Source of the DNA: an uncultured Verrucomicrobia subdivision 3 bacterium
GTDB lineage: Bacteria > Verrucomicrobiota > Verrucomicrobiia > Limisphaerales > UBA11358
Length of the DNA stretch: 64,000 nucleotides
Direction of reading: 5' to 3'
NCBI GenBank assembly: GCA_903865745.1
Contig: CAIPKV010000057.1
Location: 1-64,000 of the forward strand
The notes beneath the pieces are model-generated. The model ran no database searches. It was not told where the DNA came from and saw only the letters and a list, made by a program, of their open reading frames with translations. Position numbers and translations under genes: made by a program. The number at the start of each line of letters is the position of its first letter. Position 1 is the stretch's first letter. This document shows, one piece after another, positions 1 to 64,000 of the stretch.

Positions 1-630
1 AAAATTGCCGCGCGCGTCATGGCTGGTAAGACCTTAAAGGAACTGAATTTCACGGAAGAAATCTGGACGAAGTATTGGGCGGTAAAAGAATCCGTCTTCC
101 CGTTTAACAAATTCGTCGGCCAGGACATCTTGCTCTCCCCCGAGATGCGTTCCACCGGCGAAGTCATGGGGCTGGACGCCGACCTCGGCACGGCCTACGC
201 GAAATCGCAGATGGCCGCGAACTCCGCGCTGCCACTCAAGGGCAAGGTGTTTATCAGCGTCAGCGACCTGCACAAGCCGCACGTCGCCGAAGTCGCGAAA
301 TCTTTCGCCGACCTTGGCTTCGAACTCATTTCCACTGGTGGCACGGCGTCAGTTTTAGAAAAAGCCGGCTTGAAAGTGGAGCGTATCCTTAAATTACAGG
401 AAGGTCGCCCCAACGTAATTGACCTCCTTAAGAACAAAGAAATCCAGCTCGTCATCAATACGCCCAGCGGCGCGTCACCGCGGGCGGATGAAGTTAAAAT
501 TCGCACCACCGCCGTCTATACCGGCACACCCATCATGACCACGCTCTCGGGTGCAAAGGCCGCCGCGCTCGGCATCGCCGCCTTGAAAAAATCTGGCTAC
601 GCCGTCAAGACCGTGCAGGAGTATCATTGA
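1..630 (+). CDS. carB: Carbamoyl-phosphate synthase large subunit, C-terminal part (5' end outside window)
   Basis: The reading frame is open from base 1 (K-I-A-A-R-V-M-A-G-K) to the stop at 628-630, so only the C-terminal ~209 residues are present. The large subunit makes carbamoyl phosphate from ammonia, bicarbonate and two ATP for arginine and pyrimidine synthesis. What is visible is the tail of the second ATP-grasp half (FNKFVGQDILLSPEMRSTGE, then GLDADLGTAYAKSQMAA), followed by the MGS-like allosteric domain (KGKVFISVSDLHKP, ELISTGGTASVLE, INTPSGASPRAD). In characterised enzymes this domain binds regulators such as UMP, IMP or ornithine. The end at VQEYH is the normal family end, so the 3' end looks intact. 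Confidence 0.95.
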   Translation, partial: KIAARVMAGKTLKELNFTEEIWTKYWAVKESVFPFNKFVGQDILLSPEMRSTGEVMGLDADLGTAYAKSQMAANSALPLKGKVFISVSDLHKPHVAEVAKSFADLGFELISTGGTASVLEKAGLKVERILKLQEGRPNVIDLLKNKEIQLVINTPSGASPRADEVKIRTTAVYTGTPIMTTLSGAKAAALGIAALKKSGYAVKTVQEYH

Positions 631-680
631 TGCTTGCAAAACCATGGCGGTGAGGCTGGCATCGGTCATTACCTGCAAAA

Positions 681-985
681 CGTCGATTGGCGACGGCCAA
701 TTCACGAATGAACTCCCCAAAACGACGATTGATGCCATCAAAACGACGATGGGTGTCATAAAATTCAGGATTAATCCCAAAGAATCGGCGATTGGTGGTT
801 AGAAAACGACAATGAACAATCCCCAATCGACGGTGAACGCTTCCGAAACGACGATTGCCGAGGTCAAATCGACGATTAATTTGATTAAAATAACGATTAG
901 TCCGGGCGAAACGACGGTGGACGAGTAGATTTCGACGATTAAACCCCGTAAAAGCCTGAAGCTACTCCAAAAAACGACGGTTTAG
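681..985. repeat. 21-bp tandem array 1 (intergenic, upstream of recQ)
   Basis: This fills the 435-bp gap between carB and recQ. The core CGACGATT (usually preceded by AAA) recurs with its first base at 681, 723, 744, 786, 807, 828, 849, 870, 891, 912, 933 and 975. All of these positions differ by exact multiples of 21. Degenerate units fill 702, 765 and 954. The other ~11-13 bases of each unit vary. Plus-strand units contain in-frame stop codons, so the period is not kept by plus-strand coding. On the minus strand part of the array reads as heptads of the type NRRF-x-G-x, but I see no start or domain supporting a gene. Its end lies about 80 bp before the recQ start. Confidence 0.85.
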
Positions 986-1065
986 GCTGCGCCGCCGCCA
1001 AACCTAGTCTCCGCCGGGTGGCTAAGCTAAAGCTTGAACTCCCCCGCGCCTAACCTACTTTAGTT

Positions 1066-3237
1066 GTGTTGAAATCCGCCCCGCCACCGCTGCTCCCGTT
1101 GCTGAAGCAATACTTCGGATTCACCTCGTTCCGCCCGTTGCAGGAAGAAATCATCCGCGATTCGCTCGCGGGCAAAGATGTATTCGCCTTGCTGCCGACC
1201 GGTGGCGGCAAATCGCTCTGCTTTCAGCTACCCGCTCTCACGCGCACCGGCCTCACCGTCGTGGTTTCGCCCTTGATCGCTTTGATGAAAGATCAGGTGG
1301 ACGCGCTCCAAGCCGCCGGTGTGCCTGCGACTTTTCTAAATTCTTCGCTCGCTACCGAGGAATCGCGCAAGCGTCTTCGTGGTTTGCACCATGGCGAATT
1401 CCGCCTGCTCTACGTTGCGCCCGAGCGGCTGATGCTCTCCGGATTCCTGGCCGATTTGCAAAAGTGGCATGTGCAGCTCATCGCCATTGACGAAGCGCAT
1501 TGCATCAGCGAATGGGGTCACGATTTTCGTCCCGAATACCGGCAGATTTCCGATCTGCGCAAATTGTTTCCCGACGTGCCGTTCATGGCGCTCACCGCCA
1601 CCGCCACCGGCCGCGTGCGCGCGGACATCGTCACGCACTTGAAATTGCGCGAGCCGAAATGTTATGTCGCCAGCTTCAATCGTCCTAACCTGACTTACCG
1701 CGTGCTCGCCAAGAACAAGCCGTTTGATCAACTGTTTGAATTTCTACGCGCGCGGCCCAAGGAAAGCGGCATCGTCTATTGTCTCTCGCGCAAAGGTGCG
1801 GAAAGCGTGGCCGAACGGCTGAATGAAAATGGCATCAAGGCCCGGCCCTATCACGCCGGCCTCACGCCAAAGGAGCGCAGCGAGCATCAGGAGCTTTTCC
1901 TGCGCGACAACATCCGCGTCGTGTGCGCCACCATCGCCTTTGGCATGGGCATCAACAAGCCAAATGTCCGCTTCGTCGTGCACTACGATTTGCCGAAAAA
2001 TATCGAGGGGTATTATCAGGAAACCGGCCGTGCGGGCCGTGATGGTTTGCCGGGGGAATGCGTTTTGCTCTTCAGTCCCGGCGATGCAGTAAAGCAAACG
2101 ACGTTTATTGACGAGAAACCGAATCCGCAGGAGCGTCAGATTGCGCGCGAACAGTTACAGCAGATGGTGCATTACGCTGAATGTGCGAACTGCCGCCGGG
2201 TGGAACTGCTCGCTTATTTTGGCGAGGAATTTCCCGCCGCTGATTGTGGTGCGTGTGACAACTGTCTGTCCCCGCGCGCCACCTTCGACGGCACGCTGGC
2301 CGCGCAGAAATTTCTGTCGTGCGTATTTCGCATTCGTGAGAAAAATGGTTTTGGGGTCGGCCTGAATCACGTTATCGAAGTTCTTACTGGTGCGGACACG
2401 GAAAAAATCCGCAAGTGGGACCACTCGCAGCTTTCCACCTTTGGCATCGGCAAAGAACATAGCCGGTCCGAATGGGCGGCGATAGGCCGTGAACTCATCC
2501 GGCTCGGCCTGCTCCGGCAGACGGCAGAAAAATTCAGCGTGCTGGAAATCACCAATGCTGGCGCCGCCGCGCTGAAGGAGCGGAAGAAAATCAAGTTGAC
2601 CAAACCCGTCATAGCGTTGGAAACGAAGACGCGTCACGTCGGCGAAATCTCGTGCGATGAAGGGCTGTTCGAGCGTTTGCGCGAATTGCGCAAGCGGCTG
2701 GCCGACGAACACGACGTGCCGGCCTACATCGTTTTCTCCGACGTAGCCTTGCGGCAAATGGCGCGGAATTATCCGCAGACCGAGAGCGAATTCACCCGTA
2801 TTAGCGGCGTGGGCGAGAAGAAGCTGCGCGAGTACGGCGAAGTTTTTCTCGGTGAGATTGCGGCGCATCTGGCCACCAACGCCCGCCAGATATTCGCCGA
2901 GGAATCGTTTGTGGTACCCGTCGCCCAGCGTTCCAGTTTAGGCGATACCGCGCGCGAAACGCTTCGCCGCTTTCGCGCCGGCGATTCACCGACGGAAATT
3001 GCCGCGGCGCGCGGACTGGTGGTGGGCACTGTCTACGGGCATCTCGGCACCGCGATTGAAGTGGGCGAGGTTATTAATGTGTCACAACTTCTCGACGCCG
3101 AGGCGCAGGCGGAAATCGCCGCCGCCTTCCAGCGCACTGGCTGGGGGAACATTGTTGGGGCGCGCGAAATACTTGGCGAAAAATACGATTATGGCCTGCT
3201 GCGGATTTTCCGCGCAGCAGCGAACGTCAGAAAATGA
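1066..3237 (+). CDS. recQ: ATP-dependent DNA helicase RecQ
   Basis: A 3'-5' DNA helicase of recombination and replication-fork repair. Seen in order: Q-motif region (FTSFRPLQEEII), Walker A (LLPTGGGKS, residues ~42-50), Walker B DEAH box (IDEAHCISEWGHDFRPEY, ~141-158), motif VI (QETGRAGRDG), the RecQ zinc-binding cysteines (CANCRR ... CGACDNC, ~373-400), an RQC-like region, an HRDC domain (FERLRELRKRLADE ... ISGVGEKKLREYG, ~535-600) and a C-terminal helix-turn-helix segment (AGDSPTEIAAARGLVVGTV). The 723-aa length suits a full bacterial RecQ. The start is GTG at 1066, with TTG at 1069 as the alternative. The 21-bp array ends ~80 bp upstream. Confidence 0.97.
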   Translation: MLKSAPPPLLPLLKQYFGFTSFRPLQEEIIRDSLAGKDVFALLPTGGGKSLCFQLPALTRTGLTVVVSPLIALMKDQVDALQAAGVPATFLNSSLATEESRKRLRGLHHGEFRLLYVAPERLMLSGFLADLQKWHVQLIAIDEAHCISEWGHDFRPEYRQISDLRKLFPDVPFMALTATATGRVRADIVTHLKLREPKCYVASFNRPNLTYRVLAKNKPFDQLFEFLRARPKESGIVYCLSRKGAESVAERLNENGIKARPYHAGLTPKERSEHQELFLRDNIRVVCATIAFGMGINKPNVRFVVHYDLPKNIEGYYQETGRAGRDGLPGECVLLFSPGDAVKQTTFIDEKPNPQERQIAREQLQQMVHYAECANCRRVELLAYFGEEFPAADCGACDNCLSPRATFDGTLAAQKFLSCVFRIREKNGFGVGLNHVIEVLTGADTEKIRKWDHSQLSTFGIGKEHSRSEWAAIGRELIRLGLLRQTAEKFSVLEITNAGAAALKERKKIKLTKPVIALETKTRHVGEISCDEGLFERLRELRKRLADEHDVPAYIVFSDVALRQMARNYPQTESEFTRISGVGEKKLREYGEVFLGEIAAHLATNARQIFAEESFVVPVAQRSSLGDTARETLRRFRAGDSPTEIAAARGLVVGTVYGHLGTAIEVGEVINVSQLLDAEAQAEIAAAFQRTGWGNIVGAREILGEKYDYGLLRIFRAAANVRK

Positions 3238-3238
3238 A

Positions 3239-3781
3239 TTATTTCTTATCGTTAGATTTCCAAGCCAGCGAGTTGGTGTCCGTGCCGAAATCAATTGAGG
3301 CGGAATTGATGCAGTAGCGCAGGCCGGTCGGCGCGGGGCCGTCGGGGAAAACGTGGCCAAGATGGCTGCCGCAGTTCGCGCACAAAACCTCCGTGCGTTG
3401 CATCCCGAAGCTGTCATCCTCGCGCTCGACCACCGTGCCTTTCGCCGCAAGATCGGAAAAACTCGGCCAGCCGCAGCCGGAATCAAATTTATCCTTGGAG
3501 GTGAATAGCACTGCGCCGCACGCTGCGCAGCGATAGAAGCCCGGCTCTTTGGTGTTCCAATATTTGCCGGTGAACGGCCGCTCGGTGTTCGCCTCGCGCA
3601 AAATGGCGTATTGTTCGGGCGTCAGTCGTTTGCGCCATTCGGCATCAGTGAGCTGAAAGGGGAATTTCATAGTGGAGTTAGTTGTATTATCAATGGCCGT
3701 CGGGCTGTTGGTCGGCACGGCATTGCAGCCGGTCGCGAATAACGTGGCCCCCAGCGCAATTAAAATGAAAGTCAGTTTCAT
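3239..3781 (-). CDS. msrB: Peptide-methionine (R)-S-oxide reductase, lipoprotein form
   Basis: Reduces methionine-R-sulfoxide in oxidised proteins. The 180-aa product begins with a lipoprotein signal peptide ending in lipobox FATGC (Cys19), so it should be membrane-anchored outside the cytoplasm, unlike the usual cytosolic MsrB. After a Ser/Thr/Asn-rich linker comes the MsrB domain: two zinc-binding CxxC pairs (CAAC, CANC), GCGWPSF, and the active-site strand [11 protein letters not shown] with the catalytic cysteine. It is convergent with recQ (1 bp apart) and divergent from the phosphohexomutase gene. The 126-bp divergent gap shows no clear operator. Confidence 0.93.
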
Positions 3782-3907
3782 TTTTTATATAATTACGGCG
3801 AAATACCTATGCCATCGCTGCCTCCATCCGTCAAATGCGGCGGTGGCAAAAATTATTTCTTCAGGGTTTGAGATGCGCTAGCCTCGGGCCGTTCAATTCA
3901 ATATCAC

Positions 3908-5389
3908 ATGAAAATTTCCATCCAAGAACTCATGGGTAAAAGCGGCGTGGCCTTTGGCACCAGCGGCGCGCGCGGACTGGCCACGGCGATGACGGACCAG
4001 GTCTGCTACGCCTATGCTAAAGGTTTTCTCCAATACCTCGAATCCATTGGTGAAATCAAACGCACCGGGGAACGCGTTGCTGTTGGTGGCGATTTCCGGC
4101 CCAGCACCGGCCGGGTGATGGAAGCCGTCTGCCGTGCCGCCGAGGATCTGGGCTATCGCGCGGTTAATTGCGGGCGGGTCCCGTCGCCCGCCGTCGCGCT
4201 GTTCGGTTTTGAAAACAAGATTCCGTCTATCATGGTCACCGGCAGCCACATTCCCGACGACCGCAATGGCATCAAGTTCAACAAGTGCGCTGGCGAAGTA
4301 TTAAAGTCCGACGAGAAAGGCATGAGCAGCCAGGTTGTCGAACTGGACGATGCGCTGTTCGGTCTAGATGGAAATTTCGCGCAGGTAAAAGCGCCGCATG
4401 AAATCTCGCCGGAAGCCGGCGAAAATTACGCGATGCGCTACCTGAATTATTTCAGACATGATGCATTGAAAGGATTGCGCATCGGCGTTTATCAACATTC
4501 CGCCGTTGGTCGCGATGTGTTGGTAAAAATTCTTTCGCACCTTGGCGCAGAAGTAACGCCGCTCGGCCGCTCGGACAAATTCATTCCGGTGGACACCGAA
4601 GCCATTCGCCCCGAAGACGTACAAATTGCGCAGACCTGGGCGGCAACTGGAAAATACGATGCGCTGGTATCGGCCGACGGTGACAGCGACCGTCCGCTAG
4701 TCAGTGATGAGCGCGGTAACTGGCTGCGTGGCGATGTTGCGGGCGTCTTGTGCGCAAAATATCTGGAGGCGGATTCCATCAGCACCCCAGTCAGTTGTAA
4801 TACCGCCGTCGAAAAATGCGGCTGGTTTCGCGAGATTCGTCGCACGCGCATTGGTTCGCCGTTCGTGGTGTCTTCGATGATGGAAGCCACGGCTGGCGGC
4901 GCAAAACGTGTGGTTGGCTATGAGGCCAATGGCGGCTTCTTGTTAAATTCAGATATTGAAAACGACGGCAAAAGGCTCCGCGCTTTGCCGACGCGCGATG
5001 CGGTGATTGTAATGCTCGGCATTCTGTTGCTGACGAAAGTGCAGAACAAAACGGTTTCCGAACTGGCCGCTAGTTTACCCGCGCGGTTCACTGCGAGCGA
5101 CCGGCTGAAGAATTTTGCCACGGAAAAAAGCCAGGCGATTTTAGCTCAATTCAATTCCGGCAACCAAACGACCGATAAAGCGGCGATTGAAAAAATGTTC
5201 AGTTCGATTTGTGGCGCGGTTGCCAGTTTGAACCGCACCGATGGTTTGCGTATCACCTTCGCCAATGAAGAGGTCATCCATTTGCGCCCGTCCGGCAACG
5301 CGCCGGAATTTCGTTGCTACGCGGAAGCCTCATCGGATGACCGCGCCCGCGAAATTACTTCTTTGACGCTCGCCAAAATCAGCCGCTGA
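3908..5389 (+). CDS. Alpha-D-phosphohexomutase (phosphomannomutase/phosphoglucomutase type)
   Basis: Interconverts hexose-1- and hexose-6-phosphates for sugar-nucleotide and polysaccharide supply. All four family motifs are visible in the 493 aa: the phosphoserine loop (TGSHIPDDRNGIKF, replacing the common TASHNP), the metal-binding loop (DGDSDRP), the sugar-specificity loop (GYEANGGF) and the C-terminal phosphate-binding loop (RPSGNAPEFRCYAE). The N-terminal FGTSGARG is also typical. EANGG is shared by phosphomannomutases and bifunctional PMM/PGM enzymes, so the substrate cannot be fixed from sequence alone. It is convergent with the efflux operon, whose last stop is immediately adjacent. 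Confidence 0.9.
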   Translation: MKISIQELMGKSGVAFGTSGARGLATAMTDQVCYAYAKGFLQYLESIGEIKRTGERVAVGGDFRPSTGRVMEAVCRAAEDLGYRAVNCGRVPSPAVALFGFENKIPSIMVTGSHIPDDRNGIKFNKCAGEVLKSDEKGMSSQVVELDDALFGLDGNFAQVKAPHEISPEAGENYAMRYLNYFRHDALKGLRIGVYQHSAVGRDVLVKILSHLGAEVTPLGRSDKFIPVDTEAIRPEDVQIAQTWAATGKYDALVSADGDSDRPLVSDERGNWLRGDVAGVLCAKYLEADSISTPVSCNTAVEKCGWFREIRRTRIGSPFVVSSMMEATAGGAKRVVGYEANGGFLLNSDIENDGKRLRALPTRDAVIVMLGILLLTKVQNKTVSELAASLPARFTASDRLKNFATEKSQAILAQFNSGNQTTDKAAIEKMFSSICGAVASLNRTDGLRITFANEEVIHLRPSGNAPEFRCYAEASSDDRAREITSLTLAKISR

Positions 5390-6949
5390 TTAGTGCACCG
5401 TCTCCAAGGTCTTGGCCGGCGCGGTCACGCGCTTGAACAGGAAAATCAGCGGCAGGGTGACCAAGGCCATCGCGCCGAAGATGAAAAAGTTATCCACAAA
5501 TGCCCAGAGGTGCGCCTGCTGGTCGAGTAGCGAATAAACGGCGTTGTAAGCCTGACGCGACGCGGTGACGGCATCGGTATGGTGCACTAGCAATTTATGG
5601 GCGGCATCGAATTGCTGCCGGAAAGCCGGATTGTCCAGCGCAAGCTGCCCGACCATCAGCGCCTGATGGGTCTGTGCCCCGCGCGCCAGCATCGTGGTGA
5701 CAAACGCGATGCCGATGCTGCCGCCGAGGTTGCGCATGAGGTTATAGAGGCCGGTGGCGTTGCCGAGCTGCTGCTGGTGCAACTGGCTCATCGTCGCCGT
5801 GGTCAGCGGCACAAAAATAAAACTGATGGCGATGCCATTGACAATGCTCGGCCAGATGACGTTGATTTGCGCAACCTGCAGGTTTAAGTCGCTCAGCATG
5901 AATGAAGACGCTGCCAGCAGAACAAAGCCCACGCAGAGCATCCATTTCGCGCGCACTTTGCCAACGATGCGCCCCACAAAAAATGTGGTGACGAAGGCAG
6001 CGATGCCGCGCGGACTCATGGCATAGCCGCTTTGCAATGCCGGATAGCCCATGAGCGTTTGCAGGAACAGCGGGATTTGTGCGGTTGTGCCGTAAAGGAT
6101 TGCCCCCAGCGTTGTCATCAGGATGAGGCCGATGGTGAAATTCCGGTTTTTGAATACTTTTAAATCCACCAGCGGATGCTCCGCTTTGAGTTGCCACCAG
6201 ATGAATCCCGCGAACGACAAGACGGAAGCCAGAGTGAACCAGCGTACCCATACCGCGCCAAACCAGTCGGCTTCCTGGCCCTTGTCCAAAAGGATTTGCA
6301 GCGTCCCCAGCCAGACGGCGAGCAGGCCGAAGCCAACGTAATCAATTGTCGCCGACCTGTTGCGTTGGATGTACGGCGGATCTTCCACGAGCCATTGCGC
6401 GGCGAGAATCGCCATGATGCCCACCGGTAAATTGATGTAAAAAATCCAGCGCCACGAATAGCTATCCGTAATCCAACCCCCGAGTGTCGGACCGAGAATC
6501 GGTGCCACCACCACGCCTTGTGCGAAAATGGCCATCGCCGCGCCGCGTTTTTGGCGCGGGAAACTTTCCAGCATGATGGACTGCGCAATCGGCACCATCG
6601 CCCCGCCGCCAATGCCCTGCAAAATGCGCGCGAAGATGAGTGTCGGCAAACTCCACGCCAAGCCGCACAGCGCCGACGCGATGGTGAACATCGCAATGCA
6701 TGAAATGAAAACGCGTTTGCGTCCGAAATGATTGGCCAGCCAGCCAGTCGTCGGCAGCACGATGGCATTGGAGACCAGATAGCTCGTGAGCACCCACGTC
6801 GCTTCTTCCGGCGTGGCTGAAAGACTGCCCGCGATGTGCGGCAGCGCGATGTTGGCGATGGAGGTATCCAGCACCTCCATAAATGTCGCCATCATCACGC
6901 CCATGGCGATGAGCCAGGGGCTGTGGCGCGGTTTCCATTCCGGCTGCAT
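5390..6949 (-). CDS. EmrB/QacA-type MFS multidrug efflux transporter (DHA2)
   Basis: Inner-membrane drug:proton antiporter of 519 aa, with hydrophobic segments fitting the 14-TM DHA2 family. Visible motifs: TM1 with FMEVLDTSIANIALPHIAG (the D-T-S-I-A-N signature), motif A (GWLANHFGRKRVF), motif B (RILQGIGGGAMVP) and motif C (GPTLGGWITDSYSWRWIFYI). It is the last gene of the minus-strand efflux operon, 6 bp after the EmrA-like adaptor, with which it should pair. An outer-membrane TolC-like channel is not encoded in the window, so a channel from elsewhere would be needed. Confidence 0.93.
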   Translation of the reverse strand: MQPEWKPRHSPWLIAMGVMMATFMEVLDTSIANIALPHIAGSLSATPEEATWVLTSYLVSNAIVLPTTGWLANHFGRKRVFISCIAMFTIASALCGLAWSLPTLIFARILQGIGGGAMVPIAQSIMLESFPRQKRGAAMAIFAQGVVVAPILGPTLGGWITDSYSWRWIFYINLPVGIMAILAAQWLVEDPPYIQRNRSATIDYVGFGLLAVWLGTLQILLDKGQEADWFGAVWVRWFTLASVLSFAGFIWWQLKAEHPLVDLKVFKNRNFTIGLILMTTLGAILYGTTAQIPLFLQTLMGYPALQSGYAMSPRGIAAFVTTFFVGRIVGKVRAKWMLCVGFVLLAASSFMLSDLNLQVAQINVIWPSIVNGIAISFIFVPLTTATMSQLHQQQLGNATGLYNLMRNLGGSIGIAFVTTMLARGAQTHQALMVGQLALDNPAFRQQFDAAHKLLVHHTDAVTASRQAYNAVYSLLDQQAHLWAFVDNFFIFGAMALVTLPLIFLFKRVTAPAKTLETVH

Positions 6950-6955
6950 GAGAAA

Positions 6956-8182
6956 TTACTTCGCCGCTGCTTTGCGATTGGCGAGAAGTTTGAACAGCCA
7001 GACCGCGCTGCCGGTAAGAATTATTGCGGCCAGCGCAATCAACCAAGCCGGCAGAGCGAACTGGCTGACCTGGACGCTGGGTGTCACCGACAAGCCGGGG
7101 CCGCCCACAAAACCGGTCGGCAGTGGTTCGTCGAAAACGATTTTTACCGGCACGCGCTGGACCACTTTCACGAAGTTACCAGTCGCATTCTCCGGCGGCA
7201 GCAAACTGAACTGGGCACCACTACCAGCCTGAATACTGTCCACATGCGCGGCAAAGGTTCGGCCATTAAGCGCATCAATTTCCACCGTTACCGGCTGGCC
7301 GGCGCGCATTTTATCCAACTGCGATTCCTTGAAGTTGGCGATGACCCAGACTTCCTCCGGTACGATGGACATGATCTGCTGGCCGACCTCCAGATAGTCG
7401 CCAGCTTCGACGGCCTTCCGCGTGACGCGACCGGTGGCGGGCGCATAAATTTTGGTATAGGATAAATTTAATTTTGCCGCCGCCACGTTCGTCTGCGCCT
7501 CGTTGACTTGCGAAAACACGACTTCCTTTTCGGCGAGCGCCGCGTCCAACTGCTTTTCTGCCTCGTCCACCTTGGAGGTTTCCTCGTCCGCATTTTCCTG
7601 GGCAGACTTCAAATCCGCCTGGGCCTTGGTGTTGGCGGCCTGTGCGGTGTCAAACTCCTGCGACGAAATGGTGTTCTCCTTAACCAGGTTCTGCGCGCGG
7701 TCGAAATCCGCCTGCGACTTTTTGGCGGTGGCTTTGGCGGCATCCGCGTCGTCCCGGGCTTTCCTGGCTGAAGCGTTGGCGGTAGCAATCTTGGCGCGCA
7801 TCACTTCGATGCCCGCAATGACCGTGCGCAAATTGGCGTCCTGCGAGGCGGCCGCCGAATTTTTCTGCGCTACGGCAATTGCGTAATCCGCCGGATCAAT
7901 CTCCACGAGCAAATCGTTCGAGTGCACTAACTGGTTATCGAGGACGTGAACGGCGGCCACCTGACCAGCAATGCGTGGTGCAATGGAAACGACGTGGCCA
8001 GCTATGAACGCGTCGTCCGTAGATTCATGAGTAAAAAACCCCGCAACGGATTTCAGGCCAAAATAGAGTAACACCGCTAACACGATGGCGGCTGGCAATA
8101 GAAAAAGCGGCGAGCTGAACTTCGCCGACGTGCTGACAATCACATTGGTCGTCGGTGGTTTGGTGGACGGGTTTTCATTCAT
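6956..8182 (-). CDS. HlyD/EmrA-family membrane fusion protein
   Basis: Periplasmic adaptor for the adjacent EmrB-like pump, 408 aa. Seen: N-terminal TM (FLLPAAIVLAVLLYFGL), a barrel/lipoyl half (STDDAFIAGHVVSIAPRIAG; VHSNDLLVEIDPADY), a long Ala/Glu/Lys-rich coiled-coil hairpin (~100-240) and the second lipoyl/barrel half (YAPATGRVTRKAVEAGDYLE). Unusually, it also carries a C-terminal hydrophobic segment (LPAWLIALAAIILTGSAVWL), where typical EmrA ends in the periplasm. This would put the C-terminus back in the cytoplasm. The start overlaps the end of the RND pump gene by 8 bp, indicating translational coupling. Confidence 0.9.
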   Translation of the reverse strand: MNENPSTKPPTTNVIVSTSAKFSSPLFLLPAAIVLAVLLYFGLKSVAGFFTHESTDDAFIAGHVVSIAPRIAGQVAAVHVLDNQLVHSNDLLVEIDPADYAIAVAQKNSAAASQDANLRTVIAGIEVMRAKIATANASARKARDDADAAKATAKKSQADFDRAQNLVKENTISSQEFDTAQAANTKAQADLKSAQENADEETSKVDEAEKQLDAALAEKEVVFSQVNEAQTNVAAAKLNLSYTKIYAPATGRVTRKAVEAGDYLEVGQQIMSIVPEEVWVIANFKESQLDKMRAGQPVTVEIDALNGRTFAAHVDSIQAGSGAQFSLLPPENATGNFVKVVQRVPVKIVFDEPLPTGFVGGPGLSVTPSVQVSQFALPAWLIALAAIILTGSAVWLFKLLANRKAAAK

Positions 8183-11100
8183 GGCTAAATTCCAGAGCCC
8201 CCGTTTTTTTAAGTGTTTCGCCGCTATGATCCTTTGCGATTAAAATATAAATAGACGGCACTACGAGCAGCGTGAATAGCGTGCCAATGGTCATGCCGCT
8301 AACTAGTACAATGCCGATAGAATTACGCGCCGCTGCCCCGGCGCCGGTGACGAGCGTGAGCGGAAAATTACCGGCGATGGTCGCGACAGTGGTCATCAGC
8401 ACCGGTCGCAACCGTAAAATCGCAGACTCACGGATAGCCTGAGGCTTGGTACGGCCCTGACGCTGGAGTTGGTTGGCAAACTCTACGATGAGAATGCCAT
8501 TCTTCGCGATGAGACCGACGAGCGTGATGAGGCCAACCTCAGAATAAATGTTCATGGAGGTCGTCCAGCCGTCCGTCCAAAAGTGCATGTTTGGGTTGGG
8601 CATTTTCAGGAAGCAGAAAATCAATGCGCCGAAAATCGCCAATGGCACCGAGCCGAGAATAATGATGAACGGATCCCGGAAGCTGTTGAACTGCGCGGCC
8701 AGCACTAGAATGATTAGCAAGACTGCCAGCATGAAAGCTGGCAAAAACTTGTCGCCTTCATTCCGTTGAAACCGCGAGTCGCCGGTGTAATCCAGTTTGT
8801 AGCCGGTTGGCAGAATCCGAGCGCATTCTGATTCAAGAAATTTTAATGCCGTTTCCAATGGCACGATGGCAACGCCGCTGAGTTTAACCGAGTTCAACTG
8901 CTGGAAGCGGTTCAACGCGCGCGGCGTTGTATGTTTTACCAGCGTCGCGAACGTGCTCACGGGGATAAGCTGCGCGCCCGGCCCTTTGACGTAGGTGTTC
9001 TGTAACTGTTCAGCATTCAGTCGCGCGCCGCGTTCGATTTGCGGTATTACCTTGTAACTGCGGCCTGCGAGATCGAAGCGGTTGACATAATTGCCGCCCA
9101 CCAGCGCGCCCAAATCCGAGCCAACCGTCTGCATGTCGAGGCCGAGCGCAGCGACCTTGTCGCGGTCAATCACCAGCTCGACTTCCGGCTGGTCCACCTT
9201 CGTATCAATCATCGGGGGGAAAGCGAACATGCCATTGGTTGCGCATTCCTGTTGCAGCTGCTGCGCGAATTTTAAAATCTCCTCTGGTTCGCCAGTACCA
9301 GAAAGCACGAGGTTCACTGGAAAATTTTCTCCGCCGGTTGGTAGTGGTGGCGGCGTAACCATGAACATGCGGATGCCGGGCAGTCCGTTCACCATCGCCT
9401 GCACTTCCGGCGTAATCTGGAAAACGGTGCGCTTCCGTTCGCCCCATGGCTTAAGCACTAGGCCGCCAAAGCCTCCATCCGGCTGGGTTAATTGAAAAAC
9501 TTGTTCTTTCTCGGGAACCTTGCCGAATAAATTTCCAGCCAGATCGGCATAGAACGAAGTCTGGTCTATGGTTGAGTCCGGGGGCGTTTCAACTACGCCA
9601 AAGATAACGCCCTGGTCTTCTGCGGGCGCGGGTTCTTTGGCCTGCCAGGCCATCATAAACATTGGCAGCGTCAGCAACGACAACCCGATCCAGACCGCAT
9701 AAACCAGCGGTCGCCTTGCGAGCGTCCAGTCAAGCACCCGCCCGTAGAAATTCTTCAGCCGGTCGAAGTCACGGTTGATGCGCCCGACGAGACCGTGGTC
9801 TTCCCGGTCATGGCTTAATAGCCGTGAGGCCATCACCGGCGACAGCGTCAGCGCAACGATGCCGGAGATGAACACCGCGCCCGCCAGCGTCAGTGCAAAT
9901 TCGCGGAACAGTGAGCCGGTTAAACCGCCTTGAAACGCGATCGGCGCATAGACTGCCGCCAACGTGATGGTCATGGCAATGACTGGTCCGATGAGTTCCC
10001 GCGCACCCAGCAGTGCCGAATCAATGGGAGTTTTGCCCTCGCGAATGTGGCGTTCCACATTCTCAACAATGACGATGGCGTCGTCTACTACCAGCCCGAC
10101 CGCCAGCACGATGGCCAACAGCGTCAGCAGGTTCAGCGTGAAACCAAATACCTGCATTAGAAACACCGCGCCGATGAGGGAGAGCGGGATCGCAACCAGC
10201 GGAATCAGCACGGACCGGAACGAGCCGAGGAATAGAAAAATTACAACCGATACGATGATGAGCGTGATGATCAGTGTCTTTACGACTTCGTGCAGCGCGT
10301 CGGAAATATATTGTGTCGCATCATACGCCACCCGCGCCGTGAGACCGGTGGGCAGATCTTTTTGGATGAGCGCCATCTCGGCGCGGACGCGTTTGATGAC
10401 GTCCAGCGAGTTGGCATTCGGCAACGCCCAGATGCCCATGAACACGGCGCGTTCGCTGCTAAAGCGCACTTCAGAATTGTAATCTTCCGCGCCCAGCTCC
10501 ACGTCCGCCACGTCGCTGAGTCGCACGAGCTGATCGCCGCTCCGGCGGACGACGAGGTTTTTGAATTCGTCCACGGAGCGCAAATCGGTGTTGGCGGTCA
10601 AATTGACTTGGATCAGGGAACCCTTTGTTTGGCCAACGGCGGAAAGAAAATTATTCGCCGCCAGCGCCGTGCGGATTTCGCTCGGGCTGATATTAAACGC
10701 CGCCAGCTTTTCGGACTTCAGCCAGATGCGCATCGCAAACGTGCGGCCGCCCAGCAGGTCCGCCTTCTGTACGCCTTCAATCGCGGTCAGACGCGGCTGC
10801 ACCACGCGCATCAGATAATCCGTAATCTGGTTCGCCTGCAGAATGTCTGACGAAAAGCTCAGGTAAGCCGATGCGAACTGTGAATCGGCGGTGACGATGG
10901 TGAGCGTGGGTATTTCCGCTTCGGGCGGCAGATCATTGCGCACTTGGTCCACCTTGGAGCTGATTTCGCCCAGCGCCTTTTTGGAATCGTAATTCAGCCG
11001 CAGGTGCACGGTGATCGCGGACACCCCGAGCTTGCTGACGGATTCCATGTAATCAATCCCGTCCGCTGCGGCAATGGCGCGTTCGAGCGGTTGCGTTACG

Positions 11101-11288
11101 AAACCGCGCACGAGATTCGCGCTCGCGCCGACATAAACGGTCGTCACGGTGATCGCCGCGTTTTCGCTGCGCGGATATTGTCGGAGATTCAGCGAGCGGA
11201 TGGCCTGCAAACCTGCAATCAATATGATCAGGCTGACGACGGTCGCCAGCACGGGCCGGCGGATGAAAAGATCTGTGAAAGATTTCAT
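8175..11288 (-). CDS. RND multidrug efflux pump (AcrB/MexB-like, HAE1)
   Basis: Proton-driven inner-membrane efflux pump, 1037 aa, typical length. The N-terminus MKSFTDLFIRRPVLATVVS is diagnostic of the HAE1 family. The TM4 proton-relay aspartates (VGLVVDDAIVIVENVERHI) and the TM10 lysine (VGLIAKNGILIVEFANQLQ) are both present, so the pump should be active. Two large periplasmic loops follow TM1 and TM7 as expected. It lies 9 bp downstream of its adaptor and overlaps the EmrA-like gene by 8 bp. Having an RND and an MFS tripartite system in one tetR-led operon is noteworthy. Confidence 0.95.
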   Translation of the reverse strand: MKSFTDLFIRRPVLATVVSLIILIAGLQAIRSLNLRQYPRSENAAITVTTVYVGASANLVRGFVTQPLERAIAAADGIDYMESVSKLGVSAITVHLRLNYDSKKALGEISSKVDQVRNDLPPEAEIPTLTIVTADSQFASAYLSFSSDILQANQITDYLMRVVQPRLTAIEGVQKADLLGGRTFAMRIWLKSEKLAAFNISPSEIRTALAANNFLSAVGQTKGSLIQVNLTANTDLRSVDEFKNLVVRRSGDQLVRLSDVADVELGAEDYNSEVRFSSERAVFMGIWALPNANSLDVIKRVRAEMALIQKDLPTGLTARVAYDATQYISDALHEVVKTLIITLIIVSVVIFLFLGSFRSVLIPLVAIPLSLIGAVFLMQVFGFTLNLLTLLAIVLAVGLVVDDAIVIVENVERHIREGKTPIDSALLGARELIGPVIAMTITLAAVYAPIAFQGGLTGSLFREFALTLAGAVFISGIVALTLSPVMASRLLSHDREDHGLVGRINRDFDRLKNFYGRVLDWTLARRPLVYAVWIGLSLLTLPMFMMAWQAKEPAPAEDQGVIFGVVETPPDSTIDQTSFYADLAGNLFGKVPEKEQVFQLTQPDGGFGGLVLKPWGERKRTVFQITPEVQAMVNGLPGIRMFMVTPPPLPTGGENFPVNLVLSGTGEPEEILKFAQQLQQECATNGMFAFPPMIDTKVDQPEVELVIDRDKVAALGLDMQTVGSDLGALVGGNYVNRFDLAGRSYKVIPQIERGARLNAEQLQNTYVKGPGAQLIPVSTFATLVKHTTPRALNRFQQLNSVKLSGVAIVPLETALKFLESECARILPTGYKLDYTGDSRFQRNEGDKFLPAFMLAVLLIILVLAAQFNSFRDPFIIILGSVPLAIFGALIFCFLKMPNPNMHFWTDGWTTSMNIYSEVGLITLVGLIAKNGILIVEFANQLQRQGRTKPQAIRESAILRLRPVLMTTVATIAGNFPLTLVTGAGAAARNSIGIVLVSGMTIGTLFTLLVVPSIYILIAKDHSGETLKKTGALEFSHE

Positions 11289-11297
11289 GCGCGCGGT

Positions 11298-12425
11298 TTA
11301 GCTGTTTGGCAGAGTGGGGGTCAGGGAAGGTTTGGGCGAATCGGTGGCGGCGTTGTTTTCCTGCACGCTGGAACCGTTGTGCAATTTAAATAGCCCCGAG
11401 GTCACGACGCGGTCACCGGCCTTCAAGCCGGATTCCACACCCACAAAATCCCCGTGCATCCGACCGGTGCGGATAAATTTCTGCTGGGCCACCAGATTCG
11501 TCACGCCGTTCGCCACCTGCGGCTCAATCAAATAAACCGCGTCGCCGAACGGTGCGCTCAAGATGGCCGTCGCCGGCACGGCCAGCACCGCTTCCGCCTG
11601 CGGCAAAATGACAGCGACGTGCACAAACATACCCGGGCGCAACAGTTGATCCGCATTTTCAAACTTTGCCCGGAGCTGGACGCTGCGCGTCATCGAGTTC
11701 AGGTCGGGGTTGATGGCTGTCAGTTCGCCGGTGAAATTCGTGCCGGGATAGCTATCGCTCGTCACCTGCACGACCAGACCGGTCGAGAGCTGCGACAAAT
11801 TTTGTTGCGGCAGCGAAAAATCGACATACACCGGCGTCAGCGCCTGCAACGAGACGATGCCCTTGCCGACATCGAGCTGTTCGCCGAGATTCACGAGCCG
11901 GATGCCCAACCGACCGGCAAATGGCGCGCGGATGTTTTTCTTATCAATCGTCGCGCGAATCGCATCCGCGTTCGCCTGGTTTTGTTTCAAGGTGGCATCG
12001 GCCTGATCGAGTTCTGATTGGGAGACCGTGTTGTCGGTGCGCAATTTCTGAGTGCGATCCAAATTCAGTTTGGCCAGTTGCACCTGGGCTTCGGCGGCGC
12101 GCAATTGCGCCTCTTCGGAGGTAGCATCGAGTTTGATGAGCAGATCGCCTTGGTTCACCGTCGCGCCGGATTCAAAGTCAATTTCAGTGACCGTCCCGGC
12201 GATTTCTGGCGACACGATGACCCCTTGGGCCGCGTTCACCGAGCCAACGGCGGATAAGGAATCCTGCCATTGTTCCTCGCGGGCGGACGCGCTGGTGATG
12301 GTTTCCGGTGGCGGCACAAAGGCTTTGCCAGCCGCAATCATGCTTCCGATTTGCAACCCCTTGACCAGTCCCAACCCAACGGCAACGCCGACCACGATGA
12401 CCAGACCGATAATAATCTTCTTCAT
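11298..12425 (-). CDS. RND efflux periplasmic adaptor subunit (AcrA/MexA-like)
   Basis: Membrane fusion protein of 375 aa that links the RND pump to an outer-membrane channel. Seen: N-terminal hydrophobic anchor (IIIGLVIVVGVAVGLGLV), lipoyl half (VNAAQGVIVSPEIAGTVTEI; VNQGDLLIKLDATSEEAQL), a short coiled coil with the typical LDRTQKLRTDNTVSQSELDQ, second lipoyl half (IRAPFAGRLGIRLVNLGEQL) and beta-barrel/MP domains. It lies 19 bp downstream of the tetR gene and 9 bp upstream of the pump, so it is transcribed with both. Confidence 0.94.
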   Translation of the reverse strand: MKKIIIGLVIVVGVAVGLGLVKGLQIGSMIAAGKAFVPPPETITSASAREEQWQDSLSAVGSVNAAQGVIVSPEIAGTVTEIDFESGATVNQGDLLIKLDATSEEAQLRAAEAQVQLAKLNLDRTQKLRTDNTVSQSELDQADATLKQNQANADAIRATIDKKNIRAPFAGRLGIRLVNLGEQLDVGKGIVSLQALTPVYVDFSLPQQNLSQLSTGLVVQVTSDSYPGTNFTGELTAINPDLNSMTRSVQLRAKFENADQLLRPGMFVHVAVILPQAEAVLAVPATAILSAPFGDAVYLIEPQVANGVTNLVAQQKFIRTGRMHGDFVGVESGLKAGDRVVTSGLFKLHNGSSVQENNAATDSPKPSLTPTLPNS

Positions 12426-12444
12426 TTTTCTCCTTGGTTTTTAA

Positions 12445-13056
12445 TTATTTTTTCCGCTGGACCGATTTTGGCGCGGCCCCGGCCAGAAACAGTTCCACAA
12501 TTTTCTTCGCCGTCAACCGGTCCGGTTCGCAGTCCGGCATGACGAGGTGCGACACGAGATGGAAGTTGGCGAGACCATAAAAGCCAAACGCCAGCTCGCG
12601 GCTCTTGAAACTTTTATCCAGTTCGCCGTGCTTTTGCGCCCGTTTGATGAGGGAATGGACGTACTCGAAGTTGCGCTCGCATTTCTGCGCGCAGGAAAGA
12701 TCTTTCGGCACTTCGCCGGGCGCGGCAAACATGGTCGCAAAGGAAATCCGCATCAGTTCGCGGTTCTCGCGGAAATACTCGAACAGCGCGGCCAGCATGT
12801 TTTCCAATTGCGCGTGGATGCCGGTGCTGCCCTCCGCCGCCTCGCGCAACAGGCGGTAGCGCTGGTCGTGCGCCTCATGGACCAGCGCCTGGAACAAGCC
12901 CGCTTTGTCGGCGAAATGATAATACAGCGCCGGCTTGGAAACCTGCGCATCATCCACGATGTCTTGGACGGAAGTGGCCGCGTAGCCGGCATCCGCGAAG
13001 CGCTTGAGCGCCGCGTGGAGGATCAACTGGCGGGTATCGGTGACGTCTTTGGCCAT
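12445..13056 (-). CDS. TetR/AcrR-family transcriptional regulator of the efflux operon
   Basis: 203 aa. The N-terminal DNA-binding domain is clear: LILHAALKRFADAGYAATS, then the helix-turn-helix VQDIVDDAQVSKPALYYHF and the family extension ADKAGLFQALV. The C-terminal two thirds is the variable ligand-binding domain. It is the first gene of the efflux operon and lies directly next to an inverted repeat of TetR-operator type (13058-13075), so autorepression of tetR and the four downstream pump genes, relieved by a pump substrate, is the natural inference. The ligand is unknown. Confidence 0.93.
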   Translation of the reverse strand: MAKDVTDTRQLILHAALKRFADAGYAATSVQDIVDDAQVSKPALYYHFADKAGLFQALVHEAHDQRYRLLREAAEGSTGIHAQLENMLAALFEYFRENRELMRISFATMFAAPGEVPKDLSCAQKCERNFEYVHSLIKRAQKHGELDKSFKSRELAFGFYGLANFHLVSHLVMPDCEPDRLTAKKIVELFLAGAAPKSVQRKK

Positions 13057-13057
13057 A

Positions 13058-13075
13058 ACCTACCGAACGGTAGGT
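13058..13075. promoter_or_regulatory. Probable TetR operator (inverted repeat)
   Basis: ACCTACCGAACGGTAGGT is an 18-bp near-perfect palindrome (half-sites ACCTACCG and CGGTAGGT) that begins 1 bp upstream of the tetR ATG. Its form matches the ACCG-N2-CGGT type of operator common for AcrR/TetR regulators. Its position overlaps the 5' leader, so bound repressor would block the operon. Confidence 0.8.
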
Positions 13076-13318
13076 ATAAGGCGGCCATTTGTCAAATCAA
13101 ACTCTTCGGCGGCAAATGCCCTGGCCGTACCGCTCCTTTCACCTAGCCAAAGGATGTTTAGTAAATGACAAGGGTAGTATAGCCGCCGAAAAGTGATTCC
13201 GTAAGAATGAACCTTGTAATCAGTGCCACCCTTTGGGAAGAAATTTCCCTGACCCCACCACGGGATAATGTGGAAAGCAAAACTGCGGACGCCACCGATT
13301 CCCTTTCCCACTCCGATC

Positions 13319-13642
13319 CGGCTGTCGTTTCACCTGATGTCCACCGTCACTGCCCCGCCACGACCGTCGTTTCACCCGGCCACGGTCGTGGCTACCTCAT
13401 CACAACCGTCGTTTTGACCAGCCACGGCGGTGACTCCTCCAAACGACTGTCGTGTGGCCTGAGCACGGCCGTGGCTGGCCCATCGGGTTTGTCGTTTGGT
13501 CTGAGCACAGCCGTGACTGGCCGGCACGACGGTCGTTTCACCCGCACACGGCCGTGGCTGGGTCGCAAAAGCGCTTTTACCACCCCGCCACAGCCGTGGC
13601 ACCCCGAAACGACTGTCGTTTTGACCGAGCACGGCCAATTTT
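13319..13642. repeat. Array 2: alternating palindromic half-units (~41.5-bp period)
   Basis: This fills most of the 646-bp gap between tetR and the fibronectin-type gene. Two dyad-symmetric elements alternate. Type A (cgacNgtcgttt) has its GTCGTTT or variant at 13324, 13366, 13408, 13449, 13491, 13532, a degraded copy near 13573, and 13615. Type B (cacggccgtggctgg) lies at 13381, 13423, 13464, 13506, 13547, 13589 and 13630. Steps within each type are 41 or 42 bp, so one palindrome occurs about every 20.8 bp. A plus-strand frame runs open across the region (13207-13701), but its sequence is only the translated repeat and has no domain. Confidence 0.85.
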
Positions 13643-13702
13643 GGCCATTCCGGCCCTCCTTTTATCCAAAACCGCAACAAAAACACATAAAAACTAAATA
13701 AT

Positions 13703-14629
13703 ATGGGCTCAAACCGTCTCCCCGACCCGCTCGACGACCTCTTCACGCTGGCTGAAGACATAGCCGACGGCTGTCACACCTACGAGGTCGCCATCGGCCT
13801 CAAACAAAATCTGGAACTGGACGTGCGCGCCGACCTGGCCACCGCCGTCCTCGCCCAGAAAAACTACAAAACCGCCTTGAGCGGCAAGACGGATTTCAGC
13901 ACGGCCGTGACCGTAGCGGATTCCAACGGCAAAGCCTTTATCAGTTCCGCGCGCCGCGTGCTGGTGACCAATCTCGGCGAACGCTGGAGTCAATCGTGGA
14001 CTGCCACCGGTTTCCCCGACCTATCCACCGCCGTGCCGAGCACGCAGGCGAAACGTCAGGCATTACTAAATTCTCTCGACGATTATTTCACCGATAACCC
14101 CGGCTACGAAGTCAGCACTCCCAAGCTCACCGTCACCGCTGCCAAGGCCGGCCTGCTCTTCACCGCCCTATCCACTGCCCGCAGCGCCGCTGGCAATGGC
14201 AATACCGGGGCCGCTAATCTGAAGAAACTGCGCGACGCCGCCGAGGTAAACCTACGCACCCGCCTCACCGGAGCCATCAATGAACTCGGTCAGAAGCTGG
14301 ATGATACCGACCCGCTCTGGCTGGCTTTTGGCCTGAACGAACCCGGCGCCATCAATCTACCAGATACGGCGGATGGTCTGGCACTCGTCGCCGGACCGGC
14401 GGGCACGGTACTGGCGCATTGGAATAATTCCCCGCGCGCCACGCGCTACCGCGTGTATCAGCAGGTGGATGGCGTGGACCTGATTCCCGTGAACAGCCTC
14501 ACCACCAGTGAAAGCAACGCCACGCTGACCGGCCTGCCCAGTGGCAAGCTGGTAAAGATCTACATCGTGGCTGCCGACGACGCGGGTCAGGCCCAGCCCG
14601 GTGAGACCGTGAGCATCATCGTGCCGTGA
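13703..14629 (+). CDS. Uncharacterised protein with C-terminal fibronectin type III-like domain
   Basis: 308 aa, function unknown. There is no signal peptide and no clear membrane segment. The N-terminal ~210 residues are predicted mostly helical (DPLDDLFTLAEDIADGCHTY; TQAKRQALLNSLDDYFTD; LKKLRDAAEVNLRTRLTG) with alanine-rich stretches. The C-terminal ~90 residues look like an Fn3 beta-sandwich (VLAHWNNSPRATRYRVYQQV ... LTGLPSGKLVKIYIVAADDA). The ATG is at 13703. No strong Shine-Dalgarno is seen, and the upstream bases are AT-rich (aaaaactaaataat). It begins ~60 bp after array 2, which is therefore its leader or promoter region. An intrinsic terminator candidate follows at 14697. Confidence 0.8.
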   Translation: MGSNRLPDPLDDLFTLAEDIADGCHTYEVAIGLKQNLELDVRADLATAVLAQKNYKTALSGKTDFSTAVTVADSNGKAFISSARRVLVTNLGERWSQSWTATGFPDLSTAVPSTQAKRQALLNSLDDYFTDNPGYEVSTPKLTVTAAKAGLLFTALSTARSAAGNGNTGAANLKKLRDAAEVNLRTRLTGAINELGQKLDDTDPLWLAFGLNEPGAINLPDTADGLALVAGPAGTVLAHWNNSPRATRYRVYQQVDGVDLIPVNSLTTSESNATLTGLPSGKLVKIYIVAADDAGQAQPGETVSIIVP

Positions 14630-14696
14630 ATGGCGAAGGCAGAAGTTAGAAGGCTGAATGCAGAAGTGGGGAAGCGAAGCCTGTCCAAATAATCAA

Positions 14697-14728
14697 AGCG
14701 GCCTCCGGAGACGGGGGCCGCTCTTTTC
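14697..14728 (+). terminator. Probable intrinsic terminator after the Fn3 gene
   Basis: AGCGGCC (14697-14703) pairs with GGCCGCT (14716-14722), extended inward by C/G-rich bases, and is followed by tctttt. This is consistent with a rho-independent terminator for the gene ending at 14629. Confidence 0.6.
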
Positions 14729-14740
14729 ATTTCCAGCCGT

Positions 14741-14775
14741 GGCCAAAGGCAGTTTGCGGTGGACGAACGGGGCAA
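14741..14775 (+). repeat. Direct repeat, left copy (flanks toxin-antitoxin remnant)
   Basis: 35 bp starting GGCCAAAGGC, with GGTGGAC in the middle and ending GGGGCAA. It matches 15038-15072 at 28 of 35 positions by eye. The two copies bracket the antitoxin gene and the surviving start of the toxin gene. Confidence 0.65.
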
Positions 14776-14794
14776 TCCGGCTTGCCAAAAACAA

Positions 14795-15001
14795 ATGCTG
14801 CCGGATACTAAAATTGTGAGCGTTCAGGAAATGTTGATTGAAGAAATCAAGCACCAGCCCGAAACGGTGGTGCGCGAAGTCTGGGATTACTTGAAATCCC
14901 TTGAACACCAGCGCGAGCGGGAAGCCCCGCTGAATCGCCTCGTGGCCGATACTTGGGAAAAACTCGGGCCGGCACCGGAAGTGGACTATGACAAACTTTA
15001 G
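14795..15001 (+). CDS. Putative antitoxin of a MazF/PemK-type toxin-antitoxin pair
   Basis: 68 aa from ATG 14795 (M-L-P-D-T-K-I). An upstream in-frame start at 14759 would add residues encoded by the direct repeat and is less likely. The protein is short and charged, with IVSVQEMLIEEIKHQPETV and REVWDYLKSLEHQREREAPL, resembling DUF2281-like or addiction-type antitoxins that fold onto a partner toxin. The stop overlaps the following toxin start (ATG 14988), the classic coupled TA arrangement. As the toxin is broken, the antitoxin is probably a relic or serves an immunity role. Family assignment rests on size, context and general composition only. Confidence 0.55.
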   Translation: MLPDTKIVSVQEMLIEEIKHQPETVVREVWDYLKSLEHQREREAPLNRLVADTWEKLGPAPEVDYDKL

Positions 15002-15083
15002 CCGCGGCGACGTGGTCGTCGTGGATTTGGGTATGCTGGCCAAAGGCGGATTCGGGTGGACAGATGGGGCAAAGGGCTTTTGA
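14988..15083 (+). pseudogene. Truncated MazF/PemK-like toxin (N-terminal 31 codons)
   Basis: The frame starts at an ATG overlapping the antitoxin's last codons and reads MTNFSRGDVVVVDLGMLAK. This is the typical first strand and loop of PemK/MazF endoribonucleases (RGDVVxVDLG), which normally continue with K-x-R-P. Here it switches after LAK into GGFGWTDGAKGF and stops. The switch point falls exactly at the right-hand copy of the direct repeat (15038), so the remainder of the toxin (~80 codons) was replaced by an insertion or deletion. A functional toxin cannot be made from this locus. Confidence 0.6.
15038..15072 (+). repeat. Direct repeat, right copy (junction inside toxin gene)
   Basis: The partner of 14741-14775, with the same GGCCAAAGGC / GGTGGAC / GGGGCAA skeleton. 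It marks the point where the toxin reading frame loses similarity to its family, and an AT-rich segment begins ~10-30 bp downstream. Confidence 0.65.
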
Positions 15084-15103
15084 ATACCAGCAAAATTTTA
15101 TTT

Positions 15104-16825
15104 ATGAGTGCAAAGAACAATAGCTCTAGTTCCAAAGAAATGGGTAAAAGAGTTCGAGCAACTTATATTGCCGTTTTGGAAGCGCTTAAGAAGCATAATT
15201 GTATCTCTGGATATTCAATTGCTGGAAACGAAGTAAATCTAGAATGGAAAGTGGGTGGGACTGATCGTGTTGTACATGAAGTTACAACCAACTCAAAACC
15301 ATTTGGACTCAATAGAAGTCAAAGAGGTGGATTGCTAATGGTTCTTCCACAAAAAGACAGAGAAAAGGTTGATGCTTTTTATCTTGCTGGTTTCAAGAAA
15401 CAATATGGATTGGGAATGGTTTTATTTTTTTTGTTTCTGATACCCGGCGTTGGTATCGCGCAATCTTTTTCCCTAGTTGACACAAACTTACCTTCTCCTC
15501 AACTAAACTTGACTCAGCAAACAAATTCTTTGCCGAGTGGATATGAACCACTCAAAGATTTAATTGCTAATGCAGAAAAAGGTGATGCGGCATCTCAATT
15601 TGCACTAGGTGATTGTTATTACTATGGTAACGGTGTTGAAATCAACCACAGTGAAGCTGCGAAGTGGTATCGCAAAGCCGCTGAGCAAGGCGAAATAAAT
15701 GCGCAATTAAAACTTGGGGATATGTATGCAACATTATACGAAGCAGGTAAGGGCGTAGTTCGTGACTATGGTGAATCCATTAAATGGTATCGCAAAGCCG
15801 CAGACCAATATCGCAAAGCGGCAGAACTGGGTGATGATAGGGCTCAATGTAATCTTGGCCTGATGTATTTAAATGGTGAGGGGGTGCCGCAAGATTATGC
15901 CGAGGCCGCCAAGTGGTATCGTAAAGCCGCAGACCAAGGACAGGTTAACTCACAATACAACCTCGGAGTTCAATATAGCAAAGGTCAGGGAGTGCCTCAA
16001 AACGACATTGAAGCTTACATTTGGCTAAGCCTTGCTGCCGCTCAAGGCGACGTAGATGCTCCACGAGTCCGTGACATTGTTGCCGAGCGTATGTCTCGCG
16101 AGGAAATCGTTGAAGGCCAGCGCCGAGCAGCGGCATTTGTTCCACAAAAAGAAATTTCGAACTCAAATTCCGACAATCCTGTATCGTCGGATAATCCTAA
16201 ATTTAGTGGCACGGGCTTTTTCATCACGGACGATGGCTATTTGATTTCCAATTATCACGTCGTCAAGGATGCAGTCAAAGTACGTTTGCTCACGGGCTCA
16301 GGTTTGATTGACGCCACGGTGGTGAAGGTGGATGCAGCGAATGATTTGGCTTTATTGAAAGCGGTTGGGCGGTTTGTACCGCTGCCGATTGCCGCCAGCC
16401 GCACAGTGAAACTGGGCGGGACGGTGGCCACGGTGGGTTTCCCGGACATCGGAATGCAGGGGTTTGCGCCCAAGCTGGCCAATGGGGAAATCGCGTCGCT
16501 GGCGGGCGCGGCGGATGACCCGCGCTATTTCCAGATCAGCCTGCCGGTGCAGCATGGTAATTCAGGCGGCGCACTGGTAGATGTTCGCGGCAATGTCGTC
16601 GGCATCGTGGCTGCCCGGCTTGGCGTCGAAATCGGTAAGGCCGTCACCAGTGATGAGTTGCCGGAGAATGTAAATTATGCGGTGAAGAGCAGTCTGCTCT
16701 TGAGCTTCCTGGAATCCGTTCCTGACGTTGATGCCAAACTCAAAGACCCGAACACGAAGGAAGAGGCATTTGAAGACGTGGTGAAGTCGGCAGAAGACGC
16801 GGCGGTGCTGGTGCTGGTGTATTGA
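15104..16825 (+). CDS. Sel1-repeat protein fused to a trypsin-like (HtrA/DegP-type) serine protease domain
   Basis: 573 aa from ATG 15104; the frame also extends upstream to 15056. Order: a basic ~100-residue N-terminal part, a hydrophobic segment (GMVLFFLFLIPGVGIAQSF) that looks like an internal TM or late signal, four to five Sel1/TPR-like repeats (AAKWYRKAAEQGEINAQLKL; GLMYLNGEGVPQDYAEAAKW), then a trypsin-2-type protease. The likely catalytic triad is His in NYHVVKDA, Asp in NDLALLK and Ser in GNSGGAL. No PDZ domain follows. The first ~1 kb is visibly AT-richer with different codon use, while the protease part is GC-rich like the neighbours, suggesting a chimera of foreign and native pieces. 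Substrates are unknown. Confidence 0.85.
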   Translation: MSAKNNSSSSKEMGKRVRATYIAVLEALKKHNCISGYSIAGNEVNLEWKVGGTDRVVHEVTTNSKPFGLNRSQRGGLLMVLPQKDREKVDAFYLAGFKKQYGLGMVLFFLFLIPGVGIAQSFSLVDTNLPSPQLNLTQQTNSLPSGYEPLKDLIANAEKGDAASQFALGDCYYYGNGVEINHSEAAKWYRKAAEQGEINAQLKLGDMYATLYEAGKGVVRDYGESIKWYRKAADQYRKAAELGDDRAQCNLGLMYLNGEGVPQDYAEAAKWYRKAADQGQVNSQYNLGVQYSKGQGVPQNDIEAYIWLSLAAAQGDVDAPRVRDIVAERMSREEIVEGQRRAAAFVPQKEISNSNSDNPVSSDNPKFSGTGFFITDDGYLISNYHVVKDAVKVRLLTGSGLIDATVVKVDAANDLALLKAVGRFVPLPIAASRTVKLGGTVATVGFPDIGMQGFAPKLANGEIASLAGAADDPRYFQISLPVQHGNSGGALVDVRGNVVGIVAARLGVEIGKAVTSDELPENVNYAVKSSLLLSFLESVPDVDAKLKDPNTKEEAFEDVVKSAEDAAVLVLVY

Positions 16826-16868
16826 ACCCCTCACCCCGGCCCTCTCCCCTCCGAGGGGCGAGGGAGAA
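16826..16868. repeat. Short C-rich interspersed repeat with hairpin
   Basis: The gap contains cccctcaccccggccctctc followed by ccctccgaggggcgaggg, which folds as CCCCT / AGGGG plus outer CCCTC / GAGGG pairs. Such C-rich hairpins recur between genes in many bacterial genomes. It may serve as a transcription stop between the convergent protease and permease genes. Confidence 0.5.
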
Positions 16869-16932
16869 GACGGGCCGCTACGGAGGCAAAAGCCTTTCCC
16901 TTCGGTTTTCGCGTATTTAGCGTATTTCGCGG

Positions 16933-18450
16933 TTAAATACTTTCCGGTTTGGTGCCGGTTTTACCCACCGGTCCGTGATGCAATTTTGAATGCCGGTGGC
17001 CGTACGCAAAATAGATTACCAAACCAATGGCCATCCAGACGATGAGCCGCGCCCAGGTATCGGCTGGCAGACCCGCCGCCATGAGGAAGATGCAGGAACC
17101 GACGCCGAGCGGGGCGCACAGCCAGACGGCGGGCGTGCGAAACGGTCGGGGGAGCTGCGGATCGGTGCAGCGCAAAACCAATACGCCGGCGCAGACGATG
17201 GCAAACGCCAGCAGTGTGCCGATGGAAACCAGTTCGCCCAGCAGGCCGATGGGGAATAGTCCGGCGATGAGCATGGCGACGATGCCGGTTAACAGTTGCG
17301 CGAGCCACGGGGTCCGGAACTTGGGATGCACGGCGCTGAATACCGGCGGCAGCAAGCCGTCCTTGGACATGGTGTAAAAAATCCGTGATTGGCCCAGCAA
17401 CAGCACCAGGATGACCGACGACAGGCCGGCGATGGCCCCGATTTTGATGAAATAGGTCAGCCACGTGAGCGATGAGCCGAGGGAATTGATGGCGAGCGCA
17501 ATCGGCGCGGGCACGTTGAGCTGGGAATAGTTGACGATGCCGGTCAGCACCAGCGAGACGGCGATGTAAAGAATGGTGCAGATGCCGAGTGAGCCGAGCA
17601 AACCGATGGGCATGTCGCGCTGCGGGCGTCTGGCTTCCTGCGCGGCGGTGGACACCGCGTCAAACCCGATGTAGGCGAAGAAAATCACGGCGGCACCGTG
17701 GATGACGCCGTGCCAGCCGAAATTGCCCGCCGCATCCGCCGGCGGCACGAACGGATGCCAGTTGGCGCGGTTGATGTAAGCCGCGCCAACGCCGATGAAG
17801 GTGAGGATGACGGCAACTTTCAAGGCGACGATGAAGTTGTTGAAATTAGCCGACTCTTTGATGCCGATGATAAGCAGGATGGTAATGACGCCGACGATGA
17901 GCATGGCTGGGACGTTCAGTACGGCTCCGGTGCTGACCCAGCCTTTGACGAAGAGCTGCCAGAGGTTCCACCATTGCGCGTCGGGCGGCGTGACGTGGTT
18001 GTAAGGCGCGGACGTAAACGCAGCGGGAATCGTGATGCCAAAGTCTTTTAGAAACGAAACGACGTAGCCGCTCCAGCCGACGGCGACGGTGGAGGCGGCG
18101 AAGAGATATTCCAGAATCAAATCCCAGCCGATAATCCAGGCAATTAATTCGCCGAGCGTCGCGTAGCCGTAAGTGTAAGCCGAGCCGGACAGGGGAATCA
18201 TCGAGGCAAACTCTGCGTAGCACAGCCCGGCAAACGCGCAGGCGATACCCGCGAAAATGAAGGACAGGACGATTGCCGGTCCGGCGTATTGCGCGGCCGC
18301 GTGGCCGGTCAGGACAAAAATGCCCGCACCGATGATGCCACCGATGCCGAGCGAGGTGAGGTTGACGGGGCCGAGTGCGCGTTTGAGGCTTTGGTCGTTG
18401 GTGGCCTCGGCCTGTAAATCGGCGGCGTGTTTGCGTCGGAAAAGTTTCAT
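16933..18450 (-). CDS. APC-family amino acid permease (cationic amino acid transporter type)
   Basis: Inner-membrane amino acid transporter, 505 aa, with about 12-13 hydrophobic segments. The TM1 signature (LTSLGIGGIIGAGIFVLTGH) and the conserved CYAEFASMIPLSGSAYTY in TM3 place it in the APC superfamily, closest in pattern to the CAT/YfnA group. A long loop with polar residues between TM3 and TM5 (PYNHVTPPDAQWWNLWQLFV) is also seen in that group. Substrate cannot be read from the sequence. It is a single-gene unit, 69 bp downstream of the DUF2339 gene on the same strand. Confidence 0.9.
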   Translation of the reverse strand: MKLFRRKHAADLQAEATNDQSLKRALGPVNLTSLGIGGIIGAGIFVLTGHAAAQYAGPAIVLSFIFAGIACAFAGLCYAEFASMIPLSGSAYTYGYATLGELIAWIIGWDLILEYLFAASTVAVGWSGYVVSFLKDFGITIPAAFTSAPYNHVTPPDAQWWNLWQLFVKGWVSTGAVLNVPAMLIVGVITILLIIGIKESANFNNFIVALKVAVILTFIGVGAAYINRANWHPFVPPADAAGNFGWHGVIHGAAVIFFAYIGFDAVSTAAQEARRPQRDMPIGLLGSLGICTILYIAVSLVLTGIVNYSQLNVPAPIALAINSLGSSLTWLTYFIKIGAIAGLSSVILVLLLGQSRIFYTMSKDGLLPPVFSAVHPKFRTPWLAQLLTGIVAMLIAGLFPIGLLGELVSIGTLLAFAIVCAGVLVLRCTDPQLPRPFRTPAVWLCAPLGVGSCIFLMAAGLPADTWARLIVWMAIGLVIYFAYGHRHSKLHHGPVGKTGTKPESI

Positions 18451-18519
18451 GGGAAAATGACCGCTACTATTGGCGCGGTTAAATGCCGCTTTCCGCCGCT
18501 GTCGTCAAGCAAATGCGGC

Positions 18520-20841
18520 TTACAGCCATTTGCGGATTGTTTCCTGGTATTTATTGTAGATGAAGCCGATGACAAGCAGCGCCACGCCCAGGGCCATAAA
18601 AGTCACCACGCGAAAGATGGTTTCCTGTTTCCACACATCCACCAGCACGACACGGCCGACCGCCGCCGCCAGCACGCCAAGACCCAGCCAGCGGTGAAAG
18701 CGTTCGCGCAAAGTCATGCCGGCGGTAAACACCAAGACGGCAAAGCCCGCCCAGATCATGGTGATGAAAAATCCGCCGGTGAATGTGTCCGCCCAGCAGG
18801 TCGCCAGGCGCCATAAACTCACGCCCCCGGCAAAAATAATTGCAGCGTGGATTTGTTCGTCGAGAGAAAGTTTTTCCGGGGTGCGTCGGATGATTTGCTG
18901 CATAGCCAGCAGCGCTAGCAACGAGAGTAAATTTGACCAATAGGTAATCATTACAACTTCATCCTGCGCCCAAAGTGAGATTATCGAAACGACGGCGAAA
19001 ACAGCCGTAACAACGAGCGCCTCACGGTTGCGCTGCCAGAGGGCGAATACGAAAACGCCAGTCGCCGCAACCATGAACGCAATCGGTACATATTCGTCGG
19101 CGGTATTGCGCCAGATGCTTGCAATCCAGTTGGCACAAGCAAACAGCATGAAAAAAACGGACTCGGCGTGGAGCGTCGCTTTATTTCTTTCGGCGTCCTG
19201 ACGGTATGCCCAGAAAGCATTGAAAATTAAAAATGCACCCAGTCCAGCGCCAATCCAGAGGCCGTGTGTCTCAAACCGGTTCAGGTTCGAGACACACCAA
19301 ACGGTGGCGAGTGCGGCGGTGGCGAATGAAAAAAATTTCAGGATGAGACTTTGCCGTTGCGTGCCAAGGGAGAACAGCACCACGCTTTCCATGCCTAGGA
19401 CTAGCGCCAGTTGCAGGCCGGTAAATTTGCTGATGAAGCCGAGCGTCACGAGCAGCAGGCCCTGCGTGAGATAAGCATTTTTGGCGGGTGGTTCGCCGGG
19501 GATCATTTTTTTGGCAAGACCGGCAAGGGCGACCAGCCCCGCGCCATAGCCAAGGCAGACTTTCCAAAAGCCACCGCTCTGGACTTGAATCATCGTTAGG
19601 ATGAACAGCGCGAAGAAGGCGCCGTTGTTTAACGTGAGGAATGTGGCGCGGTTCCGGCCGGAAAGCTTTTCGCTGCGGGATAAAAAGGTTGCCGCCGTGA
19701 ACACCAGCCAGTAGGTCGCGAGAAATGCCGCACCAAAATAAAGTCGCTCGTCCGGTGCCGCCCAGCGCCAGCCATCCTCGTGCAGAAACCGCCAGAAGGC
19801 GTAACCGGCGTAGCTTGTCGCCAGGCCGGCGAATGACAGGCTGACCCAGCGGTTACGGATGAGGAACACCACGGCGGCGACGGTGAGGATCAAATTGGAA
19901 TACAAAGTAAAATCACCAACGCGCGTGATGACGGAACTGTAAAACGCAAGGCCGACGGCAAACAACGCCATGACTTCAGATTTCCGGCGGTCGGCAATCC
20001 ACGCGATAACGCCGGCCCATGCGAGCAGCAGCGTGCCGTCCACCGTCGCACTTTCGATGACCCGTAGCGGTGGGATGTGATGTGCGGCGTACGTCGTGAA
20101 ATAAACCGCCGCGAGACCACCGGCAAACAGCACTTGAGCATAATTTTTAAGAGATTCCTTAACGCTGCGTCGTTGCCACCATGCGCCAGCGCCGAGCAGC
20201 AGCCCGCTGGCGAGATAGAGCAATGAGATTTTTCCGACCGGCCCCAGAAGGGGAACGACGTGGTGGTAGGCAAAATTGGCGAAGAACGCGAAACCGGTCA
20301 GCAGCATCACAATACCCACGCGCACCAGCCAGAAAGTACCAAGGCGCATTTCGAAAGATGCTTTTTCGGCGGCGGATAGCGGATCAGGAGGTGGCGCGGA
20401 TTCGGTTTTGGCCGTAATGATTGGCGGGTTCGACGTCGGTTCGGCTGGTTTTACGGTTGCGGGTGGCAGCGTCTGTGACGCAGCGGCCTCGCCGAAAACG
20501 CGCGGCGCGATGGCTTGCATTTTCGGCGGAACGGGCATTTGCGGAAGCGGTAGGGATGATAAAACAGGTTCGTCAGCGGGCTGGGTTTCTAGTGGGTTAG
20601 CGGGCTTTTCAGTCTCCTGCCGGCGTGGCGGCAGGGCCGCGGGCGTGAACGCAACGAAATTTTCCTCCCCGATTTTGTTAGCACTCGGCGGCGAATGCTT
20701 CAGCTTTAACAATTCCGCCTGTAGTTCATCCACGCGGCGGCTAAGTTCTTCGATGGAACTTTTAGCACTGATGGCGCGCACGATGAGCCAGAGGCCCAGC
20801 ACGATGGGCGAGCCGACAATAAGAACAATAAACATTTCCAT
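18520..20841 (-). CDS. DUF2339 family polytopic membrane protein
   Basis: 773 aa. It begins with one TM (FIVLIVGSPIVLGLWLIVRA), a short coiled coil (SSIEELSRRVDELQAELLKL), a Pro/Ala-rich cytoplasmic or periplasmic linker (~50-150), then the conserved entry FEMRLGTFWLVRVGIVMLLT and some twenty closely spaced hydrophobic helices. This architecture is that of DUF2339 proteins, whose function is not established. The C-terminal end (VGFIYNKYQETIRKWL) is also typical, so the protein appears complete. Confidence 0.85.
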   Translation of the reverse strand: MEMFIVLIVGSPIVLGLWLIVRAISAKSSIEELSRRVDELQAELLKLKHSPPSANKIGEENFVAFTPAALPPRRQETEKPANPLETQPADEPVLSSLPLPQMPVPPKMQAIAPRVFGEAAASQTLPPATVKPAEPTSNPPIITAKTESAPPPDPLSAAEKASFEMRLGTFWLVRVGIVMLLTGFAFFANFAYHHVVPLLGPVGKISLLYLASGLLLGAGAWWQRRSVKESLKNYAQVLFAGGLAAVYFTTYAAHHIPPLRVIESATVDGTLLLAWAGVIAWIADRRKSEVMALFAVGLAFYSSVITRVGDFTLYSNLILTVAAVVFLIRNRWVSLSFAGLATSYAGYAFWRFLHEDGWRWAAPDERLYFGAAFLATYWLVFTAATFLSRSEKLSGRNRATFLTLNNGAFFALFILTMIQVQSGGFWKVCLGYGAGLVALAGLAKKMIPGEPPAKNAYLTQGLLLVTLGFISKFTGLQLALVLGMESVVLFSLGTQRQSLILKFFSFATAALATVWCVSNLNRFETHGLWIGAGLGAFLIFNAFWAYRQDAERNKATLHAESVFFMLFACANWIASIWRNTADEYVPIAFMVAATGVFVFALWQRNREALVVTAVFAVVSIISLWAQDEVVMITYWSNLLSLLALLAMQQIIRRTPEKLSLDEQIHAAIIFAGGVSLWRLATCWADTFTGGFFITMIWAGFAVLVFTAGMTLRERFHRWLGLGVLAAAVGRVVLVDVWKQETIFRVVTFMALGVALLVIGFIYNKYQETIRKWL

Positions 20842-20993
20842 AACCGGGTTCCTTACTATTGCCGCGTCGACTTACGACGCAACGAGATTAACTAATTCAA
20901 ACTTCACGCCGCCACTTTGCACCAAACTGACTGGTGCGCGTGAATTGAAAAAACTTCCGGTCGAAACAATTAAAACAATGCTGCCTTAGGGCT

Positions 20994-22172
20994 TTATGCC
21001 GCTGCGGTCTTGCCGCCAAACAAACTCTTGAACCACGCCCAAGCCGCGCGCAGGCCGATGTCGCGCACGCCGCTGAAGCTATAAATCTTGGCAATCTCCT
21101 CCTCGTGGCCGCGATAGCGCGGTGGCAGGAGAATCATGGTTTTGGCGGAATCACCTTCGACGCGCAGGATTTCAGAATAGAAAATCCCGCGACCCGCTTC
21201 ATAATTTCCAGCGGGCAGGATGAGCGTGCGTTGCGGTAAGACCAGCCACGGGCGATAGTTGAAGATGAATTCGCCTTTGTCATTGCGCGACAGCTTGCCG
21301 TAGGTGCGCGTAGGTACTTTTTCGCATTTGCGGCCGAGGAACATTTTATTCTCCTTCGCATCAGGATGAAAACGGTTTTTGCGACCGGTGACAAAATCCC
21401 AGATGAACGCCATACCGAAGTGCGAAAGGCGGAAAGACCAGCCGGCGATGAGCCAGGAGATTAAAATAACGATGACGGCCCACGCCGCGCCAATCCAGGG
21501 ATTGACGAAGGAAGTGCCGACGACGCTGGCCAGAATGGAGGTGCGGAAAGCTTTGAGCGCGGCATCCACAGTTGTGAACGGGCTCAACAAAATCAGAATG
21601 TTGATGGCGTTGGAGGCGAGGAGGACGATGAGGAACGCCGCCATTGCGACCGGTGTCATCAAGATGTCGTAAAGCCAGTTCGGCAGGGTGACGGCCGCGA
21701 AGCCGAGCGAACTCAACGTAGCGCTGGGCGCGGTGGCGTCCACGGTGTGCATCATATTGACCACGAACGGAACAAACGCGCCGGTGGCGACGAGGCCGGA
21801 GATTTTGTGTTCCATGGTGTCGGCCACATCAAATGGCTTTTTCAATACGGTAGGAATGGCGATGCCGGCGGTGTCCTTCAAAAAGCACGCGCCGACAAGC
21901 AGCATGGCCGGAATCCAGAACAGCGGGTTGGCAAACCACGGCAGCTTGGCCTTGGCTTCGGGCGTTTTGGCCTTGAAATAATCATAAGCGCCAACGCTAC
22001 TGACGCCCAGCAATGGCGAAATCGCCACGCCGGTAATCATGGATACGGTCTGGCATAATTGTTTGGCGACGGGATTCGGGTCAGCCGGCTTGGCGCTGGG
22101 AGTCTGCGCTAAAACGGCCAGTGGCAGGGAAAGCAGGCCAGCCAGCACCACCAGAAAACGGATTCTCTTCAT
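20994..22172 (-). CDS. Uncharacterised exported/integral membrane protein
   Basis: 392 aa from the ATG at 22172, chosen because MKRIRFLVVLAGLLSLPLAV is a clear signal peptide (cleavage after VLAQ); upstream in-frame starts add a non-signal leader. Several hydrophobic segments follow (WIPAMLLVGACFL; TPVAMAAFLIVLLASNAI; IGAAWAVIVILISWLIAGW), then a soluble C-terminal ~130 residues rich in basic and aromatic positions (FLGRKCEKVPTRTYGKLSRN; WLVLPQRTLILPAG). I do not recognise the family. It is a monocistronic minus-strand gene divergent from rplM. Confidence 0.7.
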   Translation of the reverse strand: MKRIRFLVVLAGLLSLPLAVLAQTPSAKPADPNPVAKQLCQTVSMITGVAISPLLGVSSVGAYDYFKAKTPEAKAKLPWFANPLFWIPAMLLVGACFLKDTAGIAIPTVLKKPFDVADTMEHKISGLVATGAFVPFVVNMMHTVDATAPSATLSSLGFAAVTLPNWLYDILMTPVAMAAFLIVLLASNAINILILLSPFTTVDAALKAFRTSILASVVGTSFVNPWIGAAWAVIVILISWLIAGWSFRLSHFGMAFIWDFVTGRKNRFHPDAKENKMFLGRKCEKVPTRTYGKLSRNDKGEFIFNYRPWLVLPQRTLILPAGNYEAGRGIFYSEILRVEGDSAKTMILLPPRYRGHEEEIAKIYSFSGVRDIGLRAAWAWFKSLFGGKTAAA

Positions 22173-22237
22173 GCCGGTTATCATTCGCCCAATCGCTGGC
22201 GGCTGTAAAGCCCAATCCAAATAATTGAAATCGTGTG

Positions 22238-22265
22238 TTGACTTTAGCCGTCCGTTTGATAGTTT
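22238..22265 (+). promoter_or_regulatory. Candidate sigma-70 promoter for rplM-rpsI
   Basis: TTGACT at 22238-22243 and TAGTTT at 22260-22265 are separated by 16 bp and lie 26 bp before the rplM ATG. The -35 is strong and the -10 weaker. No known L13 autoregulatory leader structure is recognised. Confidence 0.4.
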
Positions 22266-22291
22266 CCACGTCCCTTTGTATTAGAATTTAG

Positions 22292-22726
22292 ATGAAAACG
22301 CATTTGCCGAAAGTTAATTTGGATCAGCGCAAGTGGCATGTTATTGATGCCGATGGTGCCGTGCTTGGCCGACTGGCCGTGCAGGTTGCCGACATTTTGC
22401 GCGGTAAAAACAAGCCGGTCTACACGGCGCACCTTGACGCCGGCGATTTTGTTATCGTCGTCAACGCGGAAAAGGTCAAGGTCACCGGAAAAAAAGAGAC
22501 CGCCAAGGAATACATGAGCTACTCTGGCTGGAAGGGCGGCGAAAAATACGCCACCGTCGAGCAGGTGCGCGCCAAGAATCCCGAATTTCTCATCGAACAC
22601 GCTGTTAAAGGCATGATTCCGAAGAATCGCCTCGGCCGCGTGCTCCTTACCAAGCTGAAAGTGTTCAAAGGCCCGAAGCATGACCATCAGGCGCAGACGC
22701 CCGCCGTGCTCGCCGCCGCGAAATAA
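22292..22726 (+). CDS. rplM: 50S ribosomal protein L13
   Basis: Structural protein of the large ribosomal subunit, 144 aa, normal length. Diagnostic pieces: [20 protein letters not shown] near the N-terminus, [20 protein letters not shown], and [14 protein letters not shown] followed by [16 protein letters not shown]. It forms the universally conserved rplM-rpsI pair with S9, 8 bp downstream. Confidence 0.98.
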
Positions 22727-22734
22727 TTTTTGTT

Positions 22735-23136
22735 ATGGCCAAAACAGCAACCATTGAATTCCTCGGCACCGGCCGCCGTAAAACGGCGATTGCCCGCGTC
22801 CGCCTCGCAGCTGGCAGCGGCAAAATCACCGTCAACGGCCGCGCGTTTGATAACTATTTTCCGTTGGACACCCAGCGCGCTACGGTTTCATCACCGTTGA
22901 CCATCACCAACACGGCCGACAAGTTGGACGTGCGCGTGAACGTGGTCGGCGGCGGTCCGCTCGGTCAAGCCGGTGCGACTCGCCACGGCATTTCCCGTGC
23001 GCTGTTGAAATTTGACGCTACGCTGCGCCCCGCGCTGAAGGCGGAGGGTTTTCTTACGCGCGACCCGCGCGAACGCGAGCGCAAGAAATACGGCCAGCCC
23101 GGTGCCCGCAAACGCTTCCAGTTCTCGAAGCGTTGA
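22735..23136 (+). CDS. rpsI: 30S ribosomal protein S9
   Basis: Small-subunit ribosomal protein, 133 aa, whose C-terminal tail reaches the P-site tRNA. Seen: [20 protein letters not shown] at the start, [20 protein letters not shown] in the core, and the basic tail [17 protein letters not shown] ending in the invariant S-K-R. It is cotranscribed with rplM and followed by a strong terminator. Confidence 0.98.
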
Positions 23137-23157
23137 TCGCAACGGAAAGTTTTCAAA

Positions 23158-23185
23158 CCCGCTGGCTTCTGCCAGCGGGTTTTTT
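23158..23185 (+). terminator. Rho-independent terminator of rplM-rpsI
   Basis: CCCGCTGGC (23158-23166) and GCCAGCGGG (23171-23179) form a perfect 9-bp stem with loop TTCT, followed directly by six T residues. Confidence 0.93.
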
Positions 23186-23259
23186 GTTGTAGCAGCGATC
23201 TGGCCAGCGCGCGGAATTTTTCGTGTGATTGGAGCGGTTCGCAGTTAAAATTTTTTCAA

Positions 23260-24321
23260 ATGAAAATGAAGAAGGTCGCCATCGTTGGTGCGTCCGGTTA
23301 TTCCGGCGAAGTTCTCGTGCAGTTGCTGCTAAACCACCCGCACGCGGAACTCGTTGCCGTCACTTCGCGCCAGAATGTGGGGCAGACGCTCGCGCAGATT
23401 TTTCCAAAATTTGCGAGCCACCCAAAATCCAAGACGCTCCAGTTCACCGAACCTAACGCCGAAGTTTTGGCGAAGCAGGCCGAGGTAGTTTTTCTGGCGC
23501 TGCCACACGGCGTTGCCGCCGAATATGCGGTACCACTTATCAAAGCCGGCTGTGTGGTCATAGATTTGAGCGCCGACTTTCGGCTTAAGCGCGCAGATAT
23601 TTACAAAGAATTTTATGCGCATGACCATCCCGCACCGGAGTTGTTGAAGCAGGCGGTTTATGGCTTGCCGGAGATTTATCGTGACGACATAAAAAAATCG
23701 TTACTCATTGCTTCACCCGGCTGTTATCCGACCAGCATCTTACTGCCACTCATTCCGCTGCTTAAAGCCGGACTCATCAAGCCCGAAGGTATTATCGCCG
23801 ATTCCATGAGCGGCGTCAGTGGCGCGGGTCGTAAGGCCGAGATTGATTATCTTTTTTGCGAATGCAACGAGAGCGTGCGTCCTTATGGCGTGCCTAAGCA
23901 CCGGCATTTGTCGGAGATCGAGGAACAACTTTCCTTTGCCGCCAGCACGAAAGTCACGATCCAATTCACGCCACATCTGATTCCCGTAAACCGGGGAATA
24001 TTAACGACGCTTTATATTACGCCGTCGGAAAAATTTAATGACGCTGCCGGCGCGGATGCGCTTGGTAAAAAAATCGCCGAAGGCTACGCGAAAGCTTACG
24101 CCAACGAGCCATTTGTTCGTTTGCTTGAAGGCAAGGCGTTGCCCGACACAAAAAATGTCGTCGGCACGAATGTCTGCGAAATTGCCTGGCGACTTGACCC
24201 GCGTACCGGCCGACTCATCGTGATGAGCGCTGAGGATAATCTAGTCAAGGGCGCGAGTGGTCAGGCCGTGCAAAGTATGAATATTTTGTGTGGCTGGCCA
24301 GAAACGGCTGGGTTGGTTTAA
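23260..24321 (+). CDS. argC: N-acetyl-gamma-glutamyl-phosphate reductase
   Basis: Third step of arginine synthesis: NADPH-dependent reduction of N-acetylglutamyl phosphate. 353 aa. The NADP-binding loop VGASGYSGEVL is at the N-terminus, the active-site cysteine sits in ASPGCYPTS, and the conserved GVSGAGRK and HRHLSEIEEQ segments follow. ATG at 23260 and a second ATG at 23266 are both possible. It starts a small plus-strand arginine group: argC, a methyltransferase overlapping or abutting its 3' end, and argJ. Confidence 0.97.
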   Translation: MKMKKVAIVGASGYSGEVLVQLLLNHPHAELVAVTSRQNVGQTLAQIFPKFASHPKSKTLQFTEPNAEVLAKQAEVVFLALPHGVAAEYAVPLIKAGCVVIDLSADFRLKRADIYKEFYAHDHPAPELLKQAVYGLPEIYRDDIKKSLLIASPGCYPTSILLPLIPLLKAGLIKPEGIIADSMSGVSGAGRKAEIDYLFCECNESVRPYGVPKHRHLSEIEEQLSFAASTKVTIQFTPHLIPVNRGILTTLYITPSEKFNDAAGADALGKKIAEGYAKAYANEPFVRLLEGKALPDTKNVVGTNVCEIAWRLDPRTGRLIVMSAEDNLVKGASGQAVQSMNILCGWPETAGLV

Positions 24322-25138
24322 TTTGAAATCGCCCCGTCGCCAAGTTTCCGCCGCCGTTTGGAATGCTGCCGACTACGCGGCCAATTCCACAGTGCAGCAA
24401 AGTTGGGCCCGCGAGTTGATCGCTCGGCTTCAGTTGCGCGGTGACGAGCACATCCTCGATATCGGCTGCGGCGATGGCAAGGTGACAGCGGAACTCGCCC
24501 GCGCTGTGCCGCACGGTCTGGTCGTTGGCGTAGATGCTTCGGCGGAAATGATCACTTTTGCGCAAAAAGTTTTTCCGGCATCTGAAATAACAAACTTAAA
24601 ATTTCAAATCGCCGATGCGCGGAAAATATATTTCAAATCGCAGTTTGACGTGGTTTTTTCCAATGCCGCTTTGCATTGGGTGGATGACCACGAGGCAATT
24701 CTGCACGGTGCGTCCGCTGTTTTAAAATCTGGCGGGCGTTTGGTTGTATCTTGCGGGGGCAAAGGTAACGCCCATGATGTGTTTCTTGCGTTGCGCCCGG
24801 AGATGCGTTTGAAACGTTGGCGCGAGTTCTTCCGCAAGATGCCGTTACCGTACTTCTTTTACGCGCCGAGCGACTATGAAAAATGGCTGCCGAAATTCGG
24901 CTTCAAAATCAATACGTTGAAGCTTGTACCCAAAGAGGTGATCTACGTTAGTGCGAAAAGTTTTGCGATCTGGCTACGGACGACCTGGCTACCATTTACT
25001 CAGCGTTTGCCGGAAAATCTCCGTGAGGAATTTATCGCTGCCGTCACGAAGCGCTATCTCGTTAAACATCCGCCCGCTGCCGACGGACAAGTTCATGTCC
25101 GCATGGTGCGATTGGAAATTGAAGCGGTGAAATCATAA
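24290..25138 (+). CDS. Class I SAM-dependent methyltransferase (trans-aconitate methyltransferase-like)
   Basis: 282 aa from GTG 24290, overlapping argC by 32 bp; an alternative TTG at 24323 lies one base after the argC stop and also fits. The Rossmann methyltransferase motifs are clear: motif I (ILDIGCGDGKVTAELA), acidic motif II (VVGVDASAEMI), motif III (FQIADARKI) and motif IV (FDVVFSNAALHWVDDHEAIL). The S-N-A-A-L-H-W pattern is typical of Tam-like trans-aconitate methyltransferases and of related small-molecule methyltransferases. Its position between argC and argJ may be only chance; no arginine-specific role is known for this family. Confidence 0.85.
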   Translation: MAGQKRLGWFNLKSPRRQVSAAVWNAADYAANSTVQQSWARELIARLQLRGDEHILDIGCGDGKVTAELARAVPHGLVVGVDASAEMITFAQKVFPASEITNLKFQIADARKIYFKSQFDVVFSNAALHWVDDHEAILHGASAVLKSGGRLVVSCGGKGNAHDVFLALRPEMRLKRWREFFRKMPLPYFFYAPSDYEKWLPKFGFKINTLKLVPKEVIYVSAKSFAIWLRTTWLPFTQRLPENLREEFIAAVTKRYLVKHPPAADGQVHVRMVRLEIEAVKS

Positions 25139-25227
25139 TTTTACTTTTTAGGTGGCTCTCGGCCAATCGTTGCTTTCCAACTCAAAACTAAAATCTCAGA
25201 ATTCAATACTGTCATTGTTAATTGACC

Positions 25228-26562
25228 ATGAAAAACAAATTTAAGGAAATACCCGGCTCCATCGTTGCGCCCATAGGTTTTTTGGCGAGCGGCGTATTTT
25301 GCGACATCAAAAAGCTTGGCACCGGCAAGGGCTCCAACAAAGGCCAGAAACGTGACCTTGCACTTATTGTTTCTGAAACACCTGCAACCGTCGCCGGCAT
25401 GTTCACGACTAATCAGGTTTGTGCTGCACCGGTGAAAATCTGTGTCGAGCGCATGGAAAAAGGCTTGGCGCAAGTCGTCGTTGTCAATTCTGGCAATGCC
25501 AACGCATGCACTGGCCGACAGGGCATGGCTGACGCGCATGAAATGGTTTCGTTCACCGAGAAAACCTTGGGGTTTTCCGCTGGTCGCGCGTTGGTCGGCT
25601 CCACTGGCCGCATCGGAGTGACGATGCCGATGGATAATGTTCGCGCAGGCATCGTCGAGGCGGTGCTAGAACTGGGCTATTCAGCGGCGCACGCTGATCG
25701 CGCGACGGAAGCCATCATGACGAGCGATTCACGCCCAAAACAAATTGGCGTGGAATTTTGGCTGGGGGGAAAGAGAGTTCGCATCGGCGGAATTTGCAAA
25801 GGCGCTGGGATGATTCAACCAGGAATGTCGCCGACCGGAGCGCGGCCAGCGACGTTGCCGCATGGCGGACTACACGCGACAATGCTCGGCTTCATTACCA
25901 CGGACGCAGCGATCAACGCAAAAGTGTTACAGGCGGCGCTGAATGAAGCCATCGCACATAGTTTTAATCGCATCACCGTGGACGGCGACATGAGCACAAA
26001 CGACACGGTGCTGGTGCTAGCCAACGGATTGGCCGGTAACAAACTGCTTGCGGCCAAAAGCCCGGAGTTAAAAACTTTCCAAGCAGCGCTGAATTACGTT
26101 TGCCTTGAACTCGCTAAAAAAATCGTGCGCGATGGCGAGGGCGTGCACCGCGTTGTGACTGTGCGTGTAAATGGCGCGAAGACAATTCAGGATGCCGATG
26201 CTGCCGCGCGTGCGGTGGCCAACAGTGCGCTGGTGAAAACCAGCTGGCATGGCGGCGATCCCAACTGGGGCCGCATCATTGACGCTATCGGCTATTCGCC
26301 CGCAACGGTGGTGGAGGAGAAAATTGATATTGGTTATAGCGCGGTGAGCGGGAAGAAAATTCTTTGGAGTTTGAAACGAGGACAACCGACAAAGGCGACA
26401 TTTAAGGAACTGTGTGCCGCCGTCGCCCCGAAGGAGTTTGAATTGCACATCAATCTGAATCTCGGCAAGGCGAGCGCGGTGATGTATGCCGCCGATTTGA
26501 CCGAGGAGTATGTGGACTTCAATAAAGGCGATGTGACGGATGCCTCGTCACTGGGTGGCTGA
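25228..26562 (+). CDS. argJ: Bifunctional glutamate N-acetyltransferase/ornithine acetyltransferase (ArgJ) with an insertion at the cleavage site
   Basis: Recycles the acetyl group between N-acetylornithine and glutamate in the cyclic arginine pathway. 444 aa from ATG 25228. Typical regions: LIVSETPATVAGMFTTNQV, VVVNSGNANACTG, STGRIGVTMPM, KTSWHGGDPNWGRI and LHINLNLGKASAVMYAADLT. The precursor normally self-cleaves before Thr in K-G-x-G-M-I-x-P-x-M-A-T-M-L. Here KGAGMIQPGM is followed by a 16-residue insert (SPTGARPATLPHGGLH) before ATML (A217-T218). The A-T-M-L-x-F-I-T-T-D-A core is intact, so cleavage may still occur. A terminator follows at 26580. Confidence 0.95.
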   Translation: MKNKFKEIPGSIVAPIGFLASGVFCDIKKLGTGKGSNKGQKRDLALIVSETPATVAGMFTTNQVCAAPVKICVERMEKGLAQVVVVNSGNANACTGRQGMADAHEMVSFTEKTLGFSAGRALVGSTGRIGVTMPMDNVRAGIVEAVLELGYSAAHADRATEAIMTSDSRPKQIGVEFWLGGKRVRIGGICKGAGMIQPGMSPTGARPATLPHGGLHATMLGFITTDAAINAKVLQAALNEAIAHSFNRITVDGDMSTNDTVLVLANGLAGNKLLAAKSPELKTFQAALNYVCLELAKKIVRDGEGVHRVVTVRVNGAKTIQDADAAARAVANSALVKTSWHGGDPNWGRIIDAIGYSPATVVEEKIDIGYSAVSGKKILWSLKRGQPTKATFKELCAAVAPKEFELHINLNLGKASAVMYAADLTEEYVDFNKGDVTDASSLGG

Positions 26563-26579
26563 ATCAAGCTGTGCAACGA

Positions 26580-26609
26580 AAAAGCCGCTGGATTGCTCCA
26601 GCGGCTTTT
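26580..26609. terminator. Bidirectional terminator between argJ and ilvC
   Basis: GCCGCTGGA (26584-26592) and TCCAGCGGC (26597-26605) form a 9-bp stem with loop TTGC, flanked by AAAA on the left and TTTT on the right. It can therefore stop transcription from both convergent genes. Confidence 0.9.
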
Positions 26610-26625
26610 GTGTTTAAATCTTCAA

Positions 26626-27648
26626 TCAGTAGGCGGCTTGCGCGCCTTTGATGTTTTTCTTACCCATCCACGGCATCAGCGCGCGGAGTTTGGCACCAGT
26701 TTTTTCAATCGGGTGTTGTTCGCCCTTCTTGAGCAGCGCGTTGTAGCGTTTGTAACCGCCTTCGTATTCCTTGACCCAGTCTTTGGCAAACTTACCGGAC
26801 TGGATGTCTTTCAGCGCCGCCGCCATGCGTTTCTTCACGCTGGCATCAATGATTTTCGGACCGACGCTCACGTCACCCCACTTGGCGGTTTCAGAAATCG
26901 AAAAGCGCATGCCGCTGATGCCAGATTCATTCATCAAATCGGCAATGAGCTTAAGTTCATGCAAGCATTCGAAGTAAGCCATCTCCGGCGAGTAACCGGC
27001 TTCGACGAGCACTTCAAATCCGGCCTGCACCAGCGCGCTCGCGCCGCCACAAAGCACGGTCTGTTCGCCGAACAAATCGGTTTCGGTCTCCTCCTTGAAA
27101 TTGGTTTCGATGACGCCTGCGCGGGTGCCGCCAATGCCTTTGGCCCAAGCGAGCGCAATCTTCTTCGCGTCCTTGCCGGGGTTTTGATACACGGCGATGA
27201 GGCTTGGCACGCCTTTGCCTTCGGTGTATTGCCGGCGAACGGTATGGCCGGGACCTTTCGGCGCAACCATGATGATGTTCACATTCTTCGGCGGAACAAT
27301 CGTTTTAAAATGGATTGAGAAGCCGTGCGAGAACACGAGTGTCTTGCCAGCGGTCAGATTCGGCTCAATGTCTTTCTTGTATGCCGCCGCCTGCTTCGTG
27401 TCCGGCAATGCGACCATGATGACGTCGGCCAGTTTCACGGCTTCGGCGGTGGTGACGACTTTAAAACCTTTTTCCTTCGCGACGGGAATGGACTTGCTGC
27501 CTTCGTAAAGGCCAATGATGACCTTCAGGCCGCTGTCTTTGAGGTTGAGCGCGTGGGCGTGGCCCTGCGACCCGAAGCCGAGGATTGCCAGCGTTTTGTT
27601 TTTGAACACGCCGAGGTCGGCGTCTTTATCGGTATAGACTTTTGCCAT
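26626..27648 (-). CDS. ilvC: Ketol-acid reductoisomerase (class I)
   Basis: Second step of branched-chain amino acid synthesis: Mg2+- and NADPH-dependent isomeroreduction of acetolactate/acetohydroxybutyrate. 340 aa, the short class I form. Visible: NADP-binding [42 protein letters not shown], the metal-binding [14 protein letters not shown] and the knotted C-terminal domain with [17 protein letters not shown]. It lies 23 bp downstream of ilvH in a minus-strand operon. Confidence 0.98.
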
Positions 27649-27671
27649 AGATTTGTTTTGGTCAGTTAAAA

Positions 27672-28145
27672 TTATTTGCGCGGCATCGCGGCCTTGCCGG
27701 TGCGCGTCAGTTCTAATACGCCGAAAGCATTCATCAGGTTGATGAACTTCTCCACTTTGCTTTCGTTGCCGGTGATTTCGATGGTGAGCGACTTGGGTTG
27801 CACGTCCACAATTTTCGCGCGGAAAATATCGGTAATCTGCATCACCTCGGCGCGCGCCTTGGAATCGACGGCGACCTTCACTAGCACCAACTCACGATCA
27901 ACATATTCGCCCTCAGCGAAATTCTGCACCTTGAGCACGTCCGGAAGCTTATTGAGCTGTTTGACGATTTGTTCCAGCGTGGCCTCGTCGCCGTGCGTCA
28001 CAATTGTCATGCGCGATGCCGTGGCATCGTGCGTGGGCGCAACGTTGAGAGAGTCAATATTGTAGCCGCGCCCGCTGAACAGCCCAGCCACGCGCGTGAG
28101 CACGCCGAACTTGTTCTCCACCAAAACTGAAATGGTATGTCGCAT
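27672..28145 (-). CDS. ilvH: Acetolactate synthase small (regulatory) subunit
   Basis: Valine-binding regulatory subunit that activates the catalytic IlvB/IlvI subunit. 157 aa. The N-terminal ACT domain is clear ([36 protein letters not shown]), followed by the second ACT-like domain ([40 protein letters not shown]). It is the first gene of the ilvH-ilvC pair. The catalytic subunit gene, usually just upstream, is not in this window: the upstream neighbour is the divergent batD. Confidence 0.96.
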
Positions 28146-28314
28146 AAAAACCGTCTGGGACGGACGGAAAGCCTAGCAATCACGGTGTTGTGGGTCAAAC
28201 CGCAAAATCCTTATTTGAGCGACAATTTGGTTACAGTGTGAGCCGACCGGCAAAATCTTTAGGCTTTCGCCGTGCCAAAAAAATCGTGAACATTTCCTGC
28301 TCGCGTCTGTCAGA

Positions 28315-30108
28315 ATGAGCGCGATCAAAATGCGGTTCACCTTGAAAACATTGGCGGTACTCTGGTTTGTCGCGCTGTTCACCGGCGCGGTGCTGGCGGC
28401 GTCCTTCACGGCGTCGCTCGACCGCGATACCTTCACGCTGGGCGAGCAGGCAACGCTTTCGCTCAAGTTTGACGGCGTCCAGCCGCAGGATGCGCCCGGT
28501 TTGCCCAACATCGCCGGTTTGCAGTTTCAATATGTCGGACCGTCAAGTTCGTTCAGCTTTATTAACGGGCAGACCAGTTCTAGCATCACCTACAACTATA
28601 TCGTGACCGCGCAGCACGATGGCGAATTCACCATTCCGGGCATGCGAGCGGATATCAGCGGCCAGCAACTCGCTTCCGCTCCACTTAAACTTACCGTGAC
28701 CAAGGTCGACGCACCTTCGGCTGCCGCTGTCAATTCCGGCAATGAAGTCGCCTTCCTTAAATTTATTTTTCCCAAGAGCAAAATCTACGTTGGCGAGCCG
28801 GCGGTTGGGCGGCTGGAACTTTATTTGCGCGACGACGTACAGAATTTGAGCAACTTCCAGTTGACCAGCTCGCCCACGGATGGTTTTAGTGCCGGCAAGA
28901 CCGCTGAACTGCAAAACCAGCGCCGGCGCGTGCAGGTGGGAAATCGTGTCTATACCGTGATTCCGCTGGCCATGCCGCTCACGGCCGTCCGCACGGGTGC
29001 GCTCACGCTCGGCCCGTTCACCGCGAGCGCGGTCGTCGTGTTGCCTTCGCAAAATCAGAATGGCGATCCGTTCTTCCGCCAGTTTTTTAATCAGGGCGAG
29101 CAACAGCAGGTGACGCTTGCTACGGATCCGTTCAACGTAAATTCGTTGCCGCTGCCAGAACAAAACCGGCCTGCTAATTACACCGGGGCCGTGGGCAATT
29201 TCACCATGAACGCCACCGCCGGGCCGACGACCGTCACCGTGGGCGACCCCATCACCGTGCGCGTGCAGATTTCCGGACGCGGTGCGCTGGACACGGTCAC
29301 GCTGCCACCGCAGGATGCCTGGAATAATTTCAAGACCTTTCCCCCTACGACCAAGCAGGAGAACAGCGACCAATTCGGTTATCAGGGTACCAAGACTTTT
29401 GAACAAATCATCTCGCCGCAAAATGCCGACGTGCATGAATTGCCCGAGTTGACCTTCTCTTTCTTCAATCCCGACGACGGCCAGTATCACACGCTCACTC
29501 AGGCCGCCGTGCCGCTTGTGGTCAAGGCCGCTGGCACGTCGCCGATGCCGACGCTCGCGGCGACCAAAACGGCTACGCCGGAAAATCAGACGCCGCAGGA
29601 CATCTTGCCCATCAAGGAAAATCTTGGCGTACTTATTCCAAACAATGTTCCGCTCGTTGCGCAGCCGGTGTTTCTCGCGGCGCAGGCTGTGCCGGTGCTG
29701 GCATTTTTCGCGGCATTCATTTGGCGCAAGCGCACGGATAATCTCGCCAACAATCCGCGCCTGCGCCGGCAGCGTACCGTAGCGCAGCTGGTTCGCGATG
29801 GGGTGAACGATTTGAAAAAGTTTGCAGCGGAAAATAAGTCTGATGAGTTCTTTGCACTGCTGTTCCGCCTGTTGCAGGAACAGCTGGGCGAGCGGCTGGA
29901 TTGTCCGGCCACGGCCATCACGGAAAACGTGATTGATGAACATGCCATCCTGCGTCGCGCCCCGAAAGCGCTGCTTGATTCGTTGCGTGAACTTTTCCAG
30001 CTTTGCAATCAGGCGCGCTACGCCCCGGTGCGCGGTGCTGGCGAACTAAATTCGGTCGCTATAAAATTTGAGAAGGCGACCGCCGAACTTCAGGAGGTGA
30101 AGGCGTGA
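28315..30108 (+). CDS. batD: BatD-like protein
   Basis: First gene of a Bat (Bacteroides aerotolerance-type) operon. 597 aa. An N-terminal signal peptide (RFTLKTLAVLWFVALFTGAV; alternative ATG at 28330) leads into a large extracytoplasmic region of beta-rich Ig-like modules (ASFTASLDRDTFTLGEQATL; ATAGPTTVTVGDPITVRVQI). Near the C-terminus is one TM (FLAAQAVPVLAFFAAFIWRK), then ~120 cytoplasmic residues. The exact function of BatD is unknown; the operon is linked to envelope stress and assembly with a MoxR chaperone. The stop overlaps the next start (ATGA-type, 4 bp). Confidence 0.88.
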   Translation: MSAIKMRFTLKTLAVLWFVALFTGAVLAASFTASLDRDTFTLGEQATLSLKFDGVQPQDAPGLPNIAGLQFQYVGPSSSFSFINGQTSSSITYNYIVTAQHDGEFTIPGMRADISGQQLASAPLKLTVTKVDAPSAAAVNSGNEVAFLKFIFPKSKIYVGEPAVGRLELYLRDDVQNLSNFQLTSSPTDGFSAGKTAELQNQRRRVQVGNRVYTVIPLAMPLTAVRTGALTLGPFTASAVVVLPSQNQNGDPFFRQFFNQGEQQQVTLATDPFNVNSLPLPEQNRPANYTGAVGNFTMNATAGPTTVTVGDPITVRVQISGRGALDTVTLPPQDAWNNFKTFPPTTKQENSDQFGYQGTKTFEQIISPQNADVHELPELTFSFFNPDDGQYHTLTQAAVPLVVKAAGTSPMPTLAATKTATPENQTPQDILPIKENLGVLIPNNVPLVAQPVFLAAQAVPVLAFFAAFIWRKRTDNLANNPRLRRQRTVAQLVRDGVNDLKKFAAENKSDEFFALLFRLLQEQLGERLDCPATAITENVIDEHAILRRAPKALLDSLRELFQLCNQARYAPVRGAGELNSVAIKFEKATAELQEVKA

Positions 30109-30845
30109 AAAATCTCTTCACAATATTCTTTGCGATGCTGGTGGCCGCAAATGTTTTTGCGGCGGAGGTCTCGGCGGACTTCTCCGCGGCGAATAAGCTT
30201 TACGCAGAGGGTAAATTTGCCGACGCCGCTAGCGCTTACGAAAAAATTCTCCAGTCTGGTGCGCAATCGCCCGCGCTACTGTTCAACGACGCCAATGCGG
30301 AATTCAAGGCTGGCCATCTGGGCAAGGCCATCGCCGCGTATCGTCGGGCGGCGCAGCTTTCGCCGCGCGATGCGGAACTGCGCGCGAACCTCGCGTTTGT
30401 GCGCAACCAGATGGCGGGCGCGACCGTCCGCGAACGGTTCTGGCAAAACTGGCTTGGGACCCTGACCTTGAACGAGGGCGCGATGTTGACGGCGGTTTTA
30501 TTCTGGCTGACTGCGGCCTTGTTGATTGCGCGACAAATCCGGCCGGCGCTGGTTCCGAAGCTCAAGAGTGTGACCAGGCTTTTAGTGGTGCTGACATTCT
30601 TCTCGGGGGCCGTGTTGGCGGTGCAGGCGGCGAATCATTTTTTATCGGCCACCGCCGTAGTAACTGCCGATAATGTAACGGCACGCAGCGGGCCGTTTGA
30701 CGATGCACAAACCGTCTTCACGGTGCGCGACGGCGCGGAACTTTCGGTTTTGGATCAGCGCGACGGCTGGGTGCAGGTTGCCAACGGTACGGGCAAAAGC
30801 GGCTGGCTGCCGGCGAAGCTGGTGGAGGTTTTGCCCGGTGCGTGA
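30105..30845 (+). CDS. batE: BatE-like TPR protein with SH3-type domain
   Basis: 246 aa. Signal peptide (NLFTIFFAMLVAANVFAAEV), two TPR-like repeats (ANKLYAEGKFADAASAYEKI; AEFKAGHLGKAIAAYRRAAQ), two TM helices (GAMLTAVLFWLTAALLIARQ; RLLVVLTFFSGAVLAVQAAN) and a C-terminal bacterial SH3-like domain (NVTARSGPFDDAQTVFTVRD ... DGWVQVANGTGKSGWLPAKL). This order matches BatE proteins. It is translationally coupled to batD by the 4-bp overlap. Confidence 0.87.
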   Translation: MKNLFTIFFAMLVAANVFAAEVSADFSAANKLYAEGKFADAASAYEKILQSGAQSPALLFNDANAEFKAGHLGKAIAAYRRAAQLSPRDAELRANLAFVRNQMAGATVRERFWQNWLGTLTLNEGAMLTAVLFWLTAALLIARQIRPALVPKLKSVTRLLVVLTFFSGAVLAVQAANHFLSATAVVTADNVTARSGPFDDAQTVFTVRDGAELSVLDQRDGWVQVANGTGKSGWLPAKLVEVLPGA

Positions 30846-30908
30846 GTAAAAAATTGTTGAACAAATTCAGAGTCCCTTTGTCCATCGAACAAATCATTTT
30901 ATTAAATT

Positions 30909-31898
<990 letters not shown>

Positions 31899-31901
31899 GT
31901 T

Positions 31902-32912
31902 ATGGCAAAGAGCATTTTCGATATTTCAAAGAAATTTGTCTTGCACCCAAAAGTGGTTCTCGTCAAAGCCAGAGAACTCGGTATTACGCAAGCGAAGGTT
32001 GTATCTAGTTTATTGAATGACGACGACATTGCGCGTCTTGAAAAAGAATTGCTCAAGGCCAGCTCGCAACAAATGAAACCTAGCTTGAAAAATCGTAGAT
32101 TAGTCGAAGTTTGGGCAACTTTGACATGGAATGCCACGTTGAATCATCGTGTATATTCCTGTCCTGATACATCGGATTTTGACTTTGTATTGGGAGTGGG
32201 TGCGTTGATTTTGAAAAACAGACAGACCGGCGCTTGTCTTCCGATTGAAGTTTGCGCCGCAACTAAACTGGCAGCAAACGAGCTCGAAAATCTAAACGGA
32301 ATAGAACAACCATTCCGTGCGCGTGCAGAAAAATATCTCGCTGAAGTAAGAAACGATGAAAAAATTATTCGCCCCGGCTGCGCTCATCGTTTTTACTTTT
32401 TGGGCACCGAACCTTGGCCTGCTCGGATGCAAGAACTGACAACTTCTGCTTCCAAAACTGAGTGGTCAGCAATCCTCTCCATTCTCACCGACCCAGAACA
32501 GTTCTTTCAGTGGCCACAATTAAGTGCATTGTTTTGGCTGGGATGCGTTCGGAAAGAAAATGATGGAGAATACATTTTTCCAGCAGAACTAATAATCCAT
32601 CTGGAACGATTGGGATTAAAACCTGACACTCGAACGAATGGGCCGGCAATAAATTCTTTTCAAGCTGCTGGTGGAAAACGACCAAATTGGGGAAATCAAG
32701 GTTGGCATATCCATCATATCTTTGATGGGACTGAAGGTTCGCCTCATGCGGTTCGCGATGGAAACCATTTCACACATTCTGCCGAATTAGTGGCAGCGCA
32801 TCCTATCGCCCACCACCTCGCCCATCATTCAGATTTGTTGAAATGGCTTTTGTGGCGTGAAGCGTTTTTACGATTCGGTTTTGACCCCAGCGGAAATTTT
32901 GTTGACGCATGA
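31902..32912 (+). CDS. Uncharacterised protein with IF2-N-like start and C-terminal His-rich (HNH-like) motif, inserted in the bat operon
   Basis: 336 aa, function unknown. Residues ~3-50 (IFDISKKFVLHPKVVLVKAR, then ELGITQAKVVSSLLNDDDIA) resemble the small helical IF2-N/SpoIIIE-type DNA- or RNA-associated domain. The C-terminal ~80 residues carry a cluster of histidines (NQGWHIHHIFDG; HAVRDGNHFTHSAELVAAHP; DLLKWLLWREAFLRFGFDP) in a pattern I have seen in conserved proteins next to nucleases; a nuclease role is only a guess. Base composition is AT-richer than the bat genes around it. It starts 3 bp after moxR, so it is likely read through from the operon promoter. Confidence 0.6.
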   Translation: MAKSIFDISKKFVLHPKVVLVKARELGITQAKVVSSLLNDDDIARLEKELLKASSQQMKPSLKNRRLVEVWATLTWNATLNHRVYSCPDTSDFDFVLGVGALILKNRQTGACLPIEVCAATKLAANELENLNGIEQPFRARAEKYLAEVRNDEKIIRPGCAHRFYFLGTEPWPARMQELTTSASKTEWSAILSILTDPEQFFQWPQLSALFWLGCVRKENDGEYIFPAELIIHLERLGLKPDTRTNGPAINSFQAAGGKRPNWGNQGWHIHHIFDGTEGSPHAVRDGNHFTHSAELVAAHPIAHHLAHHSDLLKWLLWREAFLRFGFDPSGNFVDA

Positions 32913-33033
32913 TTCCCCGCGAGATTCCCCAAAAAATCCGGCTGAGCGAGCGATGCACCCATCGTCGGGTGACCCAAACGCTCGCGAACGGCCATTTCTG
33001 GCTGGCGGAGGGGTTGAACGTCGAGAAAACGAC
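32909..33033 (+). pseudogene. Diverged copy of the 5' end of the DUF58 gene
   Basis: The frame opens MIPREIPQKIRLSERCTHRR then VTQTLANG, clearly parallel to the start of the intact DUF58 protein at 33400 (MIPREILKKIRQIELRTNRI then VTETLAG). Similarity fades after ~40 codons (GLNVEKT versus GMNFDEV), and the frame then runs into the 21-bp array. The ATG overlaps the stop of the preceding inserted gene. It looks like a partial duplication made when that gene entered the operon. Confidence 0.75.
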
Positions 33034-33100
33034 CGATTTTGATGGTTTGAGGTCATTTTTCGTGGTTCGGCAGGGTATTTCCGCTAATGAAAACCTTCCG

Positions 33101-33345
33101 GGCAAGGGGGAGAATGCTTGGGGAAATGGGGAAAAGGCTTCGGAATACGGTGAAAACGCCTCGGGCAATGGGGAGGACAGTCCGGGAAACGGGGAGAGCC
33201 CCTCGGAATACGGTTGGAAGCCTCGGGGAAAAGGGGAGGATGCCCCGGAATTTGGGGAGAATGGTCCGGGCAAAGGGGAGAGTGGTTCGGAATTTGGGGA
33301 GAAGGCTTCGAGAAACGGGGAAAACGCCTCGGGCGGCGATGAAAT
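33101..33345 (+). repeat. 21-bp tandem array 3 (upstream of DUF58 gene)
   Basis: Eleven contiguous 21-bp units begin at 33101, 33122, 33143, 33164, 33185, 33206, 33227, 33248, 33269, 33290 and 33311, with a degraded twelfth at 33332. Typical unit content is GG-N-AA-N-GGGGAGAA then GCNTCG. In the second half units starting GGNAA and GAATT alternate, giving a 42-bp superperiod. In the plus frame they read as heptads such as GNGEKAS and EYGENAS. The array ends ~55 bp before the DUF58 start. Confidence 0.9.
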
Positions 33346-33399
33346 TGCCATGTCCGTAGGTGGTTGCCCCAGAAAATGGGGTCGAAGGACTCTGTTAGC

Positions 33400-34356
33400 A
33401 TGATACCGCGCGAGATTTTAAAGAAGATTCGCCAGATCGAGCTGCGCACGAACCGCATCGTAACGGAAACGCTCGCGGGCCAGTATCACTCCGTCTTCAA
33501 GGGCCAGGGCATGAACTTCGACGAGGTGCGCGAATATCAGCCCGGCGACGACGTGCGCGCCATCGATTGGAATGTCACCGCGCGGATGAACCATCCGTTC
33601 ATCAAAAAGTTCGTCGAGGAACGCGAACTCACCCTCATGCTCGTCGTGGACGTGAGCGGCTCAGGCCTGTTCGGCTCGCGCGACCAGTCCAAACGCGAAC
33701 TCGCTGCCGAGATCGCCTCTGTGCTCGCCTTCTCTGCCATCCGGAATAATGACAAGGTGGGCCTGATTTTATTTTCTGATGAAGTGGAAAAATATATTCC
33801 GCCGCGCAAAGGCCGCAGCCATGTCCTGCGCGTCATCCGCGAAGTGCTCTTCTTTGAGCCGAAGCGGCGCGGTACGGATTTGAACGTGGCGCTGGAATTT
33901 CTGTTGCGCGTGCAGTCGCACAAGGCGATTGCGGTGGTGGTTTCGGATTTTCTCGGTTCGTCGGCCTTGCCACGCAAGCCGGGCGAGATGCGGGCGCGTT
34001 CGAATATGCTTTTGCTGGAATCGCTGGCGCAGGCGTCGTTCACGATGCTGCGACAGGCGAATCGTAAACATGATTTGGTTGCGGTGCAGGTGACGGATCC
34101 GCGCGAACTGGAGTTACCGGAATTGGGGCGATTGATTTTTCAAGATGCGGAAACGGGTGAGATCGTGGAGGTCAACACCGGCGACGCGCGCAAGCGGGCG
34201 GCCTTCGCTGAACGGCAGGCGAAGTCGCAGGAGCAATTGGCGCGGCTATTCCGCAAGGCAGGCATTGACTCGATTCAGTTGCGAACAGATCAGCCCTACG
34301 GCGTGACGCTGGGAAGATTTTTCGAGACGCGGGAAAAACGGAGGTTGCGCGGATGA
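33400..34356 (+). CDS. DUF58 domain protein of the bat operon
   Basis: 318 aa from ATG 33400 (M-I-P-R-E-I); an in-frame ATG at 33364 is less likely since its leader is non-conserved. DUF58 proteins pair with MoxR ATPases and contain a degenerate VWA-like fold. Seen: the DUF58 signature EYQPGDDVRAIDWNVTARM, VDVSGSGLFGS (MIDAS-like D-x-S-x-S), GLILFSDEVEKYIPP, and the C-terminal AFAERQAKSQEQLARLFRKA. The stop overlaps the next start by 4 bp. Confidence 0.93.
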   Translation: MIPREILKKIRQIELRTNRIVTETLAGQYHSVFKGQGMNFDEVREYQPGDDVRAIDWNVTARMNHPFIKKFVEERELTLMLVVDVSGSGLFGSRDQSKRELAAEIASVLAFSAIRNNDKVGLILFSDEVEKYIPPRKGRSHVLRVIREVLFFEPKRRGTDLNVALEFLLRVQSHKAIAVVVSDFLGSSALPRKPGEMRARSNMLLLESLAQASFTMLRQANRKHDLVAVQVTDPRELELPELGRLIFQDAETGEIVEVNTGDARKRAAFAERQAKSQEQLARLFRKAGIDSIQLRTDQPYGVTLGRFFETREKRRLRG

Positions 34357-34940
34357 TCACCAACGCCTCACCTCAAAGCGCGGCTCTGGACACGGACATC
34401 CGCGACATAAAGCCGCCGTTTGATATTCCGAGCGGCCTAGCCTGGCTGTGGTGGACGCTGGGGATTCTGGCCGTCATCGTCGCCGCGATTCTAATTTGGC
34501 GCTGGTGGCAGAAACGTAAAACTTTTGTGCCGGTGGTGCCGCCAGTACCAGCGCACGTCCGGGCAAAGCAGAAGTTGGAGGAGGCGCTGGCACTAATCTC
34601 GCAGCCGAAGCCGTTTGTGACCGCAGTGTCGGACACGGCGCGTTTCTATCTGGAGGAGCGCTTTCAATTTCGCGCGCCGGAGCGGACGACGGAAGAATTT
34701 TTGCGTGAACTTGGTGGTACGAAGTTGCTACTACCGGAACAAAAGGAAAGCCTCGGAGATTTTCTGGCGAGCTGCGACCTCGTGAAGTTCGCCAAATATG
34801 AGCCGGGCGAAAACGAGTTGCTCGAGCTGCATGGCTCGGCATTGCGATTGATTGACGAAACCGCGCCAGCGGTGCCAACTGCCAAGGGCGGGAATCCGGA
34901 AAACGGAAATGAACCGGCGCAAAGTGTTGAAAGTGTGTAA
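34353..34940 (+). CDS. DUF4381-like membrane protein of the bat operon
   Basis: 195 aa. DIRDIKPPFDIPSG precedes a single TM (LAWLWWTLGILAVIVAAILI) and a basic stop-transfer (WRWWQKRKTF), then a cytoplasmic helical domain (FVTAVSDTARFYLEERFQF; RTTEEFLRELGG; LGDFLASCDLVKFAKYEPG). This arrangement and position between DUF58 and batA match DUF4381-type proteins. The biochemical role is unknown. Confidence 0.82.
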   Translation: MITNASPQSAALDTDIRDIKPPFDIPSGLAWLWWTLGILAVIVAAILIWRWWQKRKTFVPVVPPVPAHVRAKQKLEEALALISQPKPFVTAVSDTARFYLEERFQFRAPERTTEEFLRELGGTKLLLPEQKESLGDFLASCDLVKFAKYEPGENELLELHGSALRLIDETAPAVPTAKGGNPENGNEPAQSVESV

Positions 34941-35911
34941 TGACCTTTGCCCATCCATATTTTCTACTGTTGTTGTTGCTGCTGCCGCTGCTGGCATGGC
35001 TCAAGGGCAAACGTGGCATTCCGCCGGCGTTTGTGTATTCATCAGTCCAACTCGTGCGCGGGATGCAAAATATCAGTCGTTCGCGACCGGGGGGATTTCT
35101 GCCATCGCTTCGCTGGATTATACTCGGCATTTTCATCGTGGCGCTGGCACAGCCGCGCGTTTCAAATAGCACGACTGAGGTAAAAGCCAGCGGCATTGAT
35201 ATCGCGTGTGCCTTGGACTTATCGGGCAGCATGAAAACCGGGGATTACGTCGTCTATGGCCAGCAGGTTAGCCGTATTGACATGGCCAAGCCGGTACTAC
35301 AGAAATTCATTGAAGGGCGGCCAAATGACCGAATCGGGCTGGTTGTGTTCGCGGCACAGGCATTCATCGCCACGCCGCTGACGCTCGACCATGAATACTT
35401 GCTCGATAACATCGACCGGCTCGGCATCGGTACGATTAATTCAGACTCGACCGCAATTGGCGACGGTATCACGACCGCTCTTAACCGGCTGCGCGACTTA
35501 AAATCAAAAAGTAAAATTATCGTTCTTATGACAGATGGGGGAAACAATTCTGGCAAGATTGATCCCATCACAGCAATGCACGCGGCGCAAGCACTCGGCG
35601 TAAAGATTTACACCATCGGCCTGGGGAACCGTGAAATCGTTCAGCAGATGGGTCTGCCGCCGAGTTTTCTACCTGATGAGGATACGCTTAAACAAATCGC
35701 AGACATGACTGGTGGTAAATATTATCGCGCGGACAATGCGGAGAAGTTTCAGAAAATCTACGCGGAAATTGATAAGCTGGAAAAGACCGAGGCGGTCATT
35801 AACAAATATACGGAATACAAAGAGCTGTTTGCTTGGGTAGTTGCTGCCGGGTTGGCGCTGCTGCTCATTGAGATTGTGTTGGGGCAAACCGTGTATCGGA
35901 GGTTGCCATGA
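34940..35911 (+). CDS. batA: BatA, VWA-domain membrane protein
   Basis: 323 aa. Topology: N-terminal membrane segments (YFLLLLLLLPLLAWLKG; SLRWIILGIFIVALAQPRVS), a VWA domain with MIDAS motif DLSGSMKTGD and partners (GLVVFAAQAFIATPLTLD; LMTDGGNNSG), and a C-terminal TM (FAWVVAAGLALLLIEIVLGQ). VWA domains bind metal-dependent protein ligands, so this is a likely MoxR client. The start overlaps the previous stop by 1 bp, and the end overlaps batB by 4 bp. Confidence 0.93.
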   Translation: MTFAHPYFLLLLLLLPLLAWLKGKRGIPPAFVYSSVQLVRGMQNISRSRPGGFLPSLRWIILGIFIVALAQPRVSNSTTEVKASGIDIACALDLSGSMKTGDYVVYGQQVSRIDMAKPVLQKFIEGRPNDRIGLVVFAAQAFIATPLTLDHEYLLDNIDRLGIGTINSDSTAIGDGITTALNRLRDLKSKSKIIVLMTDGGNNSGKIDPITAMHAAQALGVKIYTIGLGNREIVQQMGLPPSFLPDEDTLKQIADMTGGKYYRADNAEKFQKIYAEIDKLEKTEAVINKYTEYKELFAWVVAAGLALLLIEIVLGQTVYRRLP

Positions 35912-37569
35912 GATTTGAGCATGCAAACTTGCTGTGGCTGTTGCTGGTGGTTCCGCCGGTGCTGATAGGATTTTTCTGGTGGAGCGAACGCGCGCGGAAA
36001 AAATTGCTGACAAAATTCGTCGAGTCGCGATTGCTAGCGCAGTTAACGGTTGGACTTTCATTGACTCGGAGAAAAATACGGTTTGCGTTAGTGATTTTGG
36101 CCGTCGTATTTTTGATCATCACGATTGCGCGGCCGCAGCATGGTTATGATTTGGAAGAAGTGCAGCAGAACGGTTTGGACATCGTCGTAGCAGTTGATAC
36201 GTCAAAATCCATGCTGGCGACGGACATCGCACCGAATCGCCTAACCCGTGCAAAGCTTGCCACGCTTGAACTGATGCAGAAGGCTAGCGCAGACCGGATG
36301 GGTCTGGTCGCGTTCGCGGGCGATGGGTTTTTGGAGTGTCCACTGACGATTGACAATACCGCTTTCCAGCAAAGCGTGCAGGCATTGGACGTAAATTCCA
36401 TTCCGCAGGGTGGCACGGCAATTGCCGAGGCAATCAACACCGCGTTGACGGCGTTCAAGGAAAAAACTCGTCACAAAGTTGTCGTGATCTTCACCGACGG
36501 CGAGGATAACGACAATGAAGCGGGTGCGCTCGAAGCTGCCCAAAATGCCGCGAAGGCGGGAATCAAAATCTTTACCATCGGTATTGGCTCGGCGGAGGGA
36601 ACTTTGGTGACGTTGGCTGGAGCGGACGGTAACACGGATTATATTCGTGATGAAAAAAACCAGGTAGTTAAATCGAAGTTAAACGAGGCGTTGCTGCAAC
36701 AAATCGCCACAGCGGCTGGGGGATTTTATCTCCCCTTGCGCGGCGCGAACACCATGGACACGCTTTACGAGCGCGGTCTCGCGCCACTGCCAAAAACTGA
36801 GAGCAAGGAAAAGCTGGTGCGGCGCTATCATGAGCAATTTCATTGGCCGCTCGCGGGGGCAATATTATTACTTCTGGCTGAAATATTCTTCCCGGAACGG
36901 TCTTGGCAGGCGGCCACCAGATCTAAGGCTAAAACGGCGGCGATCGCCTCCCTGCTCACAATATTATTTTGGCCGATCGTCATGAAGGCTTCGCCGGCGG
37001 TAGCACTACGCGATTACAATTCGCACAATTATACGAACGCAATGGAGGAATATCAGCGGCTGGCGCAAGTTTATACAAATGACCTGAGGCTGGTTTTCAA
37101 CGCGGGAGACGCGGCATATCGCGCAACAAATTATGACCTCGCGCAAAGTTTGTTCCAGCAGGTCACGCTGTCGCCGGATTTGAAGTTGCAACAGCAGGCG
37201 TATTATAACCTTGGTAACGTACAATTCCAAAAAGCTAAGCAAGCGAAGGATCTTGATGGACTAGAGCAGGGTTTTGATGCCTCAGTAAAAATTTACGAGC
37301 GGGCAATCAGGTTGAACACTAACGACGCAGATGCGCTTTTTAATTTCCGTTTCGCCCAGGGCGCAGCAGTGCAGGTGCGCGCGATTAAGGCGGCCCTGCT
37401 TCGGGCGAAAGGTAGTGCTGACACGGCGGTACAGCGCGCAGAATTTCATACGGCCTACGGCATCATGCAGGAGCTGACACAGAAATATAAAATCGCCGAG
37501 AAACAATTTGAAGAGTTCACCAAGAAATTGAAGGACATCGATGACATTGCGACTCCTCATCAGCCTTAG
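35908..37569 (+). CDS. batB: BatB-type VWA protein with C-terminal TPR region
   Basis: 553 aa. Two N-terminal TMs (LLWLLLVVPPVLIGFFWW; RFALVILAVVFLIITIARPQ), a VWA domain with intact MIDAS (VAVDTSKSMLATDI; GLVAFAGDGFLECPLT; VVIFTDGEDNDNE), a further hydrophobic stretch (GAILLLLAEIFFPE; AIASLLTILFWPIVMK) and a TPR-like C-terminal half (NYTNAMEEYQRLAQVYTNDL; QQAYYNLGNVQFQKAKQAKD). A fusion of VWA and TPR regions is known in Bat loci. It overlaps the next gene by 29 bp. Confidence 0.92.
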   Translation: MRFEHANLLWLLLVVPPVLIGFFWWSERARKKLLTKFVESRLLAQLTVGLSLTRRKIRFALVILAVVFLIITIARPQHGYDLEEVQQNGLDIVVAVDTSKSMLATDIAPNRLTRAKLATLELMQKASADRMGLVAFAGDGFLECPLTIDNTAFQQSVQALDVNSIPQGGTAIAEAINTALTAFKEKTRHKVVVIFTDGEDNDNEAGALEAAQNAAKAGIKIFTIGIGSAEGTLVTLAGADGNTDYIRDEKNQVVKSKLNEALLQQIATAAGGFYLPLRGANTMDTLYERGLAPLPKTESKEKLVRRYHEQFHWPLAGAILLLLAEIFFPERSWQAATRSKAKTAAIASLLTILFWPIVMKASPAVALRDYNSHNYTNAMEEYQRLAQVYTNDLRLVFNAGDAAYRATNYDLAQSLFQQVTLSPDLKLQQQAYYNLGNVQFQKAKQAKDLDGLEQGFDASVKIYERAIRLNTNDADALFNFRFAQGAAVQVRAIKAALLRAKGSADTAVQRAEFHTAYGIMQELTQKYKIAEKQFEEFTKKLKDIDDIATPHQP

Positions 37570-38089
37570 CGTGCTGCTTGTCGCCGCGCAGAGACTTTGT
37601 GCGCAGCTCGCGCCTGCTGAAGATTTTTTCAACAGCGGGGCGCAGTTTTACATTTCCAACAACGTACCAGCGGCGTTGGAGCGCGTGGAAATGGGTTTGA
37701 AAACTTATCCCAGTGACGAAAAGCTGAAAAAGCTGGATGAATTGCTTAAACAAAAACAGCAACAGCAGCAACAAAATCAGCAGCAACAAAATCAGCAAAA
37801 CCAATCACAGCAGCAAAAATCAGACAGCCAGAAAGACCAGCAGCAGCGAAAGCAAAATTCCCAAAATCAACCGAAGCCCGACGAGCAGCAACAAAAACAG
37901 GAACAGCAAAAATCCGATGGTAAAACCCCGGACAAACAAGATACTCAAGCCCAGCCGGTCAAGCCGGGAGAGATGACCAAGGATGAAGCCAAACGTCTAT
38001 TAGATGCGCAGAAGGAAAATGAACAGTTATTGCAGATGAAACCCCAGGCCAAGCCGCGTGATCCCGACCGACCGGTCAGGGATTGGTAA
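37541..38089 (+). CDS. batC: BatC-like TPR protein with long glutamine-rich tract
   Basis: 182 aa, starting inside batB. A signal peptide (LRLLISLSVLLVAAQRLCAQ) leads to a short TPR-like helix pair (EDFFNSGAQFYISNNVPAAL). From residue ~70 to ~140 it is dominated by Gln with Asn, Lys and Ser, a low-complexity tract of CAG/CAA codons. The conserved-looking tail MTKDEAKRLLDAQKENEQLL is followed by RDPDRPVRDW. It is the last gene of the bat operon, convergent with the sigma factor gene. Confidence 0.8.
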   Translation: MTLRLLISLSVLLVAAQRLCAQLAPAEDFFNSGAQFYISNNVPAALERVEMGLKTYPSDEKLKKLDELLKQKQQQQQQNQQQQNQQNQSQQQKSDSQKDQQQRKQNSQNQPKPDEQQQKQEQQKSDGKTPDKQDTQAQPVKPGEMTKDEAKRLLDAQKENEQLLQMKPQAKPRDPDRPVRDW

Positions 38090-38137
38090 TGGGGATAGAT
38101 AATAGCAGCGGCGGCCTTCGTGCGCTGGTTGCTTTTT

Positions 38138-38740
38138 TCAAAAATCCCAATCGCCGGTTTGCAGATAAGGCTTTAGTTTCTCTTTAAGTGTTTCTCGGCC
38201 GCGGTGGATGACTGATTTTGTCGCAGACAGTGAGCACTCCAGAATCTTTGCGATTTCTTCGTAGCTCACTTCGTCTTGCCGGCAGAGCAGGATGGCGGTG
38301 CGTTGGTTCTCTGGTAATTGGTCCAAGGCTTCCTCGATTTTTCGTGCGAGTTCACCGTGCAAGACATTCTCCGTGGGCAGGAATATTTTTTTGTCCTCGT
38401 ATTGTCGAGATGGTTGGTCGTCGTGTTCAGCGTGAGTTTCTTCCAGCGACTCGGCGGGATGGCGCGAGCGGCGGCGGATTTCGTTGAGACACAAATTGCG
38501 GGCGATGGTGAAGAGCCACGTGGAAAACTTGGCCGTGCGTTCGTAGCGAGTGCGGGATTTCCAGACTTGGAGAAACGTATTTTGCGCCACGTCCTCGGTT
38601 TCGGTTTCGTCGCGGAGGGTTCGAAAAACAAAATTGAATAGCGGCTGCCGGTATTTTTCGACCAGTTCCGCAAAGGCCGCGCGATCGCCACGTTTTACAC
38701 GCAGCATCAGCACGGCATCGGAATCGGTTTGGTCGGGCAT
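38138..38740 (-). CDS. ECF-type RNA polymerase sigma factor
   Basis: 200 aa. Region 2 is clear (VEKYRQPLFNFVFRTLRDET; EDVAQNTFLQVWKSRTRYER; FSTWLFTIARNLCLNEIRRR), followed by a short acidic linker and region 4 (ALDQLPENQRTAILLCRQDE; VSYEEIAKILECSLSATKSV). The region 4 helix-turn-helix reads -35 promoter elements. No anti-sigma gene is adjacent: downstream lies only the convergent end of batC. It must therefore be controlled from elsewhere or in another way. Confidence 0.93.
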   Translation of the reverse strand: MPDQTDSDAVLMLRVKRGDRAAFAELVEKYRQPLFNFVFRTLRDETETEDVAQNTFLQVWKSRTRYERTAKFSTWLFTIARNLCLNEIRRRSRHPAESLEETHAEHDDQPSRQYEDKKIFLPTENVLHGELARKIEEALDQLPENQRTAILLCRQDEVSYEEIAKILECSLSATKSVIHRGRETLKEKLKPYLQTGDWDF

Positions 38741-38921
38741 CGTTACGCCAGTTTAATGCAAGTGCAGGCGGCGACAAGGATTCGGTTCAAATCTGGACTT
38801 GGTAAAACATATTGCAGGGTTGAAACTAAAAATGGTTTGCTAACCAGATTCTATCTAGCCGGACAATATCTTTCCGCATTTTGCAGAATGCGATGAAAGA
38901 CCGATGAAGCCTGAGGTGGCT

Positions 38922-39458
38922 TTAGTTGCTTCCCATGGCCTTACGCAACTCAGCCTCCGAATCAGCATTCCAATAGCCGCATTGCAGCTGGAAGAAAACC
39001 GAGGTGTAAGGCTTCGTCAACGTGGTCTTGATGAGCAGCACCTTGAAGGTTTTGCCGGCTTCGTCGAGCTTACTGATGATTTGCTCGTGCGGCAGCACCT
39101 GCACCGGCTGGTTGGCGAGAATTTTATCCAAGGCATCCCGATAAGCACCAATACCCGGCGCATTATTCTCGGCGACATATTTCAATTCCGCGTCCGTGTA
39201 AATCGTCGGTTTGACGTGCTTGGTCTTTGCCAGCGCCGCGATGACGCCCTGCACAACCTCCAATTGGTCGGCGTTGACGTAAATCGTCTCGATGCCGGGC
39301 GCGGTCTGCAGCGGATAAGCCGAGTCCGCCACGACAATCCAATTGCGATGGCCGAGCAGCGGGAGTTCCTTTTGTAGTTTTTCTTTCCAGTCGGCGGCAG
39401 AGAGTATTCCAGACATAAGCGAGAGGAGTAGGTAACTGGTAATGATTTTGGTTTTCAC
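38922..39458 (-). CDS. Exported RbsD/FucU-like protein
   Basis: 178 aa from GTG 39458, chosen because VKTKIITSYLLLSLMSGILS is a good signal peptide (cleavage near SAAD); the frame is open further upstream to 39518. The RbsD/FucU fold is suggested by LPLLGHRNWIVVADSAYPLQ, equivalent to the sugar-mutarotase signature G-H-x-D-x-I-V-I-x-D-x-x-x-P with its catalytic histidine. The usual family members (ribose pyranase, fucose mutarotase) are cytoplasmic decamers, so a signal peptide is unusual. Array 4 lies in its upstream region. Confidence 0.7.
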   Translation of the reverse strand: MKTKIITSYLLLSLMSGILSAADWKEKLQKELPLLGHRNWIVVADSAYPLQTAPGIETIYVNADQLEVVQGVIAALAKTKHVKPTIYTDAELKYVAENNAPGIGAYRDALDKILANQPVQVLPHEQIISKLDEAGKTFKVLLIKTTLTKPYTSVFFQLQCGYWNADSEAELRKAMGSN

Positions 39459-39634
39459 GGTTATAACATGATTATGCTTTAGTTGTAATCCCCAAACATC
39501 GGTAGCCAGCTTGGCCAACGTAAATACTTAATTAAAGTGGCTAGGGAAATGATTGCTAATTTTTATAGTTTTTCCTCTGGGAAACAAAGAAAAATACCTC
39601 AGCGGATGCAAATTGCGAATCACGAGTTCTCGGG

Positions 39635-39886
39635 ATGGCATCATGGTCATCAGAAGTATTCTCCCGGGCAGTTCCCCGTGCAACTACGGCGGGTGGCGCA
39701 TCACTTTTGGCGGATAAGCGTGCATTTGGCGCTGGTGACGACCGCTTTTCCTTAGATGCACGCTCAAATGCCGCAGGAGAAGCATCACTTGCCGTTGGTG
39801 AAGCCCCCCATTTGGCTGGTGATGGGTGCTTTTTACCAGGAAAACGTCTATTTTTTCTGAAATCCCCCGTTCCCGCCGTCCGGCGC
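39635..39886. repeat. 21-bp tandem array 4 (between nadD and the RbsD-like gene)
   Basis: Units in exact 21-bp register start at 39635, 39656, 39677, 39698, 39719, 39740, 39761, 39782, 39803, 39824 and 39845, with a decayed one at 39866. The clearest share gcatcactt or tttggc with ggtga (e.g. 39698, 39719, 39782, 39803). Plus-strand translation gives heptads (GEASLAV, GEAPHLA, GDGCFLP, GKRLFFL), but no start signal or domain supports a gene. It lies ~180 bp upstream of the minus-strand RbsD-like start. The bases from 39459 to 39634 hold nothing else I recognise. Confidence 0.8.
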
Positions 39887-39939
39887 GCCCTTTTTGCCCC
39901 ATTTTTGGAAAAAGCACTCTGTTGACCGCAGTGAAGTCT

Positions 39940-40512
39940 CTAAAGATAGAGCCGGTCGGTGCGAATCACCTCCGCTACCCCGGCGGGAACCAGATTTTCA
40001 ATGGGCAACCCCGCCTTTATCCGGGTGCGAATTTCCGACGACGAGATGGCGATGGGAAAGCCGCGCAGCGCCCGACCGTGAAACGGTGGCGGAAAAACCG
40101 TCGCCGCGCCGCCGGGTCGCGGAATCGCCACGAACTCCGCCAATCGCGCCAACTCCGCCGGTGCGCGCCACTCGTTGAGCTTCGGCACATTATCCGCGCC
40201 GATGAGATAAAACAGGGTCGCACCGGAAAATCGGGCAGCGTAGTCACGGAGCGTATCCACCGTGTAGGAAATGCCGCCGCGCCGGATTTCCTGGTCATCG
40301 ACTTCACAATTCGTTTTGCCGGCGAGCGCCAGCCGGAGCAGTTTTAGGCGGACGGCATTTGGGGCAGGTTTGTTTTCCGGCTTGAACGGCGATTGCGCAG
40401 CCGGAATAAAAAACAGCCGGTCCAAGCCCAGCTCCTCAATCGCCGCCTGCGCCACGAGCACATGGCCGAGATGCACGGGATCGAACGAGCCGCCGAATAA
40501 GCCGATTTTCAT
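39940..40512 (-). CDS. nadD: Nicotinate-nucleotide adenylyltransferase
   Basis: Makes nicotinate adenine dinucleotide from NaMN and ATP in NAD synthesis. 190 aa, normal length. The nucleotidyltransferase signature GLFGGSFDPVHLGHVLVAQA (GxFDPxHxGH) is at the start, KLLRLALAGK and FYLIGADNVPKLNEWR in the middle, and the second ATP-binding motif ISSSEIRTRI near the end. It sits 15 bp downstream of the MFS gene on the same strand. Confidence 0.96.
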   Translation of the reverse strand: MKIGLFGGSFDPVHLGHVLVAQAAIEELGLDRLFFIPAAQSPFKPENKPAPNAVRLKLLRLALAGKTNCEVDDQEIRRGGISYTVDTLRDYAARFSGATLFYLIGADNVPKLNEWRAPAELARLAEFVAIPRPGGAATVFPPPFHGRALRGFPIAISSSEIRTRIKAGLPIENLVPAGVAEVIRTDRLYL

Positions 40513-40527
40513 GACGCAACAGTCTTT

Positions 40528-41784
40528 TCAGATTGGCTCGATGTAGTCGAGTTCTTTGCCATAAGTTTCATCCAATCCGCGCAGCGCCCAGAGCGCAATC
40601 AAAACACAAACCGTCCCGACGATGGCGGCGCTGTTCACGACGCCGATGGCCACGCCGTTGAATTTGTATGATTTCAAAAAGTTGAATGCGAGCGTCAAGG
40701 GCACGACCGAGCCGCGAATGAAATTTGGCACGGTCGTCGCCACAGTTGCGCGGATGTTCGTGCCAAATTGCTCCGCCGCGACCGCGACGAACACCGCCCA
40801 ATAGCCCACGCCGAAGCCGAGGAATAAAACTATGAGATAAAAAGTCGCCTCCGGCTCGCCGGTCGCGTGGAAATAAGCGTGCATCGCCGCGAGCGTGAAC
40901 AGGATGAAGGTGAGGATGATTTTTTTGCGCGAGCGCAGTTGCTGGCTAAAAAAACCGCTGGCAAACCCGCCGAACGTGATGCCAAGGTAGGCAAACGCGA
41001 TGGCATGGGCGGCATTGATGTCACCTTTGATTTGGAGGGCTTTAGCAATTTCAGGCGAGAACGTGATTAAAACGCCAATGGCGAACCAATTCGGCAGGCC
41101 GATCAAAATGCAGCGAACGTATTTCAAGAAACGTTTCCAGTTCGTAAAGAGCGATAGAAAATTCCCGCGTGAAACCTGCGCGGGAGTTTTTTTAATCTGC
41201 TTGAACATACCCGATTCCGCCACGCTGACGCGCAGCACGAGCAGAAGCAAGCCCAGTCCGCCGCCGATGAAATAAGCGGTTTGCCAATGCACTTTATTGG
41301 CGACGAGTCCCCCGATGACTGCGCCAAATACGCCAACCGTGGCGACAATCATCGTGCCGTAGCCGCGCGCCTCCTTCGAAAGCATTTCGGAGACGAGCGT
41401 GATGCCGCCGCCGAGTTCACCCGCAAGACCAAAGCCGGCAAGGAACCGCCACACCCCGTAAGCCTCGACGGAATGGACGCAGCCGTTCGCAAGATTGGCG
41501 ACGGAATAAATCAGGATGGAACTGAACAGTAGTGCGACGCGGCCCAGCCGGTCGCCAAGAATGCCAAAAGCAATGCCGCCTAGAAGCATGCCGAGCATCT
41601 GCAAATTTAAGAGATGAATTCCTTGAACCAAGATCTGATCGCCGGAATAGCCCAGGTCTTTCAGGCTCGTGCCGCGCACGATGGCGAACAAAATTAAATC
41701 GTAGACATCGACGAAGTAGCCGAGCGCGCCGACGATGACAGCGGGTTGGAGGATTTCGCGTAGGGCGGATTGCTGAGGTTTCAT
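40528..41784 (-). CDS. MFS transporter (metabolite:proton symporter type)
   Basis: 418 aa with 12 likely TM segments. Motif A-like loop GILGDRLGRVALLFSSI after TM2, RFLAGFGLAGELGGGITLVS in TM4 and ARGYGTMIVATVGVFGAVIG in TM5 are typical of the sugar/metabolite-H+ symporter branch (e.g. ShiA, ProP or NarK-distant relatives). The substrate cannot be inferred. The 86-bp divergent gap upstream holds a long inverted repeat (41800-41872). Confidence 0.88.
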   Translation of the reverse strand: MKPQQSALREILQPAVIVGALGYFVDVYDLILFAIVRGTSLKDLGYSGDQILVQGIHLLNLQMLGMLLGGIAFGILGDRLGRVALLFSSILIYSVANLANGCVHSVEAYGVWRFLAGFGLAGELGGGITLVSEMLSKEARGYGTMIVATVGVFGAVIGGLVANKVHWQTAYFIGGGLGLLLLVLRVSVAESGMFKQIKKTPAQVSRGNFLSLFTNWKRFLKYVRCILIGLPNWFAIGVLITFSPEIAKALQIKGDINAAHAIAFAYLGITFGGFASGFFSQQLRSRKKIILTFILFTLAAMHAYFHATGEPEATFYLIVLFLGFGVGYWAVFVAVAAEQFGTNIRATVATTVPNFIRGSVVPLTLAFNFLKSYKFNGVAIGVVNSAAIVGTVCVLIALWALRGLDETYGKELDYIEPI

Positions 41785-41799
41785 CCGATGAATTTAACG

Positions 41800-41872
41800 A
41801 TTTACGATAGGTGATTGACGCAGTTATTGTTGTTGAGAAGTAATCGTAAATCGCAAATCACCAATCGTAAAT
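41800..41872. repeat. Long inverted repeat in divergent intergenic gap
   Basis: The arm ATTTACGATAGGTGATT (41800-41816) pairs with 41856-41872 (16 of 17 positions by eye) across a ~39-bp loop. The loop itself repeats part of the arm (taatcgtaaatcgc). The right arm runs into the ATG of the zinc-ribbon gene at 41871, so the structure could sit in its leader. Confidence 0.75.
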
Positions 41873-42173
41873 GAATTTGACCCGACATTGTCATCAGTGC
41901 GGTGAGCCGTGGACCATCTCCGGCAATCCCGGGCGCGGTGAGGTCTGCATGAAATGCCGCGCCGACCTGCGCGTGTGCCTGAATTGCCAGAGCTACGACC
42001 CGCGCGTGGCCCAGCAATGCCGCGAGCGCCGTGCGGAACCGGTGCTGGAAAAGCACGTCGGTAACTTTTGCGAGTATTTCGAGTTCGCGCGCCGGAAATG
42101 GGATTCGAAGGAAGTAAAAATGTCGCGCGAGGATGCGGCGCGGGAGCGGTTAAAAAAATTGTTCGGCGATTGA
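41871..42173 (+). CDS. Small zinc-ribbon protein of unknown function
   Basis: 100 aa. Three CxxC pairs at positions 7/10, 26/29 and 36/39 (CHQC, CMKC, CLNC), plus a later cysteine, suggest one or two zinc sites. The sequence continues YDPRVAQQCRERRAEPVLEK and HVGNFCEYFEFARRKW, with a charged helical tail (REDAARERLKKLFGD). No catalytic motif is seen. Its start overlaps the inverted repeat. The next gene, a glycosyltransferase, follows at 25 bp, so they may be cotranscribed. Confidence 0.8.
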   Translation: MNLTRHCHQCGEPWTISGNPGRGEVCMKCRADLRVCLNCQSYDPRVAQQCRERRAEPVLEKHVGNFCEYFEFARRKWDSKEVKMSREDAARERLKKLFGD

Positions 42174-42197
42174 GCGGTGGCACGTTAGCATCGGGAC

Positions 42198-43073
42198 ATG
42201 AAAGTCAGCGGGTTCACTTTTCTTCGCAACGGCCAGAAGCTCGGCTATCCGTTTGTCGCCTCCATTCGTTCACTGCTACCGCTGGTGGATGAGTTTGTCA
42301 TCGCGCTCGGCCCCTGCGACGACGACACGGAACAGATGGTTCGCGAAATTGGCGACCCGAAAATCCGCATCATTCCGACGCAATGGAACGAAAAGATGCG
42401 CGGCGATTACAGTGTCGGCGGATTTGTCTATGGTCAGCAAAAATCCATCGCTCTTTTCAATTGCACCGGTGACTGGGCGTTTTATCTCGAAGCTGACGAA
42501 GTGCTACACGAAAACGATCTGCCTAAAATCCGCGCGGCGATGGAAAAATATTTGGATAATGCGCGCGTCGAAGCCCTGGCGTTTGACTATCTGCATTTTT
42601 ACGGAAACAAAAATACCGTCGCGCAGTCGCCCGGCTGGTATCGCAGCGAAGTCCGTATTATCCGCAACACGATTCCAGCATGGTCAAGTGAGGCGCTATT
42701 TTTCAACGTGCTGGACGGACACAAGAAAGCTCGGTATCCACGCGCGGCGCATACAGGCGCGACCATTTTTCATTATGGCTGGGTGCGCAGCGAGGCACAG
42801 ATGGATATCAAAACAGCGGCGACGCACAAATTTTGGGATGATCGGACGCTGCCGAAGATGGACTATTCGCAGATTGATAGCGCTGTGTTGAAGCTATTTT
42901 CTGGCATGCATCCGAAGGTGGTGCAGGACTGGCTGCCGACGGCGGAAGGGCTATTTCAGGCCGATCCTAAACATCAACTGACCACGCGCGAAAAAAAGCA
43001 TCGCCGGATGATGAGGCTGGAAAGAACTTTTGGCTTCCGCTTCGGCAAAAAACATTACCAGCTGGTGCGCTAA
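42198..43073 (+). CDS. Glycosyltransferase family 2-like protein
   Basis: 291 aa, first gene of the envelope polysaccharide cluster. KVSGFTFLRNGQKLGYPFVA, SIRSLLPLVDEFVIALGPCD and the acidic motif FYLEADEVLHENDLPKIRAA (a D-x-D-like E-A-D-E) indicate a GT-A fold that binds a nucleotide sugar. The middle part has AFDYLHFYGN and EVRIIRNTIPAWSSEALFF; the end is basic. Sugar and acceptor are unknown. A 5'-end relic of a paralogue is found at 45867. Confidence 0.82.
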   Translation: MKVSGFTFLRNGQKLGYPFVASIRSLLPLVDEFVIALGPCDDDTEQMVREIGDPKIRIIPTQWNEKMRGDYSVGGFVYGQQKSIALFNCTGDWAFYLEADEVLHENDLPKIRAAMEKYLDNARVEALAFDYLHFYGNKNTVAQSPGWYRSEVRIIRNTIPAWSSEALFFNVLDGHKKARYPRAAHTGATIFHYGWVRSEAQMDIKTAATHKFWDDRTLPKMDYSQIDSAVLKLFSGMHPKVVQDWLPTAEGLFQADPKHQLTTREKKHRRMMRLERTFGFRFGKKHYQLVR

Positions 43074-43076
43074 ACA

Positions 43077-44612
43077 TCATTTTGGTGCCGCCGGTTCGCG
43101 GAGGCAGAGGTAGATGTGGAATTCGGTCATGTTGCGTCCCTGGTGTTGCGACCAGAAATCTTCCACCAATTCTACGGAGTTAAACTGATTCAGCAGAGTT
43201 TTCGGTGGCGACTGGTTCGAAGTAGTCACATACAAGGCGCGGGTGCCGGGTCGAACTTCGTAGCCTGGCCAGAGCGTGAACTGCGTGTCGCCGTAATTAG
43301 CGGGTAAGAGATAAGGGGTGGGCTGATCTGGAAGGTAAAACGCCATCATGCTGGCTTGGGCGTAATTGTCCGCGAGCAGCAGGTTCACCTGATTTTTCTC
43401 TCTCGCAGTCTGCACATGCGCGGCAAAATCTTTCCACCCTTGAGCGCGGCGCAATGGATCAGGTATCGGCCGCCGATGCATGATGTCGGTGACACTTTTC
43501 GCTGCGACCATCAGCGGATTAGTGTTGTGCAGTACCAACGTCATTATCATAGCGGTGGCAAACGCCGCCCCGACACCCCAGCGCCAGGCTGGCTGCCGCG
43601 CGACTACTTCACGCCAATAAACGACTGTAAAAATTATTCCCGTGACTAGGGCTGGTGCCGCCCAGTTTGGCTGGCCGGCTTTATTCAAGCTGAAAAAGGC
43701 AAACAGACCATATAGCGGCAGAAACTGGCTCAGCAAAAACCGGACGCATAAATCTTCAGTCTTTTTCCAAAGCAGCGCCACGGCGGCCACAACCATTCCC
43801 GCAGCAATCAGCGGCGAGATGACTCCAAACTGTCCGCCGATGAACTGCAATAGTTCCAGCGGGTGAACTTGAAAACTTTTGTCCACTCCGCTACGCGTAT
43901 GCAAGGCCATGGCATGGATCCAGCCAGTCTGCATATTCCACCAGAGAATCGGCAGGATACTGATACCGAATGAACCGCCAAGCATGAGCATTTTCCGGCT
44001 GAATAGCAGCGAGCGGTGTTCCTTGGACCAGAGTAGGAAAAAAGCGATGCAGCCGAGTTGCACGCCGTTAGTGAACTTGGCAAGAAATCCCGCGCCAATC
44101 GCTAGGCCAAGCCAAAACCAATCTGCAAGATTGTCACGATGTATTGCTTTCCAGAATATCAGCGTTGCCCACGCCCAAAAGAAAACGCTCAGGGAATCAA
44201 TTGTCATCAGGATTGAGCCCACCGCGATCATTGGAATAACTGCTGCCACCAGTAGGCACCACAGCGCCACCCGGTCGTCATACAGCCGTCTTGCAATTAA
44301 AAATAGCAGGACTCCCGTGCCGGTGCTTAATAGCACGGCAAAAAAACGGATGCCAAAAACCGTGTGGCCAAACAGCTTCGTCCCAAGCGCAATTGTCCAC
44401 GCAACTGCCGGGCCTTTATCGCGATATGACCAGGCGAGGTGCTTTGACCAGAGCCAGTAATAGGCCTCGTCCGGCACCAACTCCATCTGCGTGATGAACC
44501 ATAGTCGGTAGCAAGTCAGAGCGAAAAGCAGGAAAATTGCCAGCCGCACGGGACTGGTCTGGCGCAGGAACAAAAGCATCTTCATATTTATGGTTTTCCA
44601 TGGCAGCCGCAA
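43077..44612 (-). CDS. GT39-type integral membrane glycosyltransferase (ArnT/PMT-like)
   Basis: 511 aa with ~11-12 TM segments. The first loop carries MELVPDEAYYWLWSKHLAWS and YRDKGPAVAW, matching the acidic catalytic motif and the Y-x-D-x-P-P region of dolichyl/undecaprenyl-phosphate sugar transferases (ArnT, PMT). A soluble C-terminal domain follows (NLLLADNYAQASMMAFYLPD). Such enzymes transfer a lipid-linked sugar to a periplasmic or LPS acceptor. Start: ATG 44612, or 44585 (M-K-M-L-L-F). It is convergent with the GT2 gene (3 bp gap). Confidence 0.85.
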   Translation of the reverse strand: MRLPWKTINMKMLLFLRQTSPVRLAIFLLFALTCYRLWFITQMELVPDEAYYWLWSKHLAWSYRDKGPAVAWTIALGTKLFGHTVFGIRFFAVLLSTGTGVLLFLIARRLYDDRVALWCLLVAAVIPMIAVGSILMTIDSLSVFFWAWATLIFWKAIHRDNLADWFWLGLAIGAGFLAKFTNGVQLGCIAFFLLWSKEHRSLLFSRKMLMLGGSFGISILPILWWNMQTGWIHAMALHTRSGVDKSFQVHPLELLQFIGGQFGVISPLIAAGMVVAAVALLWKKTEDLCVRFLLSQFLPLYGLFAFFSLNKAGQPNWAAPALVTGIIFTVVYWREVVARQPAWRWGVGAAFATAMIMTLVLHNTNPLMVAAKSVTDIMHRRPIPDPLRRAQGWKDFAAHVQTAREKNQVNLLLADNYAQASMMAFYLPDQPTPYLLPANYGDTQFTLWPGYEVRPGTRALYVTTSNQSPPKTLLNQFNSVELVEDFWSQHQGRNMTEFHIYLCLREPAAPK

Positions 44613-44871
44613 TCACTTCTTCGTCACGCCTCGACGGCACTCGCCACGGCGAGGTGCAGCGTACAAAAACGATACCGAAAAAACAGGTCTCAATTTCTAC
44701 AACCAGGTTAATTAATCTCTCGCAGCCACTAAAATTATTCGCCAACCAGAGTCTATCTGTAAGGGTAAGGCGAAGGTGTCGAAAGTTCTGGACTTTGACT
44801 TGCTCAATCAGATTATGAGCAAAGATATTCAACCTTTTCTTGGCCCGGAAATACCCTGAAGATTCCTTATT

Positions 44872-45870
44872 ATGAGACGCAGGATTAAGATTGATTTTTG
44901 CGACATCGGCTGCAACCAGAGCAAAACGGATTATTTTCTTTATTGGGTGCTGGGGCAACGGTTCGATTTACAACTCTGTGACCAGCCCGATTTTTTAGTT
45001 CACAATTTGTTCGGGCATGAGCATCGCCTTCATTCTGGTGTGCGCATTTTGTTCACGGGCGAAAGCGACACACCCGATTACAAGGTTTCCGATTATTCAA
45101 TTGGCCCACGGGTGCTGGACAATCCGCGGCATCTACATCTGCCCGCCTACGTCATTCGTGGGCCGGTGGAAAAAATTATCAAGCAGCAGGACGACCCAGA
45201 ACAGATTCTGGCCCAGAAATCCAAGTTCTGCTGCTTTGTCGTGAGCACTTATAACCCGCGCAAAAACCAAAACCGTCCAGACTTCTTTGAGCTGTTGTCG
45301 CGCTACAAGAAGGTGGATTCTGGCGGGCGTCTGCGGAACAATATCGGCCGGGTAATCCCCTTCGGGGCCAAGGCCAAGGCAGATTTTTTACAGCCCTACA
45401 AATTTAATATCAGTTTCGAGAACGCCAGCAAACCTGGTTACGCCACCGAGAAAATTTACGACGCCATGGCGGCGCGCTGCCTGCCAATCTACTGGGGTGA
45501 CCCTTTGATCGCTACGCAGTTCAATTCCCGCAGCATGTTGAATCGCGCTGATTTTCCCAGTGACGAGGCGCTGGTCGAGAAAATCATCGAACTGGATCGG
45601 GATGACGCCAAATACTTAGAGTATATGCGCCAGCCGTATTTGCCCAACGACCAGCCAACCCCGTATTTTAATTGGAATCGGATCCATGATTTCTTTGAAA
45701 AAATTGTCACGACGTCCATCACCCCGGTGGCACAGCGTCGGCGCGGCAAGCTGCAGCTGGGCCGCTGGATTATGGTAAAAAGAAACCACTGGCATCCCTT
45801 TCCCAAACCTCATCCGATCGTCAAATTCTACGACCGAACGGATGGCTTATGGGACACAACCGCTCCATGA
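44872..45870 (+). CDS. GT10 family alpha-1,3/4-fucosyltransferase-like protein
   Basis: 332 aa. The hallmark GT10 motif is present: YKFNISFENASKPGYATEKI followed by YDAMAARCLPIYWGDP, which binds GDP-fucose. The N-terminal domain (KIDFCDIGCNQSKTDYFLYW; VHNLFGHEHRL; ILFTGESDTPDYKVSDYSIG) also fits. Bacterial members add fucose to O-antigen or LPS glycans. No TM segment is seen, so it acts at the cytoplasmic face. The 259-bp gap upstream shows nothing I recognise. Its 3' end overlaps a GT2 relic. Confidence 0.88.
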   Translation: MRRRIKIDFCDIGCNQSKTDYFLYWVLGQRFDLQLCDQPDFLVHNLFGHEHRLHSGVRILFTGESDTPDYKVSDYSIGPRVLDNPRHLHLPAYVIRGPVEKIIKQQDDPEQILAQKSKFCCFVVSTYNPRKNQNRPDFFELLSRYKKVDSGGRLRNNIGRVIPFGAKAKADFLQPYKFNISFENASKPGYATEKIYDAMAARCLPIYWGDPLIATQFNSRSMLNRADFPSDEALVEKIIELDRDDAKYLEYMRQPYLPNDQPTPYFNWNRIHDFFEKIVTTSITPVAQRRRGKLQLGRWIMVKRNHWHPFPKPHPIVKFYDRTDGLWDTTAP

Positions 45871-45932
45871 TAGTCAGCGGCTTCATTTTCCTGCGTAATG
45901 GCTAAAAGTTTGGCGGTCCATTCGTGCTGGCT
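45867..45932 (+). pseudogene. Relic of the 5' end of a GT2 gene (paralogue of 42198 gene)
   Basis: Reads M-I-V-S-G-F-I-F-L-R-N-G, stop, K-F-G-G-P-F-V-L-A, matching MKVSGFTFLRNGQKLGYPFV of the gene at 42198 in the same frame, with a stop replacing Gln13. Similarity ends within ~22 codons. It overlaps the final TGA of the fucosyltransferase gene in the coupled ATGA arrangement expected if an intact GT2 gene once followed. Confidence 0.75.
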
Positions 45933-45939
45933 GGTTGTT

Positions 45940-46722
45940 TTAATTCCAAACAATTTCCAGCAAACTGCGGTATTTTGATTTCTTCATAGAATAAACCCGC
46001 CTCCTGACTGACCTTGGCAAACGGCGCAGACGCAAAAGCATCTTTTCCCAGCGGTTTAGTTTGTCAACGGTGAGACACGCGATTGTGCTGGGATCACCGC
46101 TGGCTTTCACCAGGTAAGGTAGAAGCGAGAGAATTTTTAAACCATGAATCCAATCATGATCCAGGAAGTCATCTATGGGGGCATGAAAATGGCGTGATTT
46201 TTCCAGCAGCAACCGCGCAATTTCCGGCTTGATAATGTAGGCGGTGGTGCCCATGGGGCTATGGTGATGCCGCACCAGTTGGTGATCACCACATTTTTTC
46301 ACGACCGTGAATTTTTGTTTCAGGTTCAAACCCTGAAGCTTCAATAAATCAAAATGTTGCATATTGGCCTCCGCTAGCCGCAAAACTTCCGCCAGATCAA
46401 GTTCGAGTAAAAAATCATCTTCCAGCACCAACATCGGGCGATTTGCCTGAACGCACTGCTTCCAAGCCATACGGTGAGACATAAAACAACCGATCTGCCC
46501 GATGCTCATTGGGCGGCCATAATTACGGAGCCGGGTGCGCCCGTCATATTCTGGTGGGAGGGACGCCAACGCAGCGCCATCCACTGCATTCAGAAAACTC
46601 CACGGTAATAGAGTGGCGTCCAGTTGGTGGCACGCTGCCGCGCGACGTCCGGAAGAACGCAAAAGGGAAATGACAACGATGTCAAAAGATTTTACGGAAA
46701 TACTGGAGCCGATGACGTTCAT
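45940..46722 (-). CDS. Glycosyltransferase family 25 (LPS biosynthesis type)
   Basis: 260 aa. GT25 features: DIVVISLLRSSGRRAAACHQ at the start, SIGQIGCFMSHRMAWKQCVQ (the conserved E/Q-x-G-C-x-x-S-H), MLVLEDDFLLELDLAEVLRL (the L-E-D-D motif that binds metal and sugar nucleotide) and PMGTTAYIIKPEIARLLLE. The family includes LOS galactosyltransferases (Lgt/Lex1 type). It is minus strand, with 74 bp between its start and the GT9 gene end. Confidence 0.88.
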   Translation of the reverse strand: MNVIGSSISVKSFDIVVISLLRSSGRRAAACHQLDATLLPWSFLNAVDGAALASLPPEYDGRTRLRNYGRPMSIGQIGCFMSHRMAWKQCVQANRPMLVLEDDFLLELDLAEVLRLAEANMQHFDLLKLQGLNLKQKFTVVKKCGDHQLVRHHHSPMGTTAYIIKPEIARLLLEKSRHFHAPIDDFLDHDWIHGLKILSLLPYLVKASGDPSTIACLTVDKLNRWEKMLLRLRRLPRSVRRRVYSMKKSKYRSLLEIVWN

Positions 46723-46796
46723 TCTAGTTTTAGTTTATGTGAACTGAAGCGAGAAAACTATCTCAACAGATAATTTTCTGGCTAGGGTATAGCGCT

Positions 46797-47795
46797 TCAA
46801 CTGCAAGCATTGCCGGCGGATGGGTTGAGCGTTGCTGACAGGGCTGTATTGACTTGTTTGACAGGGATTTCAGCCATCACCGATGGCCGCGGTGTCGAAA
46901 CCACCCATTCCGGATGCTGAAATGGCACTGGACTGCTCGGCCGGACTTCGCGCATAAGCATTAGCACCCGCCGACCCTGCGCGACCGCGAGGTGCAGTGC
47001 CCCGGTGTCGCCGCCGAGCACCAGCGTGGACAATTGCATCAGGCCACCTGTGACCAACAGTGGCACACCAGCGGACACCGCAACGCCCTCCTGCCACGCC
47101 GGCTCCAGCCGCGCGCGGTCGGCTGGCCCGCCGCCAAGGATGATCTGCACGCCTTGAGACCGCCAGTGCCTTGCAACCGTCAAATAATTTTCCAATGGCC
47201 AGTTCTTGTATGCACCACTGGTAAAGGGCTGGACAAAGAGTGTCGGCTTTCCCGGCACAAGCCGGTGAGTATTAAAAAATTCCCGGGCCGCTGCCAGCGC
47301 ATCCGGCGGTAGGACAAACTCATTGCGGGCTTCCCCGCCTGCCAGACCGCAATGGCGAAGCAGGGCCAGATTTGAGTTGGCCGGGTGGATCTGAAAATGA
47401 CCGACGCTTTTAGTATAGGCACGGCGGCGGGAAGGTTTTTTGAGGAAGCCCCAGCGTTGCGGCGCGCCGGTGAGCCAGGTCAGCCACGCGCTTTCGCCGT
47501 TGGCCTGTAGGTCCACGACCAGCGAAAACTTTCCCGCGCGCAGCTGGCGCAGCAGCCGGAAAAATTCTTTGGCAACACGCCACGGCTGGCCGCTGCGGAA
47601 TGCGGCGCGGTCAAGTACGATGGTTTCATCCACGTCGCGGAAACCGCACAGCAACGTGGCGTTTTCCTGAGTCGTGAGAAACGAGATTTTTGCCGCCGGA
47701 AAATTTTGTCGCAAAACGGAAACCGCCGGCAGCGTCAACACCACATCGCCGATTGCCGTCAGGCGGACGATCAGAATATTTTCACGCGATTCCAT
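46797..47795 (-). CDS. GT9 family heptosyltransferase-like protein
   Basis: 332 aa. GT9 signatures: NILIVRLTAIGDVVLTLPAV at the N-terminus, FLTTQENATLLCGFRDVDET, and the ADP-heptose-binding C-terminal region (TLFVQPFTSGAYKNWPLENY; VLGGDTGALHLAVAQGRRVL). It probably adds heptose or a related sugar to the LPS inner core. It lies 1 bp from the next gene upstream in the minus operon (sulfotransferase, WaaE-like GT2, GT2, GT9). Confidence 0.9.
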   Translation of the reverse strand: MESRENILIVRLTAIGDVVLTLPAVSVLRQNFPAAKISFLTTQENATLLCGFRDVDETIVLDRAAFRSGQPWRVAKEFFRLLRQLRAGKFSLVVDLQANGESAWLTWLTGAPQRWGFLKKPSRRRAYTKSVGHFQIHPANSNLALLRHCGLAGGEARNEFVLPPDALAAAREFFNTHRLVPGKPTLFVQPFTSGAYKNWPLENYLTVARHWRSQGVQIILGGGPADRARLEPAWQEGVAVSAGVPLLVTGGLMQLSTLVLGGDTGALHLAVAQGRRVLMLMREVRPSSPVPFQHPEWVVSTPRPSVMAEIPVKQVNTALSATLNPSAGNACS

Positions 47796-47796
47796 A

Positions 47797-48735
47797 TCAG
47801 CGTGGCAGACCGGCTTGTGACGGACAGCCGCGCAGATGCCAGCCGGCCAGCGCGGAGCAGACCTTCAGCCGCAAACGCCAGCGGGGACTTTTCCCAAGCG
47901 TCAACCCGACCAGCAGTCCGGCCGCCAGCCAGTCCGCCAGCAGCCGCACCAGCAGTCCGGCCCGCAGCGCGAGTCGCGTGAACGCGCCGGAATTTTTGGC
48001 GAAATAACGGTAGCGCGAGCGCCAGTATTCGACGCGGGCGGCGGCTGAAACCTGTTTGGCCGTCTGGCCCTGGCCGTGCCAGACGCGCACCTGCGGCAGG
48101 TGCATCACCCGGAGATTTTTCCGCCGGACTTGGAGGCAGAAATCCGTTTCCTCAAAAAAGAAAAAAAAGCGTTCGTCCAGACCGCCCAGCGCGTCCCAGA
48201 CGGATCGGCGGATGAGCATGAACGCGCCAACGATGGTTTCCACCACTATGGGAGCAGGAAAATGCTGCTCCTTGCCCGGAAATCTTTTGGGTGAGAGTCG
48301 GCGCAGTAGCGATTTGTTCAGTAATTCGGTGGCGAGCGTAGGGAAATTGGCGATTGAATTTTGCCGTGAGCCGTCGGTATTAAGCAATTGAGCGCCGGCC
48401 ACCGCGCAGTCAGGATTCGTGCGCAAAGAATCAAGTGCGAGCGTCAGGGCGTCCGCAGTTAACCGCGCATCGGAGTTAAGCAGGAGTAGAAATTCGCCGC
48501 TGGCTTGGCGGGCGGCCAGATTCACGGCACGAGCGAAGCCAAGGTTTGTTTCAGAATGCAGCAGCTGGATTTGTGGGAACTCAGTTGGCAGTGCCGTGGC
48601 GGTGGCGTCGGCCGAACCGTTGTCCATAACCAGAATCTCCTTCGTCACGGCTGGATCGCCTGCCAGCACTGAGCGCACCGCGTCGCCGGTCAGCGCGCAA
48701 GTGTTGCGGGTAATGATAATGACGGAGACGTCCAT
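47797..48735 (-). CDS. Glycosyltransferase family 2 (rhamnosyltransferase-like)
   Basis: 312 aa. GT-A fold: VSVIIITRNTCALTGDAVRS, VMDNGSADATATALPTEFPQ, NLGFARAVNLAARQASGEFL, FLLLLNSDARLTADALTLAL (N-S-D metal motif) and GAFMLIRRSVWDALGGLDER followed by FFFFFEETDFCLQVRRKNLR. This is the WbbL/RfbN-like subgroup. There is a hydrophobic C-terminal segment (LLVRLLADWLAAGLLVGLTL), so it is probably membrane-associated. It sits 3 bp after the WaaE-like gene. Confidence 0.88.
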   Translation of the reverse strand: MDVSVIIITRNTCALTGDAVRSVLAGDPAVTKEILVMDNGSADATATALPTEFPQIQLLHSETNLGFARAVNLAARQASGEFLLLLNSDARLTADALTLALDSLRTNPDCAVAGAQLLNTDGSRQNSIANFPTLATELLNKSLLRRLSPKRFPGKEQHFPAPIVVETIVGAFMLIRRSVWDALGGLDERFFFFFEETDFCLQVRRKNLRVMHLPQVRVWHGQGQTAKQVSAAARVEYWRSRYRYFAKNSGAFTRLALRAGLLVRLLADWLAAGLLVGLTLGKSPRWRLRLKVCSALAGWHLRGCPSQAGLPR

Positions 48736-48738
48736 GCT

Positions 48739-49521
48739 TCAGCGCGACGGATTTTTCATCACTTGGGCGGCGTGGATTTTGGCGTAGCGAGTGGCGGTGT
48801 AAAAGGCGGTCATCCAGGCGATAAAAAGGCCTTGCCAGCCATCGAGAAAACCCCGCCGTAAAAAATAACTGCGCCCAAAACGCCACGCGGGGCGGAGGGT
48901 AAGGTCAAATCCGTTTGCACCCCGGCCATGCGCGAGCGCGTCGCGTAAAAAATCCTCGCTGTAGCTGGAAATTTTTGCAATCTGCCTATCAATCGTTTCC
49001 GCATTGTCATGCAGCAGGTCGCTTTGCAGGCGCCCTACGCGGCCTTGGACCATCAATTTGTCGTGCGGATCCACGCCGCCCCAGCAGGCCTGACCACGCC
49101 GCCACAATCGCGTCTGCCGGTCGGGATACCAGTCGCCGTGGCGGATCCAGCGGCCGCAGAATTGCGTGCAGCGCGGAAATGAAAAGGCGGCGAAATCATT
49201 CGCCTCCGTGACGGCGCGGGCGATTTCAGCCTGCAATGCTGGGGGCACCTCCTCGTCCGCATCGAGGCCGAGCAGCCACGGGTGGACGGCTTTGTCGGCG
49301 GCTGATTTTTTTTGGGCAATGTGACCTTTCCATGGTTCGCGGAAAATTCTTGCGCCGAATGATTCGGCAATCTTGTCCGTGCCGTCGCTAACGTCTTGAT
49401 TTAGCACTACGATGATTTCGCCCGCCCAGCCGGCGATGCTTTGCAACGTGCGGCGAATGCGCAACGCCTCGTTGCCGGCGATGATGCAGACAGAGACGGG
49501 CAGTTTTTGCGGCGGATTCAT
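48739..49521 (-). CDS. WaaE/KdtX-like LPS core glycosyltransferase (GT2)
   Basis: 260 aa. PVSVCIIAGNEALRIRRTLQ, SIAGWAGEIIVVLNQDVSDG, FREPWKGHIAQKKSAADKAV and PWLLGLDADEEVPPALQAEI correspond to the WaaE/KdtX beta-1,4-glucosyltransferase pattern for the inner core. Then come FPRCTQFCGRWIRHGDWYPD and RQTRLWRRG, also typical. The start overlaps the end of the sulfotransferase gene by 4 bp, so it is translationally coupled. Confidence 0.88.
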   Translation of the reverse strand: MNPPQKLPVSVCIIAGNEALRIRRTLQSIAGWAGEIIVVLNQDVSDGTDKIAESFGARIFREPWKGHIAQKKSAADKAVHPWLLGLDADEEVPPALQAEIARAVTEANDFAAFSFPRCTQFCGRWIRHGDWYPDRQTRLWRRGQACWGGVDPHDKLMVQGRVGRLQSDLLHDNAETIDRQIAKISSYSEDFLRDALAHGRGANGFDLTLRPAWRFGRSYFLRRGFLDGWQGLFIAWMTAFYTATRYAKIHAAQVMKNPSR

Positions 49522-50294
49522 AGACGAGGGCGCAACTTGCCGAACTGACGAAAGACAAACTGGTTGTAGAGGTGGCAGAGCCTGTAATGCCAGTGCCGGT
49601 CGCTGGTGTAAGTGTCGAAGGACTCCACTGGGCTGTCTGGCGTGAACCCGGCGCGTGCGCAGAACTTTGGAAAAATCTCCTTCACGGCAAATTCATACAG
49701 TGCCAAGTCGAGCTCGTTGTGTTTGCGTGCCAGTTCAATCCAGCGCGGGTCGCTGGCGACGGGTTGTCGGATGGTGTTGGTGGCGGCGGTGCGACGCCGC
49801 TTGTAATTCAAGTTCAGCGGCAGCGGCGAAAGCTTTTTCAAGAGGTGCAGCGAGAGGTCGAATTTTTCCGTGAGGCCTACGAAGCTGCAGCGTTCCAGAT
49901 ATTTTTTGGCCTTATCGAGGTTGCGCTCGCCCGCCATGAAACGGACGTGGAGGTTTTCGGCAAAGTCGCTCTGGCGCATAAACTCCTCGAACGTCCACGT
50001 CTGACTTCCGGTCAGGATGGTATCCTGATAATGCGAAAACACACGCGCTATCGGCTCGCGTAAAAACGTCATGTGAAAAGCGCCGGGCAGGTTCAGCGCC
50101 AGCGGATCCAAGAGGTTATGGCCGGCAAGGCTTTTCATCCGGGGAAAAAACTTGCGGGCAAATTCGAAATCGTCCTGCCGGAAAATAGGCCGCTTTGTGT
50201 GGTTGCTGTGGCAGGCGGAAATGCCAAAGGTGTTTTCCAGAATGAACTGAAAGGTAGAACCGGCGGTTTTCGGGATGTGCAAAAATACAATCAT
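49518..50294 (-). CDS. Sulfotransferase family protein
   Basis: 258 aa from ATG 50294, chosen because MIVFLHIPKTAGSTFQFILE is the conserved family start; the frame is open to 50459 but that leader looks non-coding. I-P-K-T-A-G-S-T is the 5'-PAPS-binding loop and FLREPIARVFSHYQD the 3'-phosphate-binding region of Sulfotransfer_2-like enzymes. It probably sulfates a glycan in the surrounding cluster. First gene of the minus-strand group down to the GT9 gene. Confidence 0.85.
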   Translation of the reverse strand: MIVFLHIPKTAGSTFQFILENTFGISACHSNHTKRPIFRQDDFEFARKFFPRMKSLAGHNLLDPLALNLPGAFHMTFLREPIARVFSHYQDTILTGSQTWTFEEFMRQSDFAENLHVRFMAGERNLDKAKKYLERCSFVGLTEKFDLSLHLLKKLSPLPLNLNYKRRRTAATNTIRQPVASDPRWIELARKHNELDLALYEFAVKEIFPKFCARAGFTPDSPVESFDTYTSDRHWHYRLCHLYNQFVFRQFGKLRPRL

Positions 50295-50594
50295 TGGTTT
50301 TGCGGCGCCATCATTGGCGTTTAACGGGGCAAAGTAAATCCAGATTTCCTGGGCGGTGACGGAGTTTTCCCAAGGGTTTTGCGGCGCAATCCCGCCAGAA
50401 TGTTTGCGGCTCAAGGAACTCCCGCGAATTGGCCCGGGATATTTCCGCGCTATTTCCAACTTAACGTCAGTGTGCTAATGCTATTCAATGACTGTCAATC
50501 TGGCTCCTCAGCCAAAAACATGGCGCGGCGCTTGGGCGAGGGTTGCCAAAACAAAAACTTTCACTTTCCGCCGCCGTCGCCAAAATGGAGGCAC

Positions 50595-52412
50595 ATGACC
50601 GACTTCCTCCGCAAAATCTGGGAACTCGCACGCCCCTATCGCGCGCGGCTTTTCATTGGCGTATTGATGGGGGTCATCAGCGGCCTCGTCGGCCCATTGC
50701 TGATTGCCACGGCGATGTTCATTTACGCCGCCGTTTTCCCCTCCGCCGCGACCGCCGATGCGCGACCACCGATCAAGCATCTGCCCGATTTCGCGCAAAC
50801 CTGGTTTTACAATGCGCGCGATGGCCTGGCCAGCGGCCTGCACACGCATCCGACCGCGGTGTGGATGCTCATTGCCTTGATTCCCCTCATTTCGCTGCTG
50901 CGCGGGCTGTCGAGCTATCTGAATGTCTATTATTTGCAATGGGTCGGCGCCCACGCCGTCGCCGATTTGCGGACGAAACTCTTCAGCCATCTGCTGAATC
51001 TCTCCGCCGGATTCTATACGGAGAACGCCACCGGCAAACTCGTTTCGCGCGTGATGAGCGATACGCAGGCGCTTCAGACAATTCTGACTAATGTGGTTTC
51101 CGTCATCGTGCGCGACCCGATTTCGCTCCTCGGCGTCCTCGTCTTTCTCTTCGTCCAACAACCGCGGCTCACGCTGCTTTCCATAATCGTGCTGCCGGCA
51201 TGCATCGTGCCCATCGCGATTTACAGCCGCAAAATCCGCCGGTCCAGCCGCGACGCGCAGACGCAGGTCGCCGAACTGGTGCAAACGATGACGGAAGGTT
51301 TTACCGGGCACCGCGTCATCAAGGCCTATAATCTCGAAAGCATTGTTGCGGAAAAATTTGGTGAGACCACCCGCCGCGCCGTCAATCTACTCATGCGCAT
51401 CACCCGCGCCACGGAAATGCCCAGCCTGCTGATCGAATTTTTTGGTGCATGCGGCGTGGCGCTGATGCTGGGGTATGTCATCCAGTCGGCGGGCACCCGA
51501 CCCAAGCCGGAGGATTTCCTGCAACTGCTCATCTCAATCATTTACATCTACCAGCCGTTGAAAAATCTGACGCGCCTGCAAAACCAGGTGGTTCAAGCCC
51601 GCGCTGCCACCGAGCGCGTCTTCGAACTGCTCGCCACGAAAAACTCTGTGCCCGAGCCCGCCGCGCCCCGGATGCTCCATGCCTCGCGCGCGGACATCGA
51701 GTTTCAAAACCTTGATTTCAATTACGGCGAAAAAGTTGTCCTGCGGAACATCAACCTCACCGTCAAGGCCGGTCAACTGATTGCGCTCGTCGGCGCGAGT
51801 GGCTCCGGCAAGACGACGCTGGCGAACCTGCTGCTCCGCTTCTATGACCCCGCGCGTGGAGCGGTGAAAATTGGCGGCGTGGATTTGCGTGAAGTCGCCA
51901 CGCGCGATTTGCGGAACCAAATTGCCGTCGTGGCGCAGGAAAATATTTTGTTCAACGACACCATCCGCCGGAATATTGAGATGGGCCGGCTGGGCGCGAC
52001 CGAGGCCGAAATCGTTGCCGCCGCCAAACACGCCTTTGCCTATGATTTTGCGATGGAAAAACCGGAGGGCTTGGACACGGTCGTCGGTGAAAAGGGCGTC
52101 GTGCTGTCCGGTGGCCAGCGCCAGCGCCTCGCCATTGCCCGCGCGGTCCTGAAGGATGCGCCGATTCTAATCCTCGACGAAGCTACCAGCGCGCTAGATA
52201 CCGAATCCGAACGCGCCGTGCAGGCCGCGCTCGACCAATTGATGAAAGGTCGCACGACTATTTGTATCGCGCACCGGCTCTCGACGATTTTGCATGCTAA
52301 TCTGATTGTCGTTTTGGATCAGGGCAGAATTGTTGAGGCTGGCACGCATGATGAGCTTGTAAAGCGCGCCGGTACGTATCAGAAACTTTACGAACTGCAA
52401 TTCGCCTCGTGA
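50595..52412 (+). CDS. msbA: ABC transporter, MsbA-like lipid A/LPS exporter
   Basis: 605 aa half-transporter. Start at ATG 50595 (M-T-D-F-L-R-K-I-W-E); an open frame further upstream gives a non-conserved leader. Six TM segments (LFIGVLMGVISGLVGPLLIA; VWMLIALIPLISLLRGLSSY and others), then the NBD: Walker A GASGSGKTT (~402), Q-loop VVAQENILFND, signature LSGGQRQRLAIARA (~501), Walker B ILILDEATSALD, H-loop IAHRLSTI. MsbA flips lipid A-core across the inner membrane, fitting the cluster. It overlaps the next gene by 4 bp (GTGA). Confidence 0.93.
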   Translation: MTDFLRKIWELARPYRARLFIGVLMGVISGLVGPLLIATAMFIYAAVFPSAATADARPPIKHLPDFAQTWFYNARDGLASGLHTHPTAVWMLIALIPLISLLRGLSSYLNVYYLQWVGAHAVADLRTKLFSHLLNLSAGFYTENATGKLVSRVMSDTQALQTILTNVVSVIVRDPISLLGVLVFLFVQQPRLTLLSIIVLPACIVPIAIYSRKIRRSSRDAQTQVAELVQTMTEGFTGHRVIKAYNLESIVAEKFGETTRRAVNLLMRITRATEMPSLLIEFFGACGVALMLGYVIQSAGTRPKPEDFLQLLISIIYIYQPLKNLTRLQNQVVQARAATERVFELLATKNSVPEPAAPRMLHASRADIEFQNLDFNYGEKVVLRNINLTVKAGQLIALVGASGSGKTTLANLLLRFYDPARGAVKIGGVDLREVATRDLRNQIAVVAQENILFNDTIRRNIEMGRLGATEAEIVAAAKHAFAYDFAMEKPEGLDTVVGEKGVVLSGGQRQRLAIARAVLKDAPILILDEATSALDTESERAVQAALDQLMKGRTTICIAHRLSTILHANLIVVLDQGRIVEAGTHDELVKRAGTYQKLYELQFAS

Positions 52413-53428
52413 GTCGCCCTGAAAAAATTCTCGCGCTGCAATTCAAATATTTTGGCGACGCCGTGCTGCTCACGCCCGCCTTGCGCGCCCTGCGCGGGCA
52501 TTTTCCCGAGGCCGAATTGCACCTGCTCGTGCCGGAAGAGGCTGCGCCGCTGTTCCAGCCGCTGCCGTGGATTGATCAGGTCTGGCCGATGACGCGCCAG
52601 CGCGGCAGCGCCAACCTCTACGAGACGGGACCCATCATCTACGCTCTGCGCCGCGAGCGGTTTGACCGTTCGGTGGATTTTGCCAGCAACGACCGTGGCG
52701 CAATCCTGAGTTATTTCATTGGGGCTAGGCGGCGGCTGGGTTGGGCTGAACGCGGCGGATTTTTCGGCCGCAAGTTCCTTTATACCGACCGCGTGGTGCC
52801 AGAAAAGAATCCGCCACACGAATCCGTCCGGCTGGCACAGCTGCTCTCTGGCTGGCATATCCCCGTGCCTGGTGAGTTGAAATCCGAGCTTCATGCCAAT
52901 AGCTCGCTGGCGGAGGCGGCAAAAAAAATTCTACCGGACGAACGCGCCGTGATTTGCCATGTCGCCTCCAGCCAGCCGAAAAAGGAATGGCCGCTCGGGC
53001 GTTGGGTGCGGCTGCACCGTCTCGCCGTCGCTGCCGGAATAAAACTAGTTTTTACGACTGCGCGCGGAGAACGCGAAGCGGCGCAGATGGCTGAGTTCAA
53101 GAAACTGGTCCCGCAAGCGGTAGTATTGCCGTTAATCTCCGACCTGCCGCTTTTTTTGGCCGTACTCGCGCGGGCTGCAGTCTTTGTTTCCGGCGACACC
53201 GGGCCGTTGCATTTTGCTGCTGGTTTGGGCGTACCGACCATTTCATTATTTGGCCCGACGCCGCCCGCCCGCTGGGCACCGATTGGCCAAAAACATCTGG
53301 CGCTCACTGGCGGAACTTGCAGCTGTGACGGAAACTCCGCGGTCTGCACGGTCGCACGCCACTGTCTCTCGCAAATTTCTGCGGAGAAAGTTTTTGCCGC
53401 GCTGCAAGACAGATTTCTCGTCCGGTGA
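52409..53428 (+). CDS. GT9 family heptosyltransferase (WaaF-like)
   Basis: 339 aa from GTG 52409, coupled to msbA. KILALQFKYFGDAVLLTPAL, FPEAELHLLVPEEAAPLFQP, ICHVASSQPKKEWPLGRWVR and VFVSGDTGPLHFAAGLGVPT with SLFGPTPPARWAPIGQKHLA are the standard GT9 blocks. It should transfer heptose (or a similar sugar) to the LPS inner core. The cysteine-rich end (CSCDGNSAVCTVARHCLSQI) is also seen in other members. A second GT9 gene lies at 46797. Confidence 0.92.
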   Translation: MSRPEKILALQFKYFGDAVLLTPALRALRGHFPEAELHLLVPEEAAPLFQPLPWIDQVWPMTRQRGSANLYETGPIIYALRRERFDRSVDFASNDRGAILSYFIGARRRLGWAERGGFFGRKFLYTDRVVPEKNPPHESVRLAQLLSGWHIPVPGELKSELHANSSLAEAAKKILPDERAVICHVASSQPKKEWPLGRWVRLHRLAVAAGIKLVFTTARGEREAAQMAEFKKLVPQAVVLPLISDLPLFLAVLARAAVFVSGDTGPLHFAAGLGVPTISLFGPTPPARWAPIGQKHLALTGGTCSCDGNSAVCTVARHCLSQISAEKVFAALQDRFLVR

Positions 53429-53478
53429 ATATCCGCTGCTTGCTTCGCCTCGTCCGACGCGGGTAAAATTCAACTCCA

Positions 53479-56400
53479 ATGACGCACGCTGATTTTGTTC
53501 ACTTGCATCTGCATACCGAGTATTCACTGCTCGATGGCGCATGCCGCTTGGACAAGCTGATGGACCGGGCGCATGAGCTGAAATTTCCCGCGCTCGCCAT
53601 CACCGACCACGGAGCGATGCATGGCGTTGTTGAATTTTATTCGGCTGCGCGTGCCAAAGGCATCAAGCCGATCATTGGATGCGAGGTGTATGTTGCGCCC
53701 GGTTCGCGGCTGGACCGCAAAAAAGTCGAGGGTGACAAATATCATCATCTCGGCCTGTTGGTGAAAGACGAGGCTGGCTACAAAAATCTTATCAAGCTCA
53801 CGACCGCTGCGCACTTGGAGGGCTATTATTACAAGCCGCGCATTGATAAAGAAATTCTCGCGAAGCATAGCGAAGGTCTGATTGCGATGTCCGGCTGTCT
53901 GGCGAGCGAGATTCCTGATTTGATCATGAAGGATCAAATCGACAAGGCTCGCGATGCGGTGGATTTCTTTAAGCAGACGCTTGGCGCAGAGAACTTTTTC
54001 CTCGAACTCCAGAACCATGGTATGGCGGAGCAGGCCAAGGTCAACCAGCAGTTAATCAAATTTGCCAAAGAGTTCGGCCTGAAACTGGTCGCGACGAACG
54101 ACGTCCACTACATCGAGAAGAGTCATTCGCATGCGCACGACTGTCTGGTCTGCATCGGCACTCAATCCTTGTTGAGTGATCCGAAGCGTATGAGCGCAGG
54201 CTATGTGCCAGAGCAGTTTTATCTGCGTAGCGCCGAGGAGATGAAGGCGCGTTTTGCCGAAGTGCCCGACGCGGTGAAAAACACTTTGGAAGTGGCCGAG
54301 AAGTGCAACTTGGAGATCAAGTTTGGCCAGTTGCATTACCCGGTGTTCCATCCGCCGGAACATTTCACGCGTGAAGGTTTCCTGCGGCAATGGCTCGCAG
54401 AAGGCTTATTCACGCGTTACACGCTTCACGCGAAGGCGGTAGGAAAAGAGTTTGTTATAACTGGCATTGAAGATCCGAAGCGCCTGCCCACGCTGGTTTC
54501 ATCCGGAGAAGCCAATCTCACCTTCACCAATCCCTTAGTTACCGCTGCCATCAAAACCGTTATTGACCGATTGCAGCTTGAGCTCACGGTCATTGAGAAG
54601 ACTGGGTTCATCTCTTACTTCCTCATCGTCGGCGATTTCATTCGTTATGGTCGTAGTCAGGGAATTGCCTGTGTGGCGCGCGGAAGCGCCGCCGGCTCAA
54701 TTGTTACGTACCTGCTCGAAATCGCGAACGTGGATCCGATTCGCTACGGCCTGCTGTTCGAACGCTTCCTGAATCCTGAGCGCGTCAATCCCCCTGATAT
54801 CGATATTGATTTTGCCGACGACCGCCGCGCGGACGTCATCGAGTACGTTCGTAAAAAATACGGCAACGATTCCGTCGCACAAATTATTACGTTCGGCACG
54901 ATGGGGGCGAAATCCGTCTTGCGCGACGTTGGTCGCGTGATGGGTCTGGCGTATGGCGACTGTGACCGCCTGGCGAAAATGATTCCGTTTGATCTAAAAA
55001 TGGATCTCACGAAGGCGCTTAAGCAGTCGCCGGAATTTAAGGAGGCTTACGACAATGAGGACGTCACTCGCGAACTCGTGGATACCGCGCTCATCCTCGA
55101 AGACCTGACGCGTAACGCCAGTGTTCATGCGGCTGGGGTTGTTATTGGCGACCAGCCGCTCGTAAATTTGCTGCCGCTCAAGCTGGATGAACACGGGGGC
55201 ATCGTCACGCAATATGCAATGGGGCCGGTCGGCGACCTTGGCCTCTTGAAGATGGATTTTCTCGGCCTGAAAACTTTGACCGTGATCCGCAACACCTGTG
55301 AGATGGTCAAGCAAACGCACGGTGTGCAAACCAATGTCGACCAGTTGCCGCTCGATGACCAAAAGACCTATGATTTATTAAATCGTGCGGAAACGCTGGG
55401 TGTATTCCAGTTGGAATCAGGCGGGATGCGCGACCTCTGCAAAAAATTCCAGATTAGTTCCGTTGAGCATATTACAGCCTTAGTGGCGTTGTATCGTCCT
55501 GGTCCAATGGACCTGATTCCTGATTTCATCAAGCGCCGCCACGGAGAAATCGAAATTAAATACGAGCACCCACTGCTTGAATCAATTTCCAAGGAGACCT
55601 ACGGCATTCTGATTTATCAGGAGCAGGTGATGCAGGCGACGCAGTTGCTCGCCGGCTATTCGCTCGGTAAGGCGGATTTGCTACGACGCGCAATGGGGAA
55701 GAAGAAGGTCGAGGAAATGGCCAAGCAGCGTGAGGATTTCGTCAAAGGTTGCCATGAGAAAAACCAGATTTCTAAAACAAAAGCGAATCAGATTTTTGAC
55801 TTGCTGGAAAAGTTCGCTGGCTACGGTTTCAACAAGTCGCATGCCGCCGCGTATGCTATCGTTGCTTATCAGACCGCGTATTTGAAGGCAAATTATCCGG
55901 TGGAGTTTTTCTGCGCCATGATGACAAACGACATGGCAAACACCGATAAGCTGGCGGAATATATCGCTGAGGCGCGGGAATTTGACATCGAAGTGCTTGG
56001 GCCGGATGTGAACGAAAGTGGCGTCTTCTTTGCGCCCGCCCGCGAGGGTAAGGCAATCCGTTTCGGCATGGCCGCGATCAAGGGTGTGGGTGAAACCGCC
56101 GTCGAAACCATTTTGAAGGCGCGCGGCGAAGGCGGAAAATTCAAGACGCTTTCTGAGTTGTGCGAGCGAGTGGATGGGCGCACGTTGACTAAAAAGCCGC
56201 TGGAAGCATTGATCAAAACGGGTGCGTGCGACTCATTCGGCCAGTCGCGCGCGACTTTGTATGCGCAAATTGAGCGCACCTTGATACGGGCAGCGAATAT
56301 TCTTTCCGACAAGCAGAAAGGGCAAAGCTCGCTTTTTGGTGCGTTGGAGGAAAAAGCCGAGCCAATGTCGGAAAAAGTCAGCAGTCTGCCCGAATGGCCG

Positions 56401-57105
56401 CAGCATGAACTACTCGCTCACGAAAAGGAGCTGCTCGGTTTTTATGTCACCGGCCATCCGCTGACACCGCTCGTACCTATATTAGAAAAATATTCGCTCA
56501 CGAATACGGCTAAGCTCACCGAGTTGCCGAATCGTAGCTTGACGCGTATAGGTGGCATGATCGCGGCGGCCACGCATGGTTTCTCCAAAAAATCTGGCAA
56601 GCCTTATGCGATGGTGACCCTGGAAGATTTGGAAGGCTCGGTGCAACTGCTTGTAATGAATGACTATGACAAGTTACGTCCGCTGCTGGAGGCCAATAAG
56701 GCGATTTTAGTCATCGGTGAGGTAAGCACTGGCGAGGATAAGCCGAAAATATTCCCGCAGGAAATTTTACCACTGGGCGATGCTCCCAAAAAATACACCA
56801 AGCAAGTTCACCTGCGCCTAAACATGGCTCACTTGCATCCGGAAGACATGTTAAAGGTCCAGGAACTTGTCGCCACGCACGCGGGAAAGTGCCCGCTGTT
56901 CCTGTGTTTTATGCGGGCGGAAGGTGGCACAGTTTTTGTTGGCACGCATGAGCGCTTCGGCGTGATGCCGTCGCTGGATTTGGAGCACGCGGCCAACAAA
57001 CTGTTTGGCGAGGACACTTATTACGCCAAAGTGGATGCCAGTTTGCCGGAAAAAACACGCCGCAGCTGGGAAAAGAAAAACAGTAGTGGCAATGACGACG
57101 AGTAA
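53479..57105 (+). CDS. dnaE: DNA polymerase III alpha subunit
   Basis: Replicative polymerase, 1208 aa. Domain order: PHP (FVHLHLHTEYSLLDGACRLD; LAITDHGAMHGVVEFY; NDVHYIEKSHSHAHD), palm/fingers with the catalytic aspartates in PPDIDIDFADDRR (~438-450) and a third acidic motif in the thumb/fingers region, RGSAAGSIVTYLLEIANVDP, GFNKSHAAAYAIVAYQTAYL, a tandem helix-hairpin-helix region (IKGVGETAVETILKARGE) and the OB fold (LTRIGGMIAAATHGFSKKSG). No exonuclease insertion is seen, so this is the DnaE1 type. Its last codons overlap the next gene by 14 bp. Confidence 0.97.
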   Translation: MTHADFVHLHLHTEYSLLDGACRLDKLMDRAHELKFPALAITDHGAMHGVVEFYSAARAKGIKPIIGCEVYVAPGSRLDRKKVEGDKYHHLGLLVKDEAGYKNLIKLTTAAHLEGYYYKPRIDKEILAKHSEGLIAMSGCLASEIPDLIMKDQIDKARDAVDFFKQTLGAENFFLELQNHGMAEQAKVNQQLIKFAKEFGLKLVATNDVHYIEKSHSHAHDCLVCIGTQSLLSDPKRMSAGYVPEQFYLRSAEEMKARFAEVPDAVKNTLEVAEKCNLEIKFGQLHYPVFHPPEHFTREGFLRQWLAEGLFTRYTLHAKAVGKEFVITGIEDPKRLPTLVSSGEANLTFTNPLVTAAIKTVIDRLQLELTVIEKTGFISYFLIVGDFIRYGRSQGIACVARGSAAGSIVTYLLEIANVDPIRYGLLFERFLNPERVNPPDIDIDFADDRRADVIEYVRKKYGNDSVAQIITFGTMGAKSVLRDVGRVMGLAYGDCDRLAKMIPFDLKMDLTKALKQSPEFKEAYDNEDVTRELVDTALILEDLTRNASVHAAGVVIGDQPLVNLLPLKLDEHGGIVTQYAMGPVGDLGLLKMDFLGLKTLTVIRNTCEMVKQTHGVQTNVDQLPLDDQKTYDLLNRAETLGVFQLESGGMRDLCKKFQISSVEHITALVALYRPGPMDLIPDFIKRRHGEIEIKYEHPLLESISKETYGILIYQEQVMQATQLLAGYSLGKADLLRRAMGKKKVEEMAKQREDFVKGCHEKNQISKTKANQIFDLLEKFAGYGFNKSHAAAYAIVAYQTAYLKANYPVEFFCAMMTNDMANTDKLAEYIAEAREFDIEVLGPDVNESGVFFAPAREGKAIRFGMAAIKGVGETAVETILKARGEGGKFKTLSELCERVDGRTLTKKPLEALIKTGACDSFGQSRATLYAQIERTLIRAANILSDKQKGQSSLFGALEEKAEPMSEKVSSLPEWPQHELLAHEKELLGFYVTGHPLTPLVPILEKYSLTNTAKLTELPNRSLTRIGGMIAAATHGFSKKSGKPYAMVTLEDLEGSVQLLVMNDYDKLRPLLEANKAILVIGEVSTGEDKPKIFPQEILPLGDAPKKYTKQVHLRLNMAHLHPEDMLKVQELVATHAGKCPLFLCFMRAEGGTVFVGTHERFGVMPSLDLEHAANKLFGEDTYYAKVDASLPEKTRRSWEKKNSSGNDDE

Positions 57106-58392
57106 AGTGAAAACCCGGCGTGAATTCTTCAAGTCCGCCGCCACGCTTGGCGTGCTGGGCGCAACTGGGTTGCCCTTACGCGCGGCGGCCGAAACAGTGA
57201 TGCCGATTTCAGCTAATAGTGATGACCGGCAATACTGGGTTTCCATTATGGGTAAAATCGCGCGGCCGGTTCTAGAAAACCTGTCCTGTCGCGAGCTGAA
57301 AAAGAAAATGCCAATTGAGGAACAGCCTGGCGCAAAGCGGTCAAACTATACTCATTTAGAGGCGTTTGGCCGCCTACTCTGTGGTATTGCACCTTGGCTG
57401 GCTCTGGGATACCTCACGGGCGAAGAACTAAAATTGCAACGGGATTTTTTGCAACTCGCGCAGACGTCACTCGATGCCTCAACAGATCTCGCCTCGCCAG
57501 ATTTCATGAATTTTTCCGCCGGGAACCAGCCGCTGGTGGACACGGCGTTTTTGCACAGGGAATTTTGCGAGCGCCGAAAGTCTTGTGGGAACCGCTTGAT
57601 GCGCGGGTTAAAAAACAGATTGTCGCCGCGCTGAAATCTTCGCGCAAAATCCCTACGCCTACTGGCAATAACTGGGTACTGTTCGCCGCGGTGGTCGAGG
57701 TCGCGTTGCTCGAATTGGGCGAGTCAACGGTGCCGGAACGGTTGGAGGATTGCGTTCGCAAAATGCTTGGCTGGTATTGCGGCGACAGCGCGTATGGCGA
57801 CGGTGAATTCTTTCACTTCGACTATTATAATAGTTTTGTGATCCAGCCAATGCTGGTAGACGTGCTGCAAAGATTGGCAAAACACGACGCTCAATTTACC
57901 GCGCCTCTGGCAACGGTTTTGCAACGGGCCAAACGATATGCTGAAATCCAGGAAAGACTTATTGCGCCAGATGGCACGTTCCCGTCCATCGGACGTTCGG
58001 CTTCATATCGTTTTGGCGCATTTCAAACGCTGGCATTGATTGCTCTGCGACGCGAATTGCCAGAAAAAATAAAGCCCGCGCAGGTGCGTAGCGCGTTGAC
58101 GGCGGTTATCCGGAAAATGACCGAAGCGCCGGGTACGTTTGATGAGAATGGCTGGCTACAGATTGGCTTTTGTGGTCATCAACCAGCGCTCGGCGAAAGC
58201 TACATTTCTACTGGCAGTCTTTACCTTTGCTCCGCAGGATTGCTGCCGCTGGGACTGCCGCCAGCAGATGATTTCTGGACCGCTCCAGCTACGAAATGGA
58301 CTTCTCAGAAAATCTGGGCGGGCGAAAATCTGCCTGCAGATCACGCGATGAAAGATGTGCGAGAAGTCGAAGTGCCGGTGTTAAAACGGTAA
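57092..58392 (+). pseudogene. DUF2264 family exported protein, single frameshift
   Basis: Two overlapping frames together encode one ~433-aa protein. The first (from ATG 57092) starts with a Tat-type signal (TRREFFKSAATLGVLGATGL) and runs through RSNYTHLEAFGRLLCGIAPW and FMNFSAGNQPLVDTAFL. The second continues AQGILRAPKVLWEPLDARVK, then NNWVLFAAVVEVALLE, GDGEFFHFDYYNSFVIQPML and the end VEVPVLKR. The switch is at a run of five T (57548-57552); one missing base, or a -1 slip at gTTTTTG, restores the frame. DUF2264 proteins resemble glycan-degrading (alpha/alpha)6 enzymes. Whether the shift is real or a sequencing error is open. Confidence 0.85.
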
Positions 58393-58394
58393 AA

Positions 58395-59126
58395 TTATTT
58401 TACGGCGGCCCAGACACGATGTACGTCGTCGTGTTCGTCCAACGCGTGCAAAAATTCACCAACTTCATTCTGCTGTACCTCACTCAATTCGGGGAATTGT
58501 TTTGGCGCGTAGCCAAGTTCACTCGTCACTACCGTCCAGCGATTTGCTGAAAGCCATTTTGAAACATCGGCGACAGCGGTGCGTTCACAAATGAATTTTG
58601 CGCCTGCGGCCTCGGCGGGAATATCGTCGTTCTGCTCGTGCGTGAGCGTTTCAACCTCATTCGCGCCAGCCTCGATGGCGGCGGTTTCCCGATCAACATT
58701 CGCGTCGGGATGATGTGCCTCGACGAGACCGACATGGTCGAACAAAAACTTGTTGCTGCCGGTGGTGGCCAGTTGGCCCTTCTTGAACAGCACGCGGATT
58801 TCTGGCGCGGTTCGATTAACATTGTCAGTATAAACCTCAACTATGACGGGCACGTTGTGCGGCGCACGGCCTTCATACACGACATGCTCCATAATGAGCT
58901 TCTCGCCGCCGATACCAGCACCCTTATTGATGGCTCGCTGAATGGCGTCCTTAGTGACGCTTTCCTTTTTTGCTTTTTCAACGGCAGTAAAGAGGCGTGC
59001 GTTCATCGCGGGATCGGCGCCGCCCATTTTGGCAGCGACAGAGATTTCGCGAACTAGTTTGCCGGTTGTGCGGCCTTTTTTTAGGCCGGCAACCAATCGT
59101 TTGGCATGAAGCCATTGGCGTCCCAT
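58395..59126 (-). CDS. yebC: YebC/PmpR (TACO1) family regulatory protein
   Basis: 243 aa from ATG 59126 (M-G-R-Q-W-L-H-A-K-R). It has the family blocks KLVREISVAAKMGGADPAMN, ARLFTAVEKAKKESVTKDAI, QRAINKGAG and MEHVVYEGRAPHNVPVIVEV. YebC proteins have been described as DNA-binding regulators and, more recently, as ribosome-associated factors aiding translation of difficult sequences. An in-frame ATG at 59144 would add six residues. It is convergent with the DUF2264 gene (2 bp). Confidence 0.94.
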   Translation of the reverse strand: MGRQWLHAKRLVAGLKKGRTTGKLVREISVAAKMGGADPAMNARLFTAVEKAKKESVTKDAIQRAINKGAGIGGEKLIMEHVVYEGRAPHNVPVIVEVYTDNVNRTAPEIRVLFKKGQLATTGSNKFLFDHVGLVEAHHPDANVDRETAAIEAGANEVETLTHEQNDDIPAEAAGAKFICERTAVADVSKWLSANRWTVVTSELGYAPKQFPELSEVQQNEVGEFLHALDEHDDVHRVWAAVK

Positions 59127-59225
59127 AGACGGAAAACTTAGCAAGCCCCTCGGAAAGTTTCAACCTCGGCCGTTGTGATGCCGGATGGCTTGCCAAATTC
59201 ACGGGGGCAATTATTATCTGCGCGC

Positions 59226-59831
59226 ATGAAAAAATCTTTTACGAACCTGATTATTGTCCTCACCGCTGCTGCTGGTTTTTGCAGCGCCTCAACCGCCTTC
59301 AGTCAAACTGACGCAGATGTGACCGCCAAGTTTGTGGACGCGGCCAAGGCCAGTTCTGATCCCCAGCTTGGTGGTATTGCTTCCGAACTGACCAGCAAGG
59401 TACAGAGCCTCAGCTCTGCCGTCGGCGGTAACTCTGCCATTATGGGTAAGCTTAATAGCACATTGTCGTCGCTTACCGGAGGCCAGGATTCTGCAGCGCT
59501 CGCGTCCGCGTTCAAGTTGGCATCTTCTGCCAAGCTGACACCGGAACAGCTCGGTCTCGCCAAGCAGGTCGGCAACTTGGCCTCTGCCTATGTTGTACAA
59601 AAAAACTTCGCGTCTCTCGAGGGCCAACAGGGCGATGTCGCCACCATTGTCACATCGCTGCGTAGTGGGAAAATCAAGGATGCCGTGCCATCCCTCAAAA
59701 ATATCGCGACTAGCGCGAAGCTCACCGATTCGCAAAAACAACTCATCACGACCATCACCGACAAATATGTGCCCGGCTTCAGCAAAGCCAGCGGCGCCAT
59801 GGACGAGATTAAAAAACTTCCGGGTTTCTGA
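59226..59831 (+). CDS. Exported protein of unknown function, Ala/Ser/Leu-rich
   Basis: 201 aa from ATG 59226. A clear signal peptide (KKSFTNLIIVLTAAAGFCSA, cleavage near AFSQ). The mature part is helical and rich in Ala, Ser, Leu and Lys with loosely repeated segments (GIASELTSKVQSLSSAVGG; IMGKLNSTLSSLTGG; LASAFKLASSAKLTPEQLGL; LKNIATSAKLTDSQKQLITT). No Cys in the mature part and no recognised domain. Probably periplasmic or secreted. A terminator follows. Confidence 0.75.
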   Translation: MKKSFTNLIIVLTAAAGFCSASTAFSQTDADVTAKFVDAAKASSDPQLGGIASELTSKVQSLSSAVGGNSAIMGKLNSTLSSLTGGQDSAALASAFKLASSAKLTPEQLGLAKQVGNLASAYVVQKNFASLEGQQGDVATIVTSLRSGKIKDAVPSLKNIATSAKLTDSQKQLITTITDKYVPGFSKASGAMDEIKKLPGF

Positions 59832-59851
59832 ACAAAATCGTTTTTATTCCA

Positions 59852-59880
59852 CGCGGCGACCGGACCAGTCGCCGCGTTTT
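59852..59880 (+). terminator. Probable rho-independent terminator
   Basis: CGCGGCGAC (59852-59860) and GTCGCCGCG (59868-59876) form a 9-bp stem, with a 7-base loop, followed by TTTT and, after G, five more T. Confidence 0.85.
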
Positions 59881-59918
59881 GTTTTTGGAATAAACCCAGT
59901 GGCGACTTGATAATTTTT

Positions 59919-59944
59919 CTCTGTGCCCTCTGTGTCTCTGTGGC
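59919..59944 (+). repeat. CTCTGTG-type short interspersed motif upstream of thrS
   Basis: ctctgtgccctctgtgtctc followed by tgtggc carries three CTCTGTG or CTGTGTC words in 26 bp, ending 12 bp before the thrS ATG. Motifs of this kind are common in intergenic DNA of several phyla; function unknown. Confidence 0.45.
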
Positions 59945-59956
59945 TAGACTAATTCC

Positions 59957-60958
59957 ATGTCTGCTGAACAAGAAAATCAACCCGCGCCCGCCGCGCCGAA
60001 TCCTGAACGCAAAACTTTGGACGACCGCGCGAAGATGACGGAGCTCGAACGCATCCGGCATTCCGCCGCGCACGTCATGGCCACGGCCATCCTGCGGCTC
60101 TGGCCGGAGGCGCAATTCGCCGCCGGTCCGCCGGTCGAGAATGGCTTTTACTACGACGTGGATTTGCCGCACCGCATCTCACCGGAAGATTTCGAGAAAA
60201 TCGAGGCCGAGATGAAAAAGGAAATCAAGGCCAACAATCCTTTCGAAAAAATCATCGTCACGCGCGAGCAGGCGATTGCCGATGCGCAGAGCGGACGGTT
60301 GGGCGGACTGGCCGAACGTCCGGGCAATGTGAGCAAGTTCAAGCTCGGCAACCTCGAAGCCATTCCCGAGGGCGAGCCGATTTCCTATTTCAAGAACGGC
60401 GATTTCCTCGATCTCTGCGCCGGGCCGCACGTGATGCGCACCGGCAACATCGGCGCGTTCAAGCTCACCAGCGTGGCCGCCGCGTATTACAAGGGCGACG
60501 AAAAAGGCCCGCAGCTCCAGCGCATCTACGGCACGGCGTTCAAGAACAAGACCGCGCTCGACGAGTATTTCAAGATGATCGAGGAGGCCAAGCGCCGCGA
60601 CCATCGCAAGATCGGCGCGGAGATGGGGCTGTTCGCGATTGACACGGAATTTGTCGGGCCGGGCATGCCGCTGTGGCTGCCCAAGGGCACGGTGCTGGTC
60701 GAGGAACTGGAGAAGCTGGCCAAGGAAACCGAATTCGCCGCCGGCTACGTCCGCGTCCGCACGCCGCATCTGGCCAAGGAGAAAATGTATAAAACCTCCG
60801 GCCATCTGCCGTATTACGCGGAGTCCATGTTTCCGAAAATGGAAATGGACGAACACCGCGCCGACCGCAAGGAAATCGAGCAACGCATCGCCGAACTGGA
60901 GAAACAACTTTCCGACCACGCGAAGAAGTCTGGCTCACCCGCGTCCGGCAATCCGTGA
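59957..60958 (+). pseudogene. thrS: Threonyl-tRNA synthetase, truncated (lacks most of catalytic and anticodon domains)
   Basis: 333 aa. Present: the second-domain editing motif HSAAH (35-39), AAGPPVENGFYYDVDLPHRI, LCAGPHVMRTGNIGAFKLTS, then the beginning of the class II catalytic domain (DHRKIGAEMGLFAIDTEFVG; GMPLWLPKGTVLVEELEKLA; YVRVRTPHLAKEKMYKTSGH). After MFPKMEMDEHRADRKEIEQR the frame ends in SPASGNP and stop. Motifs 2 and 3, the zinc site (M-N-C-P-x-H) and the anticodon-binding domain are missing, as is an N-terminal TGS domain. A REP/RAYT element begins ~70 bp later. It could not aminoacylate; an intact thrS should exist elsewhere. Confidence 0.85.
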
Positions 60959-61025
60959 AAAAGACTTGGCGCGTCTGCCGCTGGTTTTAGCGGTGCTGAC
61001 GGTTGAATTGACGCCTCACCCAGCG

Positions 61026-61131
61026 AAAAATCCCAAAGGGATTTGAATCATCCAGCCCAGCGTTGCCGCGCCAGCGGCTACGCTGGGTTAATCGTTTCCA
61101 GCATTTCAACAACTCTGAAAGAGTTGAATCA
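61026..61131 (+). repeat. REP-like hairpin module, copy 1 (forward)
   Basis: Three successive hairpins: AATCCCAAAGGGATT (61029-61043), CCCAGCG...CGCTGGG with inner GCCGC/GCGGC (61056-61087), and CAACTCTGAAAGAGTTG (61110-61126). The 106-bp block recurs at 61730-61835 with about ten differences by eye, and in inverted, more diverged form at 61617-61710. Confidence 0.85.
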
Positions 61132-61158
61132 TCTGCCGGTTTTCAACATCATCCAGCC

Positions 61159-61614
61159 ATGCCGCAATCACTCGCCAAGATTCTTGTGCATACGGTTTTT
61201 TCAACCAAAGACCGTCGCCCGTTTCTCCGCGACAAAATTCTGCGCGAAGAATTGCACCGCTACCTCGGCGGCATCCTGACCAATCTCGATTGCCAGCCCA
61301 TCATCATCGGTGGCGTGGAAGACCATGTCCACATTCTCTCCACGCTGTCGCGCACCTGTGAGGCGGCGGAAATGGTCAAAGAAGCCAAACGCGGCTCGTC
61401 GCTCTGGTTGAAAACCAAAAGCCCCGACCTGCATGATTTCGCGTGGCAGAATGGCTACGGCATATTCTCCATTGGATTTTCACAGGTCGAGACGCTGCGG
61501 AATTATATTGCCGGACAGGAGGAGCATCACCGGAAGGTTTCGTTTCAGGATGAGTTTCGGGAATTCCTGAAACGCTACGCCGTTGAATTTGACGAGCGTT
61601 ATGTGTGGGATTGA
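61159..61614 (+). mobile_element. RAYT-type (REP-associated Y1/HUH) transposase
   Basis: 151 aa from ATG 61159 (M-P-Q-S-L-A-K-I); an open frame upstream runs through the REP hairpins and is not part of the gene. HUH nuclease of the IS200-like Y1 group: LAKILVHTVFSTKDRRPFLR, IIGGVEDHVHILSTLSRTCE (H-x-H metal motif) and QVETLRNYIAGQEEHHRKVS with the single catalytic tyrosine. The tail EFREFLKRYAVEFDERYVWD is typical of REP-associated proteins. Its stop is followed within 3 bp by an inverted REP module, and matching modules lie on both sides. Confidence 0.9.
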
Positions 61615-61616
61615 TC

Positions 61617-61710
61617 CAACTCTTTCAGAGTTGATGAATTTGTGGGCGATGACCCAAGGTAGCTCGTTCCTCGCAACCTTGGGCTGGATGATTGTAATCC
61701 CTTCGGGATT
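61617..61710 (-). repeat. REP-like hairpin module, copy 2 (inverted)
   Basis: On the minus strand the order is the same as in copies 1 and 3. On the plus strand it runs CAACTCTTTCAGAGTTG (61617-61633), CCCAAGGT...ACCTTGGG (61653-61683) and AATCCCTTCGGGATT (61696-61710). The central hairpin differs in sequence but keeps pairing, suggesting compensatory change. Confidence 0.8.
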
Positions 61711-61729
61711 GCCCGGCGTTGTTCCAAAT

Positions 61730-61835
61730 AAAAATCCCAACGGGATTTGAATCATCCAGCCCAGCGTTGCCGCGTCAGTGGCTACGCTGGGTTAATTGTT
61801 TCAAACATTTCATCTACCCTGAAAGGGTTGAATCA
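61730..61835 (+). repeat. REP-like hairpin module, copy 3 (forward)
   Basis: Direct repeat of copy 1, with AATCCCAACGGGATT, CCCAGCG...CGCTGGG and CTACCCTGAAAGGGTTG-type hairpins. The third stem changes CTCT/AGAG to CCCT/AGGG, so pairing is kept by paired substitutions. Confidence 0.85.
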
Positions 61836-61958
61836 AGCCGCCGCCGAGACCGCTGGGAGAATTGTTTGCGCCGTGGGTCTGGCGCGTTTGTGAATCTGCC
61901 CGCTGTGCAAAAGCTCGTTCAGAAACATTTCGGCGTGGCGTGATTTGGTTTTCTAAAA
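61836..61958 (+). other. Possible 3' end of a disrupted gene
   Basis: After REP copy 3, one plus frame reads GAFVNLPAVQKLVQKHFGVA and stops at 61943, which looks like a protein C-terminus. No start or upstream domain is present on this side of the element. I cannot name a family and it does not look like the ThrRS C-terminus. The rest of this 344-bp stretch is the REP modules. Confidence 0.3.
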
Positions 61959-62888
61959 TCAAAATGTGCCGATGTCCGAATGGGACAGCAAAGTGACCTG
62001 TGGCACGCGTTGTCCGTTGAGCTGTTTATAATGTTTCCAAGGCGTGAACAACCGTTCTGTGAACCAATCGCTTTGAAGCACCTTGCTCACCACTTTATTG
62101 TCGGGCAGAACCAAGGTAAAAAGCTCTTCGCCCGGCACATACGGAAGATAGTAAGTCGGCGTGCCAGGACCTTTTTCAAAAAGATTTTTATTGGCGGAAT
62201 GAAAAACGATTCGCCACTCACGCTCTTCGACGAAATCCAGAGGCCGGCCAAACTTGCGCTTAAAAGTATGCGCTTCGACAGTCGCCTTCGTTGCTTTCTT
62301 TTTCGGGGTTAAGTCCGCTGGAGTGATGACGGTTGGAATAGCAGCTTTCCGGCTGGGCTGCGGCGTTCTCTCACGAATCATTTTTGAGAAATGCAGCAGA
62401 TACCGTAATTCGTCAAAACCGGAATCGGCAGCTTTGGCTTTCCAGCCCGTGATGTCTTGGTATTCGCCAACTGCTTTTAGAAGTTGAAACGCACTTTTGA
62501 AAAATGCGCCGGTCTGCTTGTGCTGATAATAGGTGACGGGCTGGCCGCCATGTTCAATCACCCAACGCTTGGGAAAGCCGAATCCAATGCGGCCATATTC
62601 TGATGTGTGTGGAAAGCTGTCGCCCAGCGACCATTCGGTAAAACACGCAATCGGTTCATTGAGCAGAAAGGGTTTGTCCTTGAAATCTATTTTTTCAGGG
62701 ATGCGCGGCGGCTTGACCCAAATTCCGTGTTGCAAACTCCGGCGCAAATTGTCCAAGCACTTTTTGACCAGATCATCCCGCAGAACCTTTCGGTTGCGGT
62801 TTTCCTTGTCAAGGTCTCCGCCAATCCAGTGAAAAAGCTGCTGCTTATGGATGTTGCCAGCGGGCTTGTTCTCTTTGGTGGTTTTCAC
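61959..62888 (-). CDS. AbiGi-like abortive infection family protein (putative)
   Basis: 309 aa. The pattern LFHWIGGDL ... FLLNEPIACFTEWSLGDSFP, HTSEYGRIGFGFPKRWVIEH and GGQPVTYYQHKQ resembles the C-F-T-E / Y-G-x-x-G-x-G-F-x-K-x-W core of AbiGi-family proteins, the putative antitoxin half of AbiG phage-exclusion systems. The second half has EEREWRIVFHSANKNLFEKG and LPYVPGEELFTLVLPDNKVV. Base composition is less GC-rich than the housekeeping genes. The partner AbiGii is not seen; the neighbour 3 bp upstream is a zinc-ribbon membrane protein. Assignment is by recalled motif pattern only. Confidence 0.55.
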   Translation of the reverse strand: MKTTKENKPAGNIHKQQLFHWIGGDLDKENRNRKVLRDDLVKKCLDNLRRSLQHGIWVKPPRIPEKIDFKDKPFLLNEPIACFTEWSLGDSFPHTSEYGRIGFGFPKRWVIEHGGQPVTYYQHKQTGAFFKSAFQLLKAVGEYQDITGWKAKAADSGFDELRYLLHFSKMIRERTPQPSRKAAIPTVITPADLTPKKKATKATVEAHTFKRKFGRPLDFVEEREWRIVFHSANKNLFEKGPGTPTYYLPYVPGEELFTLVLPDNKVVSKVLQSDWFTERLFTPWKHYKQLNGQRVPQVTLLSHSDIGTF

Positions 62889-62891
62889 GAT

Positions 62892-63656
62892 TCAATTTTT
62901 GGATGTATAAGAACTGTAATGAAAATCTTGATTGCCACAATAAACGCATTTGCGTCCTTGTTTTTTGGTGTGCTCTTTTACCTTCACATCTTGATTGTAG
63001 GCGATTACCTCCTCGGGTTTGCCAATTTGATGCTGAATAAATGCGAATCGTGTTTCTTTTTGAGTTAAGTCTTTAGTTCCAACAATTTCTTTTTCTCCAA
63101 AGTCACACATTGCATCTAATTTGTGACAGCTATTACACTGTCTGGAAAATGTCTTGAATGTATAGTAAATCCATGCTGGCAGGGCAAAAATGCCAACAAA
63201 GAAAGCAACTATACCCGTCGCTCCCCAAAAGTTACCAGAAAAATTATTGTCAGGTTGATTTGCCAAATGCTTGCCTAAATATAGGCATGCGCCCACAAAA
63301 ATCGGGGGGATGCACAATGCCCCAGATAAATTGCCTCTAATATAAAATCTGACCTTCTTATGGCTTGCATTTCCAAATTTGGAGCTAGATTTAGTTTGGT
63401 TTGTAACATTTGACGCTGCGAATTGTTTTAGGGCTTCCTTGGTATTTATTTTGTCAGCTTTGTGAGTATTGGTCAGCAGTTGTTCTGGCGAAATCCCAAT
63501 AGGCAAACCACTGGTCTCCGTTTTATTAAAAAATGTCATTTCGATCCCGCATTGTGGACAAGCTCCTTTACGAATTTCGTTTGGTGCAAGTTGGCTCGAA
63601 TCAAATTCAACACTGATGCCACAATTCTCACATTTGCATTTGGACAGCATTCCCAT
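62892..63656 (-). CDS. Zinc-ribbon membrane protein of unknown function
   Basis: 254 aa. N-terminal zinc ribbon (CKCENCGISVEF ... CPQCGIEMTF), a Ser/Lys/Thr-rich linker, two TM segments (GALCIPPIFVGACLYLG; WGATGIVAFFVGIFALPAWI) and a C-terminal part with further CxxC pairs (CNSCHKLDAMC; CVYCGNQDFHYSSYTSKN). It is markedly AT-rich and asparagine/lysine-rich compared with neighbours. The 3-bp gap to the AbiGi-like gene suggests a two-gene operon, possibly a defence unit carrying a membrane effector, but no known effector domain is seen. Confidence 0.65.
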   Translation of the reverse strand: MGMLSKCKCENCGISVEFDSSQLAPNEIRKGACPQCGIEMTFFNKTETSGLPIGISPEQLLTNTHKADKINTKEALKQFAASNVTNQTKSSSKFGNASHKKVRFYIRGNLSGALCIPPIFVGACLYLGKHLANQPDNNFSGNFWGATGIVAFFVGIFALPAWIYYTFKTFSRQCNSCHKLDAMCDFGEKEIVGTKDLTQKETRFAFIQHQIGKPEEVIAYNQDVKVKEHTKKQGRKCVYCGNQDFHYSSYTSKN

Positions 63657-63670
63657 AACGAGATTTGGTT

Positions 63671-64000
63671 TTAGTTGTTCGCCGCAATTTCAATTTTCTC
63701 AATCTGATTTTCAATGCTCGCGGCGCAGTTGATTGTAAGCCGGTGCAAATTTACCAGTCGCTCGCGGGTCATCTTGCCGCCGGTATAGCCGCCGGCCAGC
63801 GCGTAGGCAATCGGAATTCCGCGCTCGCCGCACCATTGAAAAACCATTTCTTCGCGCAGCGTGATGATGAATTCATCCATGCCGGCGAGTCCGCCAATTT
63901 TGCAGTCCTGATGGATGTCCATGCCGGCGTTGTAAAGGCACAGGGCAAACAACGGCCATTCGGCCTCGGCTTGTTGCAGGCAGCGCCAGACGGTTTTCAG
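63671..64000 (-). CDS. Histone deacetylase family protein, C-terminal part (5' end beyond window)
   Basis: The frame is open to the window edge, giving the last ~109 residues. LYNAGMDIHQDCKIGGLAGM corresponds to the metal/active-site-proximal Y-x-A-G-x-D-x-H-x-x-D segment of the HDAC/AcuC/acetylpolyamine hydrolase superfamily. It is followed by EMVFQWCGERGIPIAYALAG and GYTGGKMTRERLVNLHRLTI, equivalent to the G-G-Y tyrosine loop. These zinc enzymes remove acetyl groups from lysines or polyamines. It ends 14 bp before the zinc-ribbon gene. Confidence 0.82.
   Translation of the reverse strand: MKTVWRCLQQAEAEWPLFALCLYNAGMDIHQDCKIGGLAGMDEFIITLREEMVFQWCGERGIPIAYALAGGYTGGKMTRERLVNLHRLTINCAASIENQIEKIEIAANN

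What the first reader, a model, noticed from the sequence alone, without database searches (positions are those of the whole stretch)
681..985. Array 1 keeps an exact 21-bp phase for 15 units without plus-strand coding capacity
The CGACGATT-type core is at 681 + 21n for n = 0 to 14 with three decayed units and no indel. Plus-strand units contain in-frame TAG/TAA (e.g. 921-930, 891-900), so protein reading in that direction cannot maintain the register. This argues for selection on DNA or RNA spacing, or very recent expansion followed only by substitutions.
Basis: seen in the sequence. Interest (0 to 1): 0.65.

Follow-up and report, generated by a model that had tools for sequence, protein, structure and literature searches.

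The report
Phased 21-bp satellite arrays between genes
The repeat is real and is one of roughly 150 short DNA arrays scattered between ordinary genes of this uncultured bacterium, each with its own sequence but all locked to a step of two turns of the double helix, which suggests that the spacing itself is under selection or is set by an unknown copying process.

Summary
Window 677-991 contains 15 units of 21 bp with core AAAACGACGATT, three of them decayed, and no indel. Core columns average 68% identity between units and spacer columns 27% (random), so this is not a fresh expansion that has only collected substitutions.

The array is not a one-off. In 749 kb of the same genome I found 31 arrays of period 21 (28) or 22 (3), against 5 with all other periods from 10 to 32: about 41 per Mb. 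Each array or small family has its own core; neighbours are ordinary housekeeping genes. Units are dyad-symmetric in 25 of 31 arrays. The same class (20 or 21 bp) occurs in an Acidobacteriota genome, but not in 400 kb of a congener.

Four arrays sharing the same ends are exactly 17, 13, 11 and 11 units long and one is a mosaic of two others, so turnover is in whole units. Array 2 (33104-33334) has same-core arrays beside the same gene in two congeners. Array 1 has no counterpart in relatives.

20- and 22-bp members, stops in most frames, and no excess of G-U pairs argue against a protein or an RNA hairpin. I favour helically phased DNA binding sites; a mutational satellite is a close rival.

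The parts
677..991 (.). Array 1: 15 units of 21 bp, consensus AAAACGACGATT (core) plus a 9-bp variable spacer
698..718 (.). decayed unit 2 of array 1 (CAATTCACGAATGAACTCCCC)
761..781 (.). decayed unit 5 of array 1 (AAATTCAGGATTAATCCCAAA)
950..970 (.). decayed unit 14 of array 1 (AAAAGCCTGAAGCTACTCCAA); holds the minus-strand TAG at 962-964
605..961 (-). minus-strand open stretch with heptad (N/H)RRFxx(I/V), judged spurious: no ATG/GTG/TTG before 826, runs into carB
1..630 (+). 3' part of carB (carbamoyl-phosphate synthase large chain), upstream neighbour
   Evidence: ORF; homologous ORF upstream of recQ in relatives; gene name from the finding and general knowledge
1026..1062 (+). promoter-like block GCTAAAGCTTGAACTCC...CCTACTTT, conserved upstream of recQ in relatives that lack the array
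   Evidence: direct reading
1066..3237 (+). recQ, downstream neighbour
33104..33334 (.). Array 2: 11 units of 21 bp, core GGGGAGAA; same-core arrays near the same downstream gene in two congeners

Best explanation
Array 1 is one member of a genome-wide class of intergenic satellite arrays whose period is locked to two turns of B-DNA (20-22 bp, mostly 21). SHOWN: strict phase, conserved core with randomised spacer, dyad symmetry in most arrays, locus-specific cores, whole-unit gain, loss and mosaicism, and patchy presence between congeners. INFERRED: arrays grow and shrink by whole-unit recombination or slippage and are then kept in phase because a protein binds the core of each unit on one face of the helix, as a dimer at the dyad in most arrays. 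It would form a helically phased multimer, a local nucleoprotein patch or insulator between genes. Different arrays keep different cores, so the binder either reads symmetry and spacing more than sequence, or there are several binders.
For: 28 arrays of 21 bp and 3 of 22 bp against 5 of any other period from 10 to 32 in 749 kb; none in a 3rd-order Markov version of the same DNA. Column conservation is uneven beyond uniform decay in 20 of 31 arrays; dyad symmetry exceeds column shuffles (at most 5/100) in 25 of 31; the two halves of the array stay in register in 31 of 31. This is replicated in G014 (3 of 5 dyad) and in an Acidobacteriota genome (9 of 15 dyad, periods 20 and 21). Four arrays with shared ends are exactly 357, 273, 231 and 231 bp between the same boundaries. 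Array 2 and the arrays near the orthologous gene in G020 and G006 are each other's best matches among 53 arrays, in the same orientation, although the spacers do not align.
Against: No binding protein is identified. Most arrays are absent at orthologous positions of congeners, so they are dispensable. Array 1 is only weakly dyad-symmetric (0.45 against 0.38) and array 2 not at all. The core differs from array to array, which is odd for one DNA-binding protein. A DNA-level mutational process could give phase and palindromes without function.
Confidence: 0.42

Rival explanations
1. Non-functional satellite: a mutational process that favours units of about two helical turns (slippage, unequal crossing-over or hairpin-primed copying of a local palindrome) creates, homogenises and loses the arrays. 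Phase is kept because only whole units are exchanged.
For: Locus-specific cores, whole-unit turnover and mosaicism, presence or absence between congeners, neighbours of no common function, and nearly perfect young copies in L141. Palindromes are good substrates for hairpin-assisted copying (established knowledge).
Against: In array 1 spacers are random (27% identity) while the core is 68% identical and no indel occurred. Uniform decay is rejected in 20 of 31 arrays. The core of array 2 is kept beside the same gene in two congeners while the spacers are not.
Confidence: 0.36
2. The arrays are transcribed and act as RNA: each unit is a small hairpin (stem 6-8, loop 3-4).
For: Several unit consensuses can be drawn as tetraloop hairpins, e.g. 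GCGGGGTATACCCCGC and GCTAAACACGTTTAGC.
Against: No overall excess of complementary changes within units (mean 0.005 against 0.000 at other centres). Mismatches are no more often G-U than A-C (113 against 129). An RNA has no reason to keep 20-22 nt. No Rfam family lies on an array in the sources searched.
Confidence: 0.09
3. Array 1 is a (degenerate) minus-strand gene for a heptad coiled-coil protein with repeat (N/H)RRFxx(I/V).
For: One minus frame is open over units 1-13. The seventh residue is mostly hydrophobic. Third codon positions are slightly more variable (0.45 against 0.52 and 0.54).
Against: No ATG/GTG/TTG start before 826, stop in unit 14, no such array in relatives' carB-recQ gap. 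The class includes 20- and 22-bp arrays and arrays with stops in all six frames.
Confidence: 0.05
4. The array belongs to a known mobile or palindromic repeat family such as REP elements spread by RAYT transposases.
For: Palindromic units of about 21 bp. Some arrays share flanking repeats, and a shared left flank of 181 bp is repeated in the genome.
Against: The array 1 core is found nowhere else in the genome as more than chance-length pieces. Y1 transposase genes are fewer in the array-rich genome (2) than in the array-free congener (8). Arrays are tandem and locus-specific, not one dispersed sequence.
Confidence: 0.05

Closest known systems
Bacterial and archaeal satellites / minisatellites (Subirana and Messeguer 2019, PMC6749651)
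   Same: Tandem intergenic arrays of at least four units, often with a unique sequence per array, whole-unit turnover
   Different: Their reference bacteria have at most 23 satellites per Mb. The first two of five parts of that paper, which are all I read, describe coding (multiple of 3) or microsatellite-derived repeats and no 20-22-bp dyad-symmetric class; here it is about 41 per Mb by a more permissive detector, nearly all 21 or 22 bp
REP elements (GTAG/CGTC-tagged palindromes, PMC3733652, title and abstract only)
   Same: Small extragenic palindromes of about 20-40 bp
   Different: REPs are one sequence dispersed in many copies; here each array has its own core and copies are in tandem at fixed phase
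Plasmid iterons and centromere-like arrays (general knowledge: about 20-22-bp iterons, F sopC, parC)
   Same: Direct repeats with helical phasing, sometimes with an internal dyad, bound by a protein multimer
   Different: One per replicon beside rep/par genes; here about 40 per Mb beside housekeeping genes with different cores
Multi-site operators of Lrp/AsnC-type regulators (general knowledge)
   Same: Palindromic sites on one face of the helix, DNA wrapping
   Different: Few sites per operator and one consensus per protein; here 8-21 sites and a different core per array

Membership tests
Prokaryotic satellite (tandem repeat of 10-200 bp, 4 or more units) | at least 4 head-to-tail units of 10-200 bp | tested here: met
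   15 units of 21 bp
Prokaryotic satellite (tandem repeat of 10-200 bp, 4 or more units) | internal regularity of the units | tested here: inconclusive
   Exact period, but TRF misses array 1 at score 40
REP / BIME (RAYT-associated) | one palindromic sequence dispersed at many loci | tested here: not met
   array 1 core unique in the genome
REP / BIME (RAYT-associated) | abundance tracks a Y1 transposase | tested here: not met
   2 Y1_Tnp in G000, 8 in array-free G001
CRISPR array | repeats of 21 bp or more separated by unique spacers of similar size; cas genes | tested here: not met
   whole period is 20-22 bp with 9-10 bp spacers; neighbours examined are not cas genes
Iteron origin / centromere array | adjacent rep or par genes | tested here: not met
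   neighbours carB, recQ; other arrays beside NAD-dependent DNA ligase, seryl-tRNA synthetase, release factor 1-type, transporter and peptidase genes
Iteron origin / centromere array | sequence-specific binding of an initiator or partition protein | not testable with these tools
   needs binding assays
Structured RNA of a known Rfam family | match to a covariance model | tested here: not met
   no match on the window arrays or on the other arrays searched
Protein-coding heptad repeat | open frame with a start codon over all units | tested here: not met
   stop TAG 962-964, first start codon 826

The most novel reading that the evidence does not exclude
Some uncultured Verrucomicrobiota and Acidobacteriota carry over a hundred locus-specific arrays that share only two rules, a two-turn step and dyad symmetry. 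They serve as scaffolds for a bacterial chromatin-like protein that reads spacing and symmetry rather than a fixed sequence.
Probability: 0.18. Interest if true: 0.85.

Novelty: new variant of a known kind. Interest (0 to 1): 0.6.

Why it matters
Bacterial genomes are thought to hold few intergenic satellites. A class at about 40 per Mb, with one period fixed at two helical turns and symmetric units of ever-changing sequence, found in two phyla, would point either to an unknown nucleoid-binding system or to an unknown two-turn amplification process. Both can be tested in cultured relatives.

Tried and rejected
Dispersed copies of the array 1 core: none beyond chance-length pieces in the own genome; single pattern hits in G010 and G030 lie in unrelated sequence, the G010 one inside a gene, with no array seen. 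RAYT/Y1 transposases as the driver: counts do not follow the arrays. Rfam: nothing on arrays; one Acido-Lenti-1 hit is 0.9 kb from one array and was not seen at the others searched. Arm covariation as evidence for hairpins: no overall excess; a skewed A-C/G-T count in family A comes largely from one shared column of related copies. Position preference between gene orientations: too few arrays to separate from the background of large gaps. Autoregulated operators: neighbours examined are not regulators as a class. Literature: eight searches gave one relevant paper on satellites and one on REPs.

Full report
What was checked. The window lies in contig 57 of a 3.63-Mb genome (G000) of the verrucomicrobial order Limisphaerales, judged by its named relatives. 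Between the end of carB (stop at 630) and recQ (1066) there are 15 units of 21 bp at 677+21n. Fourteen of fifteen carry the core with at most four mismatches of eleven at exactly the expected phase, where about 0.12 would be expected.

Age and constraint. Core columns 1-11 average 68% identity between units and spacer columns 14-20 average 27%, i.e. random. A model in which all columns decay equally gives a column SD of 0.15 +/- 0.02; observed is 0.23 (0/100). So the array is not a young expansion. Spacers have been replaced completely while the phase never slipped by one base. With usual ratios of indels to substitutions (my assumption, 1:10 to 1:20) several indels would be expected in 315 bp.

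Relatives at this locus. In same-genus genomes with carB next to recQ the gap has no array: L013, L014, L016, L017, L026 and L041 hold short unrelated sequence, L024 and L043 another gene. The recQ-proximal block with TTGAACTCC...CCTACTTT is kept in several of them and in others where a different gene lies upstream, so array 1 sits just upstream of a conserved promoter-like block. The core is not found as an array anywhere else in G000 or in 145 relatives.

The wider class. Scanning 400 kb and then 749 kb of G000 for any period from 10 to 32 gave 36 arrays, 28 of period 21 and 3 of period 22, and none in a Markov version of the same DNA. That is about 41 per Mb, i.e. about 150 in the genome if the sample is fair. 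A congener, G001, has none of 20-22 bp in 400 kb. G014 has five in 140 kb, G020 one in 56 kb, G013 and G027 none in 91 and 61 kb. An Acidobacteriota genome (Pyrinomonadaceae, reached through L110) has 15 arrays of period 20 or 21 in 400 kb. One of its cores, TTTAAAT, forms arrays at three loci.

Anatomy of the class. Unit consensuses are often palindromic, e.g. GCGGGGTATACCCCGC, AAAGGGGTGCACCCCTTT, GCTAAACACGTTTAGC and TTCAGGACCGGTCCTGAA. Against shuffles of the columns the symmetry is significant (at most 5 of 100) in 25 of 31 arrays of G000, 9 of 15 in the Acidobacteriota genome and 3 of 5 in G014. Array 1 is weakly symmetric (1/100), array 2 is not. Within arrays, changes on the two arms are not coordinated overall and mismatches are not biased to G-U, which fits symmetric DNA sites better than RNA hairpins.

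Turnover. Four arrays share nearly identical flanks (90-96% for the longest matches) but differ inside. Between the same boundaries they are exactly 17, 13, 11 and 11 units long. The left half of the longest resembles one sister and the right half another, unit by unit. So arrays gain, lose and exchange whole units.

Conservation. Array 2 lies just upstream of a gene for a DUF58-like protein (my name from its sequence, not tested by an HMM). Arrays with the same GGGGA core lie near the orthologous gene in G020 and G006 and are best matches of one another among 53 arrays, on the same strand; 17 other relatives shown lack one. Orthologues of genes beside two other arrays lack arrays in nine congeners. 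Presence is patchy, but where kept, core and phase are kept and spacers are not.

Mechanism. I think whole-unit recombination makes and reshapes the arrays and that a DNA-binding protein, contacting one core per two helical turns, preserves core and phase. Anatomy and turnover are shown; the protein and any role are inferred. A purely mutational satellite is nearly as likely. Coding is disfavoured because sister arrays have periods of 20 and 22 and some have stops in all frames. RNA is disfavoured for the reasons above.

Comparison with known systems. By definition these are prokaryotic satellites. The survey in PMC6749651 (two of five parts read) lists at most 23 per Mb in reference bacteria, with a stricter definition of regularity than my detector, and in those parts no class with this period and symmetry. 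REPs, CRISPR arrays, iterons and partition sites each fail a tested defining feature. I therefore call it a new variant of a known kind. I cannot exclude a description in subscription literature.

Limits. Only about a fifth of the genome was scanned. Gene calls around arrays are long ORFs; Pfam gave families for 18 of 20 neighbours tried. The detector uses lags of one to three periods and so favours arrays in phase. Contig breaks could hide arrays in relatives, and the genomes are metagenome-assembled.

Noticed in passing
window 33104-33334: Second 21-bp array (core GGGGAGAA) with several open frames on both strands; same-core arrays near the same downstream gene in two congeners.
   Followed up: yes
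window 16898-16933 and about 30 other places in G000: A dispersed repeat of about 30-40 bp, GCGTATTTCGGGTATTTCGCGGTAA, present in the flank of family A arrays and elsewhere.
   Followed up: partly
window 1026-1062; L022 (twice); L012, L015, L019: Conserved promoter-like block CTAAAGCTTGAACTCC...CCTACTTT upstream of recQ and, in L022, of another gene.
   Followed up: no
L024 200-1540, L043 4640-6045, L022: In several relatives the recQ upstream region holds a secreted pectate-lyase-like gene (my reading of the sequence): the carB-recQ gap looks like an insertion hotspot.
   Followed up: no
window 37763-37845: Period-15 repeat CAGCAGCAACAAAAT, probably coding for a Gln/Asn-rich stretch.
   Followed up: no
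window 61177-61518: Y1 (IS200-like) transposase domain, one of two in the genome.
   Followed up: no
L178 16534-16579: Acido-Lenti-1 RNA (Rfam RF01687) about 0.9 kb from an array.
   Followed up: partly
L231 about 1002-1375: A 22-bp array in the locus that holds part of the same left flank (90% over 77 bp) that accompanies 21-bp arrays elsewhere: the period may differ between copies.
   Followed up: partly
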